NCBI GenBank assembly: GCA_014379595.1
Contig: JACMLM010000071.1
Coordinates: forward strand, 186,001 to 250,000
Direction of reading: 5' to 3'
DNA length: 64,000 nucleotides
DNA from: Anaerolineales bacterium
GTDB taxonomy: Bacteria; Chloroflexota; Anaerolineae; Anaerolineales; Villigracilaceae
The first letter of the stretch is position 1; every line of letters starts with the position of its first letter. Below, one piece after another: positions 1 to 64,000 of the stretch. Both the position numbers and the translations under genes were made by a program. The notes beneath the pieces are model-generated. The model saw nothing but the letters and a program-made list of their open reading frames with translations. It was not told the origin of the DNA and ran no database searches.

Positions 1-530
1 CCGATAGGTAGGACCAAATCTAGAACGACAACTCGCGCCTCAGGTTGATTCTGAGCAATATTCATGGCAATGTTGGCACATATGGAAGAAGTGCCTGTCC
101 CGCCTTTTGCACTTAGAAAGACCATTAAAAAACCACCCTGTTTCAAAACTGTGGAAGTAAATCCCAATAAGCGATTGATCGCTTCAGTAAGCAGGGGCAC
201 TGCCTGTTCTGACTTCGTTATATATTCACTAAAACCTGCATCAAGACAGGATTTAATACGAACCACACTAAAATCACTGCTCAGAGCAACAAGCGGAACT
301 TCCGCAGTACGTGCATCCAGTTTTAATTTTACAGCTATGTCTTCGCCCTTGAGATCCCGAATTGTTGGATCGATGATGATCAGGTCTGGACGATCACGCC
401 AGGCATGGATCAAACCCTCTCTGCCAGAGCCACATTGAATGACATCATAATTCTGGTCCAGCAGATTACGGGCTATGAAATTTCGGCTGGCTACATCTTC
501 ATCAACAATAAGGATCCGTTTTTCAGGCAT
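1..530 (-). CDS. CpaE-like receiver + ParA/MinD-type ATPase, partial
   Basis: This is the N-terminal 176 residues of a gene that runs off the left edge. Residues 1-120 form a CheY-like receiver domain: acidic pocket near Asp10-Asp12 and probable phospho-acceptor Asp54 in the DLIIID strand. After a short linker an ATPase domain starts, with the deviant Walker A motif AKGGTGTS at residues 141-148, typical of the ParA/MinD/CpaE family. CpaE-type proteins position Tad pili or act in other polar or regulatory assemblies; which applies here cannot be told. It lies 36 bp downstream of a response regulator in the same direction, so it is probably the last visible gene of that signalling operon. The ATG at 528-530 is the only good start before the receiver fold. 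Confidence 0.8.
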   Translation of the reverse strand, partial: MPEKRILIVDEDVASRNFIARNLLDQNYDVIQCGSGREGLIHAWRDRPDLIIIDPTIRDLKGEDIAVKLKLDARTAEVPLVALSSDFSVVRIKSCLDAGFSEYITKSEQAVPLLTEAINRLLGFTSTVLKQGGFLMVFLSAKGGTGTSSICANIAMNIAQNQPEARVVVLDLVLPI

Positions 531-566
531 GGCTTAACTTCCTGCGCGTATATGCACGCGCTCAAG

Positions 567-1262
567 TCACGCCTCCGTTGGTGGCATCAGGTATCCTAAA
601 CCAGAACGCGTGACAATATGATGTGGATTGTGAGCATCCGCCTCCAGTTTCTGACGTAGGCGGGCAATACTCACCCATAAAATTTCTTTATCAGATTTAT
701 ATTCTGCACCCCACACACTGGTCAACAAATCCTCAGATGTGAGGATCTTGCCAACGTTATGTGTGAATTGAAGCAGAAGTCGATATTCCGTGGCTGAAAG
801 CGAAATGGCCTCTTCACCACGCCACACTTCCGCACGCGCAAAATCAATCTTGAGATCGTCGTGTGTAAAGAAGCGTGCCTGACCTGATTCAGCAGGAGGC
901 TGAGCACGCCGCAACACAGCACGAACACGCGCCAACAACTCAGTTGCAGAAAAAGGCTTTACCAAATAATCGTCTGCACCCAGATCGAGGCCGCGCACGC
1001 GATCCTGTTCTTCACCGCGCGCAGTCAAAATAACAATGGGGACATTCGAAAATTCTCGCAAGCGTTGGCATGTGCCGAAACCATCCAACCGCGGCATCAT
1101 TACATCCAACAACACGAGATCTATTGGCTGCGCTGAAAATACATCCAGCGCCTGCACACCATCTTGTGCAGTTGACACCTCGTACCCTTCGGTGCGCAAA
1201 TTCGCTTCCAAAAGGCGCAGGTAACGAGGTTCATCATCCACGATCAAAATACGCTTGGCCAT
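567..1262 (-). CDS. OmpR/PhoB-family response regulator
   Basis: Two-domain transcriptional regulator of 231 residues. The receiver domain (about 1-120) has the DDE pocket at residues 9-11, phospho-acceptor Asp53 and the conserved Lys of the YLVKPF motif. A winged-helix DNA-binding domain (about 130-231) ends in the usual GLGYLMP wing. I chose ATG at 1262 because a GGGAG Shine-Dalgarno lies 8 bases upstream; an ATG at 1277 has none. It follows two histidine kinases in the same direction and is probably phosphorylated by one or both. Target genes are not evident. Confidence 0.9.
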   Translation of the reverse strand: MAKRILIVDDEPRYLRLLEANLRTEGYEVSTAQDGVQALDVFSAQPIDLVLLDVMMPRLDGFGTCQRLREFSNVPIVILTARGEEQDRVRGLDLGADDYLVKPFSATELLARVRAVLRRAQPPAESGQARFFTHDDLKIDFARAEVWRGEEAISLSATEYRLLLQFTHNVGKILTSEDLLTSVWGAEYKSDKEILWVSIARLRQKLEADAHNPHHIVTRSGLGYLMPPTEA

Positions 1263-1295
1263 AGTGTCTACTCCCATGAAAAAGATGAAGGTTGG

Positions 1296-2483
1296 TCAAA
1301 GCGTTGGATCCACAGGCAATTCAATAAAAAAGGTTGTGCCCTCGTCCAACACTGACTCTACCCAAATATTACCATGATGTGCCATAACAATTTGCTTGCA
1401 AATATACAGCCCCAAACCGGTGCCGGTTACCGTACGTTCTCCGGGCACACGATAGAAACGCTCAAAAATAAAAGGTAGATAATCTTCCAGGATGCCCTCG
1501 CCTTTATCAGCAAAGGCGACACGGATCTTATCTCCAGTAGAAATGATGGAAATCTTGATCTCAGAATTAGGAGCGTACTTTATCGCATTGCTAAAAAGAT
1601 TTTCGAAGACTTGTGAAAGCCGTACTCCATCTCCTCGAATCTGTGAGACAGGCTGAATATCAAAAGAAATCTTTAATTCAGGATGATGCGTATTAATACG
1701 CGTTGCCACATCGCGCACGAGGGCATCAATTCTGACAGGAGAATATTTAAATTGCAGAGTCTTGCTTTGTAAACGCGCCGATTCAAGCATGTCTTCGATC
1801 AGCCTCGTTAAACGATCAGCTTCTTCATCAATAATGTTAAGGAATTCGCGCTGAGTGGCTTCATCCCATGTTGTATCCTGCCGCAGGAGACTGGTGCTAT
1901 ATCCTTTTATAAAGCCAAGAGGTGTACGGAGTTCATGTGAAATAGTGGAAACAAAATCATCCTGCAAACGCATTTGGCGCTGGACAGAATCCAATTCAGC
2001 ACTTGCTTCCTGCAAATATCTACGTTCGATCAAGGCTGCTGTCCAGAATGCTTGTAGTGCTGCAATTTGAACATGCAGCTCAGAATATGCTGGCCCGCCA
2101 AAACGAATAAACACCAACGCACCCCCCAGCTTTCCTCCAATAAATAATGGGAACCCTAATAGATGCGCCAAATCGAGACGGTCTGTATTACCTGAACCGC
2201 GCTTTGGTTCTTTCAGAACCACTTGACCTTTTAAGATCACATCATTTGCAACGCTCTCACCCCAGACTGCATCGGCTTCAGCATTTTTGCCTCGCCCCAT
2301 TGCACGCGCATATGCAACTTCCAACCCTTTTGTACGAGGTTCTTCAAGATAAATTGCTACATTATCAAAAACAAAAGAACTGCGCAAGGATGTAAAAAGC
2401 GTATCCAGAGCGATCTTCCAATCCTGTTTTTGTTGGACTTCCTGAAAAATATTATGTAAAAGAGTAAGAGTTTCTGTATCCAT
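1296..2483 (-). CDS. GAF-domain sensor histidine kinase
   Basis: Cytoplasmic histidine kinase of 395 residues; no membrane segment is visible. Residues 1-155 look like a GAF sensory domain, followed by a short coiled coil, a HisKA dimerisation domain with the phospho-accepting His183 in an SHELRTP motif, and a HATPase_c domain carrying the N box (NLFSNAIKY), G1 (DKGEGI), F box (FERFYR) and G2 (GTGLGLYI) motifs. It starts 3 bases after the stop of the upstream kinase gene, so the two are co-transcribed and probably translationally coupled. The signal sensed by the GAF domain is unknown. Confidence 0.9.
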   Translation of the reverse strand: MDTETLTLLHNIFQEVQQKQDWKIALDTLFTSLRSSFVFDNVAIYLEEPRTKGLEVAYARAMGRGKNAEADAVWGESVANDVILKGQVVLKEPKRGSGNTDRLDLAHLLGFPLFIGGKLGGALVFIRFGGPAYSELHVQIAALQAFWTAALIERRYLQEASAELDSVQRQMRLQDDFVSTISHELRTPLGFIKGYSTSLLRQDTTWDEATQREFLNIIDEEADRLTRLIEDMLESARLQSKTLQFKYSPVRIDALVRDVATRINTHHPELKISFDIQPVSQIRGDGVRLSQVFENLFSNAIKYAPNSEIKISIISTGDKIRVAFADKGEGILEDYLPFIFERFYRVPGERTVTGTGLGLYICKQIVMAHHGNIWVESVLDEGTTFFIELPVDPTL

Positions 2484-2486
2484 ATT

Positions 2487-3509
2487 TTATTCACGCACAG
2501 CCAATAATGGGAATTTGAATGTAGAACCTTTTCCTTCCACGGATTGGACATCAAGCAATGAACCATGCGCTTCAATGATCTGACGTACAAGCGAAAGACC
2601 AAGCCCCGTACCACCATAATGCCTAGTAGATGATCCGTCTAATTGATGGAATGGTTCAAATACTTCCTTTAGGCGACTTTGTGGAATGCCAATGCCTGTA
2701 TCTGTTACGGAGAGGAGAACAAGATTGTTGCCTTCTTCTTTAAGAGTAACGACCACGCTTCCTCCGGACGGCGTAAACTTGATCCCGTTATCGAGAAGCT
2801 GATTCAACACCCAGCCGATCTTCTCCGGGTCTGCTTGTACCCCGGGGATATTATCTGGCGCATTGGCAGAGACTTGTACACCGCGTTCTGCAGCTTTATT
2901 GAAAGCTGCACTAGATGCCAGTGAAACAATACGGCGAATATCAACCTTATCTAGTTTCATGCTCATCTCGCCACGTGAAGCAAGTGAGAACATGATCAAG
3001 TCTTCGATCATACTTTCAAGTTTTGTCGTAGCCCGTTGACTCACCTGTAAAGCATGGCGTTGGTCATCTGATATTTGTCCCAATGACCCTGTTACCAGTA
3101 ATTCAAGATAACCTTTTACATGAGTGAGCGGTGTGCGTAACTCATGCGAGATGTTTGCCACAAAATTCGCTTTCATCTGGCTGAGTTCTGAAAGCCTTTG
3201 AAGCGCTTCGTTTAAATCAGAAGTGCGTTCTTTTACACGTTGTTCAAGATTGCGATGCGACGACTGTAATGCGGAACGCAATTGGATTAGCTGTTCAGTA
3301 ACTACCTGATCCAATGAATCACGGTCAAGCATTTTCATATCCATTAGTGCCTGACCCAACACATACTGTTTCCCCTTTGATATTTGCTCCTCTTGATAAG
3401 CAAGCGCCTTCTGCAGATCCATTTCGGTGATCAACCCTTTCTGGACGAGATATTCGCCCATACGAGGGATCAGCATTTCAGGAGTAAGCTTCGGAAGGAT
3501 CTGTGACAT
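2487..3509 (-). CDS. Sensor histidine kinase with T2SSE-N-like input domain
   Basis: Soluble histidine kinase of about 340 residues. The first 75 residues (MGEYLVQKGLITEMDLQKAL and following) resemble the N-terminal domain of type II secretion/type IV pilus ATPases (GspE/MshE), a fold that in some proteins binds c-di-GMP. A coiled coil leads into HisKA with His122 in SHELRTP, then HATPase_c (NQLLDNGIKF, DTGIGIP, GTGLGLSL). The longest reading frame starts at 3551 and would overlap the upstream amidohydrolase by 23 bases without a ribosome site; ATG 3509 lies 19 bases past that stop and is preferred, though its own site is weak. The input-domain assignment is inference from sequence pattern only. 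Confidence 0.8.
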   Translation of the reverse strand: MSQILPKLTPEMLIPRMGEYLVQKGLITEMDLQKALAYQEEQISKGKQYVLGQALMDMKMLDRDSLDQVVTEQLIQLRSALQSSHRNLEQRVKERTSDLNEALQRLSELSQMKANFVANISHELRTPLTHVKGYLELLVTGSLGQISDDQRHALQVSQRATTKLESMIEDLIMFSLASRGEMSMKLDKVDIRRIVSLASSAAFNKAAERGVQVSANAPDNIPGVQADPEKIGWVLNQLLDNGIKFTPSGGSVVVTLKEEGNNLVLLSVTDTGIGIPQSRLKEVFEPFHQLDGSSTRHYGGTGLGLSLVRQIIEAHGSLLDVQSVEGKGSTFKFPLLAVRE

Positions 3510-3528
3510 TGGCTGCTCAGTCAAGTAC

Positions 3529-5115
3529 TTATTGTAAAACCCATTCTCCATTTATCATAGTGGCACTGGCGCTCATTGTCAGCAGATCATTCGGGTCAAT
3601 TGAGAAAATATCCTCTTCAAGTACGATCAAGTCTGCTAGATAATTTTCAGCGAGTTTGCCCAAGCGATGTTCCGCGTTGGCAGCATAGGCGGCACCCAAA
3701 GTGTAAGCGGACAATGCTTCAGATAGAGTCAATTTTTGTTCGGGGTACCAGCCTTCGCCGGAGGGTGATCCATCTGCTCTTCGTCGAGTGACTGCAGCAT
3801 GTAATCCCAAAAACGGATTGGGTGATTCTACTGGCGCATCCGATCCAAAAGCAAGAGGCGCGCCGTGATTCAATTGAGTGCGCCAGGCATAGGCAAGCGC
3901 GGAACGATCTCCCCAAAAACGATCGGCGGCAAGCATATCAGATGGCGCGTGTATAGGCTGCATCGACGCAACCACGTTAAGTTGGCCAAGTCGCGCCGCA
4001 TCATTAGGGTGAATGACCTGCACATGTTCAATACGATGACGCAAATGCGGCAGGCTTTTTTCTGTTTCATACGCACGCAATTGTTGATATGCATTGAGGA
4101 CTTCGTGATTAGCACGATCCCCAATTGCATGAACTGTCATGCTCAAGCCAACATCTGCGGCTTTGCGACAATGCTCAAATAATTCTTCTCCGTCCATGTT
4201 TAGTATGCCGCGATTTTCAGGTTCATTTTCATAAGGCTGGAACATCGCGGCTGTATGCGGACCCAACGCACCATCCATAAAAGCTTTGATGGAACCAATC
4301 CACAACCATTCATCACCGAAGCCTGTGCGTAATCCCAGAGTATTCGCTTGCTCAACACTCTCAACAGGAATATTTTTATTCACGCGCAACTTTAATTTTC
4401 CATTCGCATGCAAATTTTGTAACGCCATGAAAGAATCACGACGATCAAAATCGTGGATGCCCGTTAGACCCATCTTCCATAAAATAGGCTGCGCTTTTTC
4501 AATTGCAGTTTCTATATCATGAGCGGACGGCTCAGGAATCATAGCATCCACTAATTGCATGGCTGTTTCAAGCAGAATGCCTGTTGCGTGACCAGAGTTA
4601 TCACGTTGAACAGCTCCGTCTTTTGGATTGGGTGTATCGCTACTAACATTTGCTAAATTTAAAGCAGATGTATTCGCCCACGCGGCATGTAAGGACTTGG
4701 CTGTGAGGTAAACAGGATTATTTGGTGCGATGACATCGAGTTCACTTGCTGTAGGCCAATCCCCGCTTACAGACCATTCATTATGATTCCAGCCATGTCC
4801 TAATACCCATTCACCAGGTTTGGTTGTTTTTGCACGCTCAGCCACACGGCGCAGACATTCTTCTTTTGTTTTTGTTTCGCATTCAACCTTTGCAAGTCCC
4901 AGCGAATAATATTGAATATGAATATGAGCATCGGTGAGACCAGGCAAAATGGTTTTGCCTTGCATATCCTGTTTTTTTATGTTGCCATGAGCAAGGTTTT
5001 CTAAAGTTTCTTTATCCCCTACAGCAAGAATCCTCTCTCGCGCGATCAAAATCGCGGAAGCATGTGGATTAGCGGAGTCAAGCGTGTGAATGTTTGCATT
5101 ATAGAGGAGTTTCAT
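3529..5115 (-). CDS. YtcJ-type metal-dependent amidohydrolase
   Basis: A 528-residue member of the amidohydrolase superfamily, YtcJ/Amidohydro_3 group. It shows the metal-binding DAHIH motif near residue 63, the GHGWNHNEW segment typical of YtcJ proteins, HAIGDRA and HRIEHVQ motifs that supply metal-ligand histidines, and the late Asp in FGSDAPVE. These enzymes hydrolyse amides or imidates; the substrate cannot be read from sequence. It is the first gene of the minus-strand run leading into the two histidine kinases, only 19 bases before the next start. Whether it is functionally tied to the signalling genes is unknown. Confidence 0.85.
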   Translation of the reverse strand: MKLLYNANIHTLDSANPHASAILIARERILAVGDKETLENLAHGNIKKQDMQGKTILPGLTDAHIHIQYYSLGLAKVECETKTKEECLRRVAERAKTTKPGEWVLGHGWNHNEWSVSGDWPTASELDVIAPNNPVYLTAKSLHAAWANTSALNLANVSSDTPNPKDGAVQRDNSGHATGILLETAMQLVDAMIPEPSAHDIETAIEKAQPILWKMGLTGIHDFDRRDSFMALQNLHANGKLKLRVNKNIPVESVEQANTLGLRTGFGDEWLWIGSIKAFMDGALGPHTAAMFQPYENEPENRGILNMDGEELFEHCRKAADVGLSMTVHAIGDRANHEVLNAYQQLRAYETEKSLPHLRHRIEHVQVIHPNDAARLGQLNVVASMQPIHAPSDMLAADRFWGDRSALAYAWRTQLNHGAPLAFGSDAPVESPNPFLGLHAAVTRRRADGSPSGEGWYPEQKLTLSEALSAYTLGAAYAANAEHRLGKLAENYLADLIVLEEDIFSIDPNDLLTMSASATMINGEWVLQ

Positions 5116-5160
5116 TATTCACCTATAAATTTCGATTCTATCATAGGGAATCACGAGCAA

Positions 5161-6135
5161 TCATGGCGCAGGCAGGCGCAATTTGAGAACAGCGCTGGGA
5201 ATGTAATAAAACGATGATGTTCCCGGAAGAGTAATCAGAGGGTAACCACTGCCTTGCATTACCATACCACTTTCATCGTAATACCAACTTACGAAATAAT
5301 CTCCAATAAGGCGCTTGCCTGTATACTCGCTAGTCACAACTAACGTGTTCGTTCCCGAAAGATAGATACCATCACTGCGGATAATATACCTGCCTGTTGG
5401 CGAAGGGATATCTGCATAGTAGAGCGAGAGATCCACAATCTCGTAATCCACACCCAAGTCCTTCATAAGCTGCTCGAGCAATTCGCCATTCTTGGCGCTC
5501 GCTCCCGATTCAAGAGAATACTGAGAAAAAATCACATTACCCTCAGGATGCTGGCGGAAATTATCTGATACAGCAATCAGATTATTTTCCCCATGATGGA
5601 TGAAAACCTGTTTAGCAGACTGAAAATATGCATAATACTTTGGATCAAACTTATTACCATTTAGCAGTGGAAGCCAGGTCAAATCAAGCAATTCATATCG
5701 CTTACCATCGGTCAAATCAAGAATATAGTGAGGTCTATAACTGGGATTATCTGGTCCTACCGAACTACCTTCCAGCCAAACGAGTTCTGAACTCAGAAAT
5801 ATTCCATTGTCAAGAAACAGCGGGTCATCGGGGACATCTCTCTTTTCCCCCGTACGTAAATCCAGCAGGTACATCTTATCTGTACGTCTCTCACGCACGA
5901 ACAGCACCTCTCCGCCTGGTACTCCGCGGACAACCGGGCCCTTGCAAGCGGAGACAAGTACTTCAGTGTTGGGTGGGCGAAAGAGGTCTTCTTTTAAGCA
6001 GAGTAGATAGAACGGCAACGATGGTAAGTTATAGCACAGCAAAACCAGCAAAATAACTGCCGATATTTTTATAAGCAGTGGTTTTTTCGCCTTGATATTT
6101 ATAGGAAATACACCTCCCTTGTTATTTGATATCAA
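5161..6135 (-). CDS. Membrane-anchored hypothetical protein
   Basis: Unrecognised protein of up to 324 residues. A basic N-terminus is followed by one hydrophobic segment (about residues 22-46) and a long hydrophilic domain rich in beta-strand-like stretches such as YLLDLRTGE and YILDLTDGK, suggesting an extracytoplasmic propeller-like fold. The start is uncertain. TTG at 6133-6135 overlaps the parB stop as TTGA, giving coupling, but a strong AAGGGAGG site at 6113-6120 lies inside the frame with no ATG, GTG or TTG after it; the nearest in-frame near-cognate codon is ATA at 6100-6102. It may be co-transcribed with parB. Confidence 0.6.
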   Translation of the reverse strand: MISNNKGGVFPINIKAKKPLLIKISAVILLVLLCYNLPSLPFYLLCLKEDLFRPPNTEVLVSACKGPVVRGVPGGEVLFVRERRTDKMYLLDLRTGEKRDVPDDPLFLDNGIFLSSELVWLEGSSVGPDNPSYRPHYILDLTDGKRYELLDLTWLPLLNGNKFDPKYYAYFQSAKQVFIHHGENNLIAVSDNFRQHPEGNVIFSQYSLESGASAKNGELLEQLMKDLGVDYEIVDLSLYYADIPSPTGRYIIRSDGIYLSGTNTLVVTSEYTGKRLIGDYFVSWYYDESGMVMQGSGYPLITLPGTSSFYYIPSAVLKLRLPAP

Positions 6136-6989
6136 GTCAATTTTTCCAGAAGCGCATCCAGCTCTTCGCTTGAATAATAATAGATGGTGACCGTCCCGCC
6201 TTTTTTGCCGTGCTTCAATGCAACTTTTGTACCGAGACTATGCTGCAAGCGTTTCTCTACATCGTTCACATCCGCGTTTCGGCTTGGTTTCTTCGCTTTG
6301 ATCGGTTTCTGTCCTGCGAGTTTCCTTATATATTCTTCCGTCTGACGCACACTGAAAGAGAGGTTTATAACTGTCTGCAATGCGGATGCCTGCGCTTTTT
6401 GCGTGGATAATGCCAGCAATGCACGAGCGTGACCTTCTGTGACTTTTCCATCCACCAATGCCTGCTTGACTACATCCGCGAGACTCAACAAACGGAGCGT
6501 GTTTGTTATTGCCACGCGGCTTTTCCCTACGCGTTTCGCAACCGCTTCATGGGAAAGTCCAAACTCCTCCACCAGTTGACGATAGGCTTCAGCCTCTTCC
6601 ATTGAATTCAAGTCTGCACGTTGCACGTTTTCGATCAACGCCACTTCAAGCATTTGCTGATTGTTCGCCTGCCGTGTAATCACAGGCACTGTCCGCAAGC
6701 CTGCCTTTTGCGAAGCCTGCCAGCGGCGTTCACCTGCAATGAGGGTAAATGTCCCATCTCCATTGGGCGTGACAATTAACGGCTGAATCACTCCATGCTC
6801 ACGAATGGATGCAGCTAATTCTGCTAAATCTTCTTCTTTAAAATGAATTCGCGGCTGGCGGGGATTTGGCTGAATCGCATCCACTGCCACTTGCTGAACT
6901 CCACCTATACCTGAAGAAACAGGCGAAGATTTCCCACCAGTGGGAATAAGCGATTCCAATCCTTTGCCGAGGCCTTTTCTTTGAGCCAT
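6132..6989 (-). CDS. parB: Chromosome-partitioning protein ParB
   Basis: ParB/Spo0J-family protein of 285 residues that loads on parS sites near the origin as a CTP-dependent clamp and works with ParA in chromosome segregation. Visible features: the GLGKGLESLI N-terminus that contacts ParA, the nuclease-like N-domain with IAGERRWQAS (the CTP-binding region of the family), a helix-turn-helix around LSHEAVAKRVGKSRVAI, and a short C-terminal dimerisation domain. ParA lies 75 bases upstream, separated by a palindromic repeat. No consensus parS site (TGTTTCACGTGAAACA) was seen in the window. Confidence 0.93.
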   Translation of the reverse strand: MAQRKGLGKGLESLIPTGGKSSPVSSGIGGVQQVAVDAIQPNPRQPRIHFKEEDLAELAASIREHGVIQPLIVTPNGDGTFTLIAGERRWQASQKAGLRTVPVITRQANNQQMLEVALIENVQRADLNSMEEAEAYRQLVEEFGLSHEAVAKRVGKSRVAITNTLRLLSLADVVKQALVDGKVTEGHARALLALSTQKAQASALQTVINLSFSVRQTEEYIRKLAGQKPIKAKKPSRNADVNDVEKRLQHSLGTKVALKHGKKGGTVTIYYYSSEELDALLEKLT

Positions 6990-7010
6990 TTGTGCTCCTT
7001 ATCCATTCTT

Positions 7011-7061
7011 TACCACAGAGATCACGGAGTCCACTGAGATTTTTTTAAATCTCAGTGGTTA
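7011..7061. repeat. Palindromic repeat, family E, with hairpin between parA and parB
   Basis: Begins with ACCACAGAGATCACGGAG and contains a perfect 12-bp stem (CCACTGAGATTT and its complement) around a short loop at about 7031-7059. A related copy lies at 59239-59342. On the minus strand the hairpin sits between the parA stop and the parB start and could attenuate read-through or protect the message; it has no clean U-tract beyond the A/T-rich loop. Confidence 0.6.
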
Positions 7062-7064
7062 ATG

Positions 7065-7838
7065 TTATTTAACCTTATCGCCCTTCAATAATTCCTTCGC
7101 CAAGGCCTCATAAGCGACAGCACCAACAGAACCTGGTGCATATGCAGAGATCGGCAATCCATAAGAAGGTGCTTCCGCAAGACGAACACTGCGCGGAATA
7201 ACACTCTTGAATACCTGCTCTGGGAAATGTTTATTCACTTCCGATACTACATCGGTGGAAAGGTTTGTGCGGCTGTCGAACATGGTCAACACCACGCCGC
7301 GCACATGTAATTCAGGGAAAAGCAACGAACGGACACGGTCAATGGTTTGAGTTAACTGTCCCAAACCTTCCAATGCAAGATACTCACATTGTACTGGCAC
7401 GATAACACCATTCGTTGCTGCCATTAATCCATTAACAGTTAATAATCCAAGCGAAGGCGGGCAATCTATTAATACATAATCATAACGATCAGCAAGCGGC
7501 TCAATCGCTTTTCGCAAACGTAATTCTCGCGCAAGCTCATCCACCAGTTCCACTTCTGCACCTGCAAGCGAAGGCGAAGATGGAAGCAAAGATAAGTTAA
7601 GACGTTCATTTAATAAAATATAGGAAGCAACATTTTTGTCACCAAGCAGGGCTTCGTATGTGCCGCCTTGTACACCTAATTTATCCACACCGAGGCAGGA
7701 TGTTGCATTGGCTTGCGGGTCGAGGTCTATCACCAATACGCGCTGACCCAATTGCGCCAAATATGCACTGAGATTAATAGTGGTCGTGGTTTTTCCCACA
7801 CCGCCTTTTTGATTCACGAGCGTATAAATACGCGTCAC
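7065..7838 (-). CDS. parA: Chromosome-partitioning ATPase ParA/Soj
   Basis: ParA-type ATPase of 257 residues that drives segregation of ParB-bound origin DNA. It begins with the classic deviant Walker A motif (VNQKGGVGKTTT), has the Walker A' region VLVIDLDPQANA and the DCPPSLGLLT switch motif. The start is GTG at 7836-7838: a perfect GGAGG lies 7 bases upstream and the GTGA overlaps the stop of the PfkB gene, so translation is coupled. Longer frames starting at 7859 or 7952 would overlap the upstream gene without support. Confidence 0.95.
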   Translation of the reverse strand: MTRIYTLVNQKGGVGKTTTTINLSAYLAQLGQRVLVIDLDPQANATSCLGVDKLGVQGGTYEALLGDKNVASYILLNERLNLSLLPSSPSLAGAEVELVDELARELRLRKAIEPLADRYDYVLIDCPPSLGLLTVNGLMAATNGVIVPVQCEYLALEGLGQLTQTIDRVRSLLFPELHVRGVVLTMFDSRTNLSTDVVSEVNKHFPEQVFKSVIPRSVRLAEAPSYGLPISAYAPGSVGAVAYEALAKELLKGDKVK

Positions 7839-8686
7839 GATAATACCTCCATCAGACATTCTTCGATTTCCTGTGAGGTAGGAATCCCATTTAATCCCAC
7901 ACGCGTTACAGAACGCGCCGCAAGTTGTGTAGCAAAGCGTGCCGCTTCCCAAGGGTCATGTGTGGCATGTAAACGCACAAAAAAGGCTGCTGCAAAAATA
8001 TCACCTGCACCCGTTGCATCCACTTCTTCCACCTCGATCGGACGAAAGCGGCGGCGGTCTCCATTCCAATATAAAACACAGCCATCTTCGCCTTCTGTTA
8101 AGCAAAGAATACGTGTGTGATGAGTCATCTCTTCGACCAATTCCAGATCACGATTGACATCTTCCACACTCATCACAACGGCTCCTGCGTAACGAAGAGC
8201 CTGCTCGTTGTTTTCCCAGGCAGTTGCGGTCACTTGACCATTTTCATCCCAAGATCGCATCCAGCCTTGCGGAGTAATTCCCAACAATGAATCTGACAAT
8301 TTTTCTGGTAACGATGAATCTAACTCATGCGCAATTGGCGCAAGATGAATAATCGGCGCGCTCTTCCATACCTGGGGAATATGATCCAATAAAATTGGTT
8401 CGGCTTGATGATGTAAGGTTTGTTTACGTCCGCTTTGTGTTCTTACGTTTTCAAATGTTGTACTATGTTTTGAAGGGATATTCACAATATGAATGCCATC
8501 CAATGCCTGTAACGGCGCATCTTCCCCCGCTGAAGTCACAATACCCACGCGCATTCCCAAAGCACGTGCAGTCAATGCTGCGAATGAAACTGTCCCGCCG
8601 AGCTGTATGCCTTGCGGTGTAATATCCACAGCCACGTGGCCCACTACAAGATAATCCACAGGTTGAGGAGGCGCGAGTTCCAACAT
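7835..8686 (-). CDS. PfkB-family carbohydrate kinase
   Basis: Ribokinase-like sugar kinase of 283 residues. It has the N-terminal glycine-rich substrate region (GGTVSFAALTARALG) and the C-terminal PfkB signature with catalytic Asp in DATGAGDIFAAAF. The family phosphorylates sugars, nucleosides or related hydroxyls with ATP; the substrate is not evident. It heads a parA-parB transcription unit through a 4-base GTGA overlap with parA. A TATAAT box at 8693-8698 puts the likely transcription start on or next to the ATG, so the message may be leaderless. Confidence 0.88.
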   Translation of the reverse strand: MLELAPPQPVDYLVVGHVAVDITPQGIQLGGTVSFAALTARALGMRVGIVTSAGEDAPLQALDGIHIVNIPSKHSTTFENVRTQSGRKQTLHHQAEPILLDHIPQVWKSAPIIHLAPIAHELDSSLPEKLSDSLLGITPQGWMRSWDENGQVTATAWENNEQALRYAGAVVMSVEDVNRDLELVEEMTHHTRILCLTEGEDGCVLYWNGDRRRFRPIEVEEVDATGAGDIFAAAFFVRLHATHDPWEAARFATQLAARSVTRVGLNGIPTSQEIEECLMEVLS

Positions 8687-8692
8687 AGGTGA

Positions 8693-8698
8693 ATTATA
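8693..8698 (-). promoter_or_regulatory. -10 box for PfkB-parA-parB, possibly leaderless
   Basis: Perfect TATAAT on the minus strand, six bases upstream of the PfkB ATG. No good -35 hexamer is seen 16-18 bases further up. The spacing matches leaderless transcripts, where transcription begins at the start codon. Confidence 0.5.
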
Positions 8699-8763
8699 CC
8701 GTAGGGAAATTCAAGAGCAGAGGCTGTCCAGCAGTTAAACTGCTGGATGAACAATGTGGGGAT

Positions 8764-8792
8764 AAAAAGAGAGACCGCATAAACGGTCTCTC
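8764..8792 (-). terminator. Intrinsic terminator after jag
   Basis: Nine-bp perfect stem GAGAGACCG / CGGTCTCTC with a short loop, followed on the minus strand by TTTTTAT. It lies 18 bases after the jag stop and ends the rpmH-rnpA-yidD-yidC-jag unit. A second small palindrome (TCCAGCAGTT / AACTGCTGGA) lies at about 8727-8747. Confidence 0.8.
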
Positions 8793-8809
8793 AAATATTT
8801 CATTTGATT

Positions 8810-9601
8810 TTATTCTTTCGGGATGATAACCACTTTGCGATGCGGTTCTTCGCCTGTGCTTTCTGTGGTTACGGCTGGGTGGCCGCGTAATTCGATATGG
8901 ATCGCGCGGCGTTCACTGGCTGTCATTGGTTCAAGTGTAGCTTTGCGGCCAGTCTTGATAACTTGATCCACCATGCGAAGGGCGATCTGTCGAACTTGTT
9001 TTTCACGGCGGCTGCGAAAACCTTCCACATCCACTACCAACTGCACCCATTGTTGTGTCTCTTTGCCAACGATCAACGAAGCGACATATTGAAATGCATT
9101 TAATGTCTCTGCCTGACGTCCGATGAGTGCACTTAAGTCATCACCACGAATATCCACTTGAATGGTACGGCGGTCATCTGTATTGTTTTCGTCAAAATGG
9201 GCCGAGACTTGTGCTTTCATACCAAGATGATGAATCAACTTGGATACGATTGCTTCGGTTGTATCCAGCAAGGGATCATGATCACCGTTATCAGCTTTTG
9301 CTTCTTGTACGGCTTTCTTTTCAGGACGTGATTTATTTTCACGAGGTGCTTTCGGCGCTGATTCTGCTTTTTTAGCAGGAGCAGGCTTGGGCTTGTCAGC
9401 AGCGGGAGCTATTGACCCAGCAGGCGGATTTACAGTAAGGCGAACGCGGACTTGACGTCCGCCGAGTCCGAATAATCCCTTACTGCCTGAGTCCAACACT
9501 TCCACAGAGACAGCATCTGCCGTGAGGCCGAGCTGTGATAATCCCTGTGACAGAGCTTCTTCAACAGTTGGGGCGATGATCTCAAGCGTAGTTCCGCTCA
9601 T
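8810..9601 (-). CDS. jag: Jag/KhpB RNA-binding protein
   Basis: RNA-binding protein of 263 residues next to yidC, as in most bacteria. Order: Jag_N domain (about 1-50, with KGLFGLGGRQVRVRL), a Lys/Ala/Pro/Glu-rich flexible linker (about 68-105), a KH-II domain (about 110-185, with the GxxG-like LIGRQAETLNAFQYVAS) and a C-terminal R3H domain (about 190-255, RRAIHIELRGHP). KhpB-type proteins act with KhpA on mRNA and small RNA in cell-envelope and division control. It starts 9 bases after yidC, so it is in the same operon. Confidence 0.93.
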   Translation of the reverse strand: MSGTTLEIIAPTVEEALSQGLSQLGLTADAVSVEVLDSGSKGLFGLGGRQVRVRLTVNPPAGSIAPAADKPKPAPAKKAESAPKAPRENKSRPEKKAVQEAKADNGDHDPLLDTTEAIVSKLIHHLGMKAQVSAHFDENNTDDRRTIQVDIRGDDLSALIGRQAETLNAFQYVASLIVGKETQQWVQLVVDVEGFRSRREKQVRQIALRMVDQVIKTGRKATLEPMTASERRAIHIELRGHPAVTTESTGEEPHRKVVIIPKE

Positions 9602-9610
9602 GGTGCCTCC

Positions 9611-10423
9611 CTATTTCTTTTTAGAGATGGGTTGTGGCTGTTTGGTGGTTTTATCGCCGCCGGGCAAAAGGTTGCGCCAATTGGCACGCCCAGTTGCAGC
9701 GTATTGAGCAATACCAAGCAGATTGCTTGTAATGAAATAAATGGCAATGCCTGAAGCAAAATTCAAAGCGAACCAACCCAGCATAAGCGGCATATAAATG
9801 CTCATCATCTTTGTCATCTGGGCGGTTTGATCATTTGGATTGGTTGAAGTAGGCATGGTCAATTTGGATTGAACATAAGTGGTAAGCGCCACGATGAGTG
9901 CCAGAGTTGGCAACCCAAAACCCAGTATTTGAATAGCCTCGGGGCGGCCAAGATCCATCCACAAAAATGTGCTATTCAGCGGAATGATCTCTTGCGCATT
10001 TTGGAAGGGATAAATTGTGCGGGCAAGTTTGAGCATGTCAAACGGTGTGACAGAGAGAGCATGCGTGATGCTTTGGTATAAACCGATAATAATAGGGAAT
10101 TGAACAAGTGTTGGCAGGCAGGATGCAAAAGGATTAATGCCGCGTTCTTTATAAATACGCATTTGTTCCTGTGCTATCTTTTCGCGATCCTTTGCGTATT
10201 TCTTTTGAATATCCTGCCATTCTTTATCGTTCTGCAATTCCTGCATAGCCTGCGCCCCTTTTACCTGCGAGGCATTTAACGGCCATGTAATCAATTTAAT
10301 AAGAACAGTAAATAAAATGATCGCCAAACCAAACATATGTGGACCATGCCCAAGCAGGTCATAGATCCACAACAAAAGGTTGGTCATGGGGCTAATGATT
10401 ATATTTTGCCATAATAACGACAT
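9611..10423 (-). CDS. yidC: Membrane protein insertase YidC/Oxa1 family
   Basis: Integral membrane insertase of 270 residues, the short form without the large periplasmic domain of proteobacterial YidC. It inserts and folds inner-membrane proteins with or without SecYEG. Visible: N-terminal membrane segments (MFGLAIILFTVLIKLITWPL), a basic cytoplasmic hairpin (QNDKEWQDIQKKYAKDREKI), the conserved NPFASCLPTLVQFPI stretch, further membrane segments and a basic C-terminal tail (TKQPQPISKKK) expected to touch the ribosome. It lies between jag and a PQQ-like lipoprotein, in the rnpA-yidD-yidC-jag order. Confidence 0.93.
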   Translation of the reverse strand: MSLLWQNIIISPMTNLLLWIYDLLGHGPHMFGLAIILFTVLIKLITWPLNASQVKGAQAMQELQNDKEWQDIQKKYAKDREKIAQEQMRIYKERGINPFASCLPTLVQFPIIIGLYQSITHALSVTPFDMLKLARTIYPFQNAQEIIPLNSTFLWMDLGRPEAIQILGFGLPTLALIVALTTYVQSKLTMPTSTNPNDQTAQMTKMMSIYMPLMLGWFALNFASGIAIYFITSNLLGIAQYAATGRANWRNLLPGGDKTTKQPQPISKKK

Positions 10424-10434
10424 AATGTTTTTCC

Positions 10435-11508
10435 TTATTTCTCTGGCGCGAAGGTCCAGGATTGCTTGCCTGCTGCATCATAAGCGGCAAGAACAAACTC
10501 GGCCTGGTACGGCGCGACGAGAATCAATTCACCCGAAATCACGGGCGTGGTGTAAATCTTACCGCCCACTGTTTTTTCCCAGACAATTTCTCCATCGCGA
10601 TCCAAAGCGAGGAGAGTTCCATCTTCAGTCGCAACATAGATCTGGTCACCTACTGCAAGCAGACTCGCTACTATAGGGCCATCTGGCTGCACGGCGTCCC
10701 AATTTTGCCTTCCAGTGGCAAGGTCTAGTGAAAAAACTTTACCATCCAAATCCGCATAATAAAGAGTTTCACCGTCCAGCAAAGGTGAACCCCAGATCCA
10801 ATTTTCGGTTGTAGCAATGGCTTCATGCGAACCATTGGATTTAATAAACTCAACAGTAGATGCAAACGAACCTACATATACACCATCGCTGCCAATCGTG
10901 GCAGTACTGGGAGCAGCGCCGCCAAGATCAACAGGCTCATTTAATTCATTTCCAGAAGAATCAATTACATGAAGATGGTGATCTAATGAAGTAACATAAA
11001 GAAGTGTACCATCTGTTGAAGGAGCAGACCATAAGGCGCCTCCCAATTGAATTGGGGCAGCGGCTTCTTTTCCGTTCAAATCAATGATGTAGAGAAAGCC
11101 ATCTGCATTGGGAGCATAGATCTTTTCATTTAAGACAAGAGGAGAAGCCACCCAACCGCCTTTGCTCTTAGTGAAATTCTCAGCCCAGTTCTCTTTGCCT
11201 GTTGCAGGGTCAAGGCTTATAAACGGATGCTCTGTTCCTGTACTGCCGATCAAGAGTTGACCATCAGCTGTAAGTACGGGGTTTGCATAAAACAATAACT
11301 TGTTATCGGCTTCAGGAGGGTAGCGCCATACTTCCTTACCACTATTCACATCAACAGCATAAACAAAATTGCCAGCGGCAAGATAGGCGTGCTCAGTATC
11401 TGTGGCAAGCCCAGGCCAGTTATTTGCCAAAGGTTGCCCGCTACAAGCGCTGAGGAAAATTACGCCCAGAGCAAGTAAAATAAATAACGTCAGTCGTTTT
11501 GTATTCAA
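10435..11508 (-). CDS. PQQ-like beta-propeller lipoprotein
   Basis: Lipoprotein of 357 residues with a signal peptide and lipobox (LSAC, Cys22), then a beta-propeller made of PQQ-type repeats such as VYAVDVNSGKEVWRYP, FISLDPATGKENWAE and VFSLDLATGRQNWD. The overall plan is like BamB, the scaffold lipoprotein of the outer-membrane assembly machine, but a general extracellular scaffold or sensor role is equally possible, since the cell type may lack a conventional outer membrane. It is inserted between yidD and yidC in an otherwise conserved gene order, 11 bases before the yidC start, which suggests a role linked to membrane-protein biogenesis. Confidence 0.8.
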   Translation of the reverse strand: MNTKRLTLFILLALGVIFLSACSGQPLANNWPGLATDTEHAYLAAGNFVYAVDVNSGKEVWRYPPEADNKLLFYANPVLTADGQLLIGSTGTEHPFISLDPATGKENWAENFTKSKGGWVASPLVLNEKIYAPNADGFLYIIDLNGKEAAAPIQLGGALWSAPSTDGTLLYVTSLDHHLHVIDSSGNELNEPVDLGGAAPSTATIGSDGVYVGSFASTVEFIKSNGSHEAIATTENWIWGSPLLDGETLYYADLDGKVFSLDLATGRQNWDAVQPDGPIVASLLAVGDQIYVATEDGTLLALDRDGEIVWEKTVGGKIYTTPVISGELILVAPYQAEFVLAAYDAAGKQSWTFAPEK

Positions 11509-11605
11509 ATTGGTACTACTCCTAAATTAATCGTCAACAAATAATGGAACACAGAAATTAGTCAATAAAAGCAGACTAAGTTTGCACTCTGTTATTTGGA
11601 TATTG

Positions 11606-11902
11606 CTAAGGAACGGGGTCATATCCACCCGGGTTAAACGGATTACAGCGCAAGACACGCCAGGCAGCCATAAATGAACCTTTTACTGCGCCATGTTTAT
11701 AAACTGCCTGATATCCATAATGCGAGCAGGATGGATAAAAACGGCAGGTATTTGCAGGCAAGCCTGGTGAAACTATCATTTGATATAAACGAATCAAAGC
11801 CAGCACAGCGATGCGCGGCCAATTAACCAGCTTGCGAGGCATATCCCGCAAGCGTGGTTCGTTTGAGTAATCATGTAAATGGAATTCTTTTTCAGGATTC
11901 AT
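11606..11902 (-). CDS. yidD: Membrane protein insertion efficiency factor YidD
   Basis: Small protein of 98 residues of the YidD/haemolytic factor family that assists YidC. The diagnostic region is present: [28 protein letters not shown] with conserved cysteines, then a [28 protein letters not shown] end. It overlaps the 3' end of rnpA by 11 bases, the usual arrangement. A 97-base gap with nothing recognisable separates it from the lipoprotein gene. Confidence 0.93.
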
Positions 11903-12245
11903 CCGCAGGGAGAATTTGAGCGCGTTGGAAGAGGTTAAGCAAAGCAGCGCGGGTATCTTCTAAAGTGGCGGTCACAAGCGCGGGTCGGGCAATCAGGATC
12001 AGGTCCCAACCGGAAACGAGAGATGTAAGATAAGGTCGAATGGCTTCACGTAACAGTCGCTTGGCGCGGTTACGATGTACTGCTGTCCCTGTCGTCTTAC
12101 CTGCTGCAACACCCACACGCACATGATGGGTTGAAGTCTCATTGGCTTGTGCTACTAACACAACAAGCGGATGGGCATAGGACTTACCAATTCGCCGCAC
12201 CCGCTTGAAATCTTCGGATCGAGTCAGGCGAAACTTGCTCTGCAC
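11892..12245 (-). CDS. rnpA: Ribonuclease P protein component
   Basis: Protein subunit of RNase P (about 117 residues), which helps the RNA subunit mature tRNA 5' ends. It has the start [12 protein letters not shown], a central beta sheet ([14 protein letters not shown]) and the RNR motif in [15 protein letters not shown]. Two in-frame GTG codons compete: 12251 overlaps its own GAGG site, while 12245 has GAGG five bases upstream and is preferred. It is 36 bases downstream of rpmH in the same operon. Confidence 0.93.
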
Positions 12246-12281
12246 CCGCACCTCAATAGAGATATCCGTTCGTTACAAATC

Positions 12282-12452
12282 CTACCAACGAACTTTCTTG
12301 ACATGCTCGTTGGATCTAACTGTAAGCTTATAACGGCCGCGCAAACGGCGGCGTTTGAGCACATTACGACCATCGGCCGTGGACATGCGTTTTCGAAAAC
12401 CGTGTACACGCACGCGGCGGCGGATCTTGGGCTGATATGTTCTTTTTACCAT
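12282..12452 (-). CDS. rpmH: 50S ribosomal protein L34
   Basis: Ribosomal protein L34, strongly basic: [19 protein letters not shown] then [20 protein letters not shown]. At 56 residues it is about ten longer than the usual 44-46 because of a C-terminal tail ([13 protein letters not shown]). A start 12 codons upstream at 12488 is possible but the protein clearly begins at MVKRTYQP, with GGAAG upstream. It is the promoter-proximal gene of the rnpA-yidD-yidC-jag unit. Confidence 0.96.
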
Positions 12453-12528
12453 TCGAAATACTTCCTTATTTTGTAAAGATAATTGCAAACCCCATCACAG
12501 GGAGTTGGCTGTCAGTTAGTGGCGCAAA

Positions 12529-12558
12529 ATTATACCTCAAGGGTTCTGATTCGGTCAA
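12529..12558 (-). promoter_or_regulatory. Sigma70-type promoter of rpmH operon
   Basis: TTGACC (12553-12558) and TATAAT (12529-12534) on the minus strand, 18-base spacer. Transcription would start near 12522, about 70 bases before the rpmH ATG. The -35 box overlaps the stop codon region of the adenosine deaminase gene. Confidence 0.75.
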
Positions 12559-13583
12559 TTTGAATTCGATACTTTAAAGTACTTATTCCATATTCTTTGT
12601 TTGGCATCATCGCTAATAAACGACGCCTCAAATGCATATCGGTTGCACACAGAAATATCGTCCATGCTCATTCCTAATATTTCATGAGCAATCCGATACT
12701 CGTTATTTACATTTGTTTCCAAAACTTCAGGGTCATCAGAATTAATGGTTACGCGCAAACCAAGGTCGAATAACTTTTTGAGCGGATGTGATTCAATCGC
12801 CGGCACAGAATTGGTCAGATAATTACTCCACGGATTGACTTCCAGCGTAATCCCCTTCTCACGAACCAACTCGACGGCTTTCATATCTTCAATAATATGG
12901 ATGCCATGCCCGATTCGATCTGGACCAACAGCTTGAATCGTTTCTAAAACCGCTGACGCGGGTGTATCTTCCCCTGAGTGAATTGTCACCTTCAGCCCTG
13001 CATCCTTTGCTTTCAGAATTGGTTTGGCAAAATCACTTATCGGGAAAAGTGTTTCACCGTCAGCCAGATCAACAGCTTGAATATGTTGTTTGTTGCGAAT
13101 TGCCCAATCTACAGTTTTGACACATGACGCTGCGCCCATGCCACGTGAAGTAATGGCAATAATGCCGATTGCCATATCGAATTCATTTTCTGCACGATCT
13201 TTTGCGCGCAAGAGACCGTCCAGACAGGCATCCCAATTCAAGTTATGACCATGAAACGCCCAATCTGGCGAAAAGCGAACCTCAAAAAGTTTAATATTTT
13301 GCCGCGCACAATCTTCAAACAATTCCCAAGAAATACGCTCCACTACAGCGGGCGAAGTAATACTGTTTTGAAAAATATCGAAGGCATCCAACACAGCTTG
13401 CAGGTCACGCAATTGATCGAACACCTTTACACGTTTATCCAACTCACTGACTTCATATGCAGGCAGTTTTAAATTATATTCTTTTGCAATATCAATGATC
13501 GTCTGTGTACGTATCCCCCCTTCGAGATGACAGTGAATTTCGGTTTTGGGGATGTCATTATATTTCGGGTCAAAGTTTTTCAT
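12555..13583 (-). CDS. add: Adenosine deaminase family protein
   Basis: Zn-dependent purine deaminase of 342 residues, matching adenosine deaminase length. Metal and catalytic motifs are present: HCHLEGG near the N-terminus (usually HVHLDG), IHSGED (usually HAGE), GRIGHG, and the INSDDPEV segment with the metal-binding Asp pair. It converts adenosine (or adenine) to inosine (or hypoxanthine); which substrate cannot be decided. It follows the response-regulator operon but a strong terminator lies between, so it probably has its own promoter. Confidence 0.85.
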   Translation of the reverse strand: MKNFDPKYNDIPKTEIHCHLEGGIRTQTIIDIAKEYNLKLPAYEVSELDKRVKVFDQLRDLQAVLDAFDIFQNSITSPAVVERISWELFEDCARQNIKLFEVRFSPDWAFHGHNLNWDACLDGLLRAKDRAENEFDMAIGIIAITSRGMGAASCVKTVDWAIRNKQHIQAVDLADGETLFPISDFAKPILKAKDAGLKVTIHSGEDTPASAVLETIQAVGPDRIGHGIHIIEDMKAVELVREKGITLEVNPWSNYLTNSVPAIESHPLKKLFDLGLRVTINSDDPEVLETNVNNEYRIAHEILGMSMDDISVCNRYAFEASFISDDAKQRIWNKYFKVSNSN

Positions 13584-13599
13584 GAAGGCTTCTACCTTT

Positions 13600-13638
13600 A
13601 ATAATAAAAAATGGAGTCGAGAAATCTCGACTCCATTT
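13600..13638 (-). terminator. Intrinsic terminator after response regulator
   Basis: Fourteen-bp perfect stem (AAATGGAGTCGAGA and complement, 13609-13638) with a two-base loop, followed on the minus strand by a T-rich run. It closes the kinase/phosphatase/FHA/regulator operon before the adenosine deaminase gene. Confidence 0.85.
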
Positions 13639-13654
13639 TAGCATTCAAATATAT

Positions 13655-14374
13655 TTATTCTTTTGCGCGTTTAAAATCTACAAAGCGATATCCCACGCCG
13701 CGCTCAGTAAGAATGTACTTGGGGTCAGCAGGATCTTTTTCCAATTTCTGGCGCAGGTAATTGATATAAAGGCGAACATAATGCGGCTCATCTCGATATT
13801 CATAACCCCAAACTTTTTGGAGCAACTGATCATGCGAGACAACCCAGCCTGCATTTTGCACCAGGTGAAATAGCAAACGATATTCTGTTGGACGCAATTT
13901 GACAAGTTTTCCTTCAAGCCAAATCTCGCGGCGATCAAAATCTATTTTTAGGCGCTTGTCTATTTCGAGCAAACCATGCATCGAACCTGTGGCACCTTCC
14001 GTGCGACGTAATACTGCTTTCACACGGCTGACAAGTTCACGCGGACTGAACGGCTTGGTAACATAATCATCCGCACCGCCTTCAAGACCGCGGACACGGT
14101 CATCTTCTTCACCTTTGGCAGTGAGCATGATAACAGGTACATTTGTAATTTCACGAATAGTCTCAAGCACTTCAAAACCATCCAGATCAGGCATCATAAT
14201 ATCAAGCAGGATCAGGTCCGGCGTAACATCGCGCAGTTTTTGGATGGCCTGCTTGCCATTAAAAGCTTCACTCACTTGAAAGCCATCATGCTCAAGATTC
14301 ATGCGGATGAAGCGAACCATACGTTCTTCATCATCCACAACGAGAATACGACGGCGTTCTACAGAATCAGACAT
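13655..14374 (-). CDS. OmpR/PhoB-family response regulator
   Basis: Regulator of 239 residues: receiver with DDE at 14-16, phospho-acceptor Asp58, Lys in VTKPFSP; winged-helix domain ending [12 protein letters not shown] 14374 has GGGAG upstream and lies one base after the stop of the preceding 80-residue gene. It is the last gene of the operon headed by the Ser/Thr kinase, with no histidine kinase nearby, so it may link Ser/Thr and His-Asp phosphorylation; that is inference. Confidence 0.92.
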
Positions 14375-14375
14375 G

Positions 14376-14618
14376 CTACTCCCTCACAAAACCGATGATC
14401 TTCTCTTCCTCGGTGCCTTCGAGAATTTCGATAAAGCTTACCTTGGCCAGGGGCCAAATGACCCTGACAACATTATGTTCGATATAGTGCAAATCCTTGC
14501 CATCTTTTTGACGCGGATTGCTAACGATAATCATATTATCCGTGGGCTTGGGGATTTCTTCTATTTCCCCAGCTATGGAGGTTTCACCTGAAATATGTAA
14601 AATCACTGAATAAGGCAT
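14376..14618 (-). CDS. Small conserved-looking protein, possible small beta-barrel
   Basis: Unrecognised protein of 80 residues. The strand pattern ([19 protein letters not shown], then [28 protein letters not shown]) suggests a small five-strand barrel of the SH3/Sm kind, with an acidic C-terminus. It is translated one base ahead of the response regulator and 15 bases after the FHA gene, so it belongs to the signalling operon. Function is unknown; the barrel idea is inference from pattern alone. Confidence 0.65.
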
Positions 14619-14633
14619 GACTGGCTCTCTTTG

Positions 14634-15149
14634 CTATGCATTCTTGACAAGGATTTGCATCTTTAATTTTCCAAGGGCGATGATATCCCCATGATTCAGT
14701 AACTGCTCCGCATTGGGAGCGAGGCGCTTTCCATTGATATACGTCCCATTGGCCGAGCCAAGATCCATAAATACAATGCGAGCACCATCTCTTTTGATCA
14801 CTGCATGTAGGCGTGAAACACCTGCTGCATATGCCTGATAAGGCGATAAATCAATATCAGGCATAATAGGCTGACCTTCACTAATACGACCCATCGTAAA
14901 TTCAAGCCGAGCCGAAAGCGGAAGCACCTGACCTGTATCTAATAAATGCAGGCTGCCCCATGCGTCACTGCCGTCGAAGGGCTGATACATATCACTCGCA
15001 GTTTTATTATCAGTTCCCTTGCTATTAAGCTGCTCTGTTGTGATATTTTGTGTAATTAAAATATCTCTGCCAACCAATTGAGCACCGCATTCGGCGCAAA
15101 ACATGGTTCCATCAATATTTGTATGTTTGCAATTGGAACAAACTATCAT
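14634..15149 (-). CDS. Zn-ribbon + FHA domain protein
   Basis: Phosphothreonine-binding adaptor of 171 residues. A zinc ribbon with Cys4, Cys7, Cys18 and Cys21 opens the protein. After a Thr/Ser-rich linker an FHA domain (about 85-171) shows GRISEG, SRLHAVI and GSANGTYING, the loops that bind pThr peptides. Its ATG overlaps the stop of the J-domain/VWA gene (ATGA), giving coupled translation. FHA proteins next to Ser/Thr kinases are usually substrates or readers of that kinase. Confidence 0.9.
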   Translation of the reverse strand: MIVCSNCKHTNIDGTMFCAECGAQLVGRDILITQNITTEQLNSKGTDNKTASDMYQPFDGSDAWGSLHLLDTGQVLPLSARLEFTMGRISEGQPIMPDIDLSPYQAYAAGVSRLHAVIKRDGARIVFMDLGSANGTYINGKRLAPNAEQLLNHGDIIALGKLKMQILVKNA

Positions 15150-16627
15150 CTTACCTTCTCCTTTGAGCCTGCTAATAGAAGTGCGCGCGTACTGTATTTA
15201 ATATCCTTATTACCGCTTGCACTCCAGGCGTGCATTTTTTCAAGGTTATCGGCTTCGAACAAGGCTGTTTTGGCTAGTGAATGTTCGCCTTGTGAAAGCA
15301 AGTGAGTTGCAAGATTTTGTAAATGGCGGACAGCCGCATCAAATTGACCTGCATCTGCCGCTGCACGAGCTCGCTCCTGCATCCGATATAAAGTAAGGCG
15401 GGAGAGGGCACTCAAAATACGAGTTGGCGGAGGTTCAGCCGATGGCTGAGGATGAACCTCCCGATTCAGATTTAATCGAATAGGTGGAACAGGCATGGGG
15501 CGGGCGGCGATGAAAGTTTTCAACGAGCCGCTCAATAATGTGAGATCATCCTTATTCAATGCAGAAGGGCCAACAAGAATTTCAAATAAAACATGCAAAG
15601 GAGTATCGCGCAAAATAGGTCCAAGATGCAAAGTGGGGCCAATTTCAACCGAGCCGCCTTCTGGCTGAAGACGAAATGCATAATTGATCGTTACATCTTC
15701 CTGTTCCTGAAGTTCAAGTAGTACTTCATCTGCATAGGTGCTGATCAATGTATTAAATTTTTCAACAAGCAGGCGCTGAATATCTTTTGGCTTCGAGATG
15801 TAAGCAGAGGAGCCACCCGTTTTGCTGGCAAGAGCATCGAGGAAAATATCATTCCACTCGTTGCCAATCCCCATGCCGGTGATACCTATATTCTGTGATG
15901 CAGCTTCTTCGGCAAGCTGGAGGCAGGCTTGTTCATCTCCATATGTCTGGCCGTCAGTAAGTAAAATGATGTGATTAACACGGGATGGATCAAGTGTACG
16001 GCGAATCTCTTTCAGGCCTGCTTCCAATCCATTAAATATTTCAGTGGCACCAGATGCCTGGATCATCTGAATGCGGCCTTCTTGTTTCTTATTATCCATA
16101 TTAAGCCCGGCTGGAACAATAACTTCAGCACGGTCACTAAAAGCAACCACACTTAATACGTCTTGCGGGCGTAAACTGCGAAGCAACTGAATGGCTGTGG
16201 CTTTTACCATATCCATCTTATCGCCTTGCATGGATGTGGAACGATCCAGAACCAAGCAAATGTTCAGAGGAGGAGTTGGTAAACCTTCTTTCTCTTCACG
16301 CGGACCAACTTCAAGAAGCACATAGATCAATTGTGCCTCAGTCATTTTCACAAGATTAGGGCGGCTAAAATAAACGTTATGTTTTATGACAGAGTTAACA
16401 TCAATTTCGGGGGGCAGTGTGGCATCATATAAATTACGACGCTTGGGATTGGAGAGAACTTCATAAGCTTGCTGTGTTTCAAGGAATAATTCTGTCTCGC
16501 CAGCAGCAACATTCTTATCGGGATGCAATCGTTGAGCTGCCTCAAAGTAGGCGCGTTTAATTTCCTCCTGCGAGGCATCACGAAAAACTCCCAGAATAGC
16601 GTAATGATCTGGCTTGTTAGATGGCAT
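15146..16627 (-). CDS. J-domain + von Willebrand factor A protein
   Basis: Fusion of 493 residues. Residues 6-65 form a DnaJ J-domain with the HPD motif (LHPDKN), which recruits and activates Hsp70. Residues about 125-310 form a VWA domain with an intact MIDAS (DRSTS) and a later DGQTYGD metal/loop motif, suited to metal-dependent protein binding. The C-terminal part is strand-rich then helical (LSRLTLYRMQERARAAADAG), probably helical repeats. It is cytoplasmic, with no signal peptide. It lies between the PP2C gene (2-base gap) and the FHA gene (overlap). A scaffold that brings Hsp70 to phospho-signalling clients is a reasonable inference. Confidence 0.85.
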   Translation of the reverse strand: MPSNKPDHYAILGVFRDASQEEIKRAYFEAAQRLHPDKNVAAGETELFLETQQAYEVLSNPKRRNLYDATLPPEIDVNSVIKHNVYFSRPNLVKMTEAQLIYVLLEVGPREEKEGLPTPPLNICLVLDRSTSMQGDKMDMVKATAIQLLRSLRPQDVLSVVAFSDRAEVIVPAGLNMDNKKQEGRIQMIQASGATEIFNGLEAGLKEIRRTLDPSRVNHIILLTDGQTYGDEQACLQLAEEAASQNIGITGMGIGNEWNDIFLDALASKTGGSSAYISKPKDIQRLLVEKFNTLISTYADEVLLELQEQEDVTINYAFRLQPEGGSVEIGPTLHLGPILRDTPLHVLFEILVGPSALNKDDLTLLSGSLKTFIAARPMPVPPIRLNLNREVHPQPSAEPPPTRILSALSRLTLYRMQERARAAADAGQFDAAVRHLQNLATHLLSQGEHSLAKTALFEADNLEKMHAWSASGNKDIKYSTRALLLAGSKEKVR

Positions 16628-16629
16628 TA

Positions 16630-17559
16630 TTATCCAATCATTTGGGCAAGAATGACCGTAATATTATCAGGGCCGCCGGCAGCGTTGGCGGCCTCAACCA
16701 AGTTTTGACAGGCACGGTGTAGATTGGGTGCTTCTGTTATGGCACGAAAAAGATCCTTCTCGTTAACTACGCCCCATAAACCATCACTGCATATCATGAG
16801 ATAACCAGTCTGTGGAAATGGAATGGTGAAAATATCGGCTTCAAGATTTTCGCCCTGACCTAACGCGCGGATCAAAACATTACGATGCGGAAAATTTTCA
16901 GCTTCGTCCTTGCTAAGGTGTCCGAGCTCTTCAAGTCGCTTGACCAGTGAATGGTCGCGTGTGATCGCTTCCATTCTTCCATCCGGATAAATTGAATAGG
17001 CACGGCTATCTCCAACATGCGCAATCGTCACTTGTTGACCTAATACAAGCGCAGCCGTAACTGTCGTTCCACTGCCCGGCGCTTCACGCTGAACATACTG
17101 ATGCGCTTCATTGATAGACTGTTCCATTACTTCCTGAAGAGACTCTTGAAGAGTCTGTGTAGGCAGGTTGTAAAGATAAGAATGAAATTTTTTCGTGATA
17201 TTGCCGCCCACGATACGAATGGCGGCATTACTTGCTACTTCACCAAATTGATGCCCGCCCATGCCATCTGCAACTACATACAAACCAAATGGAATACTTT
17301 CCACGCCGCCTGAAATGGTGGTGGTGAGGGCAAGCACGCTATCTTCATTATGTTCACGCTGCTTGCCTACGGACTGTCCGACGCTTGCAATAAGTTGTTT
17401 CATTTCATATTTCAAATTTTGATTTGCAATAATGGAACTGATCTGCTGATCAGTAAGCGGCGCAGTGGTAGCCATATCAACCTGCTTCGGCTTTTGTTTT
17501 TCCGGTTCTTCTTTTTTACCAAATAAGTTACCAAATAATCTACGAAAGAAATCAGCCAC
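16630..17559 (-). CDS. PP2C-family Ser/Thr protein phosphatase
   Basis: Mn/Mg-dependent phosphatase of 309 residues, PppC/Stp type, which reverses Ser/Thr phosphorylation. All metal-site motifs are present: VADGMGGHQFGE, AHVGDSRAYSI, TRDHSLV, CSDGLWGVV and GGPDNITV. A basic amphipathic N-terminus (MADFFRRLFGNLFGKKEE) may hold it at the membrane. It is 11 bases downstream of the kinase gene, the usual kinase/phosphatase pairing. Confidence 0.93.
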   Translation of the reverse strand: MADFFRRLFGNLFGKKEEPEKQKPKQVDMATTAPLTDQQISSIIANQNLKYEMKQLIASVGQSVGKQREHNEDSVLALTTTISGGVESIPFGLYVVADGMGGHQFGEVASNAAIRIVGGNITKKFHSYLYNLPTQTLQESLQEVMEQSINEAHQYVQREAPGSGTTVTAALVLGQQVTIAHVGDSRAYSIYPDGRMEAITRDHSLVKRLEELGHLSKDEAENFPHRNVLIRALGQGENLEADIFTIPFPQTGYLMICSDGLWGVVNEKDLFRAITEAPNLHRACQNLVEAANAAGGPDNITVILAQMIG

Positions 17560-17570
17560 AATAGCTCCTT

Positions 17571-19457
17571 TTAGGCGAACAGCGCATACACGTGATGATC
17601 TGTTGAGCCAAAATATACAATATCGTCAAACACTACTGGTGAGCCTGTTATTGCGGCTTGCGATTCAAATTTCCAGCGCAAGCGACCCGTGCGATATTCG
17701 AGACAATACATACTACCATCTACAGAGCCACAATACATGGAATCTTTATAAATAGCAGGTGAACTACTTACCTGGTTTTCGGTCTTATAACGCCAAACTT
17801 CCTTGGAAGTACGCGCATCTACACAATAAATAAAGCCGTCTGCTGCACCGATGAAAATTAGATCATCGGCAATTGCAGGAGAAGAAACTGAGCCTTTCCC
17901 CAAACGGAACTTCCATATTGCCCAGCCATTCTTTGAATCTAATGAATAAAGAGTTCCATCCACTGAACCAACGACAATAGCCTGCCCTCTAAGGATCGGT
18001 GAAGAAGTAACCGGGCGCTTGGCTTGGAAACGCCATTTCATCTCCCCGCGAAAATCAAGGGCATAGAAGGAGCCAGCCTCGGTTCCAAAATAGACCATTT
18101 CGTTTGCAACCAGGGGTGTGGAATGAATCGGCCCATCTGTAGAAAATTTCCAAATGGCTCGGCCAGTGTTGACATTTACCGCATGTAAGTCCTGGTCATC
18201 TGATCCGAAGAAAACATGACCGTCTGCGATACGTGGTGAAGAGTATATCTTCCCCTCTGTGTAATACGTCCACACTACTTTTCCTGCACGCAGGCTTACA
18301 ACATGCAAACGCTGATCTTCGGAACCGAAAAACACATTGTTATCAAAAACGAGCGGACGAGAAACAATTCCGCCCTCTGTAGCATATTTCCATTGGAATT
18401 TTCCATCTGCAGCGTTTAAAGAATACAGGTTATTATCATAACATCCAATAAGTATGGAACCTTGATGCAAATACGGTGTACTGCGTATTTCATCTTCACA
18501 TTTGAAAGACCATAACGGCTTAACCCCACCGCTCGAAACAGGCAAGGCAGAAGTGATCTTGGAAAGTGTGCCCGTTTTACGGGCCACATTCATCAATGCA
18601 TCCTTCATAGCTGTGGCGCCAGGGAAACGATCTGCAGGATTGTACTGTAAGGCAGTATTAACAACTGCTTCGAGTTCAACTGAAATATTGGAATTAATAC
18701 GCCGTATTGGACGTTCTGCAAAAGAGAATGGCGGCTCAAGCCGCGGATCACGACGAGTGATTGAATGATGTAATGCCGCGCCGAGAGAATAAATATCTGC
18801 TATCGGAGTAGCCTCACCGCGATATTGTTCGGGAGGTGAATATCCCTCTGTTCCGATCATCGTCCCTTTTTGACCGGTCTGGAATGTCTTGGCGATGCCA
18901 AAATCCACAAGTACCACATCCCCATTATGATTGATCATCACATTGGACGGCTTCATATCGCGGAAAATGATCGGGTCTGGTTTATGTCCATGCAAATAGG
19001 CCAGCACATCACAAAGTTGGATCGCCCAACTGATGATCTGATCCTCAGGCAGGAATCCATTCGCGTCGGCAATTACTGTTTCAAGATCCTTGCCGTGCAC
19101 AAATTCCAAAACAAGGTAGGAATGATCGTTCTGGGTAAAGTAATCGTAAATACGGGGAATAGCAGGATGATTAAGCGTAGCAAGCATATTCGCTTCACGC
19201 TCAAAATTTTGAACAATCGTCTGTCGGATGAGCGGGTCTGGAGCGAGATTGATCATTTCCTTCACAGCCACCAGCTTTACCACATTTGGAAAATGCAGAT
19301 CGCGGGCACGATATACAGATCCCATTCCACCCACACCAATTACATCTTGAATGTTGTAACGGTCAACGAGTGTGATACCAGCTTGGAGTTGTTGACGGGA
19401 AAGAGAATCATCCCCGCGTTCCGAATCGTCTGATGAAGTAATGTTTCTTGTTTCCAG
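17571..19457 (-). CDS. Ser/Thr protein kinase fused to PQQ beta-propeller, CTG start
   Basis: Hanks-type kinase of about 628 residues. The kinase domain (about 33-300) has the glycine loop IGVGGMGSV, Lys in VAVKEM, a catalytic loop FRDMKPSN (Phe in place of the usual His), DFG in LVDFGIAK and SPPEQY in place of APE. The rest (about 330-628) is a PQQ-type propeller of repeats like LYSLNAADGKFQWKY; no membrane segment separates the two, so the sensor is cytoplasmic. The first ATG/GTG/TTG is GTG at 19334, which would cut the glycine loop. Upstream in frame, CTG at 19455-19457 has AGGAG six bases before it and a stop TAG just beyond, and lies about 30 bases after the predicted transcription start. 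I take CTG as start. Confidence 0.88.
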   Translation of the reverse strand: METRNITSSDDSERGDDSLSRQQLQAGITLVDRYNIQDVIGVGGMGSVYRARDLHFPNVVKLVAVKEMINLAPDPLIRQTIVQNFEREANMLATLNHPAIPRIYDYFTQNDHSYLVLEFVHGKDLETVIADANGFLPEDQIISWAIQLCDVLAYLHGHKPDPIIFRDMKPSNVMINHNGDVVLVDFGIAKTFQTGQKGTMIGTEGYSPPEQYRGEATPIADIYSLGAALHHSITRRDPRLEPPFSFAERPIRRINSNISVELEAVVNTALQYNPADRFPGATAMKDALMNVARKTGTLSKITSALPVSSGGVKPLWSFKCEDEIRSTPYLHQGSILIGCYDNNLYSLNAADGKFQWKYATEGGIVSRPLVFDNNVFFGSEDQRLHVVSLRAGKVVWTYYTEGKIYSSPRIADGHVFFGSDDQDLHAVNVNTGRAIWKFSTDGPIHSTPLVANEMVYFGTEAGSFYALDFRGEMKWRFQAKRPVTSSPILRGQAIVVGSVDGTLYSLDSKNGWAIWKFRLGKGSVSSPAIADDLIFIGAADGFIYCVDARTSKEVWRYKTENQVSSSPAIYKDSMYCGSVDGSMYCLEYRTGRLRWKFESQAAITGSPVVFDDIVYFGSTDHHVYALFA

Positions 19458-19492
19458 AGAAGGCTCCTAATCACCCTGAGGTGAGTTAATGA

Positions 19493-19521
19493 ATTATAGT
19501 GTGCAGTAGTAGGAATTGCAA
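19493..19521 (-). promoter_or_regulatory. Sigma70-type promoter of kinase operon
   Basis: TTGCAA (19516-19521) and a perfect TATAAT (19493-19498) on the minus strand, 17-base spacer. Transcription would begin near 19486, leaving a 5' leader of about 30 bases that contains AGGAG (19464-19468) and then CTG. Confidence 0.8.
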
Positions 19522-19592
19522 ATAGAAGATAATGGCAATTTTGTCTTAAATAACTTGCAGGGAAACGAGTTCTACGGCACAATTCAGCAACT

Positions 19593-20219
19593 GTGAAAAT
19601 CCTTGCCGTAAGCGACCAGGCTTTAGACCGTGTCTACACGCTTTCATCCAGCGGTCATTTTAAGGATGTAGAGCTTATCATTGGCTGCGGCGATATGCCT
19701 TATGCATATTTGGAATATCTGGTCACCATGATTAATACACAGATGTTATACGTGCCAGGAAATCATGACCCCAAATACGATTTCCAAAAACGGGATTCAT
19801 GTGCCGAAGGCGGCATCAACCTGGACCTGACAACTGTGCGCTACAACAAGTTCCTGATCGGCGGCTTCGGCGGCAGCGTCCGTTATCGACCAGATGGCAT
19901 AAATCAATATTCCCAAACAGATGCCTACCTACGAGCCTTTCGACTGCTCCCCCGCCTGCTGCTTAATCGTATTCAATATCGCCGTTCATTAGATATCCTA
20001 ATCAGCCATTCGCCGCCCTCTGGCATTCACGACGACTCAGATCCAGCTCATCACGGCTTGAAAGCTCTCAACTGGCTGATCCGAATTGCACAACCGCGTT
20101 ATCATTTTCACGGTCATACACACTTTGTCAAAAGAAACCTTGAAATTGCAGAAACAATTGTTGGCATTACCAAGATCATAAATGTTTATCCATATAAAAC
20201 AATAGAAGTGAGTCACTAA
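19593..20219 (+). CDS. Calcineurin-like metallophosphoesterase
   Basis: Phosphoesterase of 208 residues with the two-metal motifs GCGD, GNHD, SHSPP and HGHTH in order, and AVSDQ in place of the usual first DxH. The His-to-Gln change in the first motif is a known variant in some members, but it could alter metal binding. It starts at GTG and is divergent from the kinase operon across a 135-base gap. It is one base ahead of the ParB-like gene, so the pair is co-transcribed. The substrate is unknown. Confidence 0.8.
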   Translation: MKILAVSDQALDRVYTLSSSGHFKDVELIIGCGDMPYAYLEYLVTMINTQMLYVPGNHDPKYDFQKRDSCAEGGINLDLTTVRYNKFLIGGFGGSVRYRPDGINQYSQTDAYLRAFRLLPRLLLNRIQYRRSLDILISHSPPSGIHDDSDPAHHGLKALNWLIRIAQPRYHFHGHTHFVKRNLEIAETIVGITKIINVYPYKTIEVSH

Positions 20220-20220
20220 A

Positions 20221-21078
20221 ATGTCAGACCAACACCTTAGCTCTCAAGTCCGCGCAGACTTCAGTCGTGCACGCTTCAAATCTTTTATAAATCAAATCTT
20301 CTCTTTCATTTCAGGCAAAAAGGCTACAACCTTATTATCCTATGACGAGGTCAAAGAGAAATTACACATTGGCGGTCCGATTTATCGGGGCGTAAAAACG
20401 ATTCATGTGGATCAAATTGTAGGCAGCCTGAATCGCTATCATGAATTTGACCGTGCCTTCCTGCCCAAAGAAGATCAGCTTGCCAGCCGTTGGCAAAAAG
20501 TTGACCGAGCCTTTTATCAGGATATCAATCTTCCCCCCGTCGTTCTATATAAAGTAGGTGATGTGTATTTTGTCGTGGACGGGCACCATCGTGTTTCTGT
20601 GGCGCGTGAAAAAGGACAGATTTTTATCGAAGCAGAAGTCCGCGAATGTGCCACCCGTGTAAACATCACACCTAATATTCAGCCTGAAGACCTTGAGATC
20701 CTGGGGTCAAAAGTTAACTTTCTTGAACGTACTTCATTAGACAATATACGCCTGGGTGTAAATATAAAAGTAACTATTCCAGATGGTTTTGAACGCATGT
20801 TGGAACATATCGCCGTGCATCTTTATTTTATGGGGCTGGATCTTAAACGTGACATTACCGAAGATGAAGCCGTAGCACATTGGTATGATACAGTTTATAT
20901 GCCAATCGTTGATGTCATTCGTAAAAGCGATGTCTTAAAAAATTTCCCTGATAAAACCGAAGGTGATTTGTACCTGTGGATACTTGATCATCAGCATTAT
21001 TTAGCTGAAGCATACGGTCATCCGCTTTTACCTCCACAAGAAGCCGCGAAAAAATTTATTAAGAAGAAAAAGAAATGA
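20221..21078 (+). CDS. ParB/sulfiredoxin-fold protein
   Basis: Protein of 285 residues with a ParB N-terminal-like (sulfiredoxin fold) segment at about 60-145, including VVDGHHRVSVAREKG, the nucleotide-binding signature. No helix-turn-helix or ParB clamp region follows; the C-terminal half is helical and ends in a run of lysines. So this is not a chromosome-partition ParB. Proteins of this fold bind CTP or ATP or act as nucleases or kinases. It overlaps the DapA-family gene by 4 bases. Function unknown. Confidence 0.7.
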   Translation: MSDQHLSSQVRADFSRARFKSFINQIFSFISGKKATTLLSYDEVKEKLHIGGPIYRGVKTIHVDQIVGSLNRYHEFDRAFLPKEDQLASRWQKVDRAFYQDINLPPVVLYKVGDVYFVVDGHHRVSVAREKGQIFIEAEVRECATRVNITPNIQPEDLEILGSKVNFLERTSLDNIRLGVNIKVTIPDGFERMLEHIAVHLYFMGLDLKRDITEDEAVAHWYDTVYMPIVDVIRKSDVLKNFPDKTEGDLYLWILDHQHYLAEAYGHPLLPPQEAAKKFIKKKKK

Positions 21079-22001
21079 ACTCAATGACAAACCTGCACCC
21101 GCTTGCTGGAGTCTACGCCGCAGCCGTAACTCCACTGAAGCACGATTCAACGCTGGACCTGGAATCTGTTCCTGTTCTTTTACATTTTCTTGCCTCACGC
21201 GGATGCCACGGCGCTTTGCTCTTCGGCACTACTGGCGAAGGTCCATCGTTCTCTTCTAAAGAACGCGAGGCTTTGCTGCGTTCAGCAAGTGTGTATCGTC
21301 AACAAGCACCTAGTTTTAAATTACTCGCAGGCACAGGCACACCTAGCCTTTCTGAAACTATTGATCTAACTAAACTTTCTTTTGAGCTTGGGTATGATGG
21401 AGTTGTTGTATTACCTCCCTACTATTTTCGCAAAGCAACCGATGAAGGTTTATTCAATTGGTTCAGTGAATTGATAACCAAAGCCGTACCAGCGGACCGC
21501 GATGCGTATTTGCTGGGTTATCATATTCCTAGTGCATCAGGCGTTGGCTTCTCGTTAGATTTGCTGGCTCGATTAAAAAATGCTTTCCCAAAACAATTTG
21601 CAGGGATTAAAGATTCATCACATGACGAATCTTTTGCAACAGCTATTGGCGAACGCTTTGGTAAGGGTCTACTCGTACTTACCGGTACCGATTCACATTT
21701 TCATCATGCATTAAAGAATCATGCGCAGGGAGCCATCACAGCCGCAGCAAATTTAATTTCAAATGACTTGCGTGAAATATGGGATACATATCAAGAGGGC
21801 AAAGACCCTTCTAAAGCACAGGCTCGAGTTACTGATCTAAGACACATCCTTGAAAAATATTTACCGTTTCCTCCAACACTAAAAGCACTCCTGCATCAAT
21901 TGCATGACATGCCGCAATGGACTGTCAAACCTCCTTTGGAAGAAATGGATAAGAAAACACTTGAACAAGCTTTAAAAGAACTCAGTACCATTCCAGCTTA
22001 A
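21075..22001 (+). CDS. DapA/NanA-family (beta/alpha)8 aldolase
   Basis: Class I lyase of 308 residues, dihydrodipicolinate synthase/N-acetylneuraminate lyase family. Seen: GTTGEGPSFSSKE near the N-terminus (pyruvate carboxylate binding), the catalytic Tyr in LLGYHIP and the Schiff-base Lys in AGIKDSS. All catalytic residues are intact, so an active pyruvate-dependent aldolase or lyase is expected. Divergence from canonical DapA and lack of lysine-pathway neighbours argue against assigning dapA. Confidence 0.8.
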   Translation: MNSMTNLHPLAGVYAAAVTPLKHDSTLDLESVPVLLHFLASRGCHGALLFGTTGEGPSFSSKEREALLRSASVYRQQAPSFKLLAGTGTPSLSETIDLTKLSFELGYDGVVVLPPYYFRKATDEGLFNWFSELITKAVPADRDAYLLGYHIPSASGVGFSLDLLARLKNAFPKQFAGIKDSSHDESFATAIGERFGKGLLVLTGTDSHFHHALKNHAQGAITAAANLISNDLREIWDTYQEGKDPSKAQARVTDLRHILEKYLPFPPTLKALLHQLHDMPQWTVKPPLEEMDKKTLEQALKELSTIPA

Positions 22002-22004
22002 TAC

Positions 22005-22823
22005 ATGACCAATCACTGGCGTCTCCTGTACACTCCCCCATCCAATGGCGCGTGGAATATGGCTGTGGATGAATCTATTCTTGAGCATATTCATCGCGGC
22101 GAATCGCAGCCTACTTTGCGTTTGTATGCATGGGAACCTGCTTGTTTATCTTTAGGCCATGCACAATCTTTTAAAGATGTAGATATGACTCGCTTGAAAG
22201 CAAACGGATGGGAAGTTGTGCGCCGTGTGACTGGCGGGCGAGCAATTTTACACACTGATGAAATTACATATTCCGTAACAGGAAATGAAAACGAAGAAAT
22301 CTTAGCGGGTGGTGTTTTAGACTCATACAATCGTTTGTCAAAAGCATTGTTGTATGGAGTTCAATCGTTGAGCTTGCCAGTTGAAGTTAAAGAGGAGAAA
22401 CACACAACTGCTTCACAAAATTTGAATCCTGTTTGCTTTGAAGTTCCATCAAGTTATGAGATCACAGTGAATGGAAAGAAGTTGATTGGCTCCGCACAAG
22501 CGCGAAAAAAAGAAGGTGTGCTTCAACATGGTTCGCTTCCTTTACGTGGTGACTTGACTCGCATTTGTGATGCCCTTGTTTTTGAAAACGAATCTGCTAG
22601 GCAAGCAGCAAAAGATAGATTACTTGCACGGGCGACGACAGTTGAATCCGTTCTAGGCGTAGAAACTGATTGGGAAACAGCAGCCCAGGCTTTCGTTAAA
22701 GGATTTGAAGCGCAGTTGGGAATCCGCTTTCAGCGTGAGGAAATGTCTCAATCCGAATCTGAAAGAGCGAATGAACTCGTCAAAGAAAAATATGCACATC
22801 CAACGTGGACGGAGCGGATTTGA
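22005..22823 (+). CDS. Lipoate/octanoate ligase-fold transferase, LipM-like
   Basis: Protein of 272 residues of the BPL/LplA/LipB superfamily. It has RRVTGGRAILHTDEITYS, PVCFEVPSSYEI and GKKLIGSAQARKKEGVLQHGSLPL. The Cys in PVCFEVPS matches the catalytic cysteine of LipM-type octanoyltransferases, which move octanoyl from acyl carrier protein to GcvH or E2 subunits; a lipoate-protein ligase is the alternative. Length fits LipM. It ends by overlapping the next start as TTGA. Confidence 0.8.
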   Translation: MTNHWRLLYTPPSNGAWNMAVDESILEHIHRGESQPTLRLYAWEPACLSLGHAQSFKDVDMTRLKANGWEVVRRVTGGRAILHTDEITYSVTGNENEEILAGGVLDSYNRLSKALLYGVQSLSLPVEVKEEKHTTASQNLNPVCFEVPSSYEITVNGKKLIGSAQARKKEGVLQHGSLPLRGDLTRICDALVFENESARQAAKDRLLARATTVESVLGVETDWETAAQAFVKGFEAQLGIRFQREEMSQSESERANELVKEKYAHPTWTERI

Positions 22824-23872
22824 AAAATTTTCTTATCTATGGTTCTTATGGGTATACAGGACAACTCATTGTTGAGCAGGCTGTCAAAGAAGGGTTGAAG
22901 CCATTACTCGCAGGGCGGGACGAAAAACAATTGCGGGCACAAGCCGAAAAATTTAATTTGGAATATCGTGCCTTTTCAATCAAAGATAACGCCGCACTTG
23001 ATGCAGCATTGATGGAAGTGGATGCAGTCTTACATTGTGCAGGTCCGTTCGTGTTGACGTTTCGTCAAATGGCGGAGGCGTGCATCCGTACGAAGCGGCA
23101 TTATGTAGATATCAGCGGCGAGATAGAAGGCTTTGAAGCATTGGCTGAAATGGATGAAGAAGCAAAACGTGCAGGTATTATGTTATTGCCGGGCGGCGGA
23201 TTTGATGTGGTGCCGTCAGATTGTTTGATCGCTTATACTGCTGAAAAACTTCTGAATGCAACTCATCTTGAGCTTTATATAAAAAGTATTGGCAGCGGAG
23301 TTTCGCGCGGCACAGCGCGTTCGGGAATTGAGAATATGCATCGGCAGGGACGCATTCGCCGTGATGGAAAGATCGTCAGTGTGCCAAATGGTTGGGATAG
23401 TAAAACGATTGATTTTGGACGCGGACCTTCGCGTTTGGTTTCAATGGGCTGGGGAGATGTGAGCACGGCATATCATAGTACAGGCATTCCAAATGTGACC
23501 GTGTACATGGGGTTCCCCGCTGCGATGGTCAAGATAATGCGCCTGACTCGTTTTGTTGGACCCTTACTTTATACGCGTACTGTAAAAAATTTAATCAAAT
23601 GGGCGATCGGAAAATTCCTCGCTCCTGGACCCTCGCGACAAAAAAATGAAAGTGGATTCGCGTTAATGATCGCTGAAGTAACTAGTGGAGGACAAACTGT
23701 TCGCGCGAAATTGAAAATGCCCGAAGCTTATTATTTAACAGCACTAACTTCTATTGAAATTATGAAGCGTATTTTGGCTTCTGATTGTAAAATTGGATTT
23801 CAAACTCCAAGCAAAGCGTATGGGAGAGATTTCATTTTGCAATTCTCTGGTGTAATTCGCGAAGACCTATAA
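22820..23872 (+). CDS. Saccharopine dehydrogenase-like NAD(P) reductase
   Basis: Protein of 350 residues in the saccharopine dehydrogenase/trans-acting enoyl reductase group. The N-terminal Rossmann motif is GSYGYTGQLI, followed by LHCAGPFV and HYVDISGEIEG, both typical of this family. TTG at 22820 is chosen: GGAG lies five bases upstream and TTGA overlaps the previous stop. A GTG at 22805 is less likely. The family includes lipid-modifying enoyl reductases and 2-aminoadipate-pathway enzymes; the substrate is unknown. Confidence 0.8.
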   Translation: MKNFLIYGSYGYTGQLIVEQAVKEGLKPLLAGRDEKQLRAQAEKFNLEYRAFSIKDNAALDAALMEVDAVLHCAGPFVLTFRQMAEACIRTKRHYVDISGEIEGFEALAEMDEEAKRAGIMLLPGGGFDVVPSDCLIAYTAEKLLNATHLELYIKSIGSGVSRGTARSGIENMHRQGRIRRDGKIVSVPNGWDSKTIDFGRGPSRLVSMGWGDVSTAYHSTGIPNVTVYMGFPAAMVKIMRLTRFVGPLLYTRTVKNLIKWAIGKFLAPGPSRQKNESGFALMIAEVTSGGQTVRAKLKMPEAYYLTALTSIEIMKRILASDCKIGFQTPSKAYGRDFILQFSGVIREDL

Positions 23873-23881
23873 AGGAGAACC

Positions 23882-24406
23882 ATGAAAAAGATTCTTTTTG
23901 TTATTCTCGCAATTGTTATGAGTGGATGTGGAGGCAATGAACCCACTGCACCACTTGCACTCACAAGCCCAGCCTTTGCAAATGGAGAGGCAATTCCAGT
24001 CAATTATTCATGTGATGGCACCGATGCAACGCCTCCACTCACATGGACAGATCCACCCAGAGGTACAAAAAGTTTTGCTTTGATCATGGACGATCCAGAT
24101 GCGGGTTCAACTCCATGGGTTCATTGGGTGATCTTTAACATTCCCGCCTCTGCACGCGGATTAGATGAAGGATTGCCAACTGATGCACAACTCAGTGACG
24201 AAAGTATCCAGGGCAAGGCGTCTCCTTATTCAACTGGCTATCATGGACCTTGTCCGCCCGCTGGTACGCATCATTATGTATTCAAACTATATGCCTTGGA
24301 TACCAAGCTTGATCTGGATGAATCGACAAGTAAGACTGCATTGCTTGATGCAATGGAGAGTCATATCTTAACAACTGCGGAGTTGATAGGAACCTTCGAG
24401 CGCTAA
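23882..24406 (+). CDS. YbhB/PEBP-family lipoprotein
   Basis: Phosphatidylethanolamine-binding-protein (Raf kinase inhibitor-like) family, 174 residues. A signal peptide ends in the lipobox MSGC (Cys17), so it is exported and lipid-anchored. Family motifs are DDPDAGSTPWVHWVIFNIP and the GPCPPAGTHHYVFKLYALD anion-site region. An AAAGGAG site precedes the ATG. Bacterial members have no firmly assigned role; ligand binding at the cell surface is the safest statement. Its stop codon lies within the left arm of an inverted repeat. Confidence 0.88.
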   Translation: MKKILFVILAIVMSGCGGNEPTAPLALTSPAFANGEAIPVNYSCDGTDATPPLTWTDPPRGTKSFALIMDDPDAGSTPWVHWVIFNIPASARGLDEGLPTDAQLSDESIQGKASPYSTGYHGPCPPAGTHHYVFKLYALDTKLDLDESTSKTALLDAMESHILTTAELIGTFER

Positions 24407-24480
24407 TAACGAAAGTACTGCAGTCGACGAATTACTAGAGTTGCTATTACAATTTATTTGATTATCAGCTTTCGTTATTA
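24404..24480. repeat. 12-bp perfect inverted repeat with 53-base interior
   Basis: Arms TAATAACGAAAG (24404-24415) and its exact complement (24469-24480). The left arm begins with the stop codon of the PEBP gene. It could be a large stem-loop terminator or the remains of a small mobile element. The interior has nothing recognisable. Confidence 0.5.
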
Positions 24481-24502
24481 AATTCAATAAAGGGTTATTT
24501 AA

Positions 24503-25132
24503 ATGACAACATCAAGCTTTCGCAGATATACAAGTTTATTTATTTTGCTTGATATTCTAAAAGAGAAAAGATTAACCTTGTTAGATCCCCAGAATTGGGA
24601 TGATACAAATGATGCTTTTTATATGGAATTGTATAAGACAAAAATGGGAGTAAAGTCACTTCTAGCGTTGTGTTTTGCAGAAGTTCGAGAAACTTATCAT
24701 ATTTGGAAAGTTTTTGCTGGTGATGCTAACGGTGTTTGTATTGAATTTAATAAGGATTTACTGCTTGGGTATTTTAAAGAAATGAAATCTGATTATGTAA
24801 AATACTTACCACTTGATAAACTAAAAAAGAAAAGCGATTTTAATTATGACCAATTGCCTTTCTTAAAACGCTTTGCATTTAAAGACGAACACGAGTTTCG
24901 CTTTATTTATGAAGACAAAGATGACATAATATCAAGTAAAAGTTTACCAATTCAGTTAGATTGTATACAAAGGATAATCTTTAATCCTTGGATACCTTTA
25001 ACGATTTTCGAATCAGTTAAAGCTGTCATACAAGAAATTGATGGGTGTGAAAATATAATAATAGACAGAACATCGCTCGTTGATAATGAAGACTGGAAAA
25101 AACGAGGCAAAGAAATAGCAGACTTATCCTAA
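24503..25132 (+). CDS. DUF2971-family protein
   Basis: Protein of 209 residues matching the DUF2971 pattern: an N-terminal RYTS segment, LTLLDPQNWDDTNDAF, the ALCFAE and YHIWKVFAGDANGVCIEF core, and FKDEHEFRFIY. The family has no assigned function and is often found in defence or mobile contexts. Codon use is more A/T-rich than the neighbours and the gene stands alone between an inverted repeat and a convergent gene, consistent with acquisition by transfer. No toxin or defence partner is visible beside it. Confidence 0.7.
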   Translation: MTTSSFRRYTSLFILLDILKEKRLTLLDPQNWDDTNDAFYMELYKTKMGVKSLLALCFAEVRETYHIWKVFAGDANGVCIEFNKDLLLGYFKEMKSDYVKYLPLDKLKKKSDFNYDQLPFLKRFAFKDEHEFRFIYEDKDDIISSKSLPIQLDCIQRIIFNPWIPLTIFESVKAVIQEIDGCENIIIDRTSLVDNEDWKKRGKEIADLS

Positions 25133-25145
25133 ACAAACAGGACAG

Positions 25146-25868
25146 TTAATTGAAGTCGCTTTCGATCAGAATAATCTTGCCATCTTTGAACTGCATGAAC
25201 TCGGTGCCACTGATAATGACATCACGACCGTCTTTGTTGTAAAAAGCATAGTAATAGGTCACTTTGTCGCCATCCACTGTAAAGTTGCTGATCTCTTTTC
25301 GTCCACCGTTATGGATAATACCTTCAACGTAAGTTTGATACGATGCTTTACCAGTGAGGTAACAAGCACCGCGGCATTTCACATCATCAGCCACAAAAGA
25401 CATGGCGGATTCCAAATCACCAGCATTTATCAGAGCATAGTATTGCTGAACGATCCAAAGTTGCTCAGCGGGGGATAACCCGTCAAAGATAATCTTGCCA
25501 TCGCGAACGCGAGTCACATGGTCACAGCTTTTATCAATGACTGTACCATTCTCAAAGACTTCATAGCATGAGGTCACCCGACCATCACCCGTATCTAGGA
25601 GGTCTGTGAGTTTGAAAGTATGCCCAGCATCTACCGCTGCCTGCCATTGGATAACGGCAGCAGATTTATCATACGTGCCAAAGGAATCGCCAACCACATA
25701 ATTATCCGCCGTCAATGTCATCGCCTTTTCGACATCTTCGGTGTTGATAATTTCATAAAAGTTTTGGACTAAGGTCACAGGGTCTTTGCTAGTGGCGCAC
25801 CCACCTAGCAAGAGAGTAGAAATCACCAAAAGAATTAACAGTGAATGTGAAAAGTATTTGGTGTTCAT
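25146..25868 (-). CDS. Lipoprotein with two SnoaL/NTF2-like domains
   Basis: Exported protein of 240 residues: signal peptide with lipobox LGGC (Cys24), then two similar NTF2-like cone domains. Each begins with a VxxFYxxIN or VQQYYALINAGDLESAM helix and a TADNY or VADDV strand, so it is an internal duplication. SnoaL-type domains bind small hydrophobic ligands; catalytic residues cannot be assigned. A GGGAGA site precedes the ATG. Function unknown. Confidence 0.75.
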   Translation of the reverse strand: MNTKYFSHSLLILLVISTLLLGGCATSKDPVTLVQNFYEIINTEDVEKAMTLTADNYVVGDSFGTYDKSAAVIQWQAAVDAGHTFKLTDLLDTGDGRVTSCYEVFENGTVIDKSCDHVTRVRDGKIIFDGLSPAEQLWIVQQYYALINAGDLESAMSFVADDVKCRGACYLTGKASYQTYVEGIIHNGGRKEISNFTVDGDKVTYYYAFYNKDGRDVIISGTEFMQFKDGKIILIESDFN

Positions 25869-25897
25869 GAAGTAATCTCCCTTTTATCTAGAAGTTA

Positions 25898-26197
25898 TCA
25901 AGAATATTGTTGTAGCAATTCATAATGTTGCACCACTGGAAACGGATCATAAAAGTGATGTAATAATTTTTTCCACTCTTGATATTTTTCCGAACTGCGG
26001 AAACCAACCGTGTGCGCTTCCAAAGATTCCCATTGAACGAGTAATAAATATCGATTCTCTTTTTCCATACATTTCTGTAATTGATGCGAGATATAGCCTG
26101 ACATGCTTGAAATAATACTTGATGCCTTCGCAAAAGCAGATTCAAAATTATCTTCCTGACCTACAATCACATCTAAAATTGCCACTTCTAATATCAT
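25898..26197 (-). CDS. Antibiotic-biosynthesis-monooxygenase (ABM) domain protein
   Basis: Small dimeric alpha/beta-barrel protein of 99 residues. The pattern fits ABM/YgiN proteins: a first strand VAILDVIVGQED, a helix FAKASSIISSM, YISHQLQKCME and YLLLVQWESLEAHTVGF. Members are quinone or heme-related oxygenases or simply ligand binders. AAGGAG precedes the ATG. It lies 29 bases upstream of the SnoaL lipoprotein, same strand. Confidence 0.82.
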   Translation of the reverse strand: MILEVAILDVIVGQEDNFESAFAKASSIISSMSGYISHQLQKCMEKENRYLLLVQWESLEAHTVGFRSSEKYQEWKKLLHHFYDPFPVVQHYELLQQYS

Positions 26198-26217
26198 TGA
26201 TTGCTCCTTATATTGTA

Positions 26218-26277
26218 GTAGGGGCGACCCGTCAGGGCTGTCAAAACCATCTATGAATCCTGGCGGGGCGCCCCTAC
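26218..26277. repeat. Palindromic repeat, family A copy 1
   Basis: Ends are GTAGGGGCGACCC and GGGCGCCCCTAC, an imperfect inverted pair about 60 bases long. Other copies are at 32270-32320 and 37442-37501. It lies between divergent genes, just upstream of a TATAAT at 26299-26304, and may have replaced the -35 region of the plus-strand gene. Confidence 0.75.
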
Positions 26278-26329
26278 GTGATAATGATAACCATCAAGTA
26301 TAATTGTTTCCCCTGAAAGGAAAACTGTC

Positions 26330-27529
26330 ATGTCTTTCACAAAAAAAATTGATGAATGGATGAAAGAAGTCGAGGAACGACCCGAATCAGCTGCCACGAT
26401 CGTTAGACTAGCCGTCAGACGATTACGTGATCTGTCTGAGCAGAACGAGGAACTGCTGGCAGAAAACATTGCATTGGAAAATGGAACACGAGTGGATGAA
26501 TATCAAAAAAGAATTACCCATCTTGAATATCAACTGGATATGCTCAAACGACGCTTTGGAATGGATGGCTCCAAACTAGACAACCTCCCCATTGCAGAAG
26601 AAATCACATCCACACTAAATCTGCTGGTTTACAACTCGCTCGGAAGAATATTCCGCGTTGAGTTGGATGCAGATGTAAAAGAAGTTGGCACACTTACCGG
26701 TGAAATGATCACCGACCATGAACCACCGCGTCTTCTGGCTGTGACATCCAATGAAAACCTGCTTTTACTTTTCACCTCTGGGCGAGTCGAAACATATCTG
26801 GCAAGCGACATTCCCATGATGCAACTTGGCGGCACATGGACTTGGGAACATGCTGCGCTACCTAGCGAACCACATGCAGGCGAAGTGCTGGCTTGTGTGA
26901 TCCCTTTTTCGCGCCTGCCTCTGTCTGATTTCTTTTTGCAGGTCAGTCGGCGTGGCTTCACAAAAAAAGGTCTGACCTCGCTATCTGAATCAATTCTCAA
27001 TAATCATTTCATTGGTCGAGGTGCAGTGCACAAATCCGACCAACCATTGGACCTGACTCTATCGCGCAATAATGACCTAGCGGCGCTGGTGACATACGAA
27101 GGCAAAGTCATCGCCTTCGATGTGAATGATCTATCCTATACCACCGATGAACGCATTAAACTCACTGCGACAGATTACGTCGTTGGAGCTTTTACTCTTC
27201 CAGCAAACTCGTACGTGCTGTGCGTGACGCAAAATGGAAAAGTGATCCATCGTGAAAGCAAAAGCATTGATCTTGCAAAATCATCCGCTTCAAAAGGACA
27301 AGCATTGATTCCTCCAACGCGGCTTGAACAGGGCGTGCGCTTTATGGGTGCAGCAGCAGTACAGGAATCTGATCAGATCGCGATATTGGATGCGGCGGGC
27401 AGAATCAACATCCATGATGTGAGCGCGATGATGGGCAGCGGTTCGGTCTCAGCTGAAGGTTGGACTGGCGTAGCCGTCTCAATGGGACTGATTCAAGCTG
27501 ACGGTAGAGAGAGACGGGTTGAGTCATGA
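26330..27529 (+). CDS. Coiled-coil + stand-alone GyrA-C-type beta-pinwheel protein
   Basis: Protein of 399 residues with no catalytic topoisomerase part. Residues 1-75 are strongly helical and heptad-like. The remainder holds six repeats spaced like the blades of the DNA-wrapping C-terminal domain of GyrA/ParC: LLVYNSLGRIFRVEL, LLLFTSGRVETYLASDI, LQVSRRGFTKKGLTSL, ALVTYEGKVIAFDVNDL, LCVTQNGKVIHRESKSI and AILDAAGRINIHDVSAM. In GyrA such a wheel bends DNA; here it would be a free DNA- or protein-binding wheel on a coiled-coil stalk. The GyrA box (QRRGGKG) is not seen. Its stop overlaps the Hsp70 start (ATGA), so the two are made together. Confidence 0.65.
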   Translation: MSFTKKIDEWMKEVEERPESAATIVRLAVRRLRDLSEQNEELLAENIALENGTRVDEYQKRITHLEYQLDMLKRRFGMDGSKLDNLPIAEEITSTLNLLVYNSLGRIFRVELDADVKEVGTLTGEMITDHEPPRLLAVTSNENLLLLFTSGRVETYLASDIPMMQLGGTWTWEHAALPSEPHAGEVLACVIPFSRLPLSDFFLQVSRRGFTKKGLTSLSESILNNHFIGRGAVHKSDQPLDLTLSRNNDLAALVTYEGKVIAFDVNDLSYTTDERIKLTATDYVVGAFTLPANSYVLCVTQNGKVIHRESKSIDLAKSSASKGQALIPPTRLEQGVRFMGAAAVQESDQIAILDAAGRINIHDVSAMMGSGSVSAEGWTGVAVSMGLIQADGRERRVES

Positions 27530-28851
27530 GTCTCAAAGTAGGTATCGACTTCGGCACATCCAATTCCGGCGTCGCTGTGTATGACGGTCAGCATGTGCGC
27601 GTGTTACCTGTAGACCCAAAAAATGTTCAGCCAGAAGTGATCAAGACCGTTTTGTATATCACCCGCGAGTATCGCAGTTATCTTGGGCACGAAGCTGCCG
27701 AAGCGTATTATCGTGACAATGTCAATCGTCAGCGGCGTTTTGTGAAGCAGTGGGCTGGCGAGATCGATTATCGCGGCGCGGACATGCATTACGTGCGCGA
27801 TATTTTTGTCTATGTGGATGAGCTCAAGCCTGGGCGATTGCTGCAATATCTCAAGACCGCGTTGCGCAAGGAAGGCTATAAAGGTACACAAGTTTTCGAG
27901 CGATTTTATACAGCGGGGGATCTTGCGAAGACCTATTTGAGTTTGCTTAAGCGCCGCGCCGAGGATGTACTTGGCGAACCGATCCATGCAGTGACGTTGG
28001 GCCGCCCGGTCAAGTTTTCAGAATCGCCCGAGCAGGATCAAAAGGCGGAAGAGACATTACGTCAAGCTGCTCATGAAGCGGGGTTCAAGGAAGTAGATTT
28101 TGAACTCGAGCCAATCGCCGCGGCTTTATATTATGAACAATCCATTTCTCAATCACAAAATGTCGTCATCTTCGATTTTGGCGGCGGCACATTGGATATT
28201 GCCGTCATGCGACTTGGCGACTCAAACACACGTAAGGTATATGCAAGCGGCGGCGTAGATATCGCCGGCAGTGACTTCGACCGCACGATCATCGAGAAAC
28301 GCATGCTGCCGCATTTCGGATATGGACTAGTCAAACATCATCCTGAGATCCTGGAAATGATCCATGCCATTCCCGATTGGATGGCACTCCCCGAACTGGG
28401 CACACCCATCAATCGAACTGTTCTTGATAAAGCTATTCAGGCAAAGATCGCGCCTGTCCGTTTGAAAGCATTACGGGAATTGATCTATAACGACCTAGCT
28501 TTCACTTTTTACAATCGCGTGGAGGCGGGAAAGATCGCGCTCTCGAAGGAGAGTGCAACGGTCATCAACCTCGAGGATAAAAACATCGCCTTATGGGAAA
28601 TGTACACGCGTTATCAATTCGAAGCGGATATTCGTCATTACTTGAATGAGGTGGAAAAAGTTTTACTTGATACCCTTGCAAACTCAGGCCTCGAACCTGG
28701 TCAGATCGATGCGGTGGTGAAGACAGGAGGCTCATCGAACATTCCACTTTTCACAGAAATGCTCACCCGCATCTTCGGCGCGGACAAAGTAAAAGAGTCA
28801 AACGCGCTATCAAGTGTAGTCGGAGGACTGGCGATCAAAGCAGCAATGTAA
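27526..28851 (+). CDS. Hsp70-family ATPase (YegD-like)
   Basis: Hsp70/actin-fold protein of 441 residues, shorter than DnaK (about 610-640). The nucleotide motifs are intact: phosphate-1 GIDFGTSNSGVAVYD, phosphate-2 VIFDFGGGTLDIAV and the adenosine motif KTGGSSNIPLF. The canonical substrate-binding domain is absent; instead about 100 residues after phosphate-2 are rearranged, as in YegD. A J-domain protein is encoded at 15146-16627, but any pairing is speculative. Translation is coupled to the upstream pinwheel gene. Confidence 0.88.
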   Translation: MSLKVGIDFGTSNSGVAVYDGQHVRVLPVDPKNVQPEVIKTVLYITREYRSYLGHEAAEAYYRDNVNRQRRFVKQWAGEIDYRGADMHYVRDIFVYVDELKPGRLLQYLKTALRKEGYKGTQVFERFYTAGDLAKTYLSLLKRRAEDVLGEPIHAVTLGRPVKFSESPEQDQKAEETLRQAAHEAGFKEVDFELEPIAAALYYEQSISQSQNVVIFDFGGGTLDIAVMRLGDSNTRKVYASGGVDIAGSDFDRTIIEKRMLPHFGYGLVKHHPEILEMIHAIPDWMALPELGTPINRTVLDKAIQAKIAPVRLKALRELIYNDLAFTFYNRVEAGKIALSKESATVINLEDKNIALWEMYTRYQFEADIRHYLNEVEKVLLDTLANSGLEPGQIDAVVKTGGSSNIPLFTEMLTRIFGADKVKESNALSSVVGGLAIKAAM

Positions 28852-28854
28852 AAA

Positions 28855-28871
28855 GTAATTCAGTGAATTAC
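28855..28871. terminator. Small hairpin between convergent genes
   Basis: Stem GTAATTC / GAATTAC with a three-base loop, flanked by AAAAA on one side, between the convergent Hsp70 and MOSC genes. A weak candidate for a terminator. Confidence 0.4.
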
Positions 28872-28875
28872 CCTG

Positions 28876-29421
28876 TTACACAGGTTTCAACGGTTCGTGT
28901 GGTTCTAGCGGAAATTCCACATGAATATTGTCATTCACATAAACTTCACCTTCATTCAATACAATTCCCATTATGCCCGCCTTGCGGATTAGATTTCCTT
29001 CTTCATCCTTATCCAAAACAGTCTTCATCAATCCGCTTTGAAAATCATCCAGTTGATAACATGGATTACGCAGGCCGGTCACTTCAACGATTGCGCTATT
29101 TCCCAAATAAAGTTTTGTGCCTGTAGGCAGTTCCAGCAAGTCAATGCCGCGGGTGGTGATGTTTTCTCCCATCTGCCCGGCGGAGACGTCAAATCCTTTT
29201 TCACGCAATTCATCATGCAATTCTGCATGAATCAAATGCACCTGACGTAAATTTGGCTGGTTCGGGTCCTTTGCCAAACGCGAACGATGTTGAACTTTTT
29301 CTCCAAGATGTGTATCGCCTTCCACGCCTAAACCAGTCAACAACTTAATACTTTGTTGATTTGGTTTACTAAATGAATGAGTCTGACTCAAAGATATAGC
29401 TATGACTTTTCCTTCCATCAT
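28876..29421 (-). CDS. MOSC-domain protein
   Basis: MOSC-domain protein of 181 residues, related to the C-terminal domain of molybdenum cofactor sulfurase. It shows GVEGDTHLGEKVQHRSR, RQVHLIHAELHDEL, AGQMGENITTRGIDL and the conserved Cys in GLRNPCYQLDDF, which in the family carries sulfur or contacts the cofactor. It begins 7 bases after the trpA stop and may be transcribed with the trp operon, though no link to tryptophan is known. Confidence 0.9.
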   Translation of the reverse strand: MMEGKVIAISLSQTHSFSKPNQQSIKLLTGLGVEGDTHLGEKVQHRSRLAKDPNQPNLRQVHLIHAELHDELREKGFDVSAGQMGENITTRGIDLLELPTGTKLYLGNSAIVEVTGLRNPCYQLDDFQSGLMKTVLDKDEEGNLIRKAGIMGIVLNEGEVYVNDNIHVEFPLEPHEPLKPV

Positions 29422-29428
29422 TTTTCCT

Positions 29429-30196
29429 TTATCTTAACGCGCTTCGGAACTCCGCTGCAAACTGCTTTGCTGTTTCAACGGGCGTTTGACTCGTCCCAAT
29501 CGTCCGCACACAAGCTGTCCCCACAATCACTCCATCTGCCATTTGACCAACTTCTTTCGCTTGTTCAGGAGTCCCAATTCCAAAACCCACACACACTCGT
29601 GCAGATGTATGCTCTCGTACACTGGCAATTAAATCACCGAGTCCTTCTGCAAGCGACTTACGTTCGCCTGTAATGCCTGTAACAGAAACGAGATAAATAA
29701 ATCCTTTCGCATTTCGTGCAATCTTTTCCATTCGATTTGACGATGAAGTTGGGGCAAGCATTCTAATTAATGGCAAATCATTTGTAACAGATTCAAATTC
29801 ATCTGATTCTTCAATCGGCAAATCGGGGATGATAAATCCATCCGCGCCTGCATCTTTTGCATCACGGACAAATTTCTCAAGTCCATATGCAAGCATGGGA
29901 TTCATATAACCCATCAAGACCAAGGGAATGGTCACACCACGTTTGCGCAACTCTGCAATAGCCGCAATTACCTTTTTGACTGTAACTCCCTGTTCCAGCG
30001 CAACCTGAGTCGCTTTTTGAATGACAGGTCCATCGGCCAGTGGATCAGAGAATGACAGACCCACTTCGATCAAGTCCGCGCCGTTTTTGGCGAGCGCTTC
30101 GATCACGTCAATGGATGTTTCCAGGTCAGGATAGCCCAACGGGAAATAGGGCATGAAGATCGGTTTGTTTTTAAATGCATTTTCGATTCGGTTCAT
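29429..30196 (-). CDS. trpA: Tryptophan synthase alpha subunit
   Basis: TIM-barrel subunit of 255 residues that cleaves indole-3-glycerol phosphate and passes indole to TrpB. The catalytic Glu is in GADLIEVGLSFSDPLADGP and the catalytic Asp in DAGADGFIIPDLP. The phosphate-binding loop region GFGIGTPEQ is present. It is the last trp gene; a family B palindromic repeat separates it from trpB. Confidence 0.97.
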   Translation of the reverse strand: MNRIENAFKNKPIFMPYFPLGYPDLETSIDVIEALAKNGADLIEVGLSFSDPLADGPVIQKATQVALEQGVTVKKVIAAIAELRKRGVTIPLVLMGYMNPMLAYGLEKFVRDAKDAGADGFIIPDLPIEESDEFESVTNDLPLIRMLAPTSSSNRMEKIARNAKGFIYLVSVTGITGERKSLAEGLGDLIASVREHTSARVCVGFGIGTPEQAKEVGQMADGVIVGTACVRTIGTSQTPVETAKQFAAEFRSALR

Positions 30197-30223
30197 AATG
30201 GTTCCTTATTTCAAAATCAATCC

Positions 30224-30360
30224 GGTGGTCGAGTAGAGCGAGTGCTCTTCTCGCTCGTATCGAGACCACACACAACAAGTAAAGATGAAATGAAAGTATA
30301 AATATCATTAGTGGTCTCGATACGCCCTTCGCAAAGAACGCTCAGGGCTACTCGACCACC
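30224..30360. repeat. Palindromic repeat, family B copy 1
   Basis: Outer ends GGTGGTCGAGTAG and CTACTCGACCACC with internal TATCGAGACCAC and GTGGTCTCGATAC, an imperfect inverted repeat of about 137 bases between trpB and trpA. Related copies: 48811-48924 and a fragment at 47212-47245. Confidence 0.8.
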
Positions 30361-30367
30361 GACTTAT

Positions 30368-31561
30368 TTATAAAGTTCCCAATTCTTTAATAACAGTATT
30401 CAAATCCTTATCCCCACGCCCGGACAAATTGACCAGGATCACCTGATCCTTCTTCATCGTCGGCGCACGCTTGATTACTTCCGCAACAGCATGTGATGAT
30501 TCCAAGGCAGGTATGATCCCTTCAGTGTGGCATAAAGTTTGAAATGCATCCAATGCTTCTGTATCTGTTGCGGATGTGTAAAATGCGCGTTCCTTATCCC
30601 GCAACATTGCATGTTCGGGTCCAACTGCTGCATAATCCAAACCTGCAGAAACAGAATGCGTCTCCGCGATCTGACCATCTTCATCCTGCAACACATAAGT
30701 TCTTGTTCCGTGAATGACTCCCACTCGTGCTTTTGCGGCATCACCGAATCTCGCGGCATGTTTGCCCGAAGCGATTCCACTTCCACCTGCTTCGACACCG
30801 ATCAACTCGACCTGTTCATCGTCGACAAATCCGCTGAAGATACCGATGGCATTCGACCCGCCGCCTACACACGCGATCACGGTATCCGGCAATCGACCTA
30901 CATCACGCATCATTTGTTCACGCGCCTCAATGCCGATCACCGATTGAAACTCGCGCACGATCGTCGGGTATGGATGCGGTCCCAACGCGGAGCCTAGCAA
31001 ATAATGCGTATCGCGCACGTTCGTCACCCAATCACGGATCGCTTCGTTAATCGCGTCCTTCAAGGTCTGTGTGCCGGAGGTAACAGGAACAACTTTCGCG
31101 CCAAGTAACTTCATACGGAATACATTGGGTTCCTGACGTGCAATATCCACAACACCCATATACACCACACATTCGAGTCCCAATAATGCCGCAACGGTTG
31201 CCGATGCAACGCCATGCTGTCCAGCACCGGTCTCTGCAACAATACGTTTCTTGCCCATGCGTTTGACCAACAAAGCTTGACCCAACGCATTATTAATTTT
31301 ATGTGCGCCTGTATGTGCCAGATCTTCGCGCTTTAAATAAATTTGTGCACCGCCCAGTTGTTCCGATAATCTTTTTGCATATGTTAAAGGTGTGGGTCTA
31401 CCTACGAACGACGCCAGTAATCCTTCAAACTCGTTTCGAAAGGTCGTGTCTTTCTGCGCATCTACAAAGGCCTGCTCCAACTCGATCAAGGCAGGCATCA
31501 ACGTTTCGGGCACAAACTGTCCGCCATATGGGCCAAACTTTGCAGGTAATAATGTTGTCAT
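30368..31561 (-). CDS. trpB: Tryptophan synthase beta subunit
   Basis: PLP enzyme of 397 residues joining indole and serine to tryptophan. The PLP Lys lies in [20 protein letters not shown], the phosphate loop GGGSNA and the SGRGDKD C-terminus are all present, as in standard TrpB1. ATG 31561 ([19 protein letters not shown]) has AGGA upstream; a frame extending to 31633 would translate the palindromic repeat before the gene and is rejected. Confidence 0.97.
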
Positions 31562-31571
31562 AATTTTCCTT

Positions 31572-31637
31572 TGGAGTGCAGGAGCTTGCTCCTGCGTTTT
31601 GCTCCTGCGTTTTGCGACAGCAAGCTGTAGCACTCCA
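31572..31637. repeat. Palindromic repeat, family F copy 1
   Basis: Between trpF and trpB: TGGAGTGCAGGAGCTTGCTCC ... GCACTCCA, with an inner CAGGAGCTTGCTCCTG hairpin. A related copy lies inside the heparinase-like gene at 53194-53270. Confidence 0.75.
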
Positions 31638-31640
31638 TAA

Positions 31641-32261
31641 TTATTTTTCGACTTCTCGAACTGCTTTTACAAATGCGGATATCTTCGCCGCATCTTTCTT
31701 CCCCGGTTCTGACTCTACGCCAGATGCCACATCTACCCCCCAAGGTCTCACCTGCCGCACCGCGTCTGCGACATTCTCCGGAGTCAAGCCACCCGCCAAC
31801 AATAATGGATATTTTTTTGCTAACTCACTTGCCACTGACCAATCGGCTGTGACGCCGCTGCCGCCATAGACTCCTTTTACTGCCGCATCTACCAACAATG
31901 TAGGAGATTCAATTCTTATATATCCAGTCACATCAGAAGGAATTCCACGAAATGCCTTAAATGCTTTTCCTTCCAAGGCATTCAACATGTCTGCGGGTTC
32001 ATCTCCATGGAGTTGTGCAAGCGCCAGCCCGCAAGTATCCATCGTTGCATATATTTCTTCAGCAGAAGAATTGACGAACACTGCTACATATTTAACATGT
32101 CCATATTTACGCATCACAGACATGATGTCGCGGCACCTGCCAACGTCAATATAGCGTGGACTCTTCGGATAAAAATTAAACCCGATCAAGTCCGCACCCG
32201 CCTCCATTGCAGCCAGGGCATCCTCCACTGTTTTGATCCCGCAGATTTTTATTTTGGTCAT
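31641..32261 (-). CDS. trpF: Phosphoribosylanthranilate isomerase
   Basis: TIM-barrel isomerase of 206 residues, third step from anthranilate. The catalytic Cys is in KICGIKT and the general acid Asp in [22 protein letters not shown] and GVDVASGVE form the phosphate site. Its ATG overlaps the trpC stop (ATGA), and the AGGA site before it lies at the edge of a family A repeat that encodes the TrpC tail. Confidence 0.96.
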
Positions 32262-33097
32262 GATTCCTCGTAGGGGCGACCCTTGTGGTTGCCCTGGGCG
32301 GGGACAAGCCCTGCCCCTACAAGTTCTCTCACCTTCGCGGGAATATCGTTCGATGTTATCAAGGCTTCGCCAACGAGAATTGCATCGATATTTATTTTCG
32401 ACAATCGATCCACATCATTGGCTGTAAAAATTCCACTTTCGGCAACCACCGCAATATCAGGTGAAATCATCGGGCGGATTCGTTCTGTGGTTTCGAGGGA
32501 GACTTCAAACGTGGCGAGGTTGCGGTTATTGATACCAATCAATTTAACATCTTTCAATTTCAAGGCTCGCTCTGTCTCAGCTTCATCGTGGACTTCGACT
32601 AATGCAGTCAAGCCTAAACTTAAAGCACAAGTATGTAAATCTGCAAATAATTTATCATCTGTCAATGCAGCGGCGATTAAAAGAATCGCATCGGCTCCGT
32701 TGGCTTTGGCTTCGTAGAGTTGAACTTCGTCAATGATGAAATCTTTTCTTAGCAACGGCACTTCTGATTTTTTTGTAAAACGTAAATCATGAAGTGTTTC
32801 AAGTTTGCCCATGAAAAAATTTTCGTCAGTTAATACAGAAATTGCAGATGCGCCATTTTCAACATAAATGTCTGCCACTTGAAACAAGTCTAAGTGCTGA
32901 GCGAGAATCCCTTTGGAGGGAGATGCTCTCTTTAGTTCAGCGATCAGGCTTGGGTGAGTCCCGAAGCGGCGGCGTTTGATTGTAGCAAGAAAATCCCTGG
33001 GCGCAGGCGAAGACTCTGCGGCGCGGCGTAATGTCTGGACGTCGAGCGCCGCAATTTCCGTCTGCTTGTGGGCGATGATTTCAGCGAGGATACTCAT
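32258..33097 (-). CDS. trpC: Indole-3-glycerol phosphate synthase, repeat-derived tail
   Basis: TIM-barrel synthase of 279 residues. Motifs: LIAELKRASPSKG (catalytic Lys and phosphate region), LLRKDFIIDEVQLYEA, LIGINNRNLATFEV and VAESGIFTANDV. After the natural end near VRELVG the frame runs through a family A palindromic repeat, adding about 19 residues ([19 protein letters not shown]) that do not belong to the fold. Length is slightly above the usual 255-270. It starts at the stop of trpGD (1-base overlap). Confidence 0.96.
   Translation of the reverse strand: MSILAEIIAHKQTEIAALDVQTLRRAAESSPAPRDFLATIKRRRFGTHPSLIAELKRASPSKGILAQHLDLFQVADIYVENGASAISVLTDENFFMGKLETLHDLRFTKKSEVPLLRKDFIIDEVQLYEAKANGADAILLIAAALTDDKLFADLHTCALSLGLTALVEVHDEAETERALKLKDVKLIGINNRNLATFEVSLETTERIRPMISPDIAVVAESGIFTANDVDRLSKINIDAILVGEALITSNDIPAKVRELVGAGLVPAQGNHKGRPYEES
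32270..32320. repeat. Palindromic repeat, family A copy 2, inside trpC
   Basis: Fifty-one bases beginning GTAGGGGCGACCC and ending GCCCCTAC, wholly inside the 3' end of trpC. Read on the minus strand it supplies 17 in-frame codons. Same family as 26218-26277 and 37442-37501. Confidence 0.8.
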
Positions 33098-34716
33098 TAG
33101 GCAGGTTGCAAATTTTTAGAATATTCAACTAATGCATCAAGCTTGGCAAGAGCTTCGCCACTGTTAAGAGAAGTAGTCGCTTCATCAAGTGCAGACTTGA
33201 AATCACCTGTTTCGGCAGCGAGGGCGCCAGCAGCATTCAGCAAAACAGAGTCACGTCGAGCACCTTTCAGTTTGCCGCTTAGAATGTCACGCATCATTAT
33301 CGCGGACTCATCCGGTGTACCACCGCGCAAGTCTTCCATTGTGGCGAGAGAGAAACCGAATTCACTGGGATCAAGATCATAGGTCTTGACCACACCATCT
33401 TTGAGATGGCTGATGCGATTGACGCCGCAGGTATTGAGTTCATCAGTACCACCTGCGCCATAGATGATCATTGCAGCGCGTGAACCAAGTTCATTCAACA
33501 CGTTGGCCATCGGCTCTGTCAACGTGGGAGCAAAGACGCCGGTGAGTTGAATATTTGCACCCGCTGGATTTGTAAGCGGACCCAAAATATTGAAAATAGT
33601 TCGTTGACCGATCTCTTTGCGCGGGCCGATGGCATGTTTCATAGCGGGGTGAAACTTGGCAGCAAACATAAACCCTATGCCAATCGTATCAATGGCATGA
33701 GCGATCTGCTCGGGTGTAAGCTCAAGGCTAATACCCAATGCAGAAAGCACATCTGCTGAACCACAATGAGAGGAAGCGGCGCGATTGCCATGCTTGGCAA
33801 CTTTGCGTCCTGTACCTGCTAAAACAAATGCAGCTGCCGTCGAAATATTGAAGGTGTGCGCGCCATCGCCGCCGGTGCCAACAATGTCGTAAATGCGCTC
33901 ATTGGGATTCGCAAGTTTTACTTTCACAGAGTTAGCACGCATGGCGCGCACGGAACCTGTGATCTCAGGGATGGTCTCCCCTTTCATTCGCAATGCAACC
34001 AGATAAGCACTGACCTGTGCCGGCGTAGCCTGACCGGTCATGATCACGTTCATTGCTTCTTCGGCTTCTTCGGCGGTCAGGTCTGTGCGGTTGATGGCTT
34101 TGGCGATAAACGGTTTCAGCATGGATAGCTCCGCAGAAGGCGGAGGCGCGATCTTGATATCCAAAAAGTTTTTGAGCAACTGTTTACCATGCTCAGTAAG
34201 GATCGATTCAGGGTGGAATTGGACACCATAGGTTGGATGTTGACGATGTTTGAGCGCCATGATCTCGCCTTCGGAAGTTTGCGCGACGATCTCTAACTCC
34301 GCTGGAATAGGTTCATAAACAACCAATGAGTGATAACGCATGGCTTCAAATGGAGATGGAATATCCTTGAAAACACCTTGTCCGTTGTGTGTGACAGGCG
34401 AGGTCTTGCCATGCATAAGACGTGGCGCGCGGTCCACTTTGCCGCCGTAGACGGCGCCGAGACATTGATGCCCTAGGCAGACACCGAGCACGGGAATTTT
34501 GCCTGTGAAATGTTTGATGGCTTCAGGAGAAACGCCACCATCTTTGATCGGTTCGCCTGGGCCTGGAGAGATGACTAGATGTTCGGGTTTGAGGGCGATC
34601 AATTCGTTCAATGAAACTTGGTCATTGCGAAAGACACGAATATCAGCGCCGAGTTCGCCAAGGTATTGGACGAGGTTGTAAGTGAAGGAATCATAATTAT
34701 CAATAAGGGCTAACAT
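33097..34716 (-). CDS. trpGD: Fused anthranilate synthase glutaminase / anthranilate phosphoribosyltransferase
   Basis: Bifunctional protein of 539 residues. Residues 1-195 are the class I glutaminase TrpG (FTYNLVQYLGELG; nucleophile Cys in GVCLGHQCLG; HPESIL His/Glu), which feeds ammonia to TrpE. Residues about 200-539 are TrpD (MNVIMTGQATPAQ, GTGGDGAHTFNISTAAAFV for PRPP binding, KHGNRAASSHCGSADVL). The fusion matches that of E. coli. ATG 34716 has GGAG five bases upstream; the frame continues to 34797 only because it translates the repeat upstream. Confidence 0.95.
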   Translation of the reverse strand: MLALIDNYDSFTYNLVQYLGELGADIRVFRNDQVSLNELIALKPEHLVISPGPGEPIKDGGVSPEAIKHFTGKIPVLGVCLGHQCLGAVYGGKVDRAPRLMHGKTSPVTHNGQGVFKDIPSPFEAMRYHSLVVYEPIPAELEIVAQTSEGEIMALKHRQHPTYGVQFHPESILTEHGKQLLKNFLDIKIAPPPSAELSMLKPFIAKAINRTDLTAEEAEEAMNVIMTGQATPAQVSAYLVALRMKGETIPEITGSVRAMRANSVKVKLANPNERIYDIVGTGGDGAHTFNISTAAAFVLAGTGRKVAKHGNRAASSHCGSADVLSALGISLELTPEQIAHAIDTIGIGFMFAAKFHPAMKHAIGPRKEIGQRTIFNILGPLTNPAGANIQLTGVFAPTLTEPMANVLNELGSRAAMIIYGAGGTDELNTCGVNRISHLKDGVVKTYDLDPSEFGFSLATMEDLRGGTPDESAIMMRDILSGKLKGARRDSVLLNAAGALAAETGDFKSALDEATTSLNSGEALAKLDALVEYSKNLQPA

Positions 34717-34733
34717 AAAATCTCCATTTCCAA

Positions 34734-34824
34734 TGTCATTGCGAGCCGTTCTTTGGCGAAGCAATCTCCAACTTATTAGGAGATTGCTTCGTCGCAAAGG
34801 ACAAGAGCGCTCCTCGCAATGACA
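34734..34824. repeat. Palindromic repeat, family C copy 1
   Basis: Ends TGTCATTGCGAG and CTCGCAATGACA enclose a second inverted pair, GAAGCAATCTCC and GGAGATTGCTTC. Between trpS and trpGD. Related copies: 50145-50200 and, in frame inside a gene, 54579-54701. Confidence 0.85.
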
Positions 34825-34826
34825 TG

Positions 34827-35885
34827 TTAATTGTCAAACTCACCAAAGATATCCACTTCATCTGCAAACAAATCTAGCGAATACGATAGACCTGTCACTT
34901 CGCGGACACGTTCCATGGTGGCTTTGGCTTCGATTTGCATACGACGGATACCTTCTGCAAGCACATCGCGCGGGATGGTGGGATGTGCAAGATAATAGGC
35001 ACGTTTTTCGCGGAAGGGTTCGAGGAATATATTGATTGCCTTGGCAAGTTTTTCCTTGACTTCCACATCGCCGACCTGACCTTTGCGATAGCGTTCTTTG
35101 AGATCATCTACTTCGGCATAGGATGGATTGAACGCATCGTGGTAAATGAAGACAGGATTACCTTCCACCGTACCTGGGTCAGTGGCGCGCAAACGCTTGG
35201 GGTCGGTGTACATGCCTTTTACTTTTTCTTCGACAGTCTTTACATCATCAGATAAATAAATTGCGTTATCCAATGATTTGCTCATCTTATGTTGTCCATC
35301 AGTACCAACTAACAGAGGAACATCACCGATAATGGATTCAGGCTCTGGAAATACTTCCACGCCATATAAATTATTAAATTTGCGTGCCATTTCACGTGCC
35401 AGTTCAACATGGGATTGATTATCACGACCTACCGGTACAGCTTGTGCGCGCGGCAATAAAATATCTACTGCTTGCAGAACTGGATAACCAAGTAAACCGA
35501 ATGGCATCGAGTCCATGTTGGCATCACGTGCCATATCCTTTAATGTAGGCATACGCTCGAGCCGTGGGACTGTTACCAGCATTTCAAAAAGCAGATTCAA
35601 CTGATAGGTTTCTGGAATTGCGGATTGCACAAAGATCGTACTAACTTGAGGATCAATGCCAACCGAGAGATAATCTAAAACAATTTCGCGGATAAAGATT
35701 GGAATTTGCTTAATATATTGCGGCTCAGGCTTGGTGGTTAATGTATGCAAGTCAGCAATGATGAAGAAGGAATCATATTGATGCTGCAAGCGTACACGAT
35801 TACGCAGTGAGCCAACATAATGACCCAGATGTAAACGTCCTGTTGGGCGGTCACCTGTTAATAAGCGAGGCTTGGGATTTGTCAT
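34827..35885 (-). CDS. trpS: Tryptophanyl-tRNA synthetase
   Basis: Class I synthetase of 352 residues charging tRNA-Trp. It has the HIGH-type motif in [15 protein letters not shown], a tryptophan-pocket region, and the KMSKS loop in [13 protein letters not shown]. Its place between trpE and trpGD under one tryptophan-sensing T-box puts both supply and charging of tryptophan under the same control. Confidence 0.96.
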
Positions 35886-35908
35886 AGATTAGGTTCCTTT
35901 CAAATTTA

Positions 35909-35976
35909 AGGATGAAGGATAAAAGATGAGGGATGAAGAAAGATGAAAGACGAAAGAAAAATTCATCATTCATAAT
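35909..35976. repeat. Purine-rich repeat between trpE and trpS
   Basis: Starts GGATGAAGGATAAAAGATGAGG and ends TTCATCATTCATAATTCATCC; the ends are inverted copies of GGATGAA and the middle has repeated GATGAA/GATGAG units. Low-complexity repeat of uncertain origin filling most of the 91-base gap. Confidence 0.5.
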
Positions 35977-37416
35977 TCATCCTTGGTTTTCCGCTGCATC
36001 AATCGCTTTTAACATAGCGGATGCTTTATTGACTGATTCTTGAAACTCGGTAGCGGGGTCTGAATCTGCGACAATGCCTGCCCCTGCTTGCACACTGACT
36101 GTATTACCTCGTCCAACCATCGTGCGGATGGCGAGGCACGTATCCATGGCACCGTCGAAGCCGAAGTAACCGATCATGCCTGCGTAGGCGTTGCGCGAGT
36201 CTGATTCTAATTCAGCAATGATCTCCATGGCGCGGACTTTCGGTGCGCCGCTTACTGTCCCAGCTGGAAATGCAGCGCGGACTAAATCGAAAGCTGTTAG
36301 TTCAGGGCGAAGAGTTCCTTCCACATGAGAAACAATATGCATTACATGTGAATATCTTTCAACGGTGAAGAAATCAGAAACTTTGATCGTGCCATATTCG
36401 CACACTCGTCCCAAATCGTTGCGGCCCAGATCAACTAACATCACATGCTCCGCGCGTTCCTTCGGATCGGCAAGCAAGTCTTTGGCAAGATCGGCATCAG
36501 CGTTGGGGTCTGCATCTCGGGGACGCGTCCCGGCTATCGGTCGGAGTGAAGCGGTTCTTCCTTCCAAGCGGACAAACATCTCCGGCGACGAACCAACAAT
36601 ATAAAACGGTTCATTGTCGACGAGTCCGAAATCAAAAAAGAACATGTATGGTGATGGATTCAAACGACGCACGGCACGATACACATCGAACGGCTCAACA
36701 TTCGTTTCACGCGAAAAACGCTGCGAAAGCACAACTTGAAAAATATCGCCTGCAGCAATATGTTCCTTGGCCTGCTCAACCATCGCTTCATATTTTTTCT
36801 GCGTGAGATTAGATTTGATCTTCGACGGCTTGACTTCGATTTTTTGTGCAGCAGGTAGCGGCTGATGAATGCGTTCGGTGATGGCATCCAATTTTTGATT
36901 TGCACCTTCGGCATCGCCATCCAAAACATTTGCAATCAGGAAGATACTGCGGCGCGCATGATCGAACGCGACGATGGTATCGGCCAGCAAATAAATTCCA
37001 TCGGGAATTTCACCCGCATCCATCTTGGACTGGAGAGTGGGTTCAAAATAACGAACAGACTCATAGCCGAGATAACCCACCAACCCACCCGTGAAGCGCG
37101 GAGCATTCGGCAAGTGGACACCAGGAAAGCGGCTCATTTCATTTTGCAAAAATATCGTCGGGTCGGAATGATCGAGTTGAACAATACGCGTTTCACCGTT
37201 TTCTTTGATCTCAACCTGACCATCGCGCAAAATATATTCCGCTCTGGGTTGAACACCGATGAATGAATAACGTGCAATGCGTTCTCCTCCTTCGACGGAT
37301 TCTAATAAGAACGACGCACCGTCGCCACGCAGTTTGAGATACAAGCTGACGGGCGTTTCAAGGTCCGCAGACACTTCGCGGATGATCGTTTGGACTGTAG
37401 TTGATTCAAGTAGCAT
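35977..37416 (-). CDS. trpE: Anthranilate synthase component I
   Basis: Chorismate-using subunit of 479 residues that makes anthranilate with TrpG. Motifs: the LLESVEGGERIARYSFIG N-terminal region (part of the tryptophan feedback site in the family), GYLGYESVRYFE, IFQVVLSQRF, PSPYMFFFDF, PIAGTRPR, LGRNDLGRV and GTVSGAPKVRAMEI. Catalytic residues are intact. AAGGAG precedes the ATG. It is the first gene after the T-box leader. Confidence 0.97.
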   Translation of the reverse strand: MLLESTTVQTIIREVSADLETPVSLYLKLRGDGASFLLESVEGGERIARYSFIGVQPRAEYILRDGQVEIKENGETRIVQLDHSDPTIFLQNEMSRFPGVHLPNAPRFTGGLVGYLGYESVRYFEPTLQSKMDAGEIPDGIYLLADTIVAFDHARRSIFLIANVLDGDAEGANQKLDAITERIHQPLPAAQKIEVKPSKIKSNLTQKKYEAMVEQAKEHIAAGDIFQVVLSQRFSRETNVEPFDVYRAVRRLNPSPYMFFFDFGLVDNEPFYIVGSSPEMFVRLEGRTASLRPIAGTRPRDADPNADADLAKDLLADPKERAEHVMLVDLGRNDLGRVCEYGTIKVSDFFTVERYSHVMHIVSHVEGTLRPELTAFDLVRAAFPAGTVSGAPKVRAMEIIAELESDSRNAYAGMIGYFGFDGAMDTCLAIRTMVGRGNTVSVQAGAGIVADSDPATEFQESVNKASAMLKAIDAAENQG

Positions 37417-37441
37417 AATGACTCCTTTATTTTTTGTTGAC

Positions 37442-37501
37442 GTAGGGGCGACCCGCCATGATTCATAATGGCTCTTGACGACCTTGGCGGGTCGCCCCTA
37501 C
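37442..37501. repeat. Palindromic repeat, family A copy 3
   Basis: GTAGGGGCGACCCGCCA at one end and TGGCGGGTCGCCCCTAC at the other, a 17-bp nearly perfect inverted pair. It lies between the T-box terminator and trpE, so any transcript that escapes the terminator carries this hairpin in the trpE leader. Confidence 0.85.
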
Positions 37502-37510
37502 GCGTGATTT

Positions 37511-37843
<333 letters not shown>

Positions 37844-37849
37844 GGCGGT

Positions 37850-37878
37850 ATTTTATGACGGAGGGAGAGATGTGTCAA
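37850..37878 (-). promoter_or_regulatory. Sigma70 promoter of the trp operon
   Basis: Perfect TTGACA (37873-37878), 17-base spacer, and TAAAAT (37850-37855). Start of transcription about 37843, immediately before T-box stem I. The best promoter match noticed in the window. Confidence 0.9.
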
Positions 37879-37926
37879 GGGGAGAAATCAAAAAATTAGT
37901 ATGCAGAATACAAACCCAATAGTTAT

Positions 37927-38493
37927 TCAGATATTGTGTCTTTGAAGTTCTTCTTTACTTGCTGACGAAATATTGAGGATTGCAGTTAATAACCGAATCA
38001 ATACGACATGAAATGTATTATGCAAGATCTCATACTCTGTATCATCCGTTATCCACTTTTGATAAAGTTTGTTGCTCTCATCATTTGGGTTATTATGAGC
38101 AATTTTGCCAAACAAAAACATGTTTAGAACGTCTCTATTGGTTAGTGTTCCTTTTTGTCCATGAGACACTATCTCATCTAATCTAATGTTTAGAATCTTT
38201 CTTATTTTTTCATATTCATCTTTCCATTTAGATGAAAGATCAGGGTCATTTGTCAAATCTGCCAGTTTTCTGAGCGATATGCCATCTTTGTCTTGAAGGA
38301 ACAGCCTTAGGTTTAGTAATAATGCATCTCTTTGCTCGTCAGTAGGTTGGTAAAAATCAACCTGCCATTTATCTCCAACTTTCTTTATTTCTCCACCAAC
38401 TATTTTGTCTTTCCCTTCAAGGTAAGAAAGAGTCCTAATATACTCAGCGCGTTCAATAAAATCTTTGAGGCGTTTTTTGGTTTCGGATTTCAT
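37927..38493 (-). CDS. Hypothetical protein
   Basis: Unrecognised 188-residue protein, cytoplasmic, mostly helical and rich in Lys, Asp and Asn. A Lys/Glu-rich N-terminal helix is followed by a strand segment (KVGDKWQVDFYQPTDEQ) and a long helical part (KIRKILNIRLDEIVSHGQ). Codon use is A/T-rich compared with the trp operon, and it stands alone between the trp promoter and a divergent gene, suggesting an acquired gene. No partner or motif gives a function. Confidence 0.6.
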   Translation of the reverse strand: MKSETKKRLKDFIERAEYIRTLSYLEGKDKIVGGEIKKVGDKWQVDFYQPTDEQRDALLLNLRLFLQDKDGISLRKLADLTNDPDLSSKWKDEYEKIRKILNIRLDEIVSHGQKGTLTNRDVLNMFLFGKIAHNNPNDESNKLYQKWITDDTEYEILHNTFHVVLIRLLTAILNISSASKEELQRHNI

Positions 38494-38680
38494 AATGTTT
38501 CATTATTTATCACTACAATCAAATCAGATTTTACAACAAAACAAGCATATCACATTGGTGCAAAATAAGAATTCACATGTCTTCACGAAAGGCTTGCGTT
38601 GAGAGTCACATATCTACCAGCGCGGATGACCGCAATTTAGTTTACAGTAACATATAGGCTGTACTATCGTTTTCTTTAAT

Positions 38681-39547
38681 ATGGTTCGTAACACAATCCG
38701 CTCAAACAGCATAATCATTATTGTGGTCATGCTGGCTTTTAGCCTTTCAATTTCTTTCACATCTGTTCATGCTAATGCTATTCAGGATGAGCCTCTTTGT
38801 GGCAACGGCTCTGCTCCTGATTATGGGCTTTCTTATAATTTGTTTCAGCCGCATTGGACAGTGGGTTGGGAAGGTTATGCATCAGAGCGTGCAGTCAGCC
38901 AAGTGGATGCAGTTCTCGATGAACTGGACGCAGATTCCATTGCACAGACCATGATCCTTATCAAGCCGCAAGAGGAAGTGGGCATTCGCTCTAATTGCTC
39001 CGTGCATTTTCTACGTTATATGCAGCTTGGTTTACCAAATGGTGAACGTAAAGACAATGGCTTTGTTTTTTTGATCGTTGTTGAACCAGACGATATTGAT
39101 GTGCATTACGCCGTGGGCCTAGGCTTGCCAGCACTCACTGCCTATGAGTTGACGAATATCAATCGCGCTGTTGAAACTGCTTATGAGTCCACACAAAGTA
39201 TGGATCAAGCACTGCTGACTTTAGTACAAGAATTCGACAAAGTTGCACGCGAAAACTATCCGCCTCTGACTTACCTCGAGCCGACTCCTGAAACCGTCGA
39301 TCTTCCCGTTGGCCCTTTAGGCGTTTCCGCTATTTGCGGTCAACTGTGTTTGGGCCTCATCTTTCTACTGTTTATGGGATGGATGTTTAGTCAGATGGCA
39401 CGGACTGGTGGGATGACATTCAATCCATCTGGTTCACGTTCCTGGGGAGGCGGAGGATTTCGCGGCTTCCCCTCTGGCGGAGGCAGGAGCAGCGGTCCGA
39501 GCATGCGAGGCGGAAGCGGCAGTGGTCGTTCAGGGCGAACTAATTAA
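38681..39547 (+). CDS. TPM-domain membrane protein with Gly/Ser-rich tail
   Basis: Protein of 288 residues with a signal peptide ending near VHANA, an extracytoplasmic TPM (Psb32/YgcG-type) domain (about 50-200, with AVGLGLPALTAYELTNINRA), one membrane segment (LCLGLIFLLFMGWMF) and a low-complexity tail of Gly, Ser and Arg (GGGGFRGFPSGGGRSSG). TPM proteins act in photosystem repair or envelope maintenance and often lie beside lemA, as here: the LemA gene follows after 19 bases behind AAAGGAG. Confidence 0.8.
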   Translation: MVRNTIRSNSIIIIVVMLAFSLSISFTSVHANAIQDEPLCGNGSAPDYGLSYNLFQPHWTVGWEGYASERAVSQVDAVLDELDADSIAQTMILIKPQEEVGIRSNCSVHFLRYMQLGLPNGERKDNGFVFLIVVEPDDIDVHYAVGLGLPALTAYELTNINRAVETAYESTQSMDQALLTLVQEFDKVARENYPPLTYLEPTPETVDLPVGPLGVSAICGQLCLGLIFLLFMGWMFSQMARTGGMTFNPSGSRSWGGGGFRGFPSGGGRSSGPSMRGGSGSGRSGRTN

Positions 39548-39566
39548 AAGAAAAGGAGATTAAAAC

Positions 39567-40256
39567 ATGAAAAACACTATGAAATATTTCGTTCCCATTT
39601 TTGTTGTGATTGCTCTAACATTCGGAGTCACCAGCTGTGGTGTCCTAAAGTCAGCTACAACTGAATACAACGAACTGGTCGCGCTGGTGCAAGGCGTACA
39701 AGCCGCAGCCTCTAATTTTCAATTGGTGACTGATACCCAGTATGCCAAAATTCAAGCCAAAACGCAGATCACCAAGGATTATTACGATGCAGTCAGCAAC
39801 AGTGGTGAGGTCTGGACAGGTAACTTCCGCGACGAACAAGAAGCATTGACCGAGATGCTTAAAAATTATCGCGACGCGAACGGTCAACCATTGGACCCAA
39901 CTCAACTGGACCTGAATGCTCTGCAAAATCAGGGTGCATTACCGGATAGCGTAGGTCAGGGCTTTACACTCTTTGTCAACGCCGTGACTCAAGCCCCCCC
40001 GCCTGTACCAGCTCCTGAAGTTACCATCGCCCTTGGTGATACAGTTGATGAAGGAATGAATACCATTCAATTAGCAGGCACAGATTGGAATGATGCTGTC
40101 CGAGCCTATAACACCCGCCGCTCACAAATTTCAGGTGAGGTGATAGCTCGTGTATCAGCATATTTCGGGTTTGACCTGCCAGTAGCCTTCCCGTATTATC
40201 AAGGTGCAAATGCAGGTCAGCCTATCCAAAATCCGCTGGATACGCCGGAGCCGTAA
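39567..40256 (+). CDS. LemA-family lipoprotein
   Basis: Protein of 229 residues with a signal peptide whose TSCG suggests a lipobox (Cys24), followed by a long helical LemA-like region (YNELVALVQGVQAAASNFQ) and a Pro-rich segment (APPPVPAPEV). LemA proteins are membrane-linked helical bundles of unclear role, often paired with TPM-domain proteins, which matches this two-gene unit. The lipoprotein form and extracytoplasmic location are inferred from the N-terminus. Confidence 0.7.
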   Translation: MKNTMKYFVPIFVVIALTFGVTSCGVLKSATTEYNELVALVQGVQAAASNFQLVTDTQYAKIQAKTQITKDYYDAVSNSGEVWTGNFRDEQEALTEMLKNYRDANGQPLDPTQLDLNALQNQGALPDSVGQGFTLFVNAVTQAPPPVPAPEVTIALGDTVDEGMNTIQLAGTDWNDAVRAYNTRRSQISGEVIARVSAYFGFDLPVAFPYYQGANAGQPIQNPLDTPEP

Positions 40257-40282
40257 ATCATTTAAGGTTGAATTAATAAAAT

Positions 40283-40312
40283 AATAGGCATGTCCATGTG
40301 GACATGCCTATT
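40283..40312. terminator. Bidirectional intrinsic terminator
   Basis: Fourteen-bp perfect stem AATAGGCATGTCCA and complement, two-base loop, with T-rich sequence on the plus side and A-rich on the other. It lies between the convergent LemA and dnaA genes and can serve both. Confidence 0.9.
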
Positions 40313-40336
40313 TAATTCCGATATATATTTATTTAG

Positions 40337-41686
40337 TTAAGCAGGTACTGCCTGACTAAACAATCTTTCTTCAATTCTGGTGACAAGCTTTTTCAGTTGG
40401 TCATCGGTCTTGATCGTCTTCTCGATCTTATCGATGGCATACATCACGGTGCTGTGGTCACGCCCGCCAAGTGCTTCGCCGATCTGGGGCAGAGATGCAT
40501 TGGTATGACGTCGCAGTAAATACATCGCCACCTGACGGGGCTTGGCATTTTTCTGTGAACGATTTGGCCCTTTTAAAGCGTCAACCGTAATGTCTCTATC
40601 AGCAGCAACAGCTTCCACTATCTTTTCAAGAGATAAATTCAACTTTTGAGGAAGCAGGTCAGCGAGAGCCACTTCCACAAGATTTGGCGTAAGAGATGAA
40701 CCGCTTAGATCAGCAAAAGCGATCAATCTATTCAAAGCACCTTCGAGTTCGCGGATATTCGATTGCACGCGCTTGGCAATGCTTTCAAGTATCTCGTCTG
40801 AGATATGACGTCCAGTCCGCTCGGCTTTGGAACGCAAGATTGCAAGGCGTGTTTCAAAATCAGGAGCCTGGATGTCAGCGCTTAACCCCCACTCAAAGCG
40901 GGAGCGCAAGCGTTCTTCCAATGTGACCAAGGACTTGGGAGGGCGGTCAGACGAAACGATGATCTGCTTGTCTTGTCCATGCAGGGTGTTGAAAGTGTGA
41001 AAGAATTCTTCCTGTGTAGATTCCTTACCTGCAATAAATTGAATATCATCTACAAGCAACACATCTGCAGAGCGATATTTTTCACGGAAGGCTTGCGTAG
41101 TATGTGTACGAATGGCTGTGATCATGTCATTCGTGAATTCTTCAGAGGAAACGTATAAAACATTCAGTCCACTGGCGTGACAGGCATTTCCAATGGCATG
41201 TAATAAGTGCGTTTTGCCAAGTCCTACGCCCCCATATAAGAAAAGCGGATTATATGCACGGGCTGGCTTCTCAGCCACAGCCTGACAAGCTGCATGAGCA
41301 AGGCGATTGCCAGAGCCAACAACATATGTGTCAAATGTATAGCGCGGATTCAGCGTAACGTGACGGGCTTTTGGCTCAGGCATGGTAATTTCGATGGAAG
41401 AGCCAACAGGCTCCACGTCTGTGGTTGAATCGTTCTCGTCTGCTTGAGTGACAACAAAGTCAACAGAGACGTTTGAATTCAAAATTCCGATCAACAAGCG
41501 GCTGACTGTACTCGCAAGACGGCTCTCCAACCAGTCACGGGCGTATGCATTACGCACACCAACGGTAATAATACCGTTCTCATAAGCCATGGGACGGGTA
41601 TCGCGCACCCAGGTATCGAAAGACGCGCGGGGCATTTCCATTTGAAGTTGTGCGAGTACTGATTGCCAAGCCTGCTCTGCGTTCAT
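40337..41686 (-). CDS. dnaA: Chromosomal replication initiator DnaA
   Basis: AAA+ initiator of 449 residues that opens the origin. Domain I (1-85, AWQSVLAQLQMEMPRASFDTWV), a short linker, then the AAA+ domain with Walker A GGVGLGKTHLLHAIG, Walker B VLLVDDIQF, sensor and arginine motifs (RLRSRFEWGL), and domain IV with the DNA-binding signature GGRDHSTVMYAIDKI. ATG 41684-41686 has AAGG seven bases upstream and is preferred to the ATG at 41692. No dnaN, recF or gyrB follows, unlike the standard arrangement. Confidence 0.97.
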   Translation of the reverse strand: MNAEQAWQSVLAQLQMEMPRASFDTWVRDTRPMAYENGIITVGVRNAYARDWLESRLASTVSRLLIGILNSNVSVDFVVTQADENDSTTDVEPVGSSIEITMPEPKARHVTLNPRYTFDTYVVGSGNRLAHAACQAVAEKPARAYNPLFLYGGVGLGKTHLLHAIGNACHASGLNVLYVSSEEFTNDMITAIRTHTTQAFREKYRSADVLLVDDIQFIAGKESTQEEFFHTFNTLHGQDKQIIVSSDRPPKSLVTLEERLRSRFEWGLSADIQAPDFETRLAILRSKAERTGRHISDEILESIAKRVQSNIRELEGALNRLIAFADLSGSSLTPNLVEVALADLLPQKLNLSLEKIVEAVAADRDITVDALKGPNRSQKNAKPRQVAMYLLRRHTNASLPQIGEALGGRDHSTVMYAIDKIEKTIKTDDQLKKLVTRIEERLFSQAVPA

Positions 41687-41716
41687 AAGCATTCCTTAAT
41701 GAAAGATTTAGAGTGC

Positions 41717-41744
41717 AAAAAACTAGCCCGCCTTTGTTGCGGCT
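41717..41744 (-). terminator. Terminator-like hairpin in the dnaA leader
   Basis: On the minus strand AGCCGC-AACAAAG-GCGGGCT (one bulge) is followed by AGTTTTTT. It sits 31 bases upstream of the dnaA start, where no gene precedes it, so it would act as an attenuator in the dnaA leader rather than end an upstream gene. Confidence 0.45.
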
Positions 41745-42298
41745 TAGTAACTTGATGGTATGTTCTGTTGTAAAATTTTCTTACGGGATTGGATGTAACG
41801 GACAAACATCCTTTATAACAGCGTGAATACATTCTAGCAGACTTCATGAATATAACAAGACGGTAGACCTACGTGAAGTTAAAAAGATTTGTTTTTTTAA
41901 GGTAGCCTTATCTTAAAGAATCATCTCGCACTCATTAATTATCCTGCAATGTTATAGAACAAGCGTTTCAGGCAAGCACACCGGTTCCTCTTATCTTTAC
42001 CCCCACATATGGGTGTAAGCAGGCTTTTTCGACCAAGCAGTGTATATCTATCTTAAAAAATGATGAAGTAAAACTTATTTGATTCACATAACACGAGACT
42101 CTCATTCCTGTGATTCATTTTGAATGAGTCGTTGATTCGTATCATTTATTTTTTTATTATATGATTCATGCATATCAATATTGTCATTTCATTTCAATTC
42201 ATTGATGAAATAATCATATCAAACAAACCTTGCAGCATTATAATCAACATATCCTGATAGCAATTGAAAGACATCTCAAACTACACTTGGACAATTCA
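41745..42298. other. AT-rich gap between dnaA and HMG-CoA reductase; origin candidate
   Basis: Non-coding stretch of about 550 bases between divergent genes. It contains four direct TGATTCR units (42080, 42111, 42133, 42162) within 90 bases next to a long A/T tract (about 42143-42160), a direct repeat TATCTTAAAGAA / TATCTTAAAAAA (about 41910 and 42049), and an imperfect palindrome around CCCACATATGGGTG (about 42002). No canonical DnaA box (TTATCCACA) was seen. Position beside dnaA and base composition make it the best local origin candidate, but this is weak without GC-skew data. Confidence 0.35.
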
Positions 42299-43582
42299 AT
42301 GACCAACTCCCGCATTTCTGGATTTTACAACCTGACCATCGAACAACGGCGAGCAAAACTTGCGGAAGCTGCGCAACTCACCCCCGAAGACCTGATTCCG
42401 TTTACTACAGGCGGACTTTCCACTGATACAGCAGATCACATGATCGAAAATGTGATCGGAATGTATTCATTACCAGTTGGAATTGGTTTAAACTTCATGA
42501 TCAATGGGCGCGATGTGTTGATTCCCTTTGTAGTAGAAGAGCCTTCTATTGTTGCAGGTGTGTCATTTATGGCAAAGTTAGTCCGATCAGGCGGCGGATT
42601 CACTGCTACAACAACCGAATCGTTGATGATCGGGCAAATGCAGCTCATCAACGTAGTCAATATGGATGAAGCACGGCTTAAGTTGTATGAACATAAAGCC
42701 GAATTGCTGGCAAATGCTGATAGAGCAGAGTCAACTCTCCGCAAGATGGGAGGCGGTGCAAAAGATTTGGAGATCCGTCTGATCGAAGAATCTCCAATTG
42801 GTCCGTTTCTAGTGGTACATCTCATCTATGATGTGAAAGATGCAATGGGTGCGAACGCAGTCAATACGGCTTGTGAAAGGCTTGCACCGCAAATTGAAGC
42901 GATCACAGGCGGAAAAGTGCATTTACGCATCCTATCTAATCTTTCAGATCGAAGAATCGCGCGCGCGCGTTGTACGATCCCCGTCAATGAGTTGACCATG
43001 GGCTTTGAGACCTTCAAAGGTGAAACGGTTCGTGACGGAATCATCGCCGCGTATGCCTTCGCCGCCAGTGACCCATACCGTGCGGCGACGCACAACAAAG
43101 GAATCATGAACGGCGTGGATGCGGTTGTTCTCGCCACAGGCAATGACTGGCGTGCCATTGAAGCTGGAGCCCATGCGTATGCAGCCCGTTCAGGCAGATA
43201 TACTTCATTATCTACTTGGGGCAAGGATGCGAACGGAAATTTGGTCGGCACAATTGAAATCCCTATGGCGGTGGGAATCGTAGGCGGTGCGACAAAGGTC
43301 CACCCGACTGCACAAGCCGCTGTAAAGTTGATGAAGATCAAAACTGCCGCCGAACTAGCTGAGATCATCGCTTGTGTTGGCTTGGCTCAAAACATGGCGG
43401 CCCTGCGTGCCCTTGCCACCGAAGGCATCCAACGCGGACACATGTCTCTCCATGCAAGGCAAATTGCTCTCGCCGCTGGAGCCACTGGAGAGACAATTGA
43501 CAAAGTCGCTTCTCAAATGGTAGCAGAGAAGGCTATACGGGTAAGCCGAGCAGAAGAGATTTTGAAGGAAATGAGAGCGTAA
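42299..43582 (+). CDS. mvaA: HMG-CoA reductase, class II
   Basis: Class II (bacterial) 3-hydroxy-3-methylglutaryl-CoA reductase of 427 residues, giving mevalonate. It closely follows the Pseudomonas mevalonii pattern: MIENVIG, NGRDVLIPFVVEEPSIV with the catalytic Glu, DAMGANAVNT, THNKGIMNG with Lys, ATGNDWRA with Asp, and EGIQRGHMSLHARQ with the flexible-flap His. ATG 42299 (MTNSRISGF) fits the family start; a frame from 42230 adds unrelated residues. With HMG-CoA synthase nearby it points to isoprenoid synthesis through mevalonate rather than degradation. Confidence 0.95.
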   Translation: MTNSRISGFYNLTIEQRRAKLAEAAQLTPEDLIPFTTGGLSTDTADHMIENVIGMYSLPVGIGLNFMINGRDVLIPFVVEEPSIVAGVSFMAKLVRSGGGFTATTTESLMIGQMQLINVVNMDEARLKLYEHKAELLANADRAESTLRKMGGGAKDLEIRLIEESPIGPFLVVHLIYDVKDAMGANAVNTACERLAPQIEAITGGKVHLRILSNLSDRRIARARCTIPVNELTMGFETFKGETVRDGIIAAYAFAASDPYRAATHNKGIMNGVDAVVLATGNDWRAIEAGAHAYAARSGRYTSLSTWGKDANGNLVGTIEIPMAVGIVGGATKVHPTAQAAVKLMKIKTAAELAEIIACVGLAQNMAALRALATEGIQRGHMSLHARQIALAAGATGETIDKVASQMVAEKAIRVSRAEEILKEMRA

Positions 43583-43666
43583 TGATAAACAGGTTACTAA
43601 GATTTTTAAGCAGACAGGTTTGACTTCAAGTTTTGGCATATGTAGAAACAGAGAGCAGAGCCACTT

Positions 43667-46066
43667 ATGAAAATGTTAGCGAATTTAGGGAAATGGTTGG
43701 CAAAATCATGGGCCCCAATCGCATTGTTATTAGGCGCAATAACCGCTATTGTTCAATTCATTCAATTATGGCGTGGAGACGCACAAACAGTTACTCAAGT
43801 CATTTGGATTGGTGGAACAATACTAGTTTGGGCTTCTCTCTATCACATTGGTTATTCACGTTCTATAATCTGGATCCCTGTATCTAGTGCATCTGGTGTG
43901 GAAAGAAAAGAGCGTGTTATTAGACATCGTTATGGTGAGGTGTTATCTAAGGCTGCTCGAACCTTATTCTTCGTTGCGCTTTTATCGATGATTACACTCT
44001 GGGGATACACAATATATCGAAATAAATTACTAAAAGACAAGGTTGTAGTCCTAGTTGCCAATTTTGCTGGACCTGACCCTGAGAACTACCGTGTCACCGA
44101 GCAATTGTTAAGTCAATTGTCAAATTCTCTCTCTGGTTACGATGACATCATAATAACTCCTCTGGGCGAAACAATAACAGAGCAAGAAGGTAATAAGAAA
44201 GCACAAGATTTGGGTAAAAGTTATCGTGCCGATTTGGTGATTTGGGGATGGTACGGAGTAACAAAAAGTGATGTTTTGTTAACGGTACATGTTGAAAATT
44301 TATCTGAAATTGATTACCTACCTTTACTGACAAGCGATCTCTATGGCACGCAGTTACCAGCAACTGAAATCAAGAGTTTCAAAATTCAACAATATCTTTC
44401 AAGTCAAATGACAGCACTAAGTTTATTTTTAGGAGGTATGGTTCGCTATGAGGCAAATGACTACCAAGATGCTATCAAGCGATTCAGCAAGGCTCTTAAT
44501 GAACAATGGCCTGATGACCTAATTTCCAAGAAATTCATATTCTTTTATCGTGGCTTAGCATATTATAGGTTAGTTTATTTTGACGCTACATATTCCATCG
44601 ATGATGGCTTTAAAAATGGTTTAGCAGATTTCTCAGAAGCTATCGAGTTGGATTCGGGTTTTTGGGAGGCATATTATTTTCGAATAATGGGTTATTCCAT
44701 TCTAGGCGACATTTCAAGTGCGGAGAAAGACTATCAATTGTTCAGTGCCCAAGCACCTCCACCAGAAACTGCAGACGACTACGAGACTTTAGCTTATTTA
44801 GCCATAGCAGCAGAAGATAGCACAAAGGCGCTTGAGTATATTGATATAGTCATTGAAAATGAACCTAACAACTCTTTTTGGTTCCATAGCCGGGCTATGG
44901 TTAATGCGAAAAAATGGGATTTTAAAGTAGCATTAGTTGATCTAAATCGAGCTATTGAACTAGATCCAACCTTTGTAATTTATTACCAAAATCGTGCAGA
45001 AATCTACCGAGTCATAGAAGAATATGAGTTAGCACTTAAGGATATTAACAGGGCTTTAGATATGTATACTGTAAATAATGATGTAGCTTATGCTTGGATC
45101 CTTTATGGCCGTGGTCGTATTTACTCGGATATAGAAAATCATAGTGGGGCGCTTGATGATTTTTCTAAAATAATTCAACTTTTCCCAGATATTCATAGTT
45201 TTTATTATGATCGGGGGATGTCATATCTTCAACTAAATGAATTTGATCTGGCCATTCAAGATTTTTCAACCTTTTTACAAAAAAGTGAGCCGAATGATTT
45301 CAGAATCCCAGATGCATATTACAATCGCGGAGTCGCATTTGATAAGCACGGCTATCTTGGGAATGCACTAATTGACTACGCATATGCTGCTCAATTCTAC
45401 ACTTCCTTTGCAAATTCATGGAAAGATGGAGGATATATAAATCAGGCTGAAGATGAGTGCAAAAGTGCTATCCTAAATTTTCAAGAATTGTCAAAATTAA
45501 GTAAAGACAAGTCTATCAAGGAGTGGGCTGACGCGGTAGTTGCAGCTTTTCAGGTTGCCTGCCCTAACTCATTGATTGAGACCATACCCACAAAAAATTG
45601 GCTAATAGAGATTGCAACAAACCCCATTACTCCTAACTCTGGTTTAGCAGGGATAAAAATAGGAGATTCAGTTGAAAATGTGATTGAACATTTGGGCGAT
45701 TCTGTTGGATGGTTCAGAACGGAAGTACCTAATGTTCCAAATTGTTGCTTGCTCGGCACATGGATTTCGAAAAACAGTTCATTGGCTCTTTACATATTTT
45801 TCTCAATTAGCAACCAAGATGTAGTAATAATATATTTAGATGGAATCCCAGATCCCGCTACATCTATTTATCTTCCAAACATTAACGGTGTGTCTTTAGG
45901 AACAACTGAGGGAGAATTGTTATTAAAATGGGGGAATCCTACTTCATCTAGGATTCCCGAAACACCGATTGGATGTAAGGAACTTTATTACACTGGTATT
46001 AGGTTTCGTACTTGTGGTGAAAATAAATTGATCAACGTTATCGAAATACCAGGAATAATAGAATGA
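43667..46066 (+). CDS. Membrane-anchored TPR-repeat protein
   Basis: Protein of 799 residues. Two or three N-terminal membrane segments (LLLGAITAIVQFIQLW, IGGTILVWASLYHIGYS and TLFFVALLSMITLWGYTIY) are followed by a beta-rich segment, about ten tetratricopeptide repeats (residues about 270-600, with units such as ALVDLNRAIELDPTFVIYYQNRAEIY) and a C-terminal domain (about 650-799, GIKIGDSVENVIEHLGD, repeated as GVSLGTTEGELLLKWGN). It is A/T-rich and lies between two mevalonate genes; no functional tie is evident. It may be a scaffold. Confidence 0.75.
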   Translation: MKMLANLGKWLAKSWAPIALLLGAITAIVQFIQLWRGDAQTVTQVIWIGGTILVWASLYHIGYSRSIIWIPVSSASGVERKERVIRHRYGEVLSKAARTLFFVALLSMITLWGYTIYRNKLLKDKVVVLVANFAGPDPENYRVTEQLLSQLSNSLSGYDDIIITPLGETITEQEGNKKAQDLGKSYRADLVIWGWYGVTKSDVLLTVHVENLSEIDYLPLLTSDLYGTQLPATEIKSFKIQQYLSSQMTALSLFLGGMVRYEANDYQDAIKRFSKALNEQWPDDLISKKFIFFYRGLAYYRLVYFDATYSIDDGFKNGLADFSEAIELDSGFWEAYYFRIMGYSILGDISSAEKDYQLFSAQAPPPETADDYETLAYLAIAAEDSTKALEYIDIVIENEPNNSFWFHSRAMVNAKKWDFKVALVDLNRAIELDPTFVIYYQNRAEIYRVIEEYELALKDINRALDMYTVNNDVAYAWILYGRGRIYSDIENHSGALDDFSKIIQLFPDIHSFYYDRGMSYLQLNEFDLAIQDFSTFLQKSEPNDFRIPDAYYNRGVAFDKHGYLGNALIDYAYAAQFYTSFANSWKDGGYINQAEDECKSAILNFQELSKLSKDKSIKEWADAVVAAFQVACPNSLIETIPTKNWLIEIATNPITPNSGLAGIKIGDSVENVIEHLGDSVGWFRTEVPNVPNCCLLGTWISKNSSLALYIFFSISNQDVVIIYLDGIPDPATSIYLPNINGVSLGTTEGELLLKWGNPTSSRIPETPIGCKELYYTGIRFRTCGENKLINVIEIPGIIE

Positions 46067-46103
46067 ACAAGACCTATCTATCTTACTATCTAAAGGTTCA
46101 TAA

Positions 46104-47189
46104 ATGACAACCCCACACACTCACACACACTCTCCTACCCTCCTCAAACCCACCAAGCCCGTTGGCATTGTTGGCTACGGCGCTTACGTGCCGCGTTATC
46201 GTCTGCCCGCGAAGGAAGTCGCGCGCGTATGGACAGGCAAAAGCACTGGCCTTCCCATCAAAGAGAAAGCTGTGCCTGGACTCGATGAAGACGTGATCAC
46301 CATGTCTATTGAGGCGGCGCGCAATGCCATGCTCCGCGCTCAAATTGACCCGACGGAACTGCGGGCGGTCTGGGTCGGGTCAGAGTCGCATCCGTATGCG
46401 GTCAAACCAACTTCCACGTTGGTCGCAGAAGCGATTGGCGCTGTCCCCAACACGCAAGCCGCAGATTGGGAATTCGCATGTAAAGCTGGCACCGAAGCCC
46501 TCGTCGCTGCGATGGGATTGGTCGGCTCGGGCATGGGTCACTATGCCATGGCTATCGGCATGGACACCGCGCAAGGCAAGCCCGGCGACGCGCTCGAATA
46601 CACAGCAGGCGCGGGCGGCGGCGCGTACATCCTCGGCCCCGCTGAAGAGTCGCTGGCGATCATCAACGCCTCGTATTCCTACGTCACCGACACGCCCGAT
46701 TTCTGGCGGCGCGAATATCAAAAATATCCCGAACACGGCATGCGCTTCACGGGCGAGCCTGCCTACTTCAAGCACATCACCGAAGCCGCAACTCATTTGA
46801 TGGAAGCCAGCGGCACAACCGCAAAGGATTACAAGTGGGCGGTCTTCCATCAGCCGAATACAAAGTTCCCGCAGCGAGTCGCGGGTCAACTCGGATTTTC
46901 TGCACAACAAATAGAACCCGGCCTTTTAGTCCATACGATTGGGAACACATACGCGGGCGCAGCCATGATTGGCTTGACTGCGACTCTCGACATCGCCCAA
47001 CCCGGCGACAGAATCCTCGTCGTCTCTTTCGGCTCCGGAGCTGGCTCAGACGCCTTCGACATTCTCGTCACTGACAAGGTGTCTGCGCGGCAAGGTCTCG
47101 CGGTGAAGACACAGGAATACATCGCAAGGCGCACTGAAATTGATTACGCGACATATGTCCGCTATCGTGGCAAGTTGGCGATGAAATAA
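46104..47189 (+). CDS. HMG-CoA synthase, archaeal type
   Basis: Hydroxymethylglutaryl-CoA synthase of 361 residues condensing acetoacetyl-CoA with acetyl-CoA. Catalytic residues are in place: Glu94 in [11 protein letters not shown], nucleophile Cys126 in [10 protein letters not shown] and His249 in [10 protein letters not shown]. The sequence follows the archaeal short form, which in methanogens works in a complex with thiolase and a DUF35 protein; both types are encoded in this window. A His/Thr-rich N-terminal stretch (THTHSP) is unusual. Codon use is more G/C-rich than in neighbours. Confidence 0.94.
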
Positions 47190-47211
47190 AAATTGATTCA
47201 CCCATCTTCTA

Positions 47212-47245
47212 CTGGTCGAGTACCCTGAACTTTCTTTGCAAACGG
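47212..47245. repeat. Fragment of family B palindromic repeat
   Basis: CTGGTCGAGTACCCTGAAC and following match the left end of the family B copy at 48811, but the right half is missing. Remaining sequence to 47380 has nothing recognisable. Confidence 0.5.
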
Positions 47246-47380
47246 CTTACACTTGCACCGCCTGTCAGATCAGCTGTGGTGCAGTGCAGGCGTAGAGACC
47301 TACAAATAACAAGCAAACAAAATTATCGACAATGCCTAAAATTCGATCAGGCTTCGTAATGTATTTTTGAGGAATCAACC

Positions 47381-47725
47381 ACGATAAAAAATTACCGGAA
47401 TTTCATTATTATCATAGGCAGTTCGCTAGTAGTTTGCATCTTAGTTGCAGTGGCAATATTAGCCACTAACAATCCGAATGCTCACCCCAAGAGTGACGCT
47501 TTATTTCAAGTCGCGCTAGTGACGACTCTCATAATACTCCCATTAATTGCAATGGGAATCTGCATGTATTATTTCATGAATGCAATAGTCATTTACCCAA
47601 GAGGAAGCTCCGGATTGACAATTTTATGGACTACAATTTTAATGCTTATCATAGGGATTTTTTTATTTTTTTCTGGCTCAGGAACTATCTTTATGTCAAT
47701 GGGTCTCAATTTATTAGATAAGTAA
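47381..47725 (+). CDS. Small membrane protein, non-AUG start
   Basis: Unrecognised protein of up to 114 residues with three hydrophobic segments: FIIIIGSSLVVCILVAVAILA, ALVTTLIILPLIAMGICMYYF and ILWTTILMLIIGIFLFF. The first ATG/GTG/TTG in frame is GTG at 47450, which cuts the first membrane helix. ACG at 47381 has a GAGGA site seven bases upstream and gives a basic lead-in (IKNYRN) before the helix, so it is the likely start or a mutated ATG. Function unknown; if ACG is not used the gene may be decaying. Confidence 0.5.
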   Translation, partial: TIKNYRNFIIIIGSSLVVCILVAVAILATNNPNAHPKSDALFQVALVTTLIILPLIAMGICMYYFMNAIVIYPRGSSGLTILWTTILMLIIGIFLFFSGSGTIFMSMGLNLLDK

Positions 47726-47818
47726 TTACCCAAGTCTAGATCTCTCACATATCGCTGTAAGCTATAGCTCGCAAGTTGGAATTATTCGACTACTACAAGA
47801 ATCGCTAAGGAAAATATC

Positions 47819-48790
47819 ATGGCAATCTTCGACCTCCCTCTCAACGAACTCAAGGCCTACCTACCAGCTCGCGAAGAACCCGCGGACTTTGACTCATTCT
47901 GGAAATCCACATTGGATGAAGCGCGAGCTTTTTCACTCGATGCTAAATTTGAAAAAGTAGATTATGGACTCGTTGCTCAAGAAACATTCGATGTCACATT
48001 TAATGGCTTTGGCGGGCAACCCATCAAAGGCTGGCTGATTCTGCCAGCTAATCGAACACAAAAACTCCCTGGTGTCGTTGAATTCATCGGATATGGCGGC
48101 GGACGTAACTTCGCAATTGATTGGCTTTTATGGTCAAGCGCAGGCTATGCCCACTTTGTAATGGATACTCGCGGACAAGGAAGCAACTGGTCAAGAGGCG
48201 ATACGCCTGATCTATATGCTGATGGCGGCAATGCCCATTACCCCGGTAGCATGACCCAAGGTGTCCTTGACCCAAAACATTATTTTTATCGCCGCGTATT
48301 TACAGATGCAGTCCGTGCTATTGAAGCAGCACGCAATCATCCCGAAGTGGACTCATCTCAAATTGCAGTCACTGGTGGATCACAAGGCGGAGGCATTACC
48401 ATCGCCGCCGCGGGACTCGTCCCTGATGTGGTTGCAGCAATGCCCGATGTCCCATTTCTTTGTCACTATCGCCGTGCCACAGAGATAGAAGATACTTATC
48501 CATATAAAGAGATTGCAGAGTATTGTCATGTTCATCGAGATAAAGTGGATACAGTATTCAAAACACTTTCTTATTTTGACGGAGTTAATTTTGCGACAAG
48601 GGCTAAAGCTAAAACATTGTTCTCTGTTGGTTTAATGGATAAGGTTTGTCCACCCTCGACTGTCTACGCTGCATATAATCATTGGGCTGGCGAAAAGGAA
48701 ATTAAAGTGTATCCGTACAACGGTCACGAAGGCGGCCAGAGTTACCAGACGATAGAGAAGTTGAAGTTTATGAAGAATATTTGGAAATAA
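47819..48790 (+). CDS. Acetyl xylan esterase / cephalosporin-C deacetylase family
   Basis: Alpha/beta hydrolase of 323 residues, AXE1 (CE7) family. It begins with the family pattern (FDLPLNELKAYLPAREEPADFDSFW), has the RGQGSNW motif, nucleophile Ser in GGSQGGG, Asp in GLMDKVCPPST and His in NGHEGG. CE7 enzymes remove acetyl groups from xylo-oligosaccharides and cephalosporins and are usually cytoplasmic hexamers; no signal peptide is seen here. A sugar-deacetylating role is likely. Confidence 0.9.
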   Translation: MAIFDLPLNELKAYLPAREEPADFDSFWKSTLDEARAFSLDAKFEKVDYGLVAQETFDVTFNGFGGQPIKGWLILPANRTQKLPGVVEFIGYGGGRNFAIDWLLWSSAGYAHFVMDTRGQGSNWSRGDTPDLYADGGNAHYPGSMTQGVLDPKHYFYRRVFTDAVRAIEAARNHPEVDSSQIAVTGGSQGGGITIAAAGLVPDVVAAMPDVPFLCHYRRATEIEDTYPYKEIAEYCHVHRDKVDTVFKTLSYFDGVNFATRAKAKTLFSVGLMDKVCPPSTVYAAYNHWAGEKEIKVYPYNGHEGGQSYQTIEKLKFMKNIWK

Positions 48791-48810
48791 AAGATTTCAT
48801 CCAACCCCTG

Positions 48811-48924
48811 CTGGTCGAGTAGCCCTGCATGATTTTTGCAGGGCATATCGAGACCCAGCAATAAAAAGTAAAATTAAATTTCAAGTATGTGGTCTCGATA
48901 CGGGCTTCGCCCTACTCGACCACC
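48811..48924. repeat. Palindromic repeat, family B copy 2
   Basis: CTGGTCGAGTAGCCCTGC with TATCGAGACC on the left and GGTCTCGATACGGGC with CCTACTCGACCACC on the right, an imperfect inverted repeat directly upstream of the thiolase-like gene. A reading frame from 48887 into that gene is produced by this repeat and is not the gene start. Confidence 0.8.
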
Positions 48925-48943
48925 AATGTTAATTAGAGGATTC

Positions 48944-50101
48944 ATGACAGACGTAGTAATCGCAGGTATCGGACAAACAGAAGTTGGTGAGCATTGGGAG
49001 ATCGGTTTACGTGATCTTGCACTACATGCCATTCAAAGTGCAGTTAAAGATTCTGGCGGACTCAAGCCACAAGCACTATTTGTTGGCAATATGCTCGCGC
49101 CGAATATTTCAAATCAGGCGCATCTTGGAGCATTGATCGCGGATTACGCCGGTCTTACCGGTATTGAAGCCATCACCGTTGAGGCCGCAGGTGCATCGGG
49201 CGGCGCGGCGTTGCGTCAGGGTTATCTCGCCATTGCAAGCGGCATGGTGGATGTTGCACTTGTCGTTGGTATTGAAAAGTTCACAGATAAACTTGGATCA
49301 GAAGTAGAAGAAGCAATTTCAACTACCAGTGATTCCGATTTCGAAGCTGTGCAAGGTATGACCACCACTGCGCAAGCAGCACTCTTAATGAAACGCTACA
49401 TGCACGAGCACAATGTCCCAGCCAGTGGATTTGCTGGCTTTGCATTAACTTCCCATGCGAACGGCGTTGCAAATAAAAATGCAATGTTCAGAAAAGCGAT
49501 CAAACCTGAGACTTATTCAAAAGCGGAAATGGTCAGCGACCCGCTTAATATGTTTGACATTGCCCCCAATGCGGATGGCGCCGCCGCGCTCGTTCTGACT
49601 CGCCGTGACCTGCTTCCGTCCGATGTGAAGAGTCCACTCGTGAAGATCGCTGGCTCCGCTGCATCATCTGATACATTGGCATTGCATGATCGAAAAGACA
49701 TATTGTATTTTGACACGGCACAAATCTCCGCTGGCAAAGCCATGAAGCAAGCGGGCATTGTGTTAGATCAAGTCAACTTTTTTGAATATCATGATGCATT
49801 TAGTATTTATGCTGCGTTACAACTCGAAGCAGTGGGATTTGCAATTAAAGGCAAAGGCTGGAAACTTGCTGAAGATGGTTCCATTGGCTTGAAAGGAAAA
49901 ATTCCTTGCGCCACGATGGGCGGAATGAAAGCACGCGGATTCCCCGGTGGAGCCGCGGGCGTGTATCAGGCTGTCGAAGCAGTAACCCAGTTACGAGGTC
50001 AGGCAGAAGCGAATCAAATTGCTAATGCAAAATATGGACTCATCCAATCGCTCGGCGGGCCAGCATCCACGGCAGTGAGTCATATATTGATGGCGTTATA
50101 G
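48944..50101 (+). CDS. Thiolase-like protein lacking expected catalytic residues
   Basis: Thiolase-superfamily protein of 385 residues, related to archaeal/SCP2-type acetoacetyl-CoA thiolases. Fold markers: VVIAGIGQTEVGE, EAAGASGGAALRQGYLAIASG, FFEYHDAFSIY and GGMKARGFPGGAAG. In active members the first motif carries the nucleophile Cys (here Gly83) and the last carries His in GHP (here Phe); only HDAF is kept. So it may be catalytically dead or have another role. It lies near HMG-CoA synthase, the usual partner. ATG 48944 has AGAGGA upstream. Confidence 0.8.
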   Translation: MTDVVIAGIGQTEVGEHWEIGLRDLALHAIQSAVKDSGGLKPQALFVGNMLAPNISNQAHLGALIADYAGLTGIEAITVEAAGASGGAALRQGYLAIASGMVDVALVVGIEKFTDKLGSEVEEAISTTSDSDFEAVQGMTTTAQAALLMKRYMHEHNVPASGFAGFALTSHANGVANKNAMFRKAIKPETYSKAEMVSDPLNMFDIAPNADGAAALVLTRRDLLPSDVKSPLVKIAGSAASSDTLALHDRKDILYFDTAQISAGKAMKQAGIVLDQVNFFEYHDAFSIYAALQLEAVGFAIKGKGWKLAEDGSIGLKGKIPCATMGGMKARGFPGGAAGVYQAVEAVTQLRGQAEANQIANAKYGLIQSLGGPASTAVSHILMAL

Positions 50102-50144
50102 TTTCCGTCACATCTGCATGATTTGCTTAGCAAATCACGCGCGG

Positions 50145-50200
50145 CGCAATCTCCGCCACAGTGTTGGAGATTGCTTCGGGCTATCGCCCTCGCAATGACG
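50145..50200. repeat. Palindromic repeat, family C copy 2 (partial)
   Basis: GCGCAATCTCC ... GGAGATTGCTTC and a right end CTCGCAATGACG. The left outer end seen in the copy at 34734 is degraded. Between convergent genes. Confidence 0.65.
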
Positions 50201-50210
50201 ACGGGGCTTT

Positions 50211-51302
50211 TTATTTTGGAATCGCACCTTCATACGTCGCCAGATATATTTGTGTTGTTTGACTGATATCACCTTCAATAAAAATGAAGTAAGTATCATC
50301 TACCAATAATGCATTGTGAAACCAAAAATATGCAGCACCTGGAATATCACTGGGAATAAAAACAGGGTTGACTGCAGATCTATTCCAGTGAATACCATCA
50401 TCACTGGTGGCAAGCCCAAGCGCCATAGTATTTCCACTTTTATCTTTTGTGCCACGATAAATCATCACCCAGCCTTGAGCTGTTTCAAAGACACGAGGCT
50501 GATGCACTGAATTCGCATCCCAAGAACCAGATTCACCGGGTTGAAACACAGGGTCACTTTCGATCGTTGGCGCTTCGGTTGTAGCGGGGTCATTATATTT
50601 CGTCCACTGAATCCCATCGCTTGAAGTTGCCATGCCAACCTGTTGCCTCCCCGCATTATTCGATCCACTGTAATACATGATATATCCATCATCGGTTTGG
50701 ATAACATGCGGCGCAAGGACTTGCCTCTCATCCCATTCACCGGATGCGCCGAGAAGAAGAACAGGTTGCTCATCTGCCACCCACGGACCATTGGGGTCTG
50801 TTGCAGTAGCACGCCCAATTACACTGGAGCCGGGGAAAGACGACGAATCCCATGTATAAAAATAAATTACCCAGGTGCCATCCTCTTCAACCAATGCGCT
50901 GGATGCATACATGGCAATCTTTGCATAAGCTACATCTTTGGTTTCAAATACAGGCTCATCCCCTTGCTTCGTCCATGTGTAGCCATCAGGCGATGTGACG
51001 TATCCCACTTGAGATGTAGCAGGGAATCCACGGAAGCCATTGCGGAACATGTGAAACACGCCATCATAAAAAACTACTGCACCGGGGTCAGTAAAACGAT
51101 CATCCCATGTGCCAGAAGATCCTTTGGAAACAATTGGTTCATCCCCAAACACATTTAAGAATGTTTGCGGCTCGGGTGTATCAGGTATGGGTGATGGTGT
51201 TACAGGAGTAGCTGTAAATTCCACTGTTGGGACAACTTCTGTAGCAGGAGCGGCACAAGCGATCAAAACAAATGCCAAACAAAAGATGAAATATTTTTTC
51301 AC
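50211..51302 (-). CDS. Five-bladed-propeller glycosidase-like lipoprotein
   Basis: Lipoprotein of 363 residues: signal peptide with lipobox LIAC (Cys16), a Thr/Pro-rich linker, then repeated units of the type GYVTSPDGYTWTKQ, GMATSSDGIQWTKYND and GLATSDDGIHWNRS, each followed by PVF. This is the pattern of GH43/GH62/GH130-type five-bladed propellers (DPGAVVFYDGVFHMF holds the likely first catalytic Asp). Substrate unknown; a cell-surface sugar-binding or degrading role is likely. It lies 3 bases after the alpha/beta hydrolase lipoprotein, same operon. Confidence 0.75.
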   Translation of the reverse strand: MKKYFIFCLAFVLIACAAPATEVVPTVEFTATPVTPSPIPDTPEPQTFLNVFGDEPIVSKGSSGTWDDRFTDPGAVVFYDGVFHMFRNGFRGFPATSQVGYVTSPDGYTWTKQGDEPVFETKDVAYAKIAMYASSALVEEDGTWVIYFYTWDSSSFPGSSVIGRATATDPNGPWVADEQPVLLLGASGEWDERQVLAPHVIQTDDGYIMYYSGSNNAGRQQVGMATSSDGIQWTKYNDPATTEAPTIESDPVFQPGESGSWDANSVHQPRVFETAQGWVMIYRGTKDKSGNTMALGLATSDDGIHWNRSAVNPVFIPSDIPGAAYFWFHNALLVDDTYFIFIEGDISQTTQIYLATYEGAIPK

Positions 51303-51305
51303 AGT

Positions 51306-52883
51306 TCATTCCTTTTGGGTTAAGTTATTTTGTTCGAGCCATTCAGTCAATTTGGAGAAATAAAGAACGCGTGGTGCATATGGGATCTCTGCAAAATATC
51401 CGTGTGCGGATTCATTAAGATTATGGTCACCATTGGGGAGAATTACATAAGAGAAATTACTCTTACCTGAATCAATAATGGCTTGCAAATTTTCCGCGCT
51501 GACTTTGGCAGGCACGCTTTTATCCACGCTGCCCCACAGCCAAAGGCCGGGCTGTGTTAGCTCGGCAATAACGGGAATAGGGTCAACGCCACTGGGCTGC
51601 ATCTCACGCAAGGTTTGATCAAGTTTTTCAGCGTCGTAAGTCGTGGCTGAATCACCGTCATTTGTGACAGAACTATATCGATCTTCTTGCGCGAATGAAA
51701 TCACTGGGCCTGAATTAATGACAAAGAAAGATACTTTATCTGATTGAGCAGCTGCGATTGGAATTACCCAGCCTGCCTGACTTCCACCAATCAATCCGAT
51801 TTTTGCAGGATCAATTTCAGGTCGTGTAGATAAATAATCTGCACCCGCAACTGCATCTGAAGCGATCAAATTGATATTAGATGCATTCGCACTTTCGCTA
51901 TAACCACCTTCTGAATCGCCTACGCCACGTTTGTCATAAGTCAATAATGCAATGCCCTGGCTGATCATATAGTGAGCCAATACCTGCTGACCAAATCCAT
52001 CTTTCACTCCAGGCTCGGAACCATGAAGCATCATAAATGCAGAATATGGTTGGGATGTTTCAGGCGAAGTGAGCAGACCTGCCATCACGGCTCCATCTGC
52101 GCTGGTAAATGCCACATCTTCTGTTGAATAATTTACACGAGCCGCATATTGCCCAGACTCAGCGGATGGGGTAATACCATCAAACTTGTCCCACCACATC
52201 AGGCCTATTGCCTGACCCGGATCATCACTAATAAATTGGACTCGGCCAGATAAGGGCGCACCTACTACTCTTAATGCACCTATTGCAAAAGTGAAATCAT
52301 CCAGTGGATAAAGTCCACGCGAATCTCCGCTCTCGAAATCTGTTATCGTTAAGCCTTGATGAAAAAAGCTCAAGCCATTGGCTTCAAAATTAGGGCTTTG
52401 AATAACACTAAGCGCACGACCTGATTCAAAGCGATAAACACCAGTATAATTTTCAAGCAAAGCTGAATCAATTGCATAAATGGGATTGAAAGTTATTGAG
52501 CTTGTTTGTCCATCCCAATTTAAGTCGCCCGTAAGAATCCCATTAGACAAACTTCCTGTGAAATCGATCTGCTCAAAGTCCTCGCCTGTTTTTCCTGTCA
52601 CCGTGAAATGGATGTTTTCATCGTCTTGCGGAGCAATTGTCAACGGCCAAGGTTTAGTTTGTGGCTCGATTGTCAGATTTGCTTCATCAAAATTCAATGA
52701 GAGCGAAGCCACCGACCCATCTGATTTTGTAAATCCGCCAAGCCACTCACCCGTCAATGTCTCACGCGATGCAAATGGAGCTTCTGTTGGTGGCGAGGTA
52801 GTAATGGAAGTGGGAGAAGCAATCGGCGCGGCGCAAGCCGTTAGCAAACAAATCAAGATTGCGAGTATATAAATGGTTCTCAT
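51306..52883 (-). CDS. Alpha/beta hydrolase lipoprotein
   Basis: Lipoprotein of 525 residues: signal peptide with lipobox LTAC (Cys17), an N-terminal beta-rich domain (about 40-240) and a C-terminal alpha/beta hydrolase (about 250-525). Motifs: FMMLHGSEPGVKDG, LLTYDKRGVGDSEG, nucleophile Ser in GGSQAGW, Asp in WLWGSVDKSVP and His in PNGDHNLNE. ATG 52883 fits the signal peptide; an upstream TTG at 52907 adds eight unhelpful residues. An extracellular esterase or peptidase of the DAP2/BAAT type; substrate unknown. Confidence 0.85.
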   Translation of the reverse strand: MRTIYILAILICLLTACAAPIASPTSITTSPPTEAPFASRETLTGEWLGGFTKSDGSVASLSLNFDEANLTIEPQTKPWPLTIAPQDDENIHFTVTGKTGEDFEQIDFTGSLSNGILTGDLNWDGQTSSITFNPIYAIDSALLENYTGVYRFESGRALSVIQSPNFEANGLSFFHQGLTITDFESGDSRGLYPLDDFTFAIGALRVVGAPLSGRVQFISDDPGQAIGLMWWDKFDGITPSAESGQYAARVNYSTEDVAFTSADGAVMAGLLTSPETSQPYSAFMMLHGSEPGVKDGFGQQVLAHYMISQGIALLTYDKRGVGDSEGGYSESANASNINLIASDAVAGADYLSTRPEIDPAKIGLIGGSQAGWVIPIAAAQSDKVSFFVINSGPVISFAQEDRYSSVTNDGDSATTYDAEKLDQTLREMQPSGVDPIPVIAELTQPGLWLWGSVDKSVPAKVSAENLQAIIDSGKSNFSYVILPNGDHNLNESAHGYFAEIPYAPRVLYFSKLTEWLEQNNLTQKE

Positions 52884-52904
52884 GAGTCGGGAGTATAGTG
52901 CTCC

Positions 52905-52937
52905 CAAATAAAAAAGTACCCCTCCTACGGAGGGGTA
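52905..52937 (-). terminator. Intrinsic terminator after heparinase-like gene
   Basis: Nine-bp perfect stem TACCCCTCC / GGAGGGGTA with a three-base loop (52917-52937), followed on the minus strand by CTTTTTTATTT. Six bases past the heparinase-like stop. Confidence 0.9.
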
Positions 52938-52942
52938 TTCGG

Positions 52943-55132
52943 TTAGAGAAGATTGAGATCAATGGTTGTGGAGTTAATTTTCAGACTTTGTAGCTCAAAT
53001 TCCAGTCTATCGTCTTCATAACCGAAGAATGTCCAAAACGTGACTTGAGGCTGATTCGCTTTGAGCATTACGGAGATAGCTGGCTCCTTGTGACCATAAT
53101 ACCGCGAGCGCCAGCCGCGAGTGGAGTCGGGGTCTGCGCGAACAATGGAGAAATTTCCATTGCCGTTTACCAATCCCATGTGAATTAAGATTTTGGAGTC
53201 GGACAGCTTGCTGTCCGTTGTTGGTGGCTTGAGCCACAAGCCATTTGCAGGAGCGAGCTCCTGCATTCCATATTCGTAATCACTTAATAACCAATGCAAA
53301 GCATAATGATGTGACTCTTTTGCAAGAAGATTATCAATAACAACCCAGCGGTCACCTTCAAGAGCTAGCACAGTTCGCTTGTGAGCTATAGGTTTGTAAC
53401 TATCATGTTCGCCTTGCCATAACTTTTCATTATTCTGAAGAACTCTTCCTTTTGACCAATCTGTCCATGTGAAACGGCTGACCATGGTCATTTGGTCTTT
53501 GTTATCTACAGTTACCGTATTATGTACATTCGTGTGAGCAAGTCCATTACGCCACACGCCTTCGCCGCTGTAAAGATATGTCCCTGCATCACAGGCAATG
53601 TTGTGACCCTGTATCCATAAGTCCACATGGAGTTGGTCAGCATGAGAGGGGCGAGATTGATAATCTGTACAGCGGATTACAGCTTTGCTATTTGTATTGC
53701 GTAAGATATACGCTCCCCCATTTGAAAAACTTTGATTGGTTTGTTTTGGAATATCTACTTCAATGTTTAAAGATTGTGAACCATAAAGCCAATATAGATC
53801 TTCGTCCCATACGCCAGATTCGAATATCTTTTTTCCTTTAGTCATGTAAGAACCCAACTGTAAAAGCGGACGATAATCAGTAAAGTCGCAGTTATTTAAC
53901 GACAATACTAATGCGCCATCATTTGAACCGTAAACAGGCATTTGTCCAGTTTGTGGGTCGATCAGTTGATACAGGTGGTCAATGGACTTAGTGACTACAC
54001 GCTTAACGGATTCTGAAAGTGGAGAGTTATTTAATTCTCCCAATCGCATTGCATAAAAATATATCTGCAAGATAAAGCGATGATAGTTAAGCGAATACAT
54101 GGAATAACTTCCGTCAGGGAAAATTTGTTTAACCGCTTCCTCTTCAAGTAGTTTGCGTCCCAATGAAAGATATTTTTCTGAGTCATTTAGTTCAGGGAAA
54201 AGGATTCCTACCAGCCACAGTCCGCAGGCTTCGCTGATGGTGTGATTGCTTTGGGTTGAGATGGCGTAGTCTATGTTTTGATAAATCCGCTGGGCTTGAG
54301 CGGCGACAAAAGTTGTGAATTGTGCAACTCGTTCAGGAGTTGTAGATGGAGAACTCAAAAATGCGTAGAAACCGAATGTCCAAGCAATGAGGCGGAGGGA
54401 GATTTCCTGTCCGTCCATCCAGTTGGAACCTGTGTTGGGATGGTTGTGTTCTGACCAATCGAGAATGGATATCCAGAATGCTTCGGCGTATTTTTCATCT
54501 TGTGAGGCAGCATAAGCACGGACAAGGGTATAGACAAAGCTAAAGCGATTGGGTTCCCAGGTGAATTTAATGTCAGTATGTCGTTGCGAGGAGGGTTCTT
54601 GTTCTTCCCGACGAAGCAACCCCCTATTATGAGGAGACTGCTTCGGCACACCTGCCCTGGCGGGCGGTGCCAGGGAAAACCAAGAGCGCCTCGCAGCGAC
54701 ATGATTGTCATCGGATATTTGAGACCAGTGTATGTTTGTAATCTTGCTCAAGCCGCCTGGAGCAGAATGCCAATGAGGAGGAAATCCAATCTTATGAAAT
54801 TGATGTGCGAAATATTTTATTTCACCAGACAAGATTTTCTCAGCTTCATCAATGACAGTTTGTTTATCCCAAGTAATATTATTTGGATAGATGGCTTTAT
54901 CAAAGAAAAATTTAGGCGAATTATTTTTTCGCCATTGTGCGTATGATTCGGGTGTTGATGGGATATCTTTTTTCAGCCATGTTTCAAGCGGACGATCCTC
55001 CCATTTGTATTGCGGCATTTGCAAGCGGATGAGTCCCGTGCGGAGGCGAAATGTATAAGCGAGGCGAAATGCTGACCAACGGAAACCAGCTTGTCGGTAG
55101 AGTGAAGCGAGTGTTCGGAATTTAGTCAACAT
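52943..55132 (-). CDS. Heparinase II/III-family protein with two repeat-derived insertions
   Basis: Polysaccharide-lyase-type protein of 729 residues: an N-terminal helical (alpha/alpha) domain with FTWEPNRFSFVYTLVRAY, DGQEISLRLIAW and SNHTISEACGLWLVG, then a beta-sandwich (from about 470) with HADQLHVDLWIQGHNIACDAGTYLYSG, the heparinase II/III signature that holds catalytic residues. The frame contains two palindromic repeats: residues about 144-185 (family C) and about 621-646 (family F), rich in Arg, Pro and Ser and foreign to the fold. The frame stays open through both. It begins the surface-polysaccharide cluster's 3' side. Substrate unknown. Confidence 0.85.
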   Translation of the reverse strand: MLTKFRTLASLYRQAGFRWSAFRLAYTFRLRTGLIRLQMPQYKWEDRPLETWLKKDIPSTPESYAQWRKNNSPKFFFDKAIYPNNITWDKQTVIDEAEKILSGEIKYFAHQFHKIGFPPHWHSAPGGLSKITNIHWSQISDDNHVAARRSWFSLAPPARAGVPKQSPHNRGLLRREEQEPSSQRHTDIKFTWEPNRFSFVYTLVRAYAASQDEKYAEAFWISILDWSEHNHPNTGSNWMDGQEISLRLIAWTFGFYAFLSSPSTTPERVAQFTTFVAAQAQRIYQNIDYAISTQSNHTISEACGLWLVGILFPELNDSEKYLSLGRKLLEEEAVKQIFPDGSYSMYSLNYHRFILQIYFYAMRLGELNNSPLSESVKRVVTKSIDHLYQLIDPQTGQMPVYGSNDGALVLSLNNCDFTDYRPLLQLGSYMTKGKKIFESGVWDEDLYWLYGSQSLNIEVDIPKQTNQSFSNGGAYILRNTNSKAVIRCTDYQSRPSHADQLHVDLWIQGHNIACDAGTYLYSGEGVWRNGLAHTNVHNTVTVDNKDQMTMVSRFTWTDWSKGRVLQNNEKLWQGEHDSYKPIAHKRTVLALEGDRWVVIDNLLAKESHHYALHWLLSDYEYGMQELAPANGLWLKPPTTDSKLSDSKILIHMGLVNGNGNFSIVRADPDSTRGWRSRYYGHKEPAISVMLKANQPQVTFWTFFGYEDDRLEFELQSLKINSTTIDLNLL
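53194..53270. repeat. Palindromic repeat, family F copy 2, inside a gene
   Basis: TGGAGTCGGACAGCTTGCTGTCC ... GCAGGAGCGAGCTCCTGC ... ATTCCA within the heparinase-like coding region. Related to 31572-31637. It encodes part of the C-terminal beta domain in frame. Confidence 0.75.
54579..54701. repeat. Palindromic repeat, family C copy 3, in-frame insertion
   Basis: Ends TGTCGTTGCGAGG and CCTCGCAGCGACA, with inner GAAGCAACCCCC and GGAGACTGCTTC. Length 123 bases, exactly 41 codons, inside the heparinase-like gene. It contains a nested 25-base element at 54653-54677 (TGCCCTGGCGGGCGGTGCCAGG...), which recurs at 59258-59282. Confidence 0.85.
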
Positions 55133-55182
55133 AAAAAGCGTTTAACCACAAAGTACACAAAGTACACGAAGGAAAACCAAAG

Positions 55183-56226
55183 TTAAAAATCCTTTGTACC
55201 CGTCGTGTCTAAAGTTTTTTGCAATTGCAAAGCGTGACGGGAAAGAATAATCCAAACAAGCGGTAATCCAAAAAGAATAAAGCTTGAAGCGATCTGATTG
55301 CCGCGCATCCATTCAAATGCAAATCGAATTGCAACAGCGGTTAAGACAATATACAAAAAGCTGACCGTGGCGTGGGTGTATCCGCCAATGACCAAACGTT
55401 GATACAAATGCGAGCGATGCGCGGAAAAAACTTTTTCACGACGAATTACGCGTTGAATAAAAGTTACACCAGCGTCCATGATGAACGTCCACATCAAAAG
55501 CGTGCCAAGCATGAGCGCGTCACCTTTTTGATCAGAAGCCAGCAGCGGCAGCACCGCAAAACTATAACCAAGAAACGTGCTGGCAACATCGCCCATGAAA
55601 ATTTTTGCAGGCTGCCAATTATGTCCAAGAAAACCTAGGCTGCTTGCGGCAATTGCAAAGCCGATCCAAAACACAAACGAATTCGCAAGATAATCTATAT
55701 TGGACGAAAGCAGCACCCATCCAACCCCGCCCGCAAACGCCACGCCGCCCGCAATGCCATCAATGCCATCCATAAAGTTATAAGCATTCGTTAAACCGAT
55801 GATCCATAAAAACGTGATGACGATTCCAACGAAGCCCAAATGAAGCACACCAAAGAGTGGGATCGTGACCGACTCGAAATATCCAAAACCATAAATGGAA
55901 ACGATCGCAACAATACTTTGGATCGCAAGACGCATCTTCGTAGATAGTGAGTGGATATCGTCACGCCAGCCAAGAAATGCGATGATGATTCCGCACACGA
56001 TATAAATTAGATTGCGGCTCAAGCCCGTTTCACTTATTGACCATAAGCCTGCTCCCGTTACGATGAGCACAATCGCCAACCCTCCGCCGCGCGGCATGGG
56101 TGCGGAATGAGAACTTCGATCATTGGGATGATCAAGAAGTTGACGTTTTTCTGCATAACGTCGAATCAAATAGACGCCGAGAAAAGAGAGGATAGTAAGG
56201 AGAATGAATGTGATAATGGGGTTCAT
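55183..56226 (-). CDS. MraY/WecA-like undecaprenyl-phosphate sugar-1-phosphate transferase
   Basis: Polytopic membrane enzyme of 347 residues, glycosyltransferase family 4 (MraY/WecA/TagO). About ten membrane segments; conserved loops are MPRGGGLAIV, WRDDIHSLSTKMRL, AYNFMDGIDGIAGG (metal-binding Asp), GHNWQPAKIFMGDVASTF and AHRSHLYQRL. It transfers a sugar-1-phosphate from a UDP-sugar to undecaprenyl phosphate, starting a surface polysaccharide or teichoic-type chain. Its setting with an epimerase and glycosyltransferase supports a WecA/TagO-like rather than MraY role. Confidence 0.9.
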   Translation of the reverse strand: MNPIITFILLTILSFLGVYLIRRYAEKRQLLDHPNDRSSHSAPMPRGGGLAIVLIVTGAGLWSISETGLSRNLIYIVCGIIIAFLGWRDDIHSLSTKMRLAIQSIVAIVSIYGFGYFESVTIPLFGVLHLGFVGIVITFLWIIGLTNAYNFMDGIDGIAGGVAFAGGVGWVLLSSNIDYLANSFVFWIGFAIAASSLGFLGHNWQPAKIFMGDVASTFLGYSFAVLPLLASDQKGDALMLGTLLMWTFIMDAGVTFIQRVIRREKVFSAHRSHLYQRLVIGGYTHATVSFLYIVLTAVAIRFAFEWMRGNQIASSFILFGLPLVWIILSRHALQLQKTLDTTGTKDF

Positions 56227-56269
56227 TGGGATGATTGTAAACGAGAAATTAAAACTTAAATTTTGAGGT

Positions 56270-56349
56270 CTAAATGTTATTCAACTCTAACTCTATTCCC
56301 TCTGCAAAAGACATTGGACTAAACCCAAAATCCTTTTGTGCCTCGGTTA
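56270..56349 (-). pseudogene. 3' remnant of an epimerase gene
   Basis: Read on the minus strand this encodes an end very like that of the intact epimerase at 57105-57962: TEAQKDFGFSPMSFAEGIE here against AEAQKDFGFSPLSFEDGIS there, followed by a stop at 56270. The similarity begins at the very end of the Zn-ribbon gene, and no start or upstream coding part is present. It looks like the tail of a second epimerase left after rearrangement. Confidence 0.75.
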
Positions 56350-57060
56350 TCAGATAACGTCCCTCACTTGAAGATCAGAGAAGGCAATGCCTAAATTTGT
56401 CTCCCCGTTTGGTTCAGCAACCACGAACAATTTTCCCATCTTGTAGCGATTGTCCTTGAGGGAGGTCGCCAGTACCCCGTTCAGGTAGATGCGGAATCTT
56501 TCTCCGTCACAGATCACACGCAGGCGGTTGGGCATATTCCTGCCTGTCCGCAGGGAGGCGTGATGCGTCCAATCCACTAACGTGTTCCATTTGAAGTCGC
56601 CACTGGTCGTATCAATCGTAAAATAACCAATATTGTATGACCCCACAGGAGAGATATACACTCCGTAACCGCCGTCATTGGTGAGGCGAGGGTAAAACCC
56701 AGCCGTGATCAACTTCTCGTCACCGTCCGTGAACTTGATCGTGATACTGGCGTCAAAGTCATCCAAAAAGCCCGAACTCTTCAACACATAATATGAATTG
56801 ATACGAGGCTTATAGAATCCCCGCAACTCAGATGGGTTGCCTTTGTGAAACGTGATCTCTCCCTCCTTGATCAATTCCCAGCCAGGCAGGATATCACTCC
56901 TAAAATCAGCGCCAAGCAGGAGGTCACCCATGCTTGGTTCGGGCGTCAGGGTCTTTGACATGCGAAATGTCGTGCCGCAAAATTCACAGACCGCAAAGTC
57001 CGCTTTGATGGCGTTCTCGGATAGGGACGCTCCACAACTGGGACAATTAAGAGCTTTCAT
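56350..57060 (-). CDS. Zn-ribbon protein with LamG/DUF1080-like domain
   Basis: Protein of 236 residues. An N-terminal zinc ribbon (CPSCGASL ... CEFCGTTF: Cys5, Cys8, Cys26, Cys29) is followed by a beta-sandwich that resembles concanavalin-like/DUF1080 domains (ITAGFYPRLTNDGGYGVYIS, RLRVICDGERFRIYLNGVLA). No signal peptide. It sits between an epimerase gene and a remnant of a second epimerase, so it was probably inserted there. The role is unknown; carbohydrate or protein binding is possible. Confidence 0.7.
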   Translation of the reverse strand: MKALNCPSCGASLSENAIKADFAVCEFCGTTFRMSKTLTPEPSMGDLLLGADFRSDILPGWELIKEGEITFHKGNPSELRGFYKPRINSYYVLKSSGFLDDFDASITIKFTDGDEKLITAGFYPRLTNDGGYGVYISPVGSYNIGYFTIDTTSGDFKWNTLVDWTHHASLRTGRNMPNRLRVICDGERFRIYLNGVLATSLKDNRYKMGKLFVVAEPNGETNLGIAFSDLQVRDVI

Positions 57061-57104
57061 GACAAATCTCCTTGAGAATTATATGATACCTGACTTCCAC
57101 TGCA

Positions 57105-57962
57105 TCAAGCTTTGTATTCAATACTTATCCCATCCTCAAACGACAGCGGACTAAATCCAAAATCCTTTTGCGCCTCGGCATAAGAAAAATCCTTATTCTC
57201 GTTCAGCCGCAAGACCTGTTCAGCTTTGATAGGAAATCGAAGATGAATCCGCTCAAAGAAACTTAGCATATTTACAACTGGCTTGGATGGCAGATGAATT
57301 TTCCATACTCGCTTTTTCATTTGCGCCGCAATCGTATCAATGAGTTGGTTGTACGTGAGTGCATGCGCGCCTGCGATGTTATAGCTTTTGCGGATGGTAT
57401 TTTCAGAATCTAAACAGCTTATAACAGCTTGTGCAACATCATCTACATAGATCGGCTGTTGTAAATAATTCCCGTCACCGAAAACTGGAAAGAACGGCAA
57501 ATATTTCAGCCAGCGAATCAAGCGAGAAATATTGCGGTCACGGTCATTGCCGTAGATCATGGTTGGACGCAGGATTGTATATTTCAACCTGCTAGTTTCA
57601 ATCGCAAGTTCCGCCGCAACACGCACTTTCTTACTGTTTGCATTCAGCTGTGTAAAGATAGCCGTTGTGCTGATGAAGATCGCCCGTTCAACTCCAGCAA
57701 TTTTTGCAGCACTGATGATCGAGTCCGCGTGGCCGAAGCCGAGAGATGCAATGTTGACGAGAGCATCCGCTCCTTCTATAGCAGATGATAATGATTGCGA
57801 GTCAGAAAGATCACCTAATACCCATTCAATTCCAGGATGTGGGAGTAATGAACGGTCACTTGATGCGCGGTAGAGGCAACGGACTTCATATCCGCTTTTC
57901 AATAAAAGTGGAACAACTCGAGAACCTGTGAACCCCGTCGCGCCTGTGACGAAGACTTTCAC
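57105..57962 (-). CDS. NAD-dependent epimerase/dehydratase
   Basis: Extended short-chain dehydrogenase of 285 residues. Rossmann motif GATGFTGSRV, DLSDSQSL and the LRPTMIYGNDRDRNISRL segment. The usual YxxxK catalytic pair is not evident where expected, but SSTT-like STTAIF is present; activity is therefore uncertain. It likely modifies a nucleotide sugar in the polysaccharide cluster. It overlaps the glycosyltransferase upstream by 4 bases. Confidence 0.82.
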   Translation of the reverse strand: MKVFVTGATGFTGSRVVPLLLKSGYEVRCLYRASSDRSLLPHPGIEWVLGDLSDSQSLSSAIEGADALVNIASLGFGHADSIISAAKIAGVERAIFISTTAIFTQLNANSKKVRVAAELAIETSRLKYTILRPTMIYGNDRDRNISRLIRWLKYLPFFPVFGDGNYLQQPIYVDDVAQAVISCLDSENTIRKSYNIAGAHALTYNQLIDTIAAQMKKRVWKIHLPSKPVVNMLSFFERIHLRFPIKAEQVLRLNENKDFSYAEAQKDFGFSPLSFEDGISIEYKA

Positions 57963-59179
57963 GATTTCACCAGACTTTCAAGCAGATTCAATGTCTCATT
58001 TAATTTATCGCGGCGGTCAAGATGCTTGACCAAATATGCACGCGCATTTAATCCCATTTTTTTTACGCGCTGTGAGTCTTTTGAAAGTTCGAGAATTGTT
58101 TTTGCAAGTTGCTCATCATCGCCAGGTTGGACAAATACTCCCCCATCAGAAAATTCAATCACATCACGAACAACACCATCGATCACGAGCACAGTCCCAC
58201 GGGCAGAGGCCATGTAATCAAAAACTTTATTCGGATAGGTTGTACGAAACATGGGAACATCTTGAAGGATAGCAAGGCATACGTCAGCGGATGCGATCAC
58301 TAGCGGCATTTCTTTTTTCGGGCAAACACCCGCGAAGATAAGGTTTGTCAACTTCATTCGCGCGGCTTCAGATTCGAGTCGAGTCCGCTCTTTGCCATCA
58401 CCGAAAAGCACAATGCGAATATGATTCTCACGATTCAATCTTTCAGCCGCGCGCAGGATGGTATCAATATCGTTGGCTTGTCCCAATGCGCCCGCGTAAA
58501 GTACAACGAATTTATCTTCCAATCCTAATTTCTTACGAATAGACGAACCATCTAAGTTAGGATTGAACATGTCCACATCTGTGCCGTAAGGAATGTAAGT
58601 GATCTTTTTTTCAGAAACACCTTTACCGAGCATATATTCTTTATAAGCAGGCGAGTTGACGAGAATATGAGCCGCACGCGCATATAGAAAATTTTCAAGC
58701 CAGCGTGCTAGTAATATCAGGTTCGGGTTTTTTAACACACCCATGCTCACGCCAAACTCAGGCCACAGGTCACGTACTTCGAGCAAAAACGGCTTGCGCC
58801 GAATCCATGCCACGAACCAGGCTGAAACTGCTTGAAAGATGGGAGGCGTTGTGCCCATGATGATGTCAGCCTCTTTGACGGTGAACGCGGTCCATACGGA
58901 GCTGAACATAAAACTAAGAAAAGAAATAATGCGCCAAAAATAACTGCGATGTAATGCTGGATAAATATATGATCGTAAAATTCGTACACCATCAATGATT
59001 TGTTCAGCGAAAATTCCAGTTCGCTGTACTGTGCGTTGACCTGTTTGATAGTTCAAATCACTGGCGACGATGACTAGTTCGTGTCCGTGGGATTGTAAAA
59101 ATTGTCCCATTTCAAAGTGGCGTGTATGCCCTGGCTCATCGGGAGAGACGAAGGCTTGATTGATTAAAAGGATTTTCAT
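57959..59179 (-). CDS. GT4-family glycosyltransferase (WbuB-like)
   Basis: GT-B fold glycosyltransferase of 406 residues, family 4. N-terminal acceptor domain (LINQAFVSPDEPGHTRHFEM, LLEVRDLWPEFGVSMG) and C-terminal donor domain (VVLYAGALGQANDIDTIL, RIVLFGDGKERTRLE, and PNKVFDYMASARGTVLV, where the usual nucleotide-sugar Glu of the EX7E motif is not clear). Similar to WbuB, which adds N-acetyl-fucosamine in capsule or O-antigen synthesis. It is the first gene of the cluster on this strand. Confidence 0.88.
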   Translation of the reverse strand: MKILLINQAFVSPDEPGHTRHFEMGQFLQSHGHELVIVASDLNYQTGQRTVQRTGIFAEQIIDGVRILRSYIYPALHRSYFWRIISFLSFMFSSVWTAFTVKEADIIMGTTPPIFQAVSAWFVAWIRRKPFLLEVRDLWPEFGVSMGVLKNPNLILLARWLENFLYARAAHILVNSPAYKEYMLGKGVSEKKITYIPYGTDVDMFNPNLDGSSIRKKLGLEDKFVVLYAGALGQANDIDTILRAAERLNRENHIRIVLFGDGKERTRLESEAARMKLTNLIFAGVCPKKEMPLVIASADVCLAILQDVPMFRTTYPNKVFDYMASARGTVLVIDGVVRDVIEFSDGGVFVQPGDDEQLAKTILELSKDSQRVKKMGLNARAYLVKHLDRRDKLNETLNLLESLVKS

Positions 59180-59238
59180 TAAATTTGATTATATTATGGA
59201 TTATTCCCCATCAAGTTACTGCAACCTGACAATATTTC

Positions 59239-59342
59239 ACCACAGAGACCACACACGTGCCCTGGCGGGCAGTGCCAGGGAAGAGCACGGAGATTCTTTA
59301 AAAGATTTTCTCAGTGAACTCAGTGATATCTGTGGTTATGGT
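59239..59342. repeat. Palindromic repeat, family E copy 2, with nested element
   Basis: Begins CACCACAGAGACC and ends GATATCTGTGGTTATGG; the inside has AAAGATTTTCTCAGTGAAC like the copy at 7011. Nested within is a 25-base element (59258-59282) identical in 24 positions to 54653-54677. Confidence 0.7.
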
Positions 59343-59343
59343 T

Positions 59344-59718
59344 TTACTTTATCAGTTCTCTTTGCAAATAAGGAATGGTCAATGCGGATAAAAACGAAGC
59401 GAGACCAAATAACAAAGTGGGAACAAGCCAGCGTGCATTAACCAGAAAATCCTGATACAAAAGAATACCTTGAATGCGGATCTTAGTCAGCATGATGGGC
59501 GGGAGACTTTGCACTGCAAAGAATAATGCTCCAATACATAAAGCTATGACGAGGCTCAATGCAAAATCATTCCAGGTGACCAATACAGGGCGCGTGTTCT
59601 TTTGGATGCGTGACATAACATCCATAGTAATACTGCGCGGCATAGACGCCAGCGGATAATCTTTGAGCGTGTCTTCAATGATCGCGGTTTCCTGTTCGGG
59701 GGTTAAACGGTTATCCAT
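59344..59718 (-). CDS. Small membrane protein, probable sigma-factor partner
   Basis: Protein of 124 residues with a charged N-terminal part (LTPEQETAIIEDTLKDYPLASMP) and two or three membrane segments (FALSLVIALCIGALFFAVQSL and WLVPTLLFGLASFLSALTIPYL). It overlaps the 3' end of the ECF sigma gene by 16 bases, the place usually taken by an anti-sigma factor. The zinc-binding HxxxCxxC motif of common anti-sigma factors is absent, so the assignment is from position only. Confidence 0.7.
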   Translation of the reverse strand: MDNRLTPEQETAIIEDTLKDYPLASMPRSITMDVMSRIQKNTRPVLVTWNDFALSLVIALCIGALFFAVQSLPPIMLTKIRIQGILLYQDFLVNARWLVPTLLFGLASFLSALTIPYLQRELIK

Positions 59719-60275
59719 GAGTCCTCCAAATGTGCGAGCGCGTTTCGCAGTTGTGCCTTCGCGCGGAAAATGCCTGTTTTGACGGTACCCAGCGGCAGGT
59801 TAAGAGTCGATGCGATCTCATCGTAGGAGAGTTCGTTTTGGTAACGCATCGTCAAGAGCAGGCGATAGTTTTCGTCCAGATTTTCAATCGCTTTATTTAA
59901 ATAGCTTCTGGTTTCGTTGAATTCAAATTCGCGAGCGGGGTTATCAAAGTTTGAGTCGGTTTCAGGAATATTTTCCATCACATCATCACCAAGATCATTT
60001 AATGAACGGCGCAAGTTTGGCAAACGGTTGTAACAAAGATTGGTGACAATGCGATACAGCCACGTGCGGAATTGCGATTGTCCCTTGAAATTCGGGAGAG
60101 CAGTCCATGCGCGCACAAAAGTTTCCTGCGTTAGGTCAAGCGCCTCGTTTTCATCTTTGACGACTCGGAGAGCAAGGTTATAGACATAGCGTTGATGCTC
60201 ATCTACAAGCGCGGCAAAAGCATCGTGATCGCCTTTCTGCGCGCGCTGGATGAGGGTGGCTTCGGTATCGGGCAT
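59703..60275 (-). CDS. ECF-family RNA polymerase sigma factor
   Basis: Sigma-70 family ECF factor of 190 residues, RpoE/SigW-like. Region 2 (about 20-90) has YVYNLALRVVKDENEALDLTQETFVRAW and FRTWLYRIVTNLCYNRL; region 4 (about 130-185) has LTMRYQNELSYDEIASTLNLPLGTVKTGIFRAKAQL split across the helix-turn-helix. It is likely autoregulated: a TGAAAC-N16-TGTCTAAC promoter lies just upstream, matched by one facing the divergent gene. Confidence 0.93.
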   Translation of the reverse strand: MPDTEATLIQRAQKGDHDAFAALVDEHQRYVYNLALRVVKDENEALDLTQETFVRAWTALPNFKGQSQFRTWLYRIVTNLCYNRLPNLRRSLNDLGDDVMENIPETDSNFDNPAREFEFNETRSYLNKAIENLDENYRLLLTMRYQNELSYDEIASTLNLPLGTVKTGIFRAKAQLRNALAHLEDSWITV

Positions 60276-60289
60276 GGGTTCTCTAAAGG

Positions 60290-60319
60290 GTTAGACAGGG
60301 AAAGTGGAGAAAAGTTTCA
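60290..60319 (-). promoter_or_regulatory. ECF-type promoter of the sigma operon
   Basis: TGAAAC (60314-60319), 16-base spacer, TGTCTAAC (60290-60297), minus strand. Same motif and spacing as the opposite promoter at 60394-60423; the -35 resembles that of SigW-type sigma factors. Confidence 0.7.
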
Positions 60320-60393
60320 ATTTGACCATAGACCGCGGACAATGGACGGTGAAGAGATTTTATAGTCTACGGTCTATTGTCCATCGTCCATTT
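60320..60393. repeat. Imperfect palindrome between divergent promoters
   Basis: Contains GACCATAGACCGCGGACAATGGACGG and, inverted, GTCTACGGTCTATTGTCCATCGTCC. Low-complexity GTCTATGGTCCAT-type units. It separates the two ECF-type promoters. Confidence 0.6.
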
Positions 60394-60423
60394 TGAAACT
60401 TTTTCGCAAGTCGCCTGTCAAAC
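60394..60423 (+). promoter_or_regulatory. ECF-type promoter of the beta-helix gene
   Basis: TGAAAC (60394-60399), 16-base spacer, TGTCAAAC (60416-60423). Transcription would begin near 60430, about 50 bases before the ATG. Matches the sigma operon promoter in both boxes while the spacers differ. Confidence 0.7.
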
Positions 60424-60478
60424 GTAGTGAGAGTATCCTACCGCATTATGCGTAACTTTGTAAACAAGGAGCACGAAA

Positions 60479-61783
60479 ATGAAAAGACCTGTTGTAATTG
60501 TATTATTAGTTGTAGCGCTGGTACTGGTATGTGTTGGTATTGGCTCAGTGATCTACTTTGCGAACGGTTTCCAAACCAATAACCCATTTGATAGGAACAA
60601 TATCGCATCTACATCGGATGAAAGCAAGACCCTCAAAGTGGATGCGGAAAAACCTGTCATCCTAACAGTGTTAGATGATTCAGGTAGTGTCACCGTCACA
60701 GGTGGAGATGTGGAGACTGTGACAGTTAAGGCAATGAAGACTGCCTATGACTCCACCCAAGCCCGTGCAGATGAGGAAGTGAAAACGATTAAATTCGTCG
60801 TCGAACAGACTGGCAATACCATTACTATCAAATATGAACTGCCCAAGTCCATGAACTTCAATAATAATGTTAACACTATCGATTTCATCGTCACTGTTCC
60901 TAATGAAACTACAGTAGACGTGGACACTAATTTTGGTGAAGTAAGTGTTGCTGGCACAATTGGAAATGTCGATATTAAGAACGATTTTGGCGATGTGACT
61001 CTTGAGAATATTGAAGGCGCTGTGTTTTCTCAAACGAACAGCGGTAAAGTCAACGCTACTTCCATCGTAGCAGGCAGCGAAAATATTGAGTTGCACTCAG
61101 ATTTCGGTGATGTTACTCTGAAAAAAGCTGGCGGCAAAGATATCACCCTCCAATCAAACAGTGGCAACATCACATTGAGTGAAGTCCGCGCCACAGGTGA
61201 CCTCACCACAAATACAGACTTCGGCAACACAGAGTTTGAGAATGGTTCTGCTGATGCGCTTCACATCGAAACCAATAGCGGCGAAGTATCACTCATCAAG
61301 ATAAACATTACTAAGGAAATCTTTGTAAAAAATGATTTCGGCGATATCGAATTGGAACAAGCCTCGGCAGCCTCCTACGACCTGCAAGCGAACAGCGGTT
61401 CCATTACTGTAGATGGCGCAAAAGGCAATCTGAAAGTTGATTCAGATTTTGGCAACATCACCATTAGTAATGCCAGATCGGTAACACTAACGGTCGAGAC
61501 CAACAGCGGAAACATTGAATTTAGCGGCTCGTTGGGCAATGGTCCCCACTATGTCAAATCAGATTTTGGCGGCATTGATTTTATCCTGCCCGCAGATTCA
61601 AATTTGAACGTGGATCTCAAAACCGATTTTGGCACGATCAGCTCTGATATTCCCATCACGGTCACATTGACTGAAAGTTCAAGTTCAGACAAAAGTCAAA
61701 TTGTTGGAAGCATCAACGAAGGCGGCGACCTGCTCACGGCTATAACGAATAGCGGAAACATCAGCCTCAGCACAAGCAAGTAA
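60479..61783 (+). CDS. Anchored DUF4097-type beta-helix-like repeat protein
   Basis: Protein of 434 residues: one N-terminal membrane segment (VVIVLLVVALVLVCVGIGSVIYF), then a domain built of about fourteen units of 20-24 residues. Units alternate between ones ending in a DFG turn (NDFGDV, SDFGDV, TDFGNT, SDFGNI) and ones ending in an NSG turn (TNSGKV, SNSGNI, TNSGEV, ANSGSI), a pattern expected for a right-handed beta-helix of the DUF4097 kind. Outside the membrane it may act as a surface adhesin or envelope-stress component. It is the divergent partner of the ECF sigma factor, under a matching promoter. Confidence 0.8.
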   Translation: MKRPVVIVLLVVALVLVCVGIGSVIYFANGFQTNNPFDRNNIASTSDESKTLKVDAEKPVILTVLDDSGSVTVTGGDVETVTVKAMKTAYDSTQARADEEVKTIKFVVEQTGNTITIKYELPKSMNFNNNVNTIDFIVTVPNETTVDVDTNFGEVSVAGTIGNVDIKNDFGDVTLENIEGAVFSQTNSGKVNATSIVAGSENIELHSDFGDVTLKKAGGKDITLQSNSGNITLSEVRATGDLTTNTDFGNTEFENGSADALHIETNSGEVSLIKINITKEIFVKNDFGDIELEQASAASYDLQANSGSITVDGAKGNLKVDSDFGNITISNARSVTLTVETNSGNIEFSGSLGNGPHYVKSDFGGIDFILPADSNLNVDLKTDFGTISSDIPITVTLTESSSSDKSQIVGSINEGGDLLTAITNSGNISLSTSK

Positions 61784-61804
61784 CGAACCTATATCAAGTA
61801 TTAA

Positions 61805-61838
61805 ACAAGAAGCATAGAGAACTCTCTGTGCTTCTTGT
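61805..61838 (+). terminator. Hairpin after the beta-helix gene
   Basis: ACAAGAAGCA-T-AGAGA / TCTCT-GTGCTTCTTGT, a long stem about 20 bases after the stop. There is no U-tract, so termination is not certain. Confidence 0.5.
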
Positions 61839-61854
61839 GCTATCATAGGCGAAT

Positions 61855-62190
61855 ATGAATGATCTCATTCCCTGTCTCGGTGTCATCGGCGTTTTGGTAG
61901 TCATCTTTGGCTTTCTCGCATTCATGCGTTACATCAGTTATAAAGAAACGCTGGCCCTGGCCGAAAAAGGGTTGACGCGTCCTGAAACAAAAAATAGCAA
62001 GGGTCTTTTGCGTTGGGGAATTGTAATCAGCGCAATTGGACTCGCCCTCTCACTTGGACTCTACCCAATCGGTTTTTCTGCTGGCGAAAACTATCCGCTT
62101 CACCTCGGACCCTGGATGCTGGGAGGCTTCGTGCCGCTTTTTCTCGGCCTCGGCCTGATCCTGCTCCATTACCTCACCGAAAAAGAATAA
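61855..62190 (+). CDS. Small membrane protein, DUF6249-like
   Basis: Protein of 111 residues with three membrane segments (CLGVIGVLVVIFGFLAFMRYI, WGIVISAIGLALSLGLYPIGF and WMLGGFVPLFLGLGLILLHYL) and a short cytoplasmic loop with ALAEKGLTRPE, seen in DUF6249-type proteins often found next to ECF sigma factors. Function unknown. Confidence 0.7.
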   Translation: MNDLIPCLGVIGVLVVIFGFLAFMRYISYKETLALAEKGLTRPETKNSKGLLRWGIVISAIGLALSLGLYPIGFSAGENYPLHLGPWMLGGFVPLFLGLGLILLHYLTEKE

Positions 62191-62299
62191 TTCCGAAATC
62201 TCCAACGGTTTGCAATTGACTAACAAAAGTACTATTTCTTCATCCTGATAGTGTTTGACAGTCGCGAGGGATAGAATTAGATTCAAAGGAACTAATCAA

Positions 62300-62707
62300 A
62301 TGGAAATCCCAAGACACTGGCGACTCAAGAAACAACGATATGGACTGGTGGGCGAGGTTTGCCCCCACTGCGAATACAAAATTTTCCCACCCCGCGATGT
62401 ATGTCCCAACTGCGGCGACGAAGCAAAAGAACAGTTTGCATTCAGCGGCAAAGGTGAGGTTTATTCCTACACCACCGTTTATGAAGCACCTGCTGGTTTT
62501 GACGCAAATGCCCCCTATACAGTCGCTATTGTCAAACTTGAAGAGGGTCCTATGCTAACCGCCCAGTTGACCGATGTAGGCGAACAGCCCATTGAAATTG
62601 GCATGCCCGTTGAAATGGTCACCCGCAAAATGCGCAACGATGGCGACGAGCGCGGATTAATCGTATATGGATATAAGTTCCGCCCTGCCAGTTTTGGCCA
62701 TGCGTAG
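62300..62707 (+). CDS. DUF35 Zn-ribbon/OB-fold acyl-CoA partner protein
   Basis: Protein of 135 residues: a rubredoxin-like zinc ribbon (CPHCEYKIFPPRDVCPNCG, four Cys) followed by an OB-fold (GKGEVYSYTTVYEAP, PYTVAIVKLEEGPMLTAQL). In archaea this protein bridges acetoacetyl-CoA thiolase and HMG-CoA synthase, passing the CoA intermediate. Both partner types are encoded at 46104-50101, over 12 kb away. ATG 62300 is chosen since the family starts at the zinc ribbon; a frame from 62255 adds 15 unrelated residues. Its 3' end overlaps the recombinase gene on the other strand by 89 bases. Confidence 0.9.
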   Translation: MEIPRHWRLKKQRYGLVGEVCPHCEYKIFPPRDVCPNCGDEAKEQFAFSGKGEVYSYTTVYEAPAGFDANAPYTVAIVKLEEGPMLTAQLTDVGEQPIEIGMPVEMVTRKMRNDGDERGLIVYGYKFRPASFGHA

Positions 62708-64000
62708 CAAGTTCATTAGATGCTTTTTCTTCCAAAAGACTTAACAAATTAAGACCTATTTCAACGTGTAATTCTCGGTCGCGATCTATTGTTATTCGCT
62801 TTACTAAAGTATTTACAATCTGCTTTTTCAGCGTGAAAATCTCCTGTCGCTCCTCATCATTTTGAGGAGCGACATTTAATGACTCCAGCCCAATTTGCAA
62901 GTCGTACAAATACTCTCTGACATTGGCTTCCCAATCACCAAGCAAGTGAATATTGACTGCTTGCCCAATGGATACTAATTCGCGCTTTAGGTTTAGTTCT
63001 TGCAAAGTCATTACGCCTAATTGATATTCCATATCTTCATCGCTAATTGAGCCTTTTCTAGCCTGAGTAATGACCCACTGCCGCTCAAGTGTGATGGCAT
63101 CAAGTTCATTTTGTATTCTGTCCTGTTCAGTCACCAGTGAATCAGCACTATTGCGCAATTCATCTACCATTATGTTTGCTTGAGCAAGCAAGATTTCGGG
63201 TCTACTGATTGCCTGGCTCACTTTCTCCCAAACACGATTGTCGGCTTTAGCACTTCCAATATGACGAGGACAATCTGGAGAAACATGTTCGATATGTTGC
63301 TGTCCACAAAAATACATTCCGCCTCGGGTTTTACGTTCAGTCCACTCCCCACTGCGTGACCTGCGCCGTTGTGATTGAGTCCTTGCACCCCATTTTCGAT
63401 TACAAGCACAATAGAGTAAGCCAGCAATTAGATAATCGCGTTTGATATTGCGAGACGGGTGCGAGATATTTGCCTCTCTTACTTTCAGAAACATTTCGTA
63501 AGTTAATAAATCAATAATTGGCTCTATAGGAATAGTAAAAGCTTCACCAGCACGCCTCTGGATCTTCGTCCCAAACGCATAATCCTTTGCCGCTTTTAGT
63601 ATGGCTTGAATACTTGACCTAGCCCAACGAATTCGCCGAGGGATACTACTACCCTTTTGTGGAGCATCCGCTTCAATTAATCGTCTGCGTATTTCCATCA
63701 GGGGAATGCGATCGTTGTACCATTCAAAAATCTGCCTGACCCATATCGCCTCATCTTCTAGAACTTCGATAACTTCTTTATTTCTCCTGTAACCGTAGCG
63801 ATCTTGCCCAGTGTTTGCCTTGCCAGCGCGCAAGCGAGCTTTCACACCCATAGTCATACGTTCCTTCATGCCATCTAATTCCATCTGTGCGACCCAAGCC
63901 TTAAGCGGAGCCATCTTGGCGTCAAAGGTCTCACGTGCAAGCATGACGGTTATTTTATGTTCTTGTATAGTCTCCAACACCATAAGCATCGCACGCATTC
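62619..64000 (-). CDS. Large serine recombinase, N-terminus beyond window
   Basis: C-terminal part (at least 459 residues) of a large serine recombinase, cut by the right edge. Visible: end of the catalytic domain with the long E helix (ARETFDAKMAPLKAWVAQM), the recombinase domain (GYRRNKEVIEVLEDEAIWVRQIFEWY), a zinc ribbon (LLYCACNRKWG ... YFCGQQH ... CPRH) and a coiled coil (about 250-320) used in synapsis. The catalytic Ser is off the window. Such enzymes integrate phages or conjugative elements. Its 3' end reads into the end of the DUF35 gene, which suggests that the attachment site lies there. Confidence 0.9.
   Translation of the reverse strand, partial: MRAMLMVLETIQEHKITVMLARETFDAKMAPLKAWVAQMELDGMKERMTMGVKARLRAGKANTGQDRYGYRRNKEVIEVLEDEAIWVRQIFEWYNDRIPLMEIRRRLIEADAPQKGSSIPRRIRWARSSIQAILKAAKDYAFGTKIQRRAGEAFTIPIEPIIDLLTYEMFLKVREANISHPSRNIKRDYLIAGLLYCACNRKWGARTQSQRRRSRSGEWTERKTRGGMYFCGQQHIEHVSPDCPRHIGSAKADNRVWEKVSQAISRPEILLAQANIMVDELRNSADSLVTEQDRIQNELDAITLERQWVITQARKGSISDEDMEYQLGVMTLQELNLKRELVSIGQAVNIHLLGDWEANVREYLYDLQIGLESLNVAPQNDEERQEIFTLKKQIVNTLVKRITIDRDRELHVEIGLNLLSLLEEKASNELATHGQNWQGGTYIHIRLIRARRHRCAFCG

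Follow-up and report, generated by a model that had tools for sequence, protein, structure and literature searches.

A palindromic repeat occupies one coding site of a heparinase II/III-like gene in both orientations in an Anaerolineales bacterium and its relatives

Introduction

REPs are palindromic repeats that are classed by a terminal GTAG or CGTC (Di Nocera 2013, PMC3733652). The passages of that paper on CGTC-tagged REPs describe units of 20-40 nt with an 8-9 bp stem and a 4-5 nt loop. The C/TGTC tag at the end is unpaired, the stem begins with complementary AT, and the tail is mostly CCA. According to the same passages, REPs are mostly intergenic with some inside ORFs, no dedicated transposase is known for CGTC REPs, and the recB gene has different REPs at about the same site in two Xanthomonas. 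The CGTC class also includes palindromes of R. conorii, since CGTC-4 and CGTC-1 of this organism are RPE-4 and RPE-6 (PMC3733652, same passages).

Rickettsia palindromic elements (RPEs) are palindromic in-frame insertions in living genes that are absent from homologues. Among the table rows listed from PMC3767692, RPEs are 68-192 nt long and lie inside genes, many different genes are interrupted, and some orthologues have no RPE or one of a different group. Nearly half of RPE copies are inside genes, as stated in part of PMC10969869. The R. japonica paper (PMC3767692) reports different palindromes at the same coding site and, in the passages used here, leaves open whether such sites are hotspots or hold one diverged insert. 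Two further systems are comparable, each as described in parts of the sources cited. MITEs (PMC10969869; Coxiella QMITE, PMC5896051) are short, have terminal inverted repeats and can form in-frame fusions. PARCELs (PMC2996958) are tracts of repeats in protein-coding regions, and their palindromic coding sequence is thought to spread horizontally. Among the papers that literature searches listed, none dealt with repeats of this kind inside coding genes of Anaerolineae.

The results presented here concern a palindromic element, family C, in a heparinase-like gene of an Anaerolineales bacterium. A first-pass annotation had recognized a single insertion. It had missed that the same site has been occupied repeatedly, in either orientation and in two genera, and that other loops of the gene hold other palindromes.

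Results and discussion

The window, which is the whole 64,000-nt stretch that was analysed, is part of a 4.47 Mb draft genome (G000:C15:186001-250000). The host gene at 52943-55132 on the minus strand is an intact ORF of 729 aa that matches Pfam PF16889 and PF07940 (Hepar_II_III_N at residues 186-401 and Hepar_II_III_C at 467-694). The PDB relatives of the protein are the heparinase III proteins 4mmh, 4mmi, 5jmd, and 4fnv, and the alignment to 4mmh starts at residue 187, immediately after the insert. With both domains present, the gene belongs to the heparinase II/III-like proteins, and its activity is predicted. Among pairs of genus orthologues, dN/dS outside the inserts is 0.09-0.22 wherever dS is finite. 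The host gene is under purifying selection.

The family C element occupies 54578-54702 (125 nt, ATGTC...GACAT; no strand is assigned to it or to the other repeats below), with a GTC...GAC core at 54580-54700. It is in frame, corresponds to residues about 144-185, and sits just before the DIKFTWEPNR core of the protein. Compared with uninterrupted orthologues, the net gain is 168 - 45 = 123 nt, or 41 codons (54579-54701). The terminal inverted repeats match at 13 of 14 end positions. Folded as DNA, the element strand reaches -35.7 kcal/mol versus -19.1 (sd 2.9) for shuffled sequences (z -5.77), none of 200 shuffles folded as well, and the ends pair with each other in the predicted fold. A further hairpin is nested within the element at 54645-54682; it comprises a direct repeat, D2 (54647-54682), and a hairpin proper at 54645-54675, and has a second copy at 59252-59287. 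Some dispersed family C copies hold similar nested hairpins. An Rfam scan of the window returned no family at its threshold. The first-pass annotation had described an in-frame palindromic repeat of 123 bases, exactly 41 codons, that interrupts the gene before the DIKF core, and this description is borne out. Its reading of the repeat as an insertion is supported, as most orthologues are without the insert, and its assignment of the DNA to Chloroflexota was likewise correct. Neither outcome that it had named as fatal was encountered: homologues without the repeat do not have these residues, and there is no frameshift in the 729-aa frame.

Family C is dispersed in the genome of the window. At least 57 BLAST matches to the element were obtained at E <= 1e-3, itself included and with some places counted on both strands owing to the palindrome; 40 of 87 candidates were scored. 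Copies were read from 34 stretches around BLAST matches and from the window, and pairing of left and right ends gave 36 rows. Removal of an over-long pair seen twice and of one duplicate left 33 distinct paired copies, with single-end matches uncounted. Most paired copies start with TGTC or CGTC and end with GACA or GACG; the copies are 83-159 nt and the cores 86-159 nt. Many copies have the form GTC-ATTGC...GCAAT, with GTC-GTTGC as a common variant, and in many GCAAT is followed by CTCC or similar, not CCA. AT flanks most copies, but AT is self-complementary. In 703 kb of the sister genomes G040 and G041, the family C motif was counted 16 times versus 2 in one random sequence.

The heparinase copy is the sole one of the 33 paired copies in the interior of a recognized gene, and the check for family C inside other genes, proposed in the first-pass annotation, returned no other among these paired copies. 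Four other paired copies (L084, L095, L101, and L103) lie in stop-to-stop frames with at least 30 codons on each side. These frames are 104-217 aa, and none of the four has a Pfam match. Several further copies overlap the ends of long frames, and a single-end match, L087, lies in a 146-aa frame. In other genomes, 16 long-frame candidates were chosen from the matches listed; most of these precede a start codon or fall in frames with no recognizable protein. None of the 16 is a family C copy inside a recognizable gene, as judged by eye with a family search for L393 alone.

Two other copies lie within the window, close to where the first-pass annotation had placed them. The copy at 34735-34823 is intergenic, as claimed, and lies just 5' of the start of a trpG-like gene (gene named by eye). 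The one at 50146-50199, between ORFs, proved to be a degenerate copy that retains only the right-end motif; it has no left end and is absent from the BLAST matches. A family C copy directly before a trpG-like start, again named by eye, is also present in G041:C1 at about 1490447-1490537 (L335), and the sister genome G040 has a different palindrome in this gap. The gap before the trpG-like gene is perhaps a second, intergenic site of recurrent family C occupation. The best reading is that family C is selfish DNA that is normally intergenic in this genome.

Filled and empty alleles of the heparinase site were compared in genomes that are mostly drafts. A search of 57 genomes of the genus found a homologue in 54, and 34 near-full-length orthologues were used; the others were 4 fragments and 16 distant homologues (36-42% identity). 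L022 is a duplicate of L043. The loop between HWSQISDD and DIKF is empty in 20 of the 34 and filled in 14, with the frame kept in the filled alleles. The empty loop is 9 nt in 19 of these orthologues; the twentieth, L029, does not fit the sequence pattern used to delimit the loop and was called empty from the alignment. A family-wide search of 152 genomes, with fragments and more distant homologues left out, added 16 orthologues of genus g6, of which five are filled at the same site (L396, L397, L399, L400, and L407), and six of genus g7, none of which is filled. Across the three genera, 19 of 56 orthologues are filled and 37 are empty. L398 was dropped from this set as an apparent duplicate of L023, with which it shares its insert and bit score.

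On a tree of the 34 orthologues (655 columns, variable loops excluded), the distribution of filled and empty alleles needs 11 changes, at least seven of which are forced by well supported branches, and the AU test rejects a single filled clade (p 1.2e-58). Presence on the tree of all 56 orthologues takes 17 changes, of which 14 or more are forced; the mean for shuffled states is 16.0, and 426 of 500 shuffles are as low. The presence of the insert is random with respect to the gene tree. When the flanking AT is counted once, the loop in 17 of the 19 filled alleles is one codon shorter than all 37 empty ones, the exceptions being L009 and L011. This shared shortening fits a few founding alleles better than many independent insertions. 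As a separate observation, L398 (G092:C127) and L023 (G004:C49), from genomes assigned to two genera, seemingly carry the same heparinase gene and insert, which looks like draft contamination or a very recent transfer.

The filled alleles encode two types of peptide, VAARRSW... (type A) and VIARRAL... (type B). In all 48 A-B pairs the inserts align better when one is reverse complemented (mean identity 83.8% versus 77.6%). Types A and B are the same element in opposite orientation. Type A accounts for 8 and type B for 11 of the 19 filled alleles across two genera; in g6, L396 and L397 are type A and the other three type B. Owing to the palindromic ends, the host reading frame runs into either type through a GTC codon. 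The right flanks are not sorted by orientation (p 0.08). For example, across 60 nt of right flank L014 (A) matches L019 (B) at 98% of positions, but on the left the identity is only 77%.

Synonymous divergence was compared in 36 pairs covering 13 of the 14 genus inserts, with L013 left out. Insert dS is 0.04-0.32, flank dS ranges from 0.56 to saturated, and the insert value is lower in all 36 pairs. The inserts are younger than the surrounding genes, although their low dS could come in part from palindrome constraint or from conversion by dispersed copies. Insert dN/dS has a mean of about 0.46 for the 15 A pairs. For the 21 B pairs the mean is 1.28, a value raised by nested hairpins in L021 and L027. 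Judged from these ratios, the inserted peptide appears to be weakly constrained or not constrained, though with a value of about 0.46 the A peptide is not clearly unconstrained. In each of the 14 genus inserts at the site, the core is 1 mod 3 in length and free of stops. Among 53 dispersed copies, 24 have such a core length, and only 10 (read as B) or 8 (read as A) also lack stops in the host frame. The host enzyme is under selection, which filters the inserts that stay.

The origin of individual inserts was approached through local divergence in 24 comparisons, with up to 15 codons from the site counted as near. Between L014 and its sister L031, 26% of positions differ near the insert and 6.0% elsewhere (p 8.9e-9), and in this near region L014 has less divergence from other A-type species (13-17%). 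For L010 and its sister L043 the values are 19% near and 21% elsewhere, which is nothing unusual. From L018, a B-type allele of another clade, L010 diverges at 8% of positions near the insert versus 30% in the rest of the gene (p 6.6e-7); for L010 against L016, L021, and L023 the values are 11-14% and 30-33%, a weaker signal than with L018. Of five filled/empty sister pairs, only L014-L031 has an excess of differences at the site, and no excess was seen in L010-L043, L013-L017, L027-L026, or L018-L030. These differences show for L014, and indicate for L010, that the insert is part of a short tract with a history unlike that of the remaining gene. Other inserts resemble dispersed copies more than they resemble their counterparts at the site. 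The L009 insert, which has a nested hairpin, shares 96.5% identity with a dispersed copy in G008, as compared with 92.6% for the best insert at the site. The L013 insert is 83% identical to dispersed copies in the window's genome versus 75.5% to the best insert at the site; it has no close source, since the top match within the genome that carries it reaches 77%. L009 and L013 look like separate arrivals. The recombination and separate-arrival claims each concern two species.

The orthologue alignment has other length-variable places, near residue 80 (site 1) and at residues 118-135 (site 2), 370, 459, and 621-646. These loops hold other palindromes in different species. Examples at site 1 are GTAGGGGC... 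and GGTGGTCGAGTAG...GTATCGAGACCACC; site 2 has a GTCATYCTGAGC...CTCAGAATGAC repeat (D-type), and the loop at residue 459 has GGGAGAGGGG-type hairpins. Residue 370 is occupied by family C again in L040, L041, and L042, with CGTC ends and in another reading frame. The D-type repeat is dispersed in the genus, with at least 37 matches in at least 18 of 57 genomes, and four of the matches listed are in the heparinase gene. In the same 703 kb of G040 and G041 and one random sequence, GTAGGGGC was counted 7 versus 1 times, GGTCTCGATACG 9 versus 1, and GGTGGTCGAGTAG 8 versus 0. No enrichment was seen in these genomes for the remaining motifs of site 1, site 2, and family F (0-2 versus 0-2). Two D-type repeats were also seen in other frames. 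One is an in-frame palindrome inside the Aminotran_4 match of a Chorismate_bind/Aminotran_4 protein of G023 (L137:238-2031), and the other, L393, lies in a frame rich in Lys and Pro that has no Pfam match.

Family F, which the first-pass annotation had placed in the gene at 53194-53270, is a cluster of short hairpins at 53201-53264 (hairpins 53201-53216 and 53247-53264). It falls in the second length-variable loop, residues about 621-646. Nine other places in the genome match it, but over 24-29 nt only. The comparison of this loop with homologues, which the annotation had proposed, was carried out, and the loop varies in length among orthologues.

RAYT mobilisation of family C was considered and found unsupported. 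The window's genome has eight Y1 transposase genes, and seven have no paired family C copy within 1.5 kb on either side. The eighth has a single copy about 60 nt past its stop, and none of the eight is flanked by family C on both sides within this distance. The eighth gene (L076, G000:C15, 253-1917) is a 555-aa frame with a Y1 transposase domain and a long N-terminal part that is receiver-like by eye; its family C copy is at 1978-2075. Turnover was followed between G040 and G041, which share blocks mostly 95-98% identical over about 340 kb. Four family C copies are common in place and three places differ. One copy is absent in G040, where the empty site fits a deletion between ATTG repeats; this is the one clean filled/empty pair, and the deletion fits it equally well as an insertion in G041. 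At the second place, G040 has another palindrome in the corresponding intergenic gap, and the third difference is the heparinase copy.

We regard it as probable that family C is selfish DNA tolerated at a permissive loop of the heparinase gene, where it arrives repeatedly and is partly moved between species by recombination. The loop between HWSQISDD and DIKF would tolerate a gain of 3n nt without a stop. The present distribution may reflect a mixture of a few founding arrivals, spread partly by recombination, occasional new arrivals, and change of orientation. More than one arrival at the loop is suggested by the L009 and L013 inserts. Filled alleles would then spread between species by homologous recombination, their orientation may change via the palindromic ends or by exchange with dispersed copies, and inserts may be lost by deletion. 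The 41 residues are presumably translated as a passively carried loop, predicted to be exposed.

Other explanations account for part of these data. The view that the gene is decaying, with the repeat marking a pseudogene, or that the insert is an assembly artefact can hardly be right. Many relatives are fragmented drafts, and the heparinase matches in G024 and G001 have one stop each close to the protein's end. However, the frames are open across nearly the entire query in 34 genus orthologues, and this, with the low flank dN/dS, rules out a dead host gene; an artefact is made unlikely by the insert's presence in G041, a genome in a single contig, and by its recurrence across 19 of the 56 orthologues. 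One ancient insertion with vertical inheritance and many later exact losses would explain why the filled alleles have the same junction and why 17 of 19 share the one-codon shortening, and a loss-like event is seen elsewhere in the apparent ATTG deletion between G041 and G040. It is nevertheless highly improbable, given the opposite orientations, the at least 14 forced changes on the 56-row tree, an insert dS lower than that of the flanks in every one of 36 pairs, and the L009 insert, whose closest match is a dispersed copy and not another occupant of the site. A single vertical insertion as such is ruled out by the changes on both trees and by insert dS. It is also very unlikely that the element is a functional switching cassette, in which the palindrome flips in place between two alternative loops that are kept as useful variation. 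The two orientations open in the same entry frame, the near-identical L014 and L019 right flanks around an inverted element, the nearby glycosyltransferase genes, and the A-insert dN/dS of about 0.46 would agree with such a role; the B-insert ratio of about 1.3, the 37 of 56 orthologues without insert, and the other palindromes in other loops of the gene would not.

A true target-specific hotspot, at which a transposase inserts family C at the exact nucleotide repeatedly, in either orientation, and without interspecies recombination, would account for both orientations at one junction, the separate-looking L009 and L013 inserts, the absence of a foreign tract in four of five filled/empty sister pairs, and family C at the second site in L040, L041, and L042. 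We consider it unlikely in view of the foreign tract in L014 and the affinity of L010 to another clade. The 98% identical right flanks of L014 and L019 despite the inverted element and the shortening shared by 17 of 19 alleles also argue against it, as do the different ends and reading frame at residue 370 and the lack of a transposase link among the Y1 genes of the window's genome. It is likewise rather doubtful that the element at this coding position is gained time after time, inverted in situ, and transferred between species together with its flanks, which would make the enzyme loop an exchangeable and invertible module. In that case the palindromic ends would serve as a recombination substrate, and the element would be a natural invertible cassette without a dedicated recombinase.

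Tolerated selfish DNA, the reading favored here, invites comparison with the described systems. The first-pass annotation had called the repeat RPE-like but unrelated in sequence. Its behaviour is indeed RPE-like, as an in-frame gain that is absent from most orthologues. That the sequence is unrelated is doubtful, because the [C/T]GTC-ATTGC...GCAAT ends partly match those published for the CGTC class, to which RPE-4 and RPE-6 belong. Like CGTC-tagged REPs in the passages cited, family C has a C/TGTC end, complementary AT at the beginning of the stem, and a mostly intergenic distribution; in contrast to them, it is longer, contains nested hairpins in some copies, and has tags that pair with each other. 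Family C is CGTC-like and, with its longer units and paired ends, is not filed as a member of the CGTC-tagged REPs. A pattern scan for CGTCATTGCGAG...GCAATCTC returned at least 119 stretches, some of which are expected by chance. The 80 matches listed come from Anaerolineales, Bacteroidetes, Omnitrophota, Sphingopyxis, and others, and include one in a Rickettsiales MAG, a single match that can be chance.

The large share of copies inside genes that is typical of RPEs is not seen in family C (1 of 33). RPEs interrupt many genes, whereas one gene dominates here and 32 of 33 paired copies are outside recognized gene interiors. Compared with the RPE passages cited, the heparinase site adds both orientations at one junction and probable exchange between species. 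The resemblance to MITEs, as these are described in the parts of the sources cited, includes neither a demonstrated target duplication nor a demonstrated parental transposon. Family C is a single insertion in an enzyme loop, unlike the tracts of PARCELs. The 56 filled and empty orthologues, the two orientations, the datable inserts, and the close sisters make the question of hotspot versus divergence, left open for R. japonica, testable, and favor recurrent arrival with some recombination. The same tolerance of coding palindromes occurs in Chloroflexota, where this enzyme offers a natural series of loop insertions.

Two further repeats were noted in the window. A 53-nt direct repeat (56294-56346 and 57126-57178, 83% identical), whose second copy overlaps the end of an epimerase-like gene, is possibly the leftover of a duplicated gene end. 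An inverted repeat pair of 62 nt (26218-26279 and 37440-37501) is 82% complementary, with its arms 11 kb apart.
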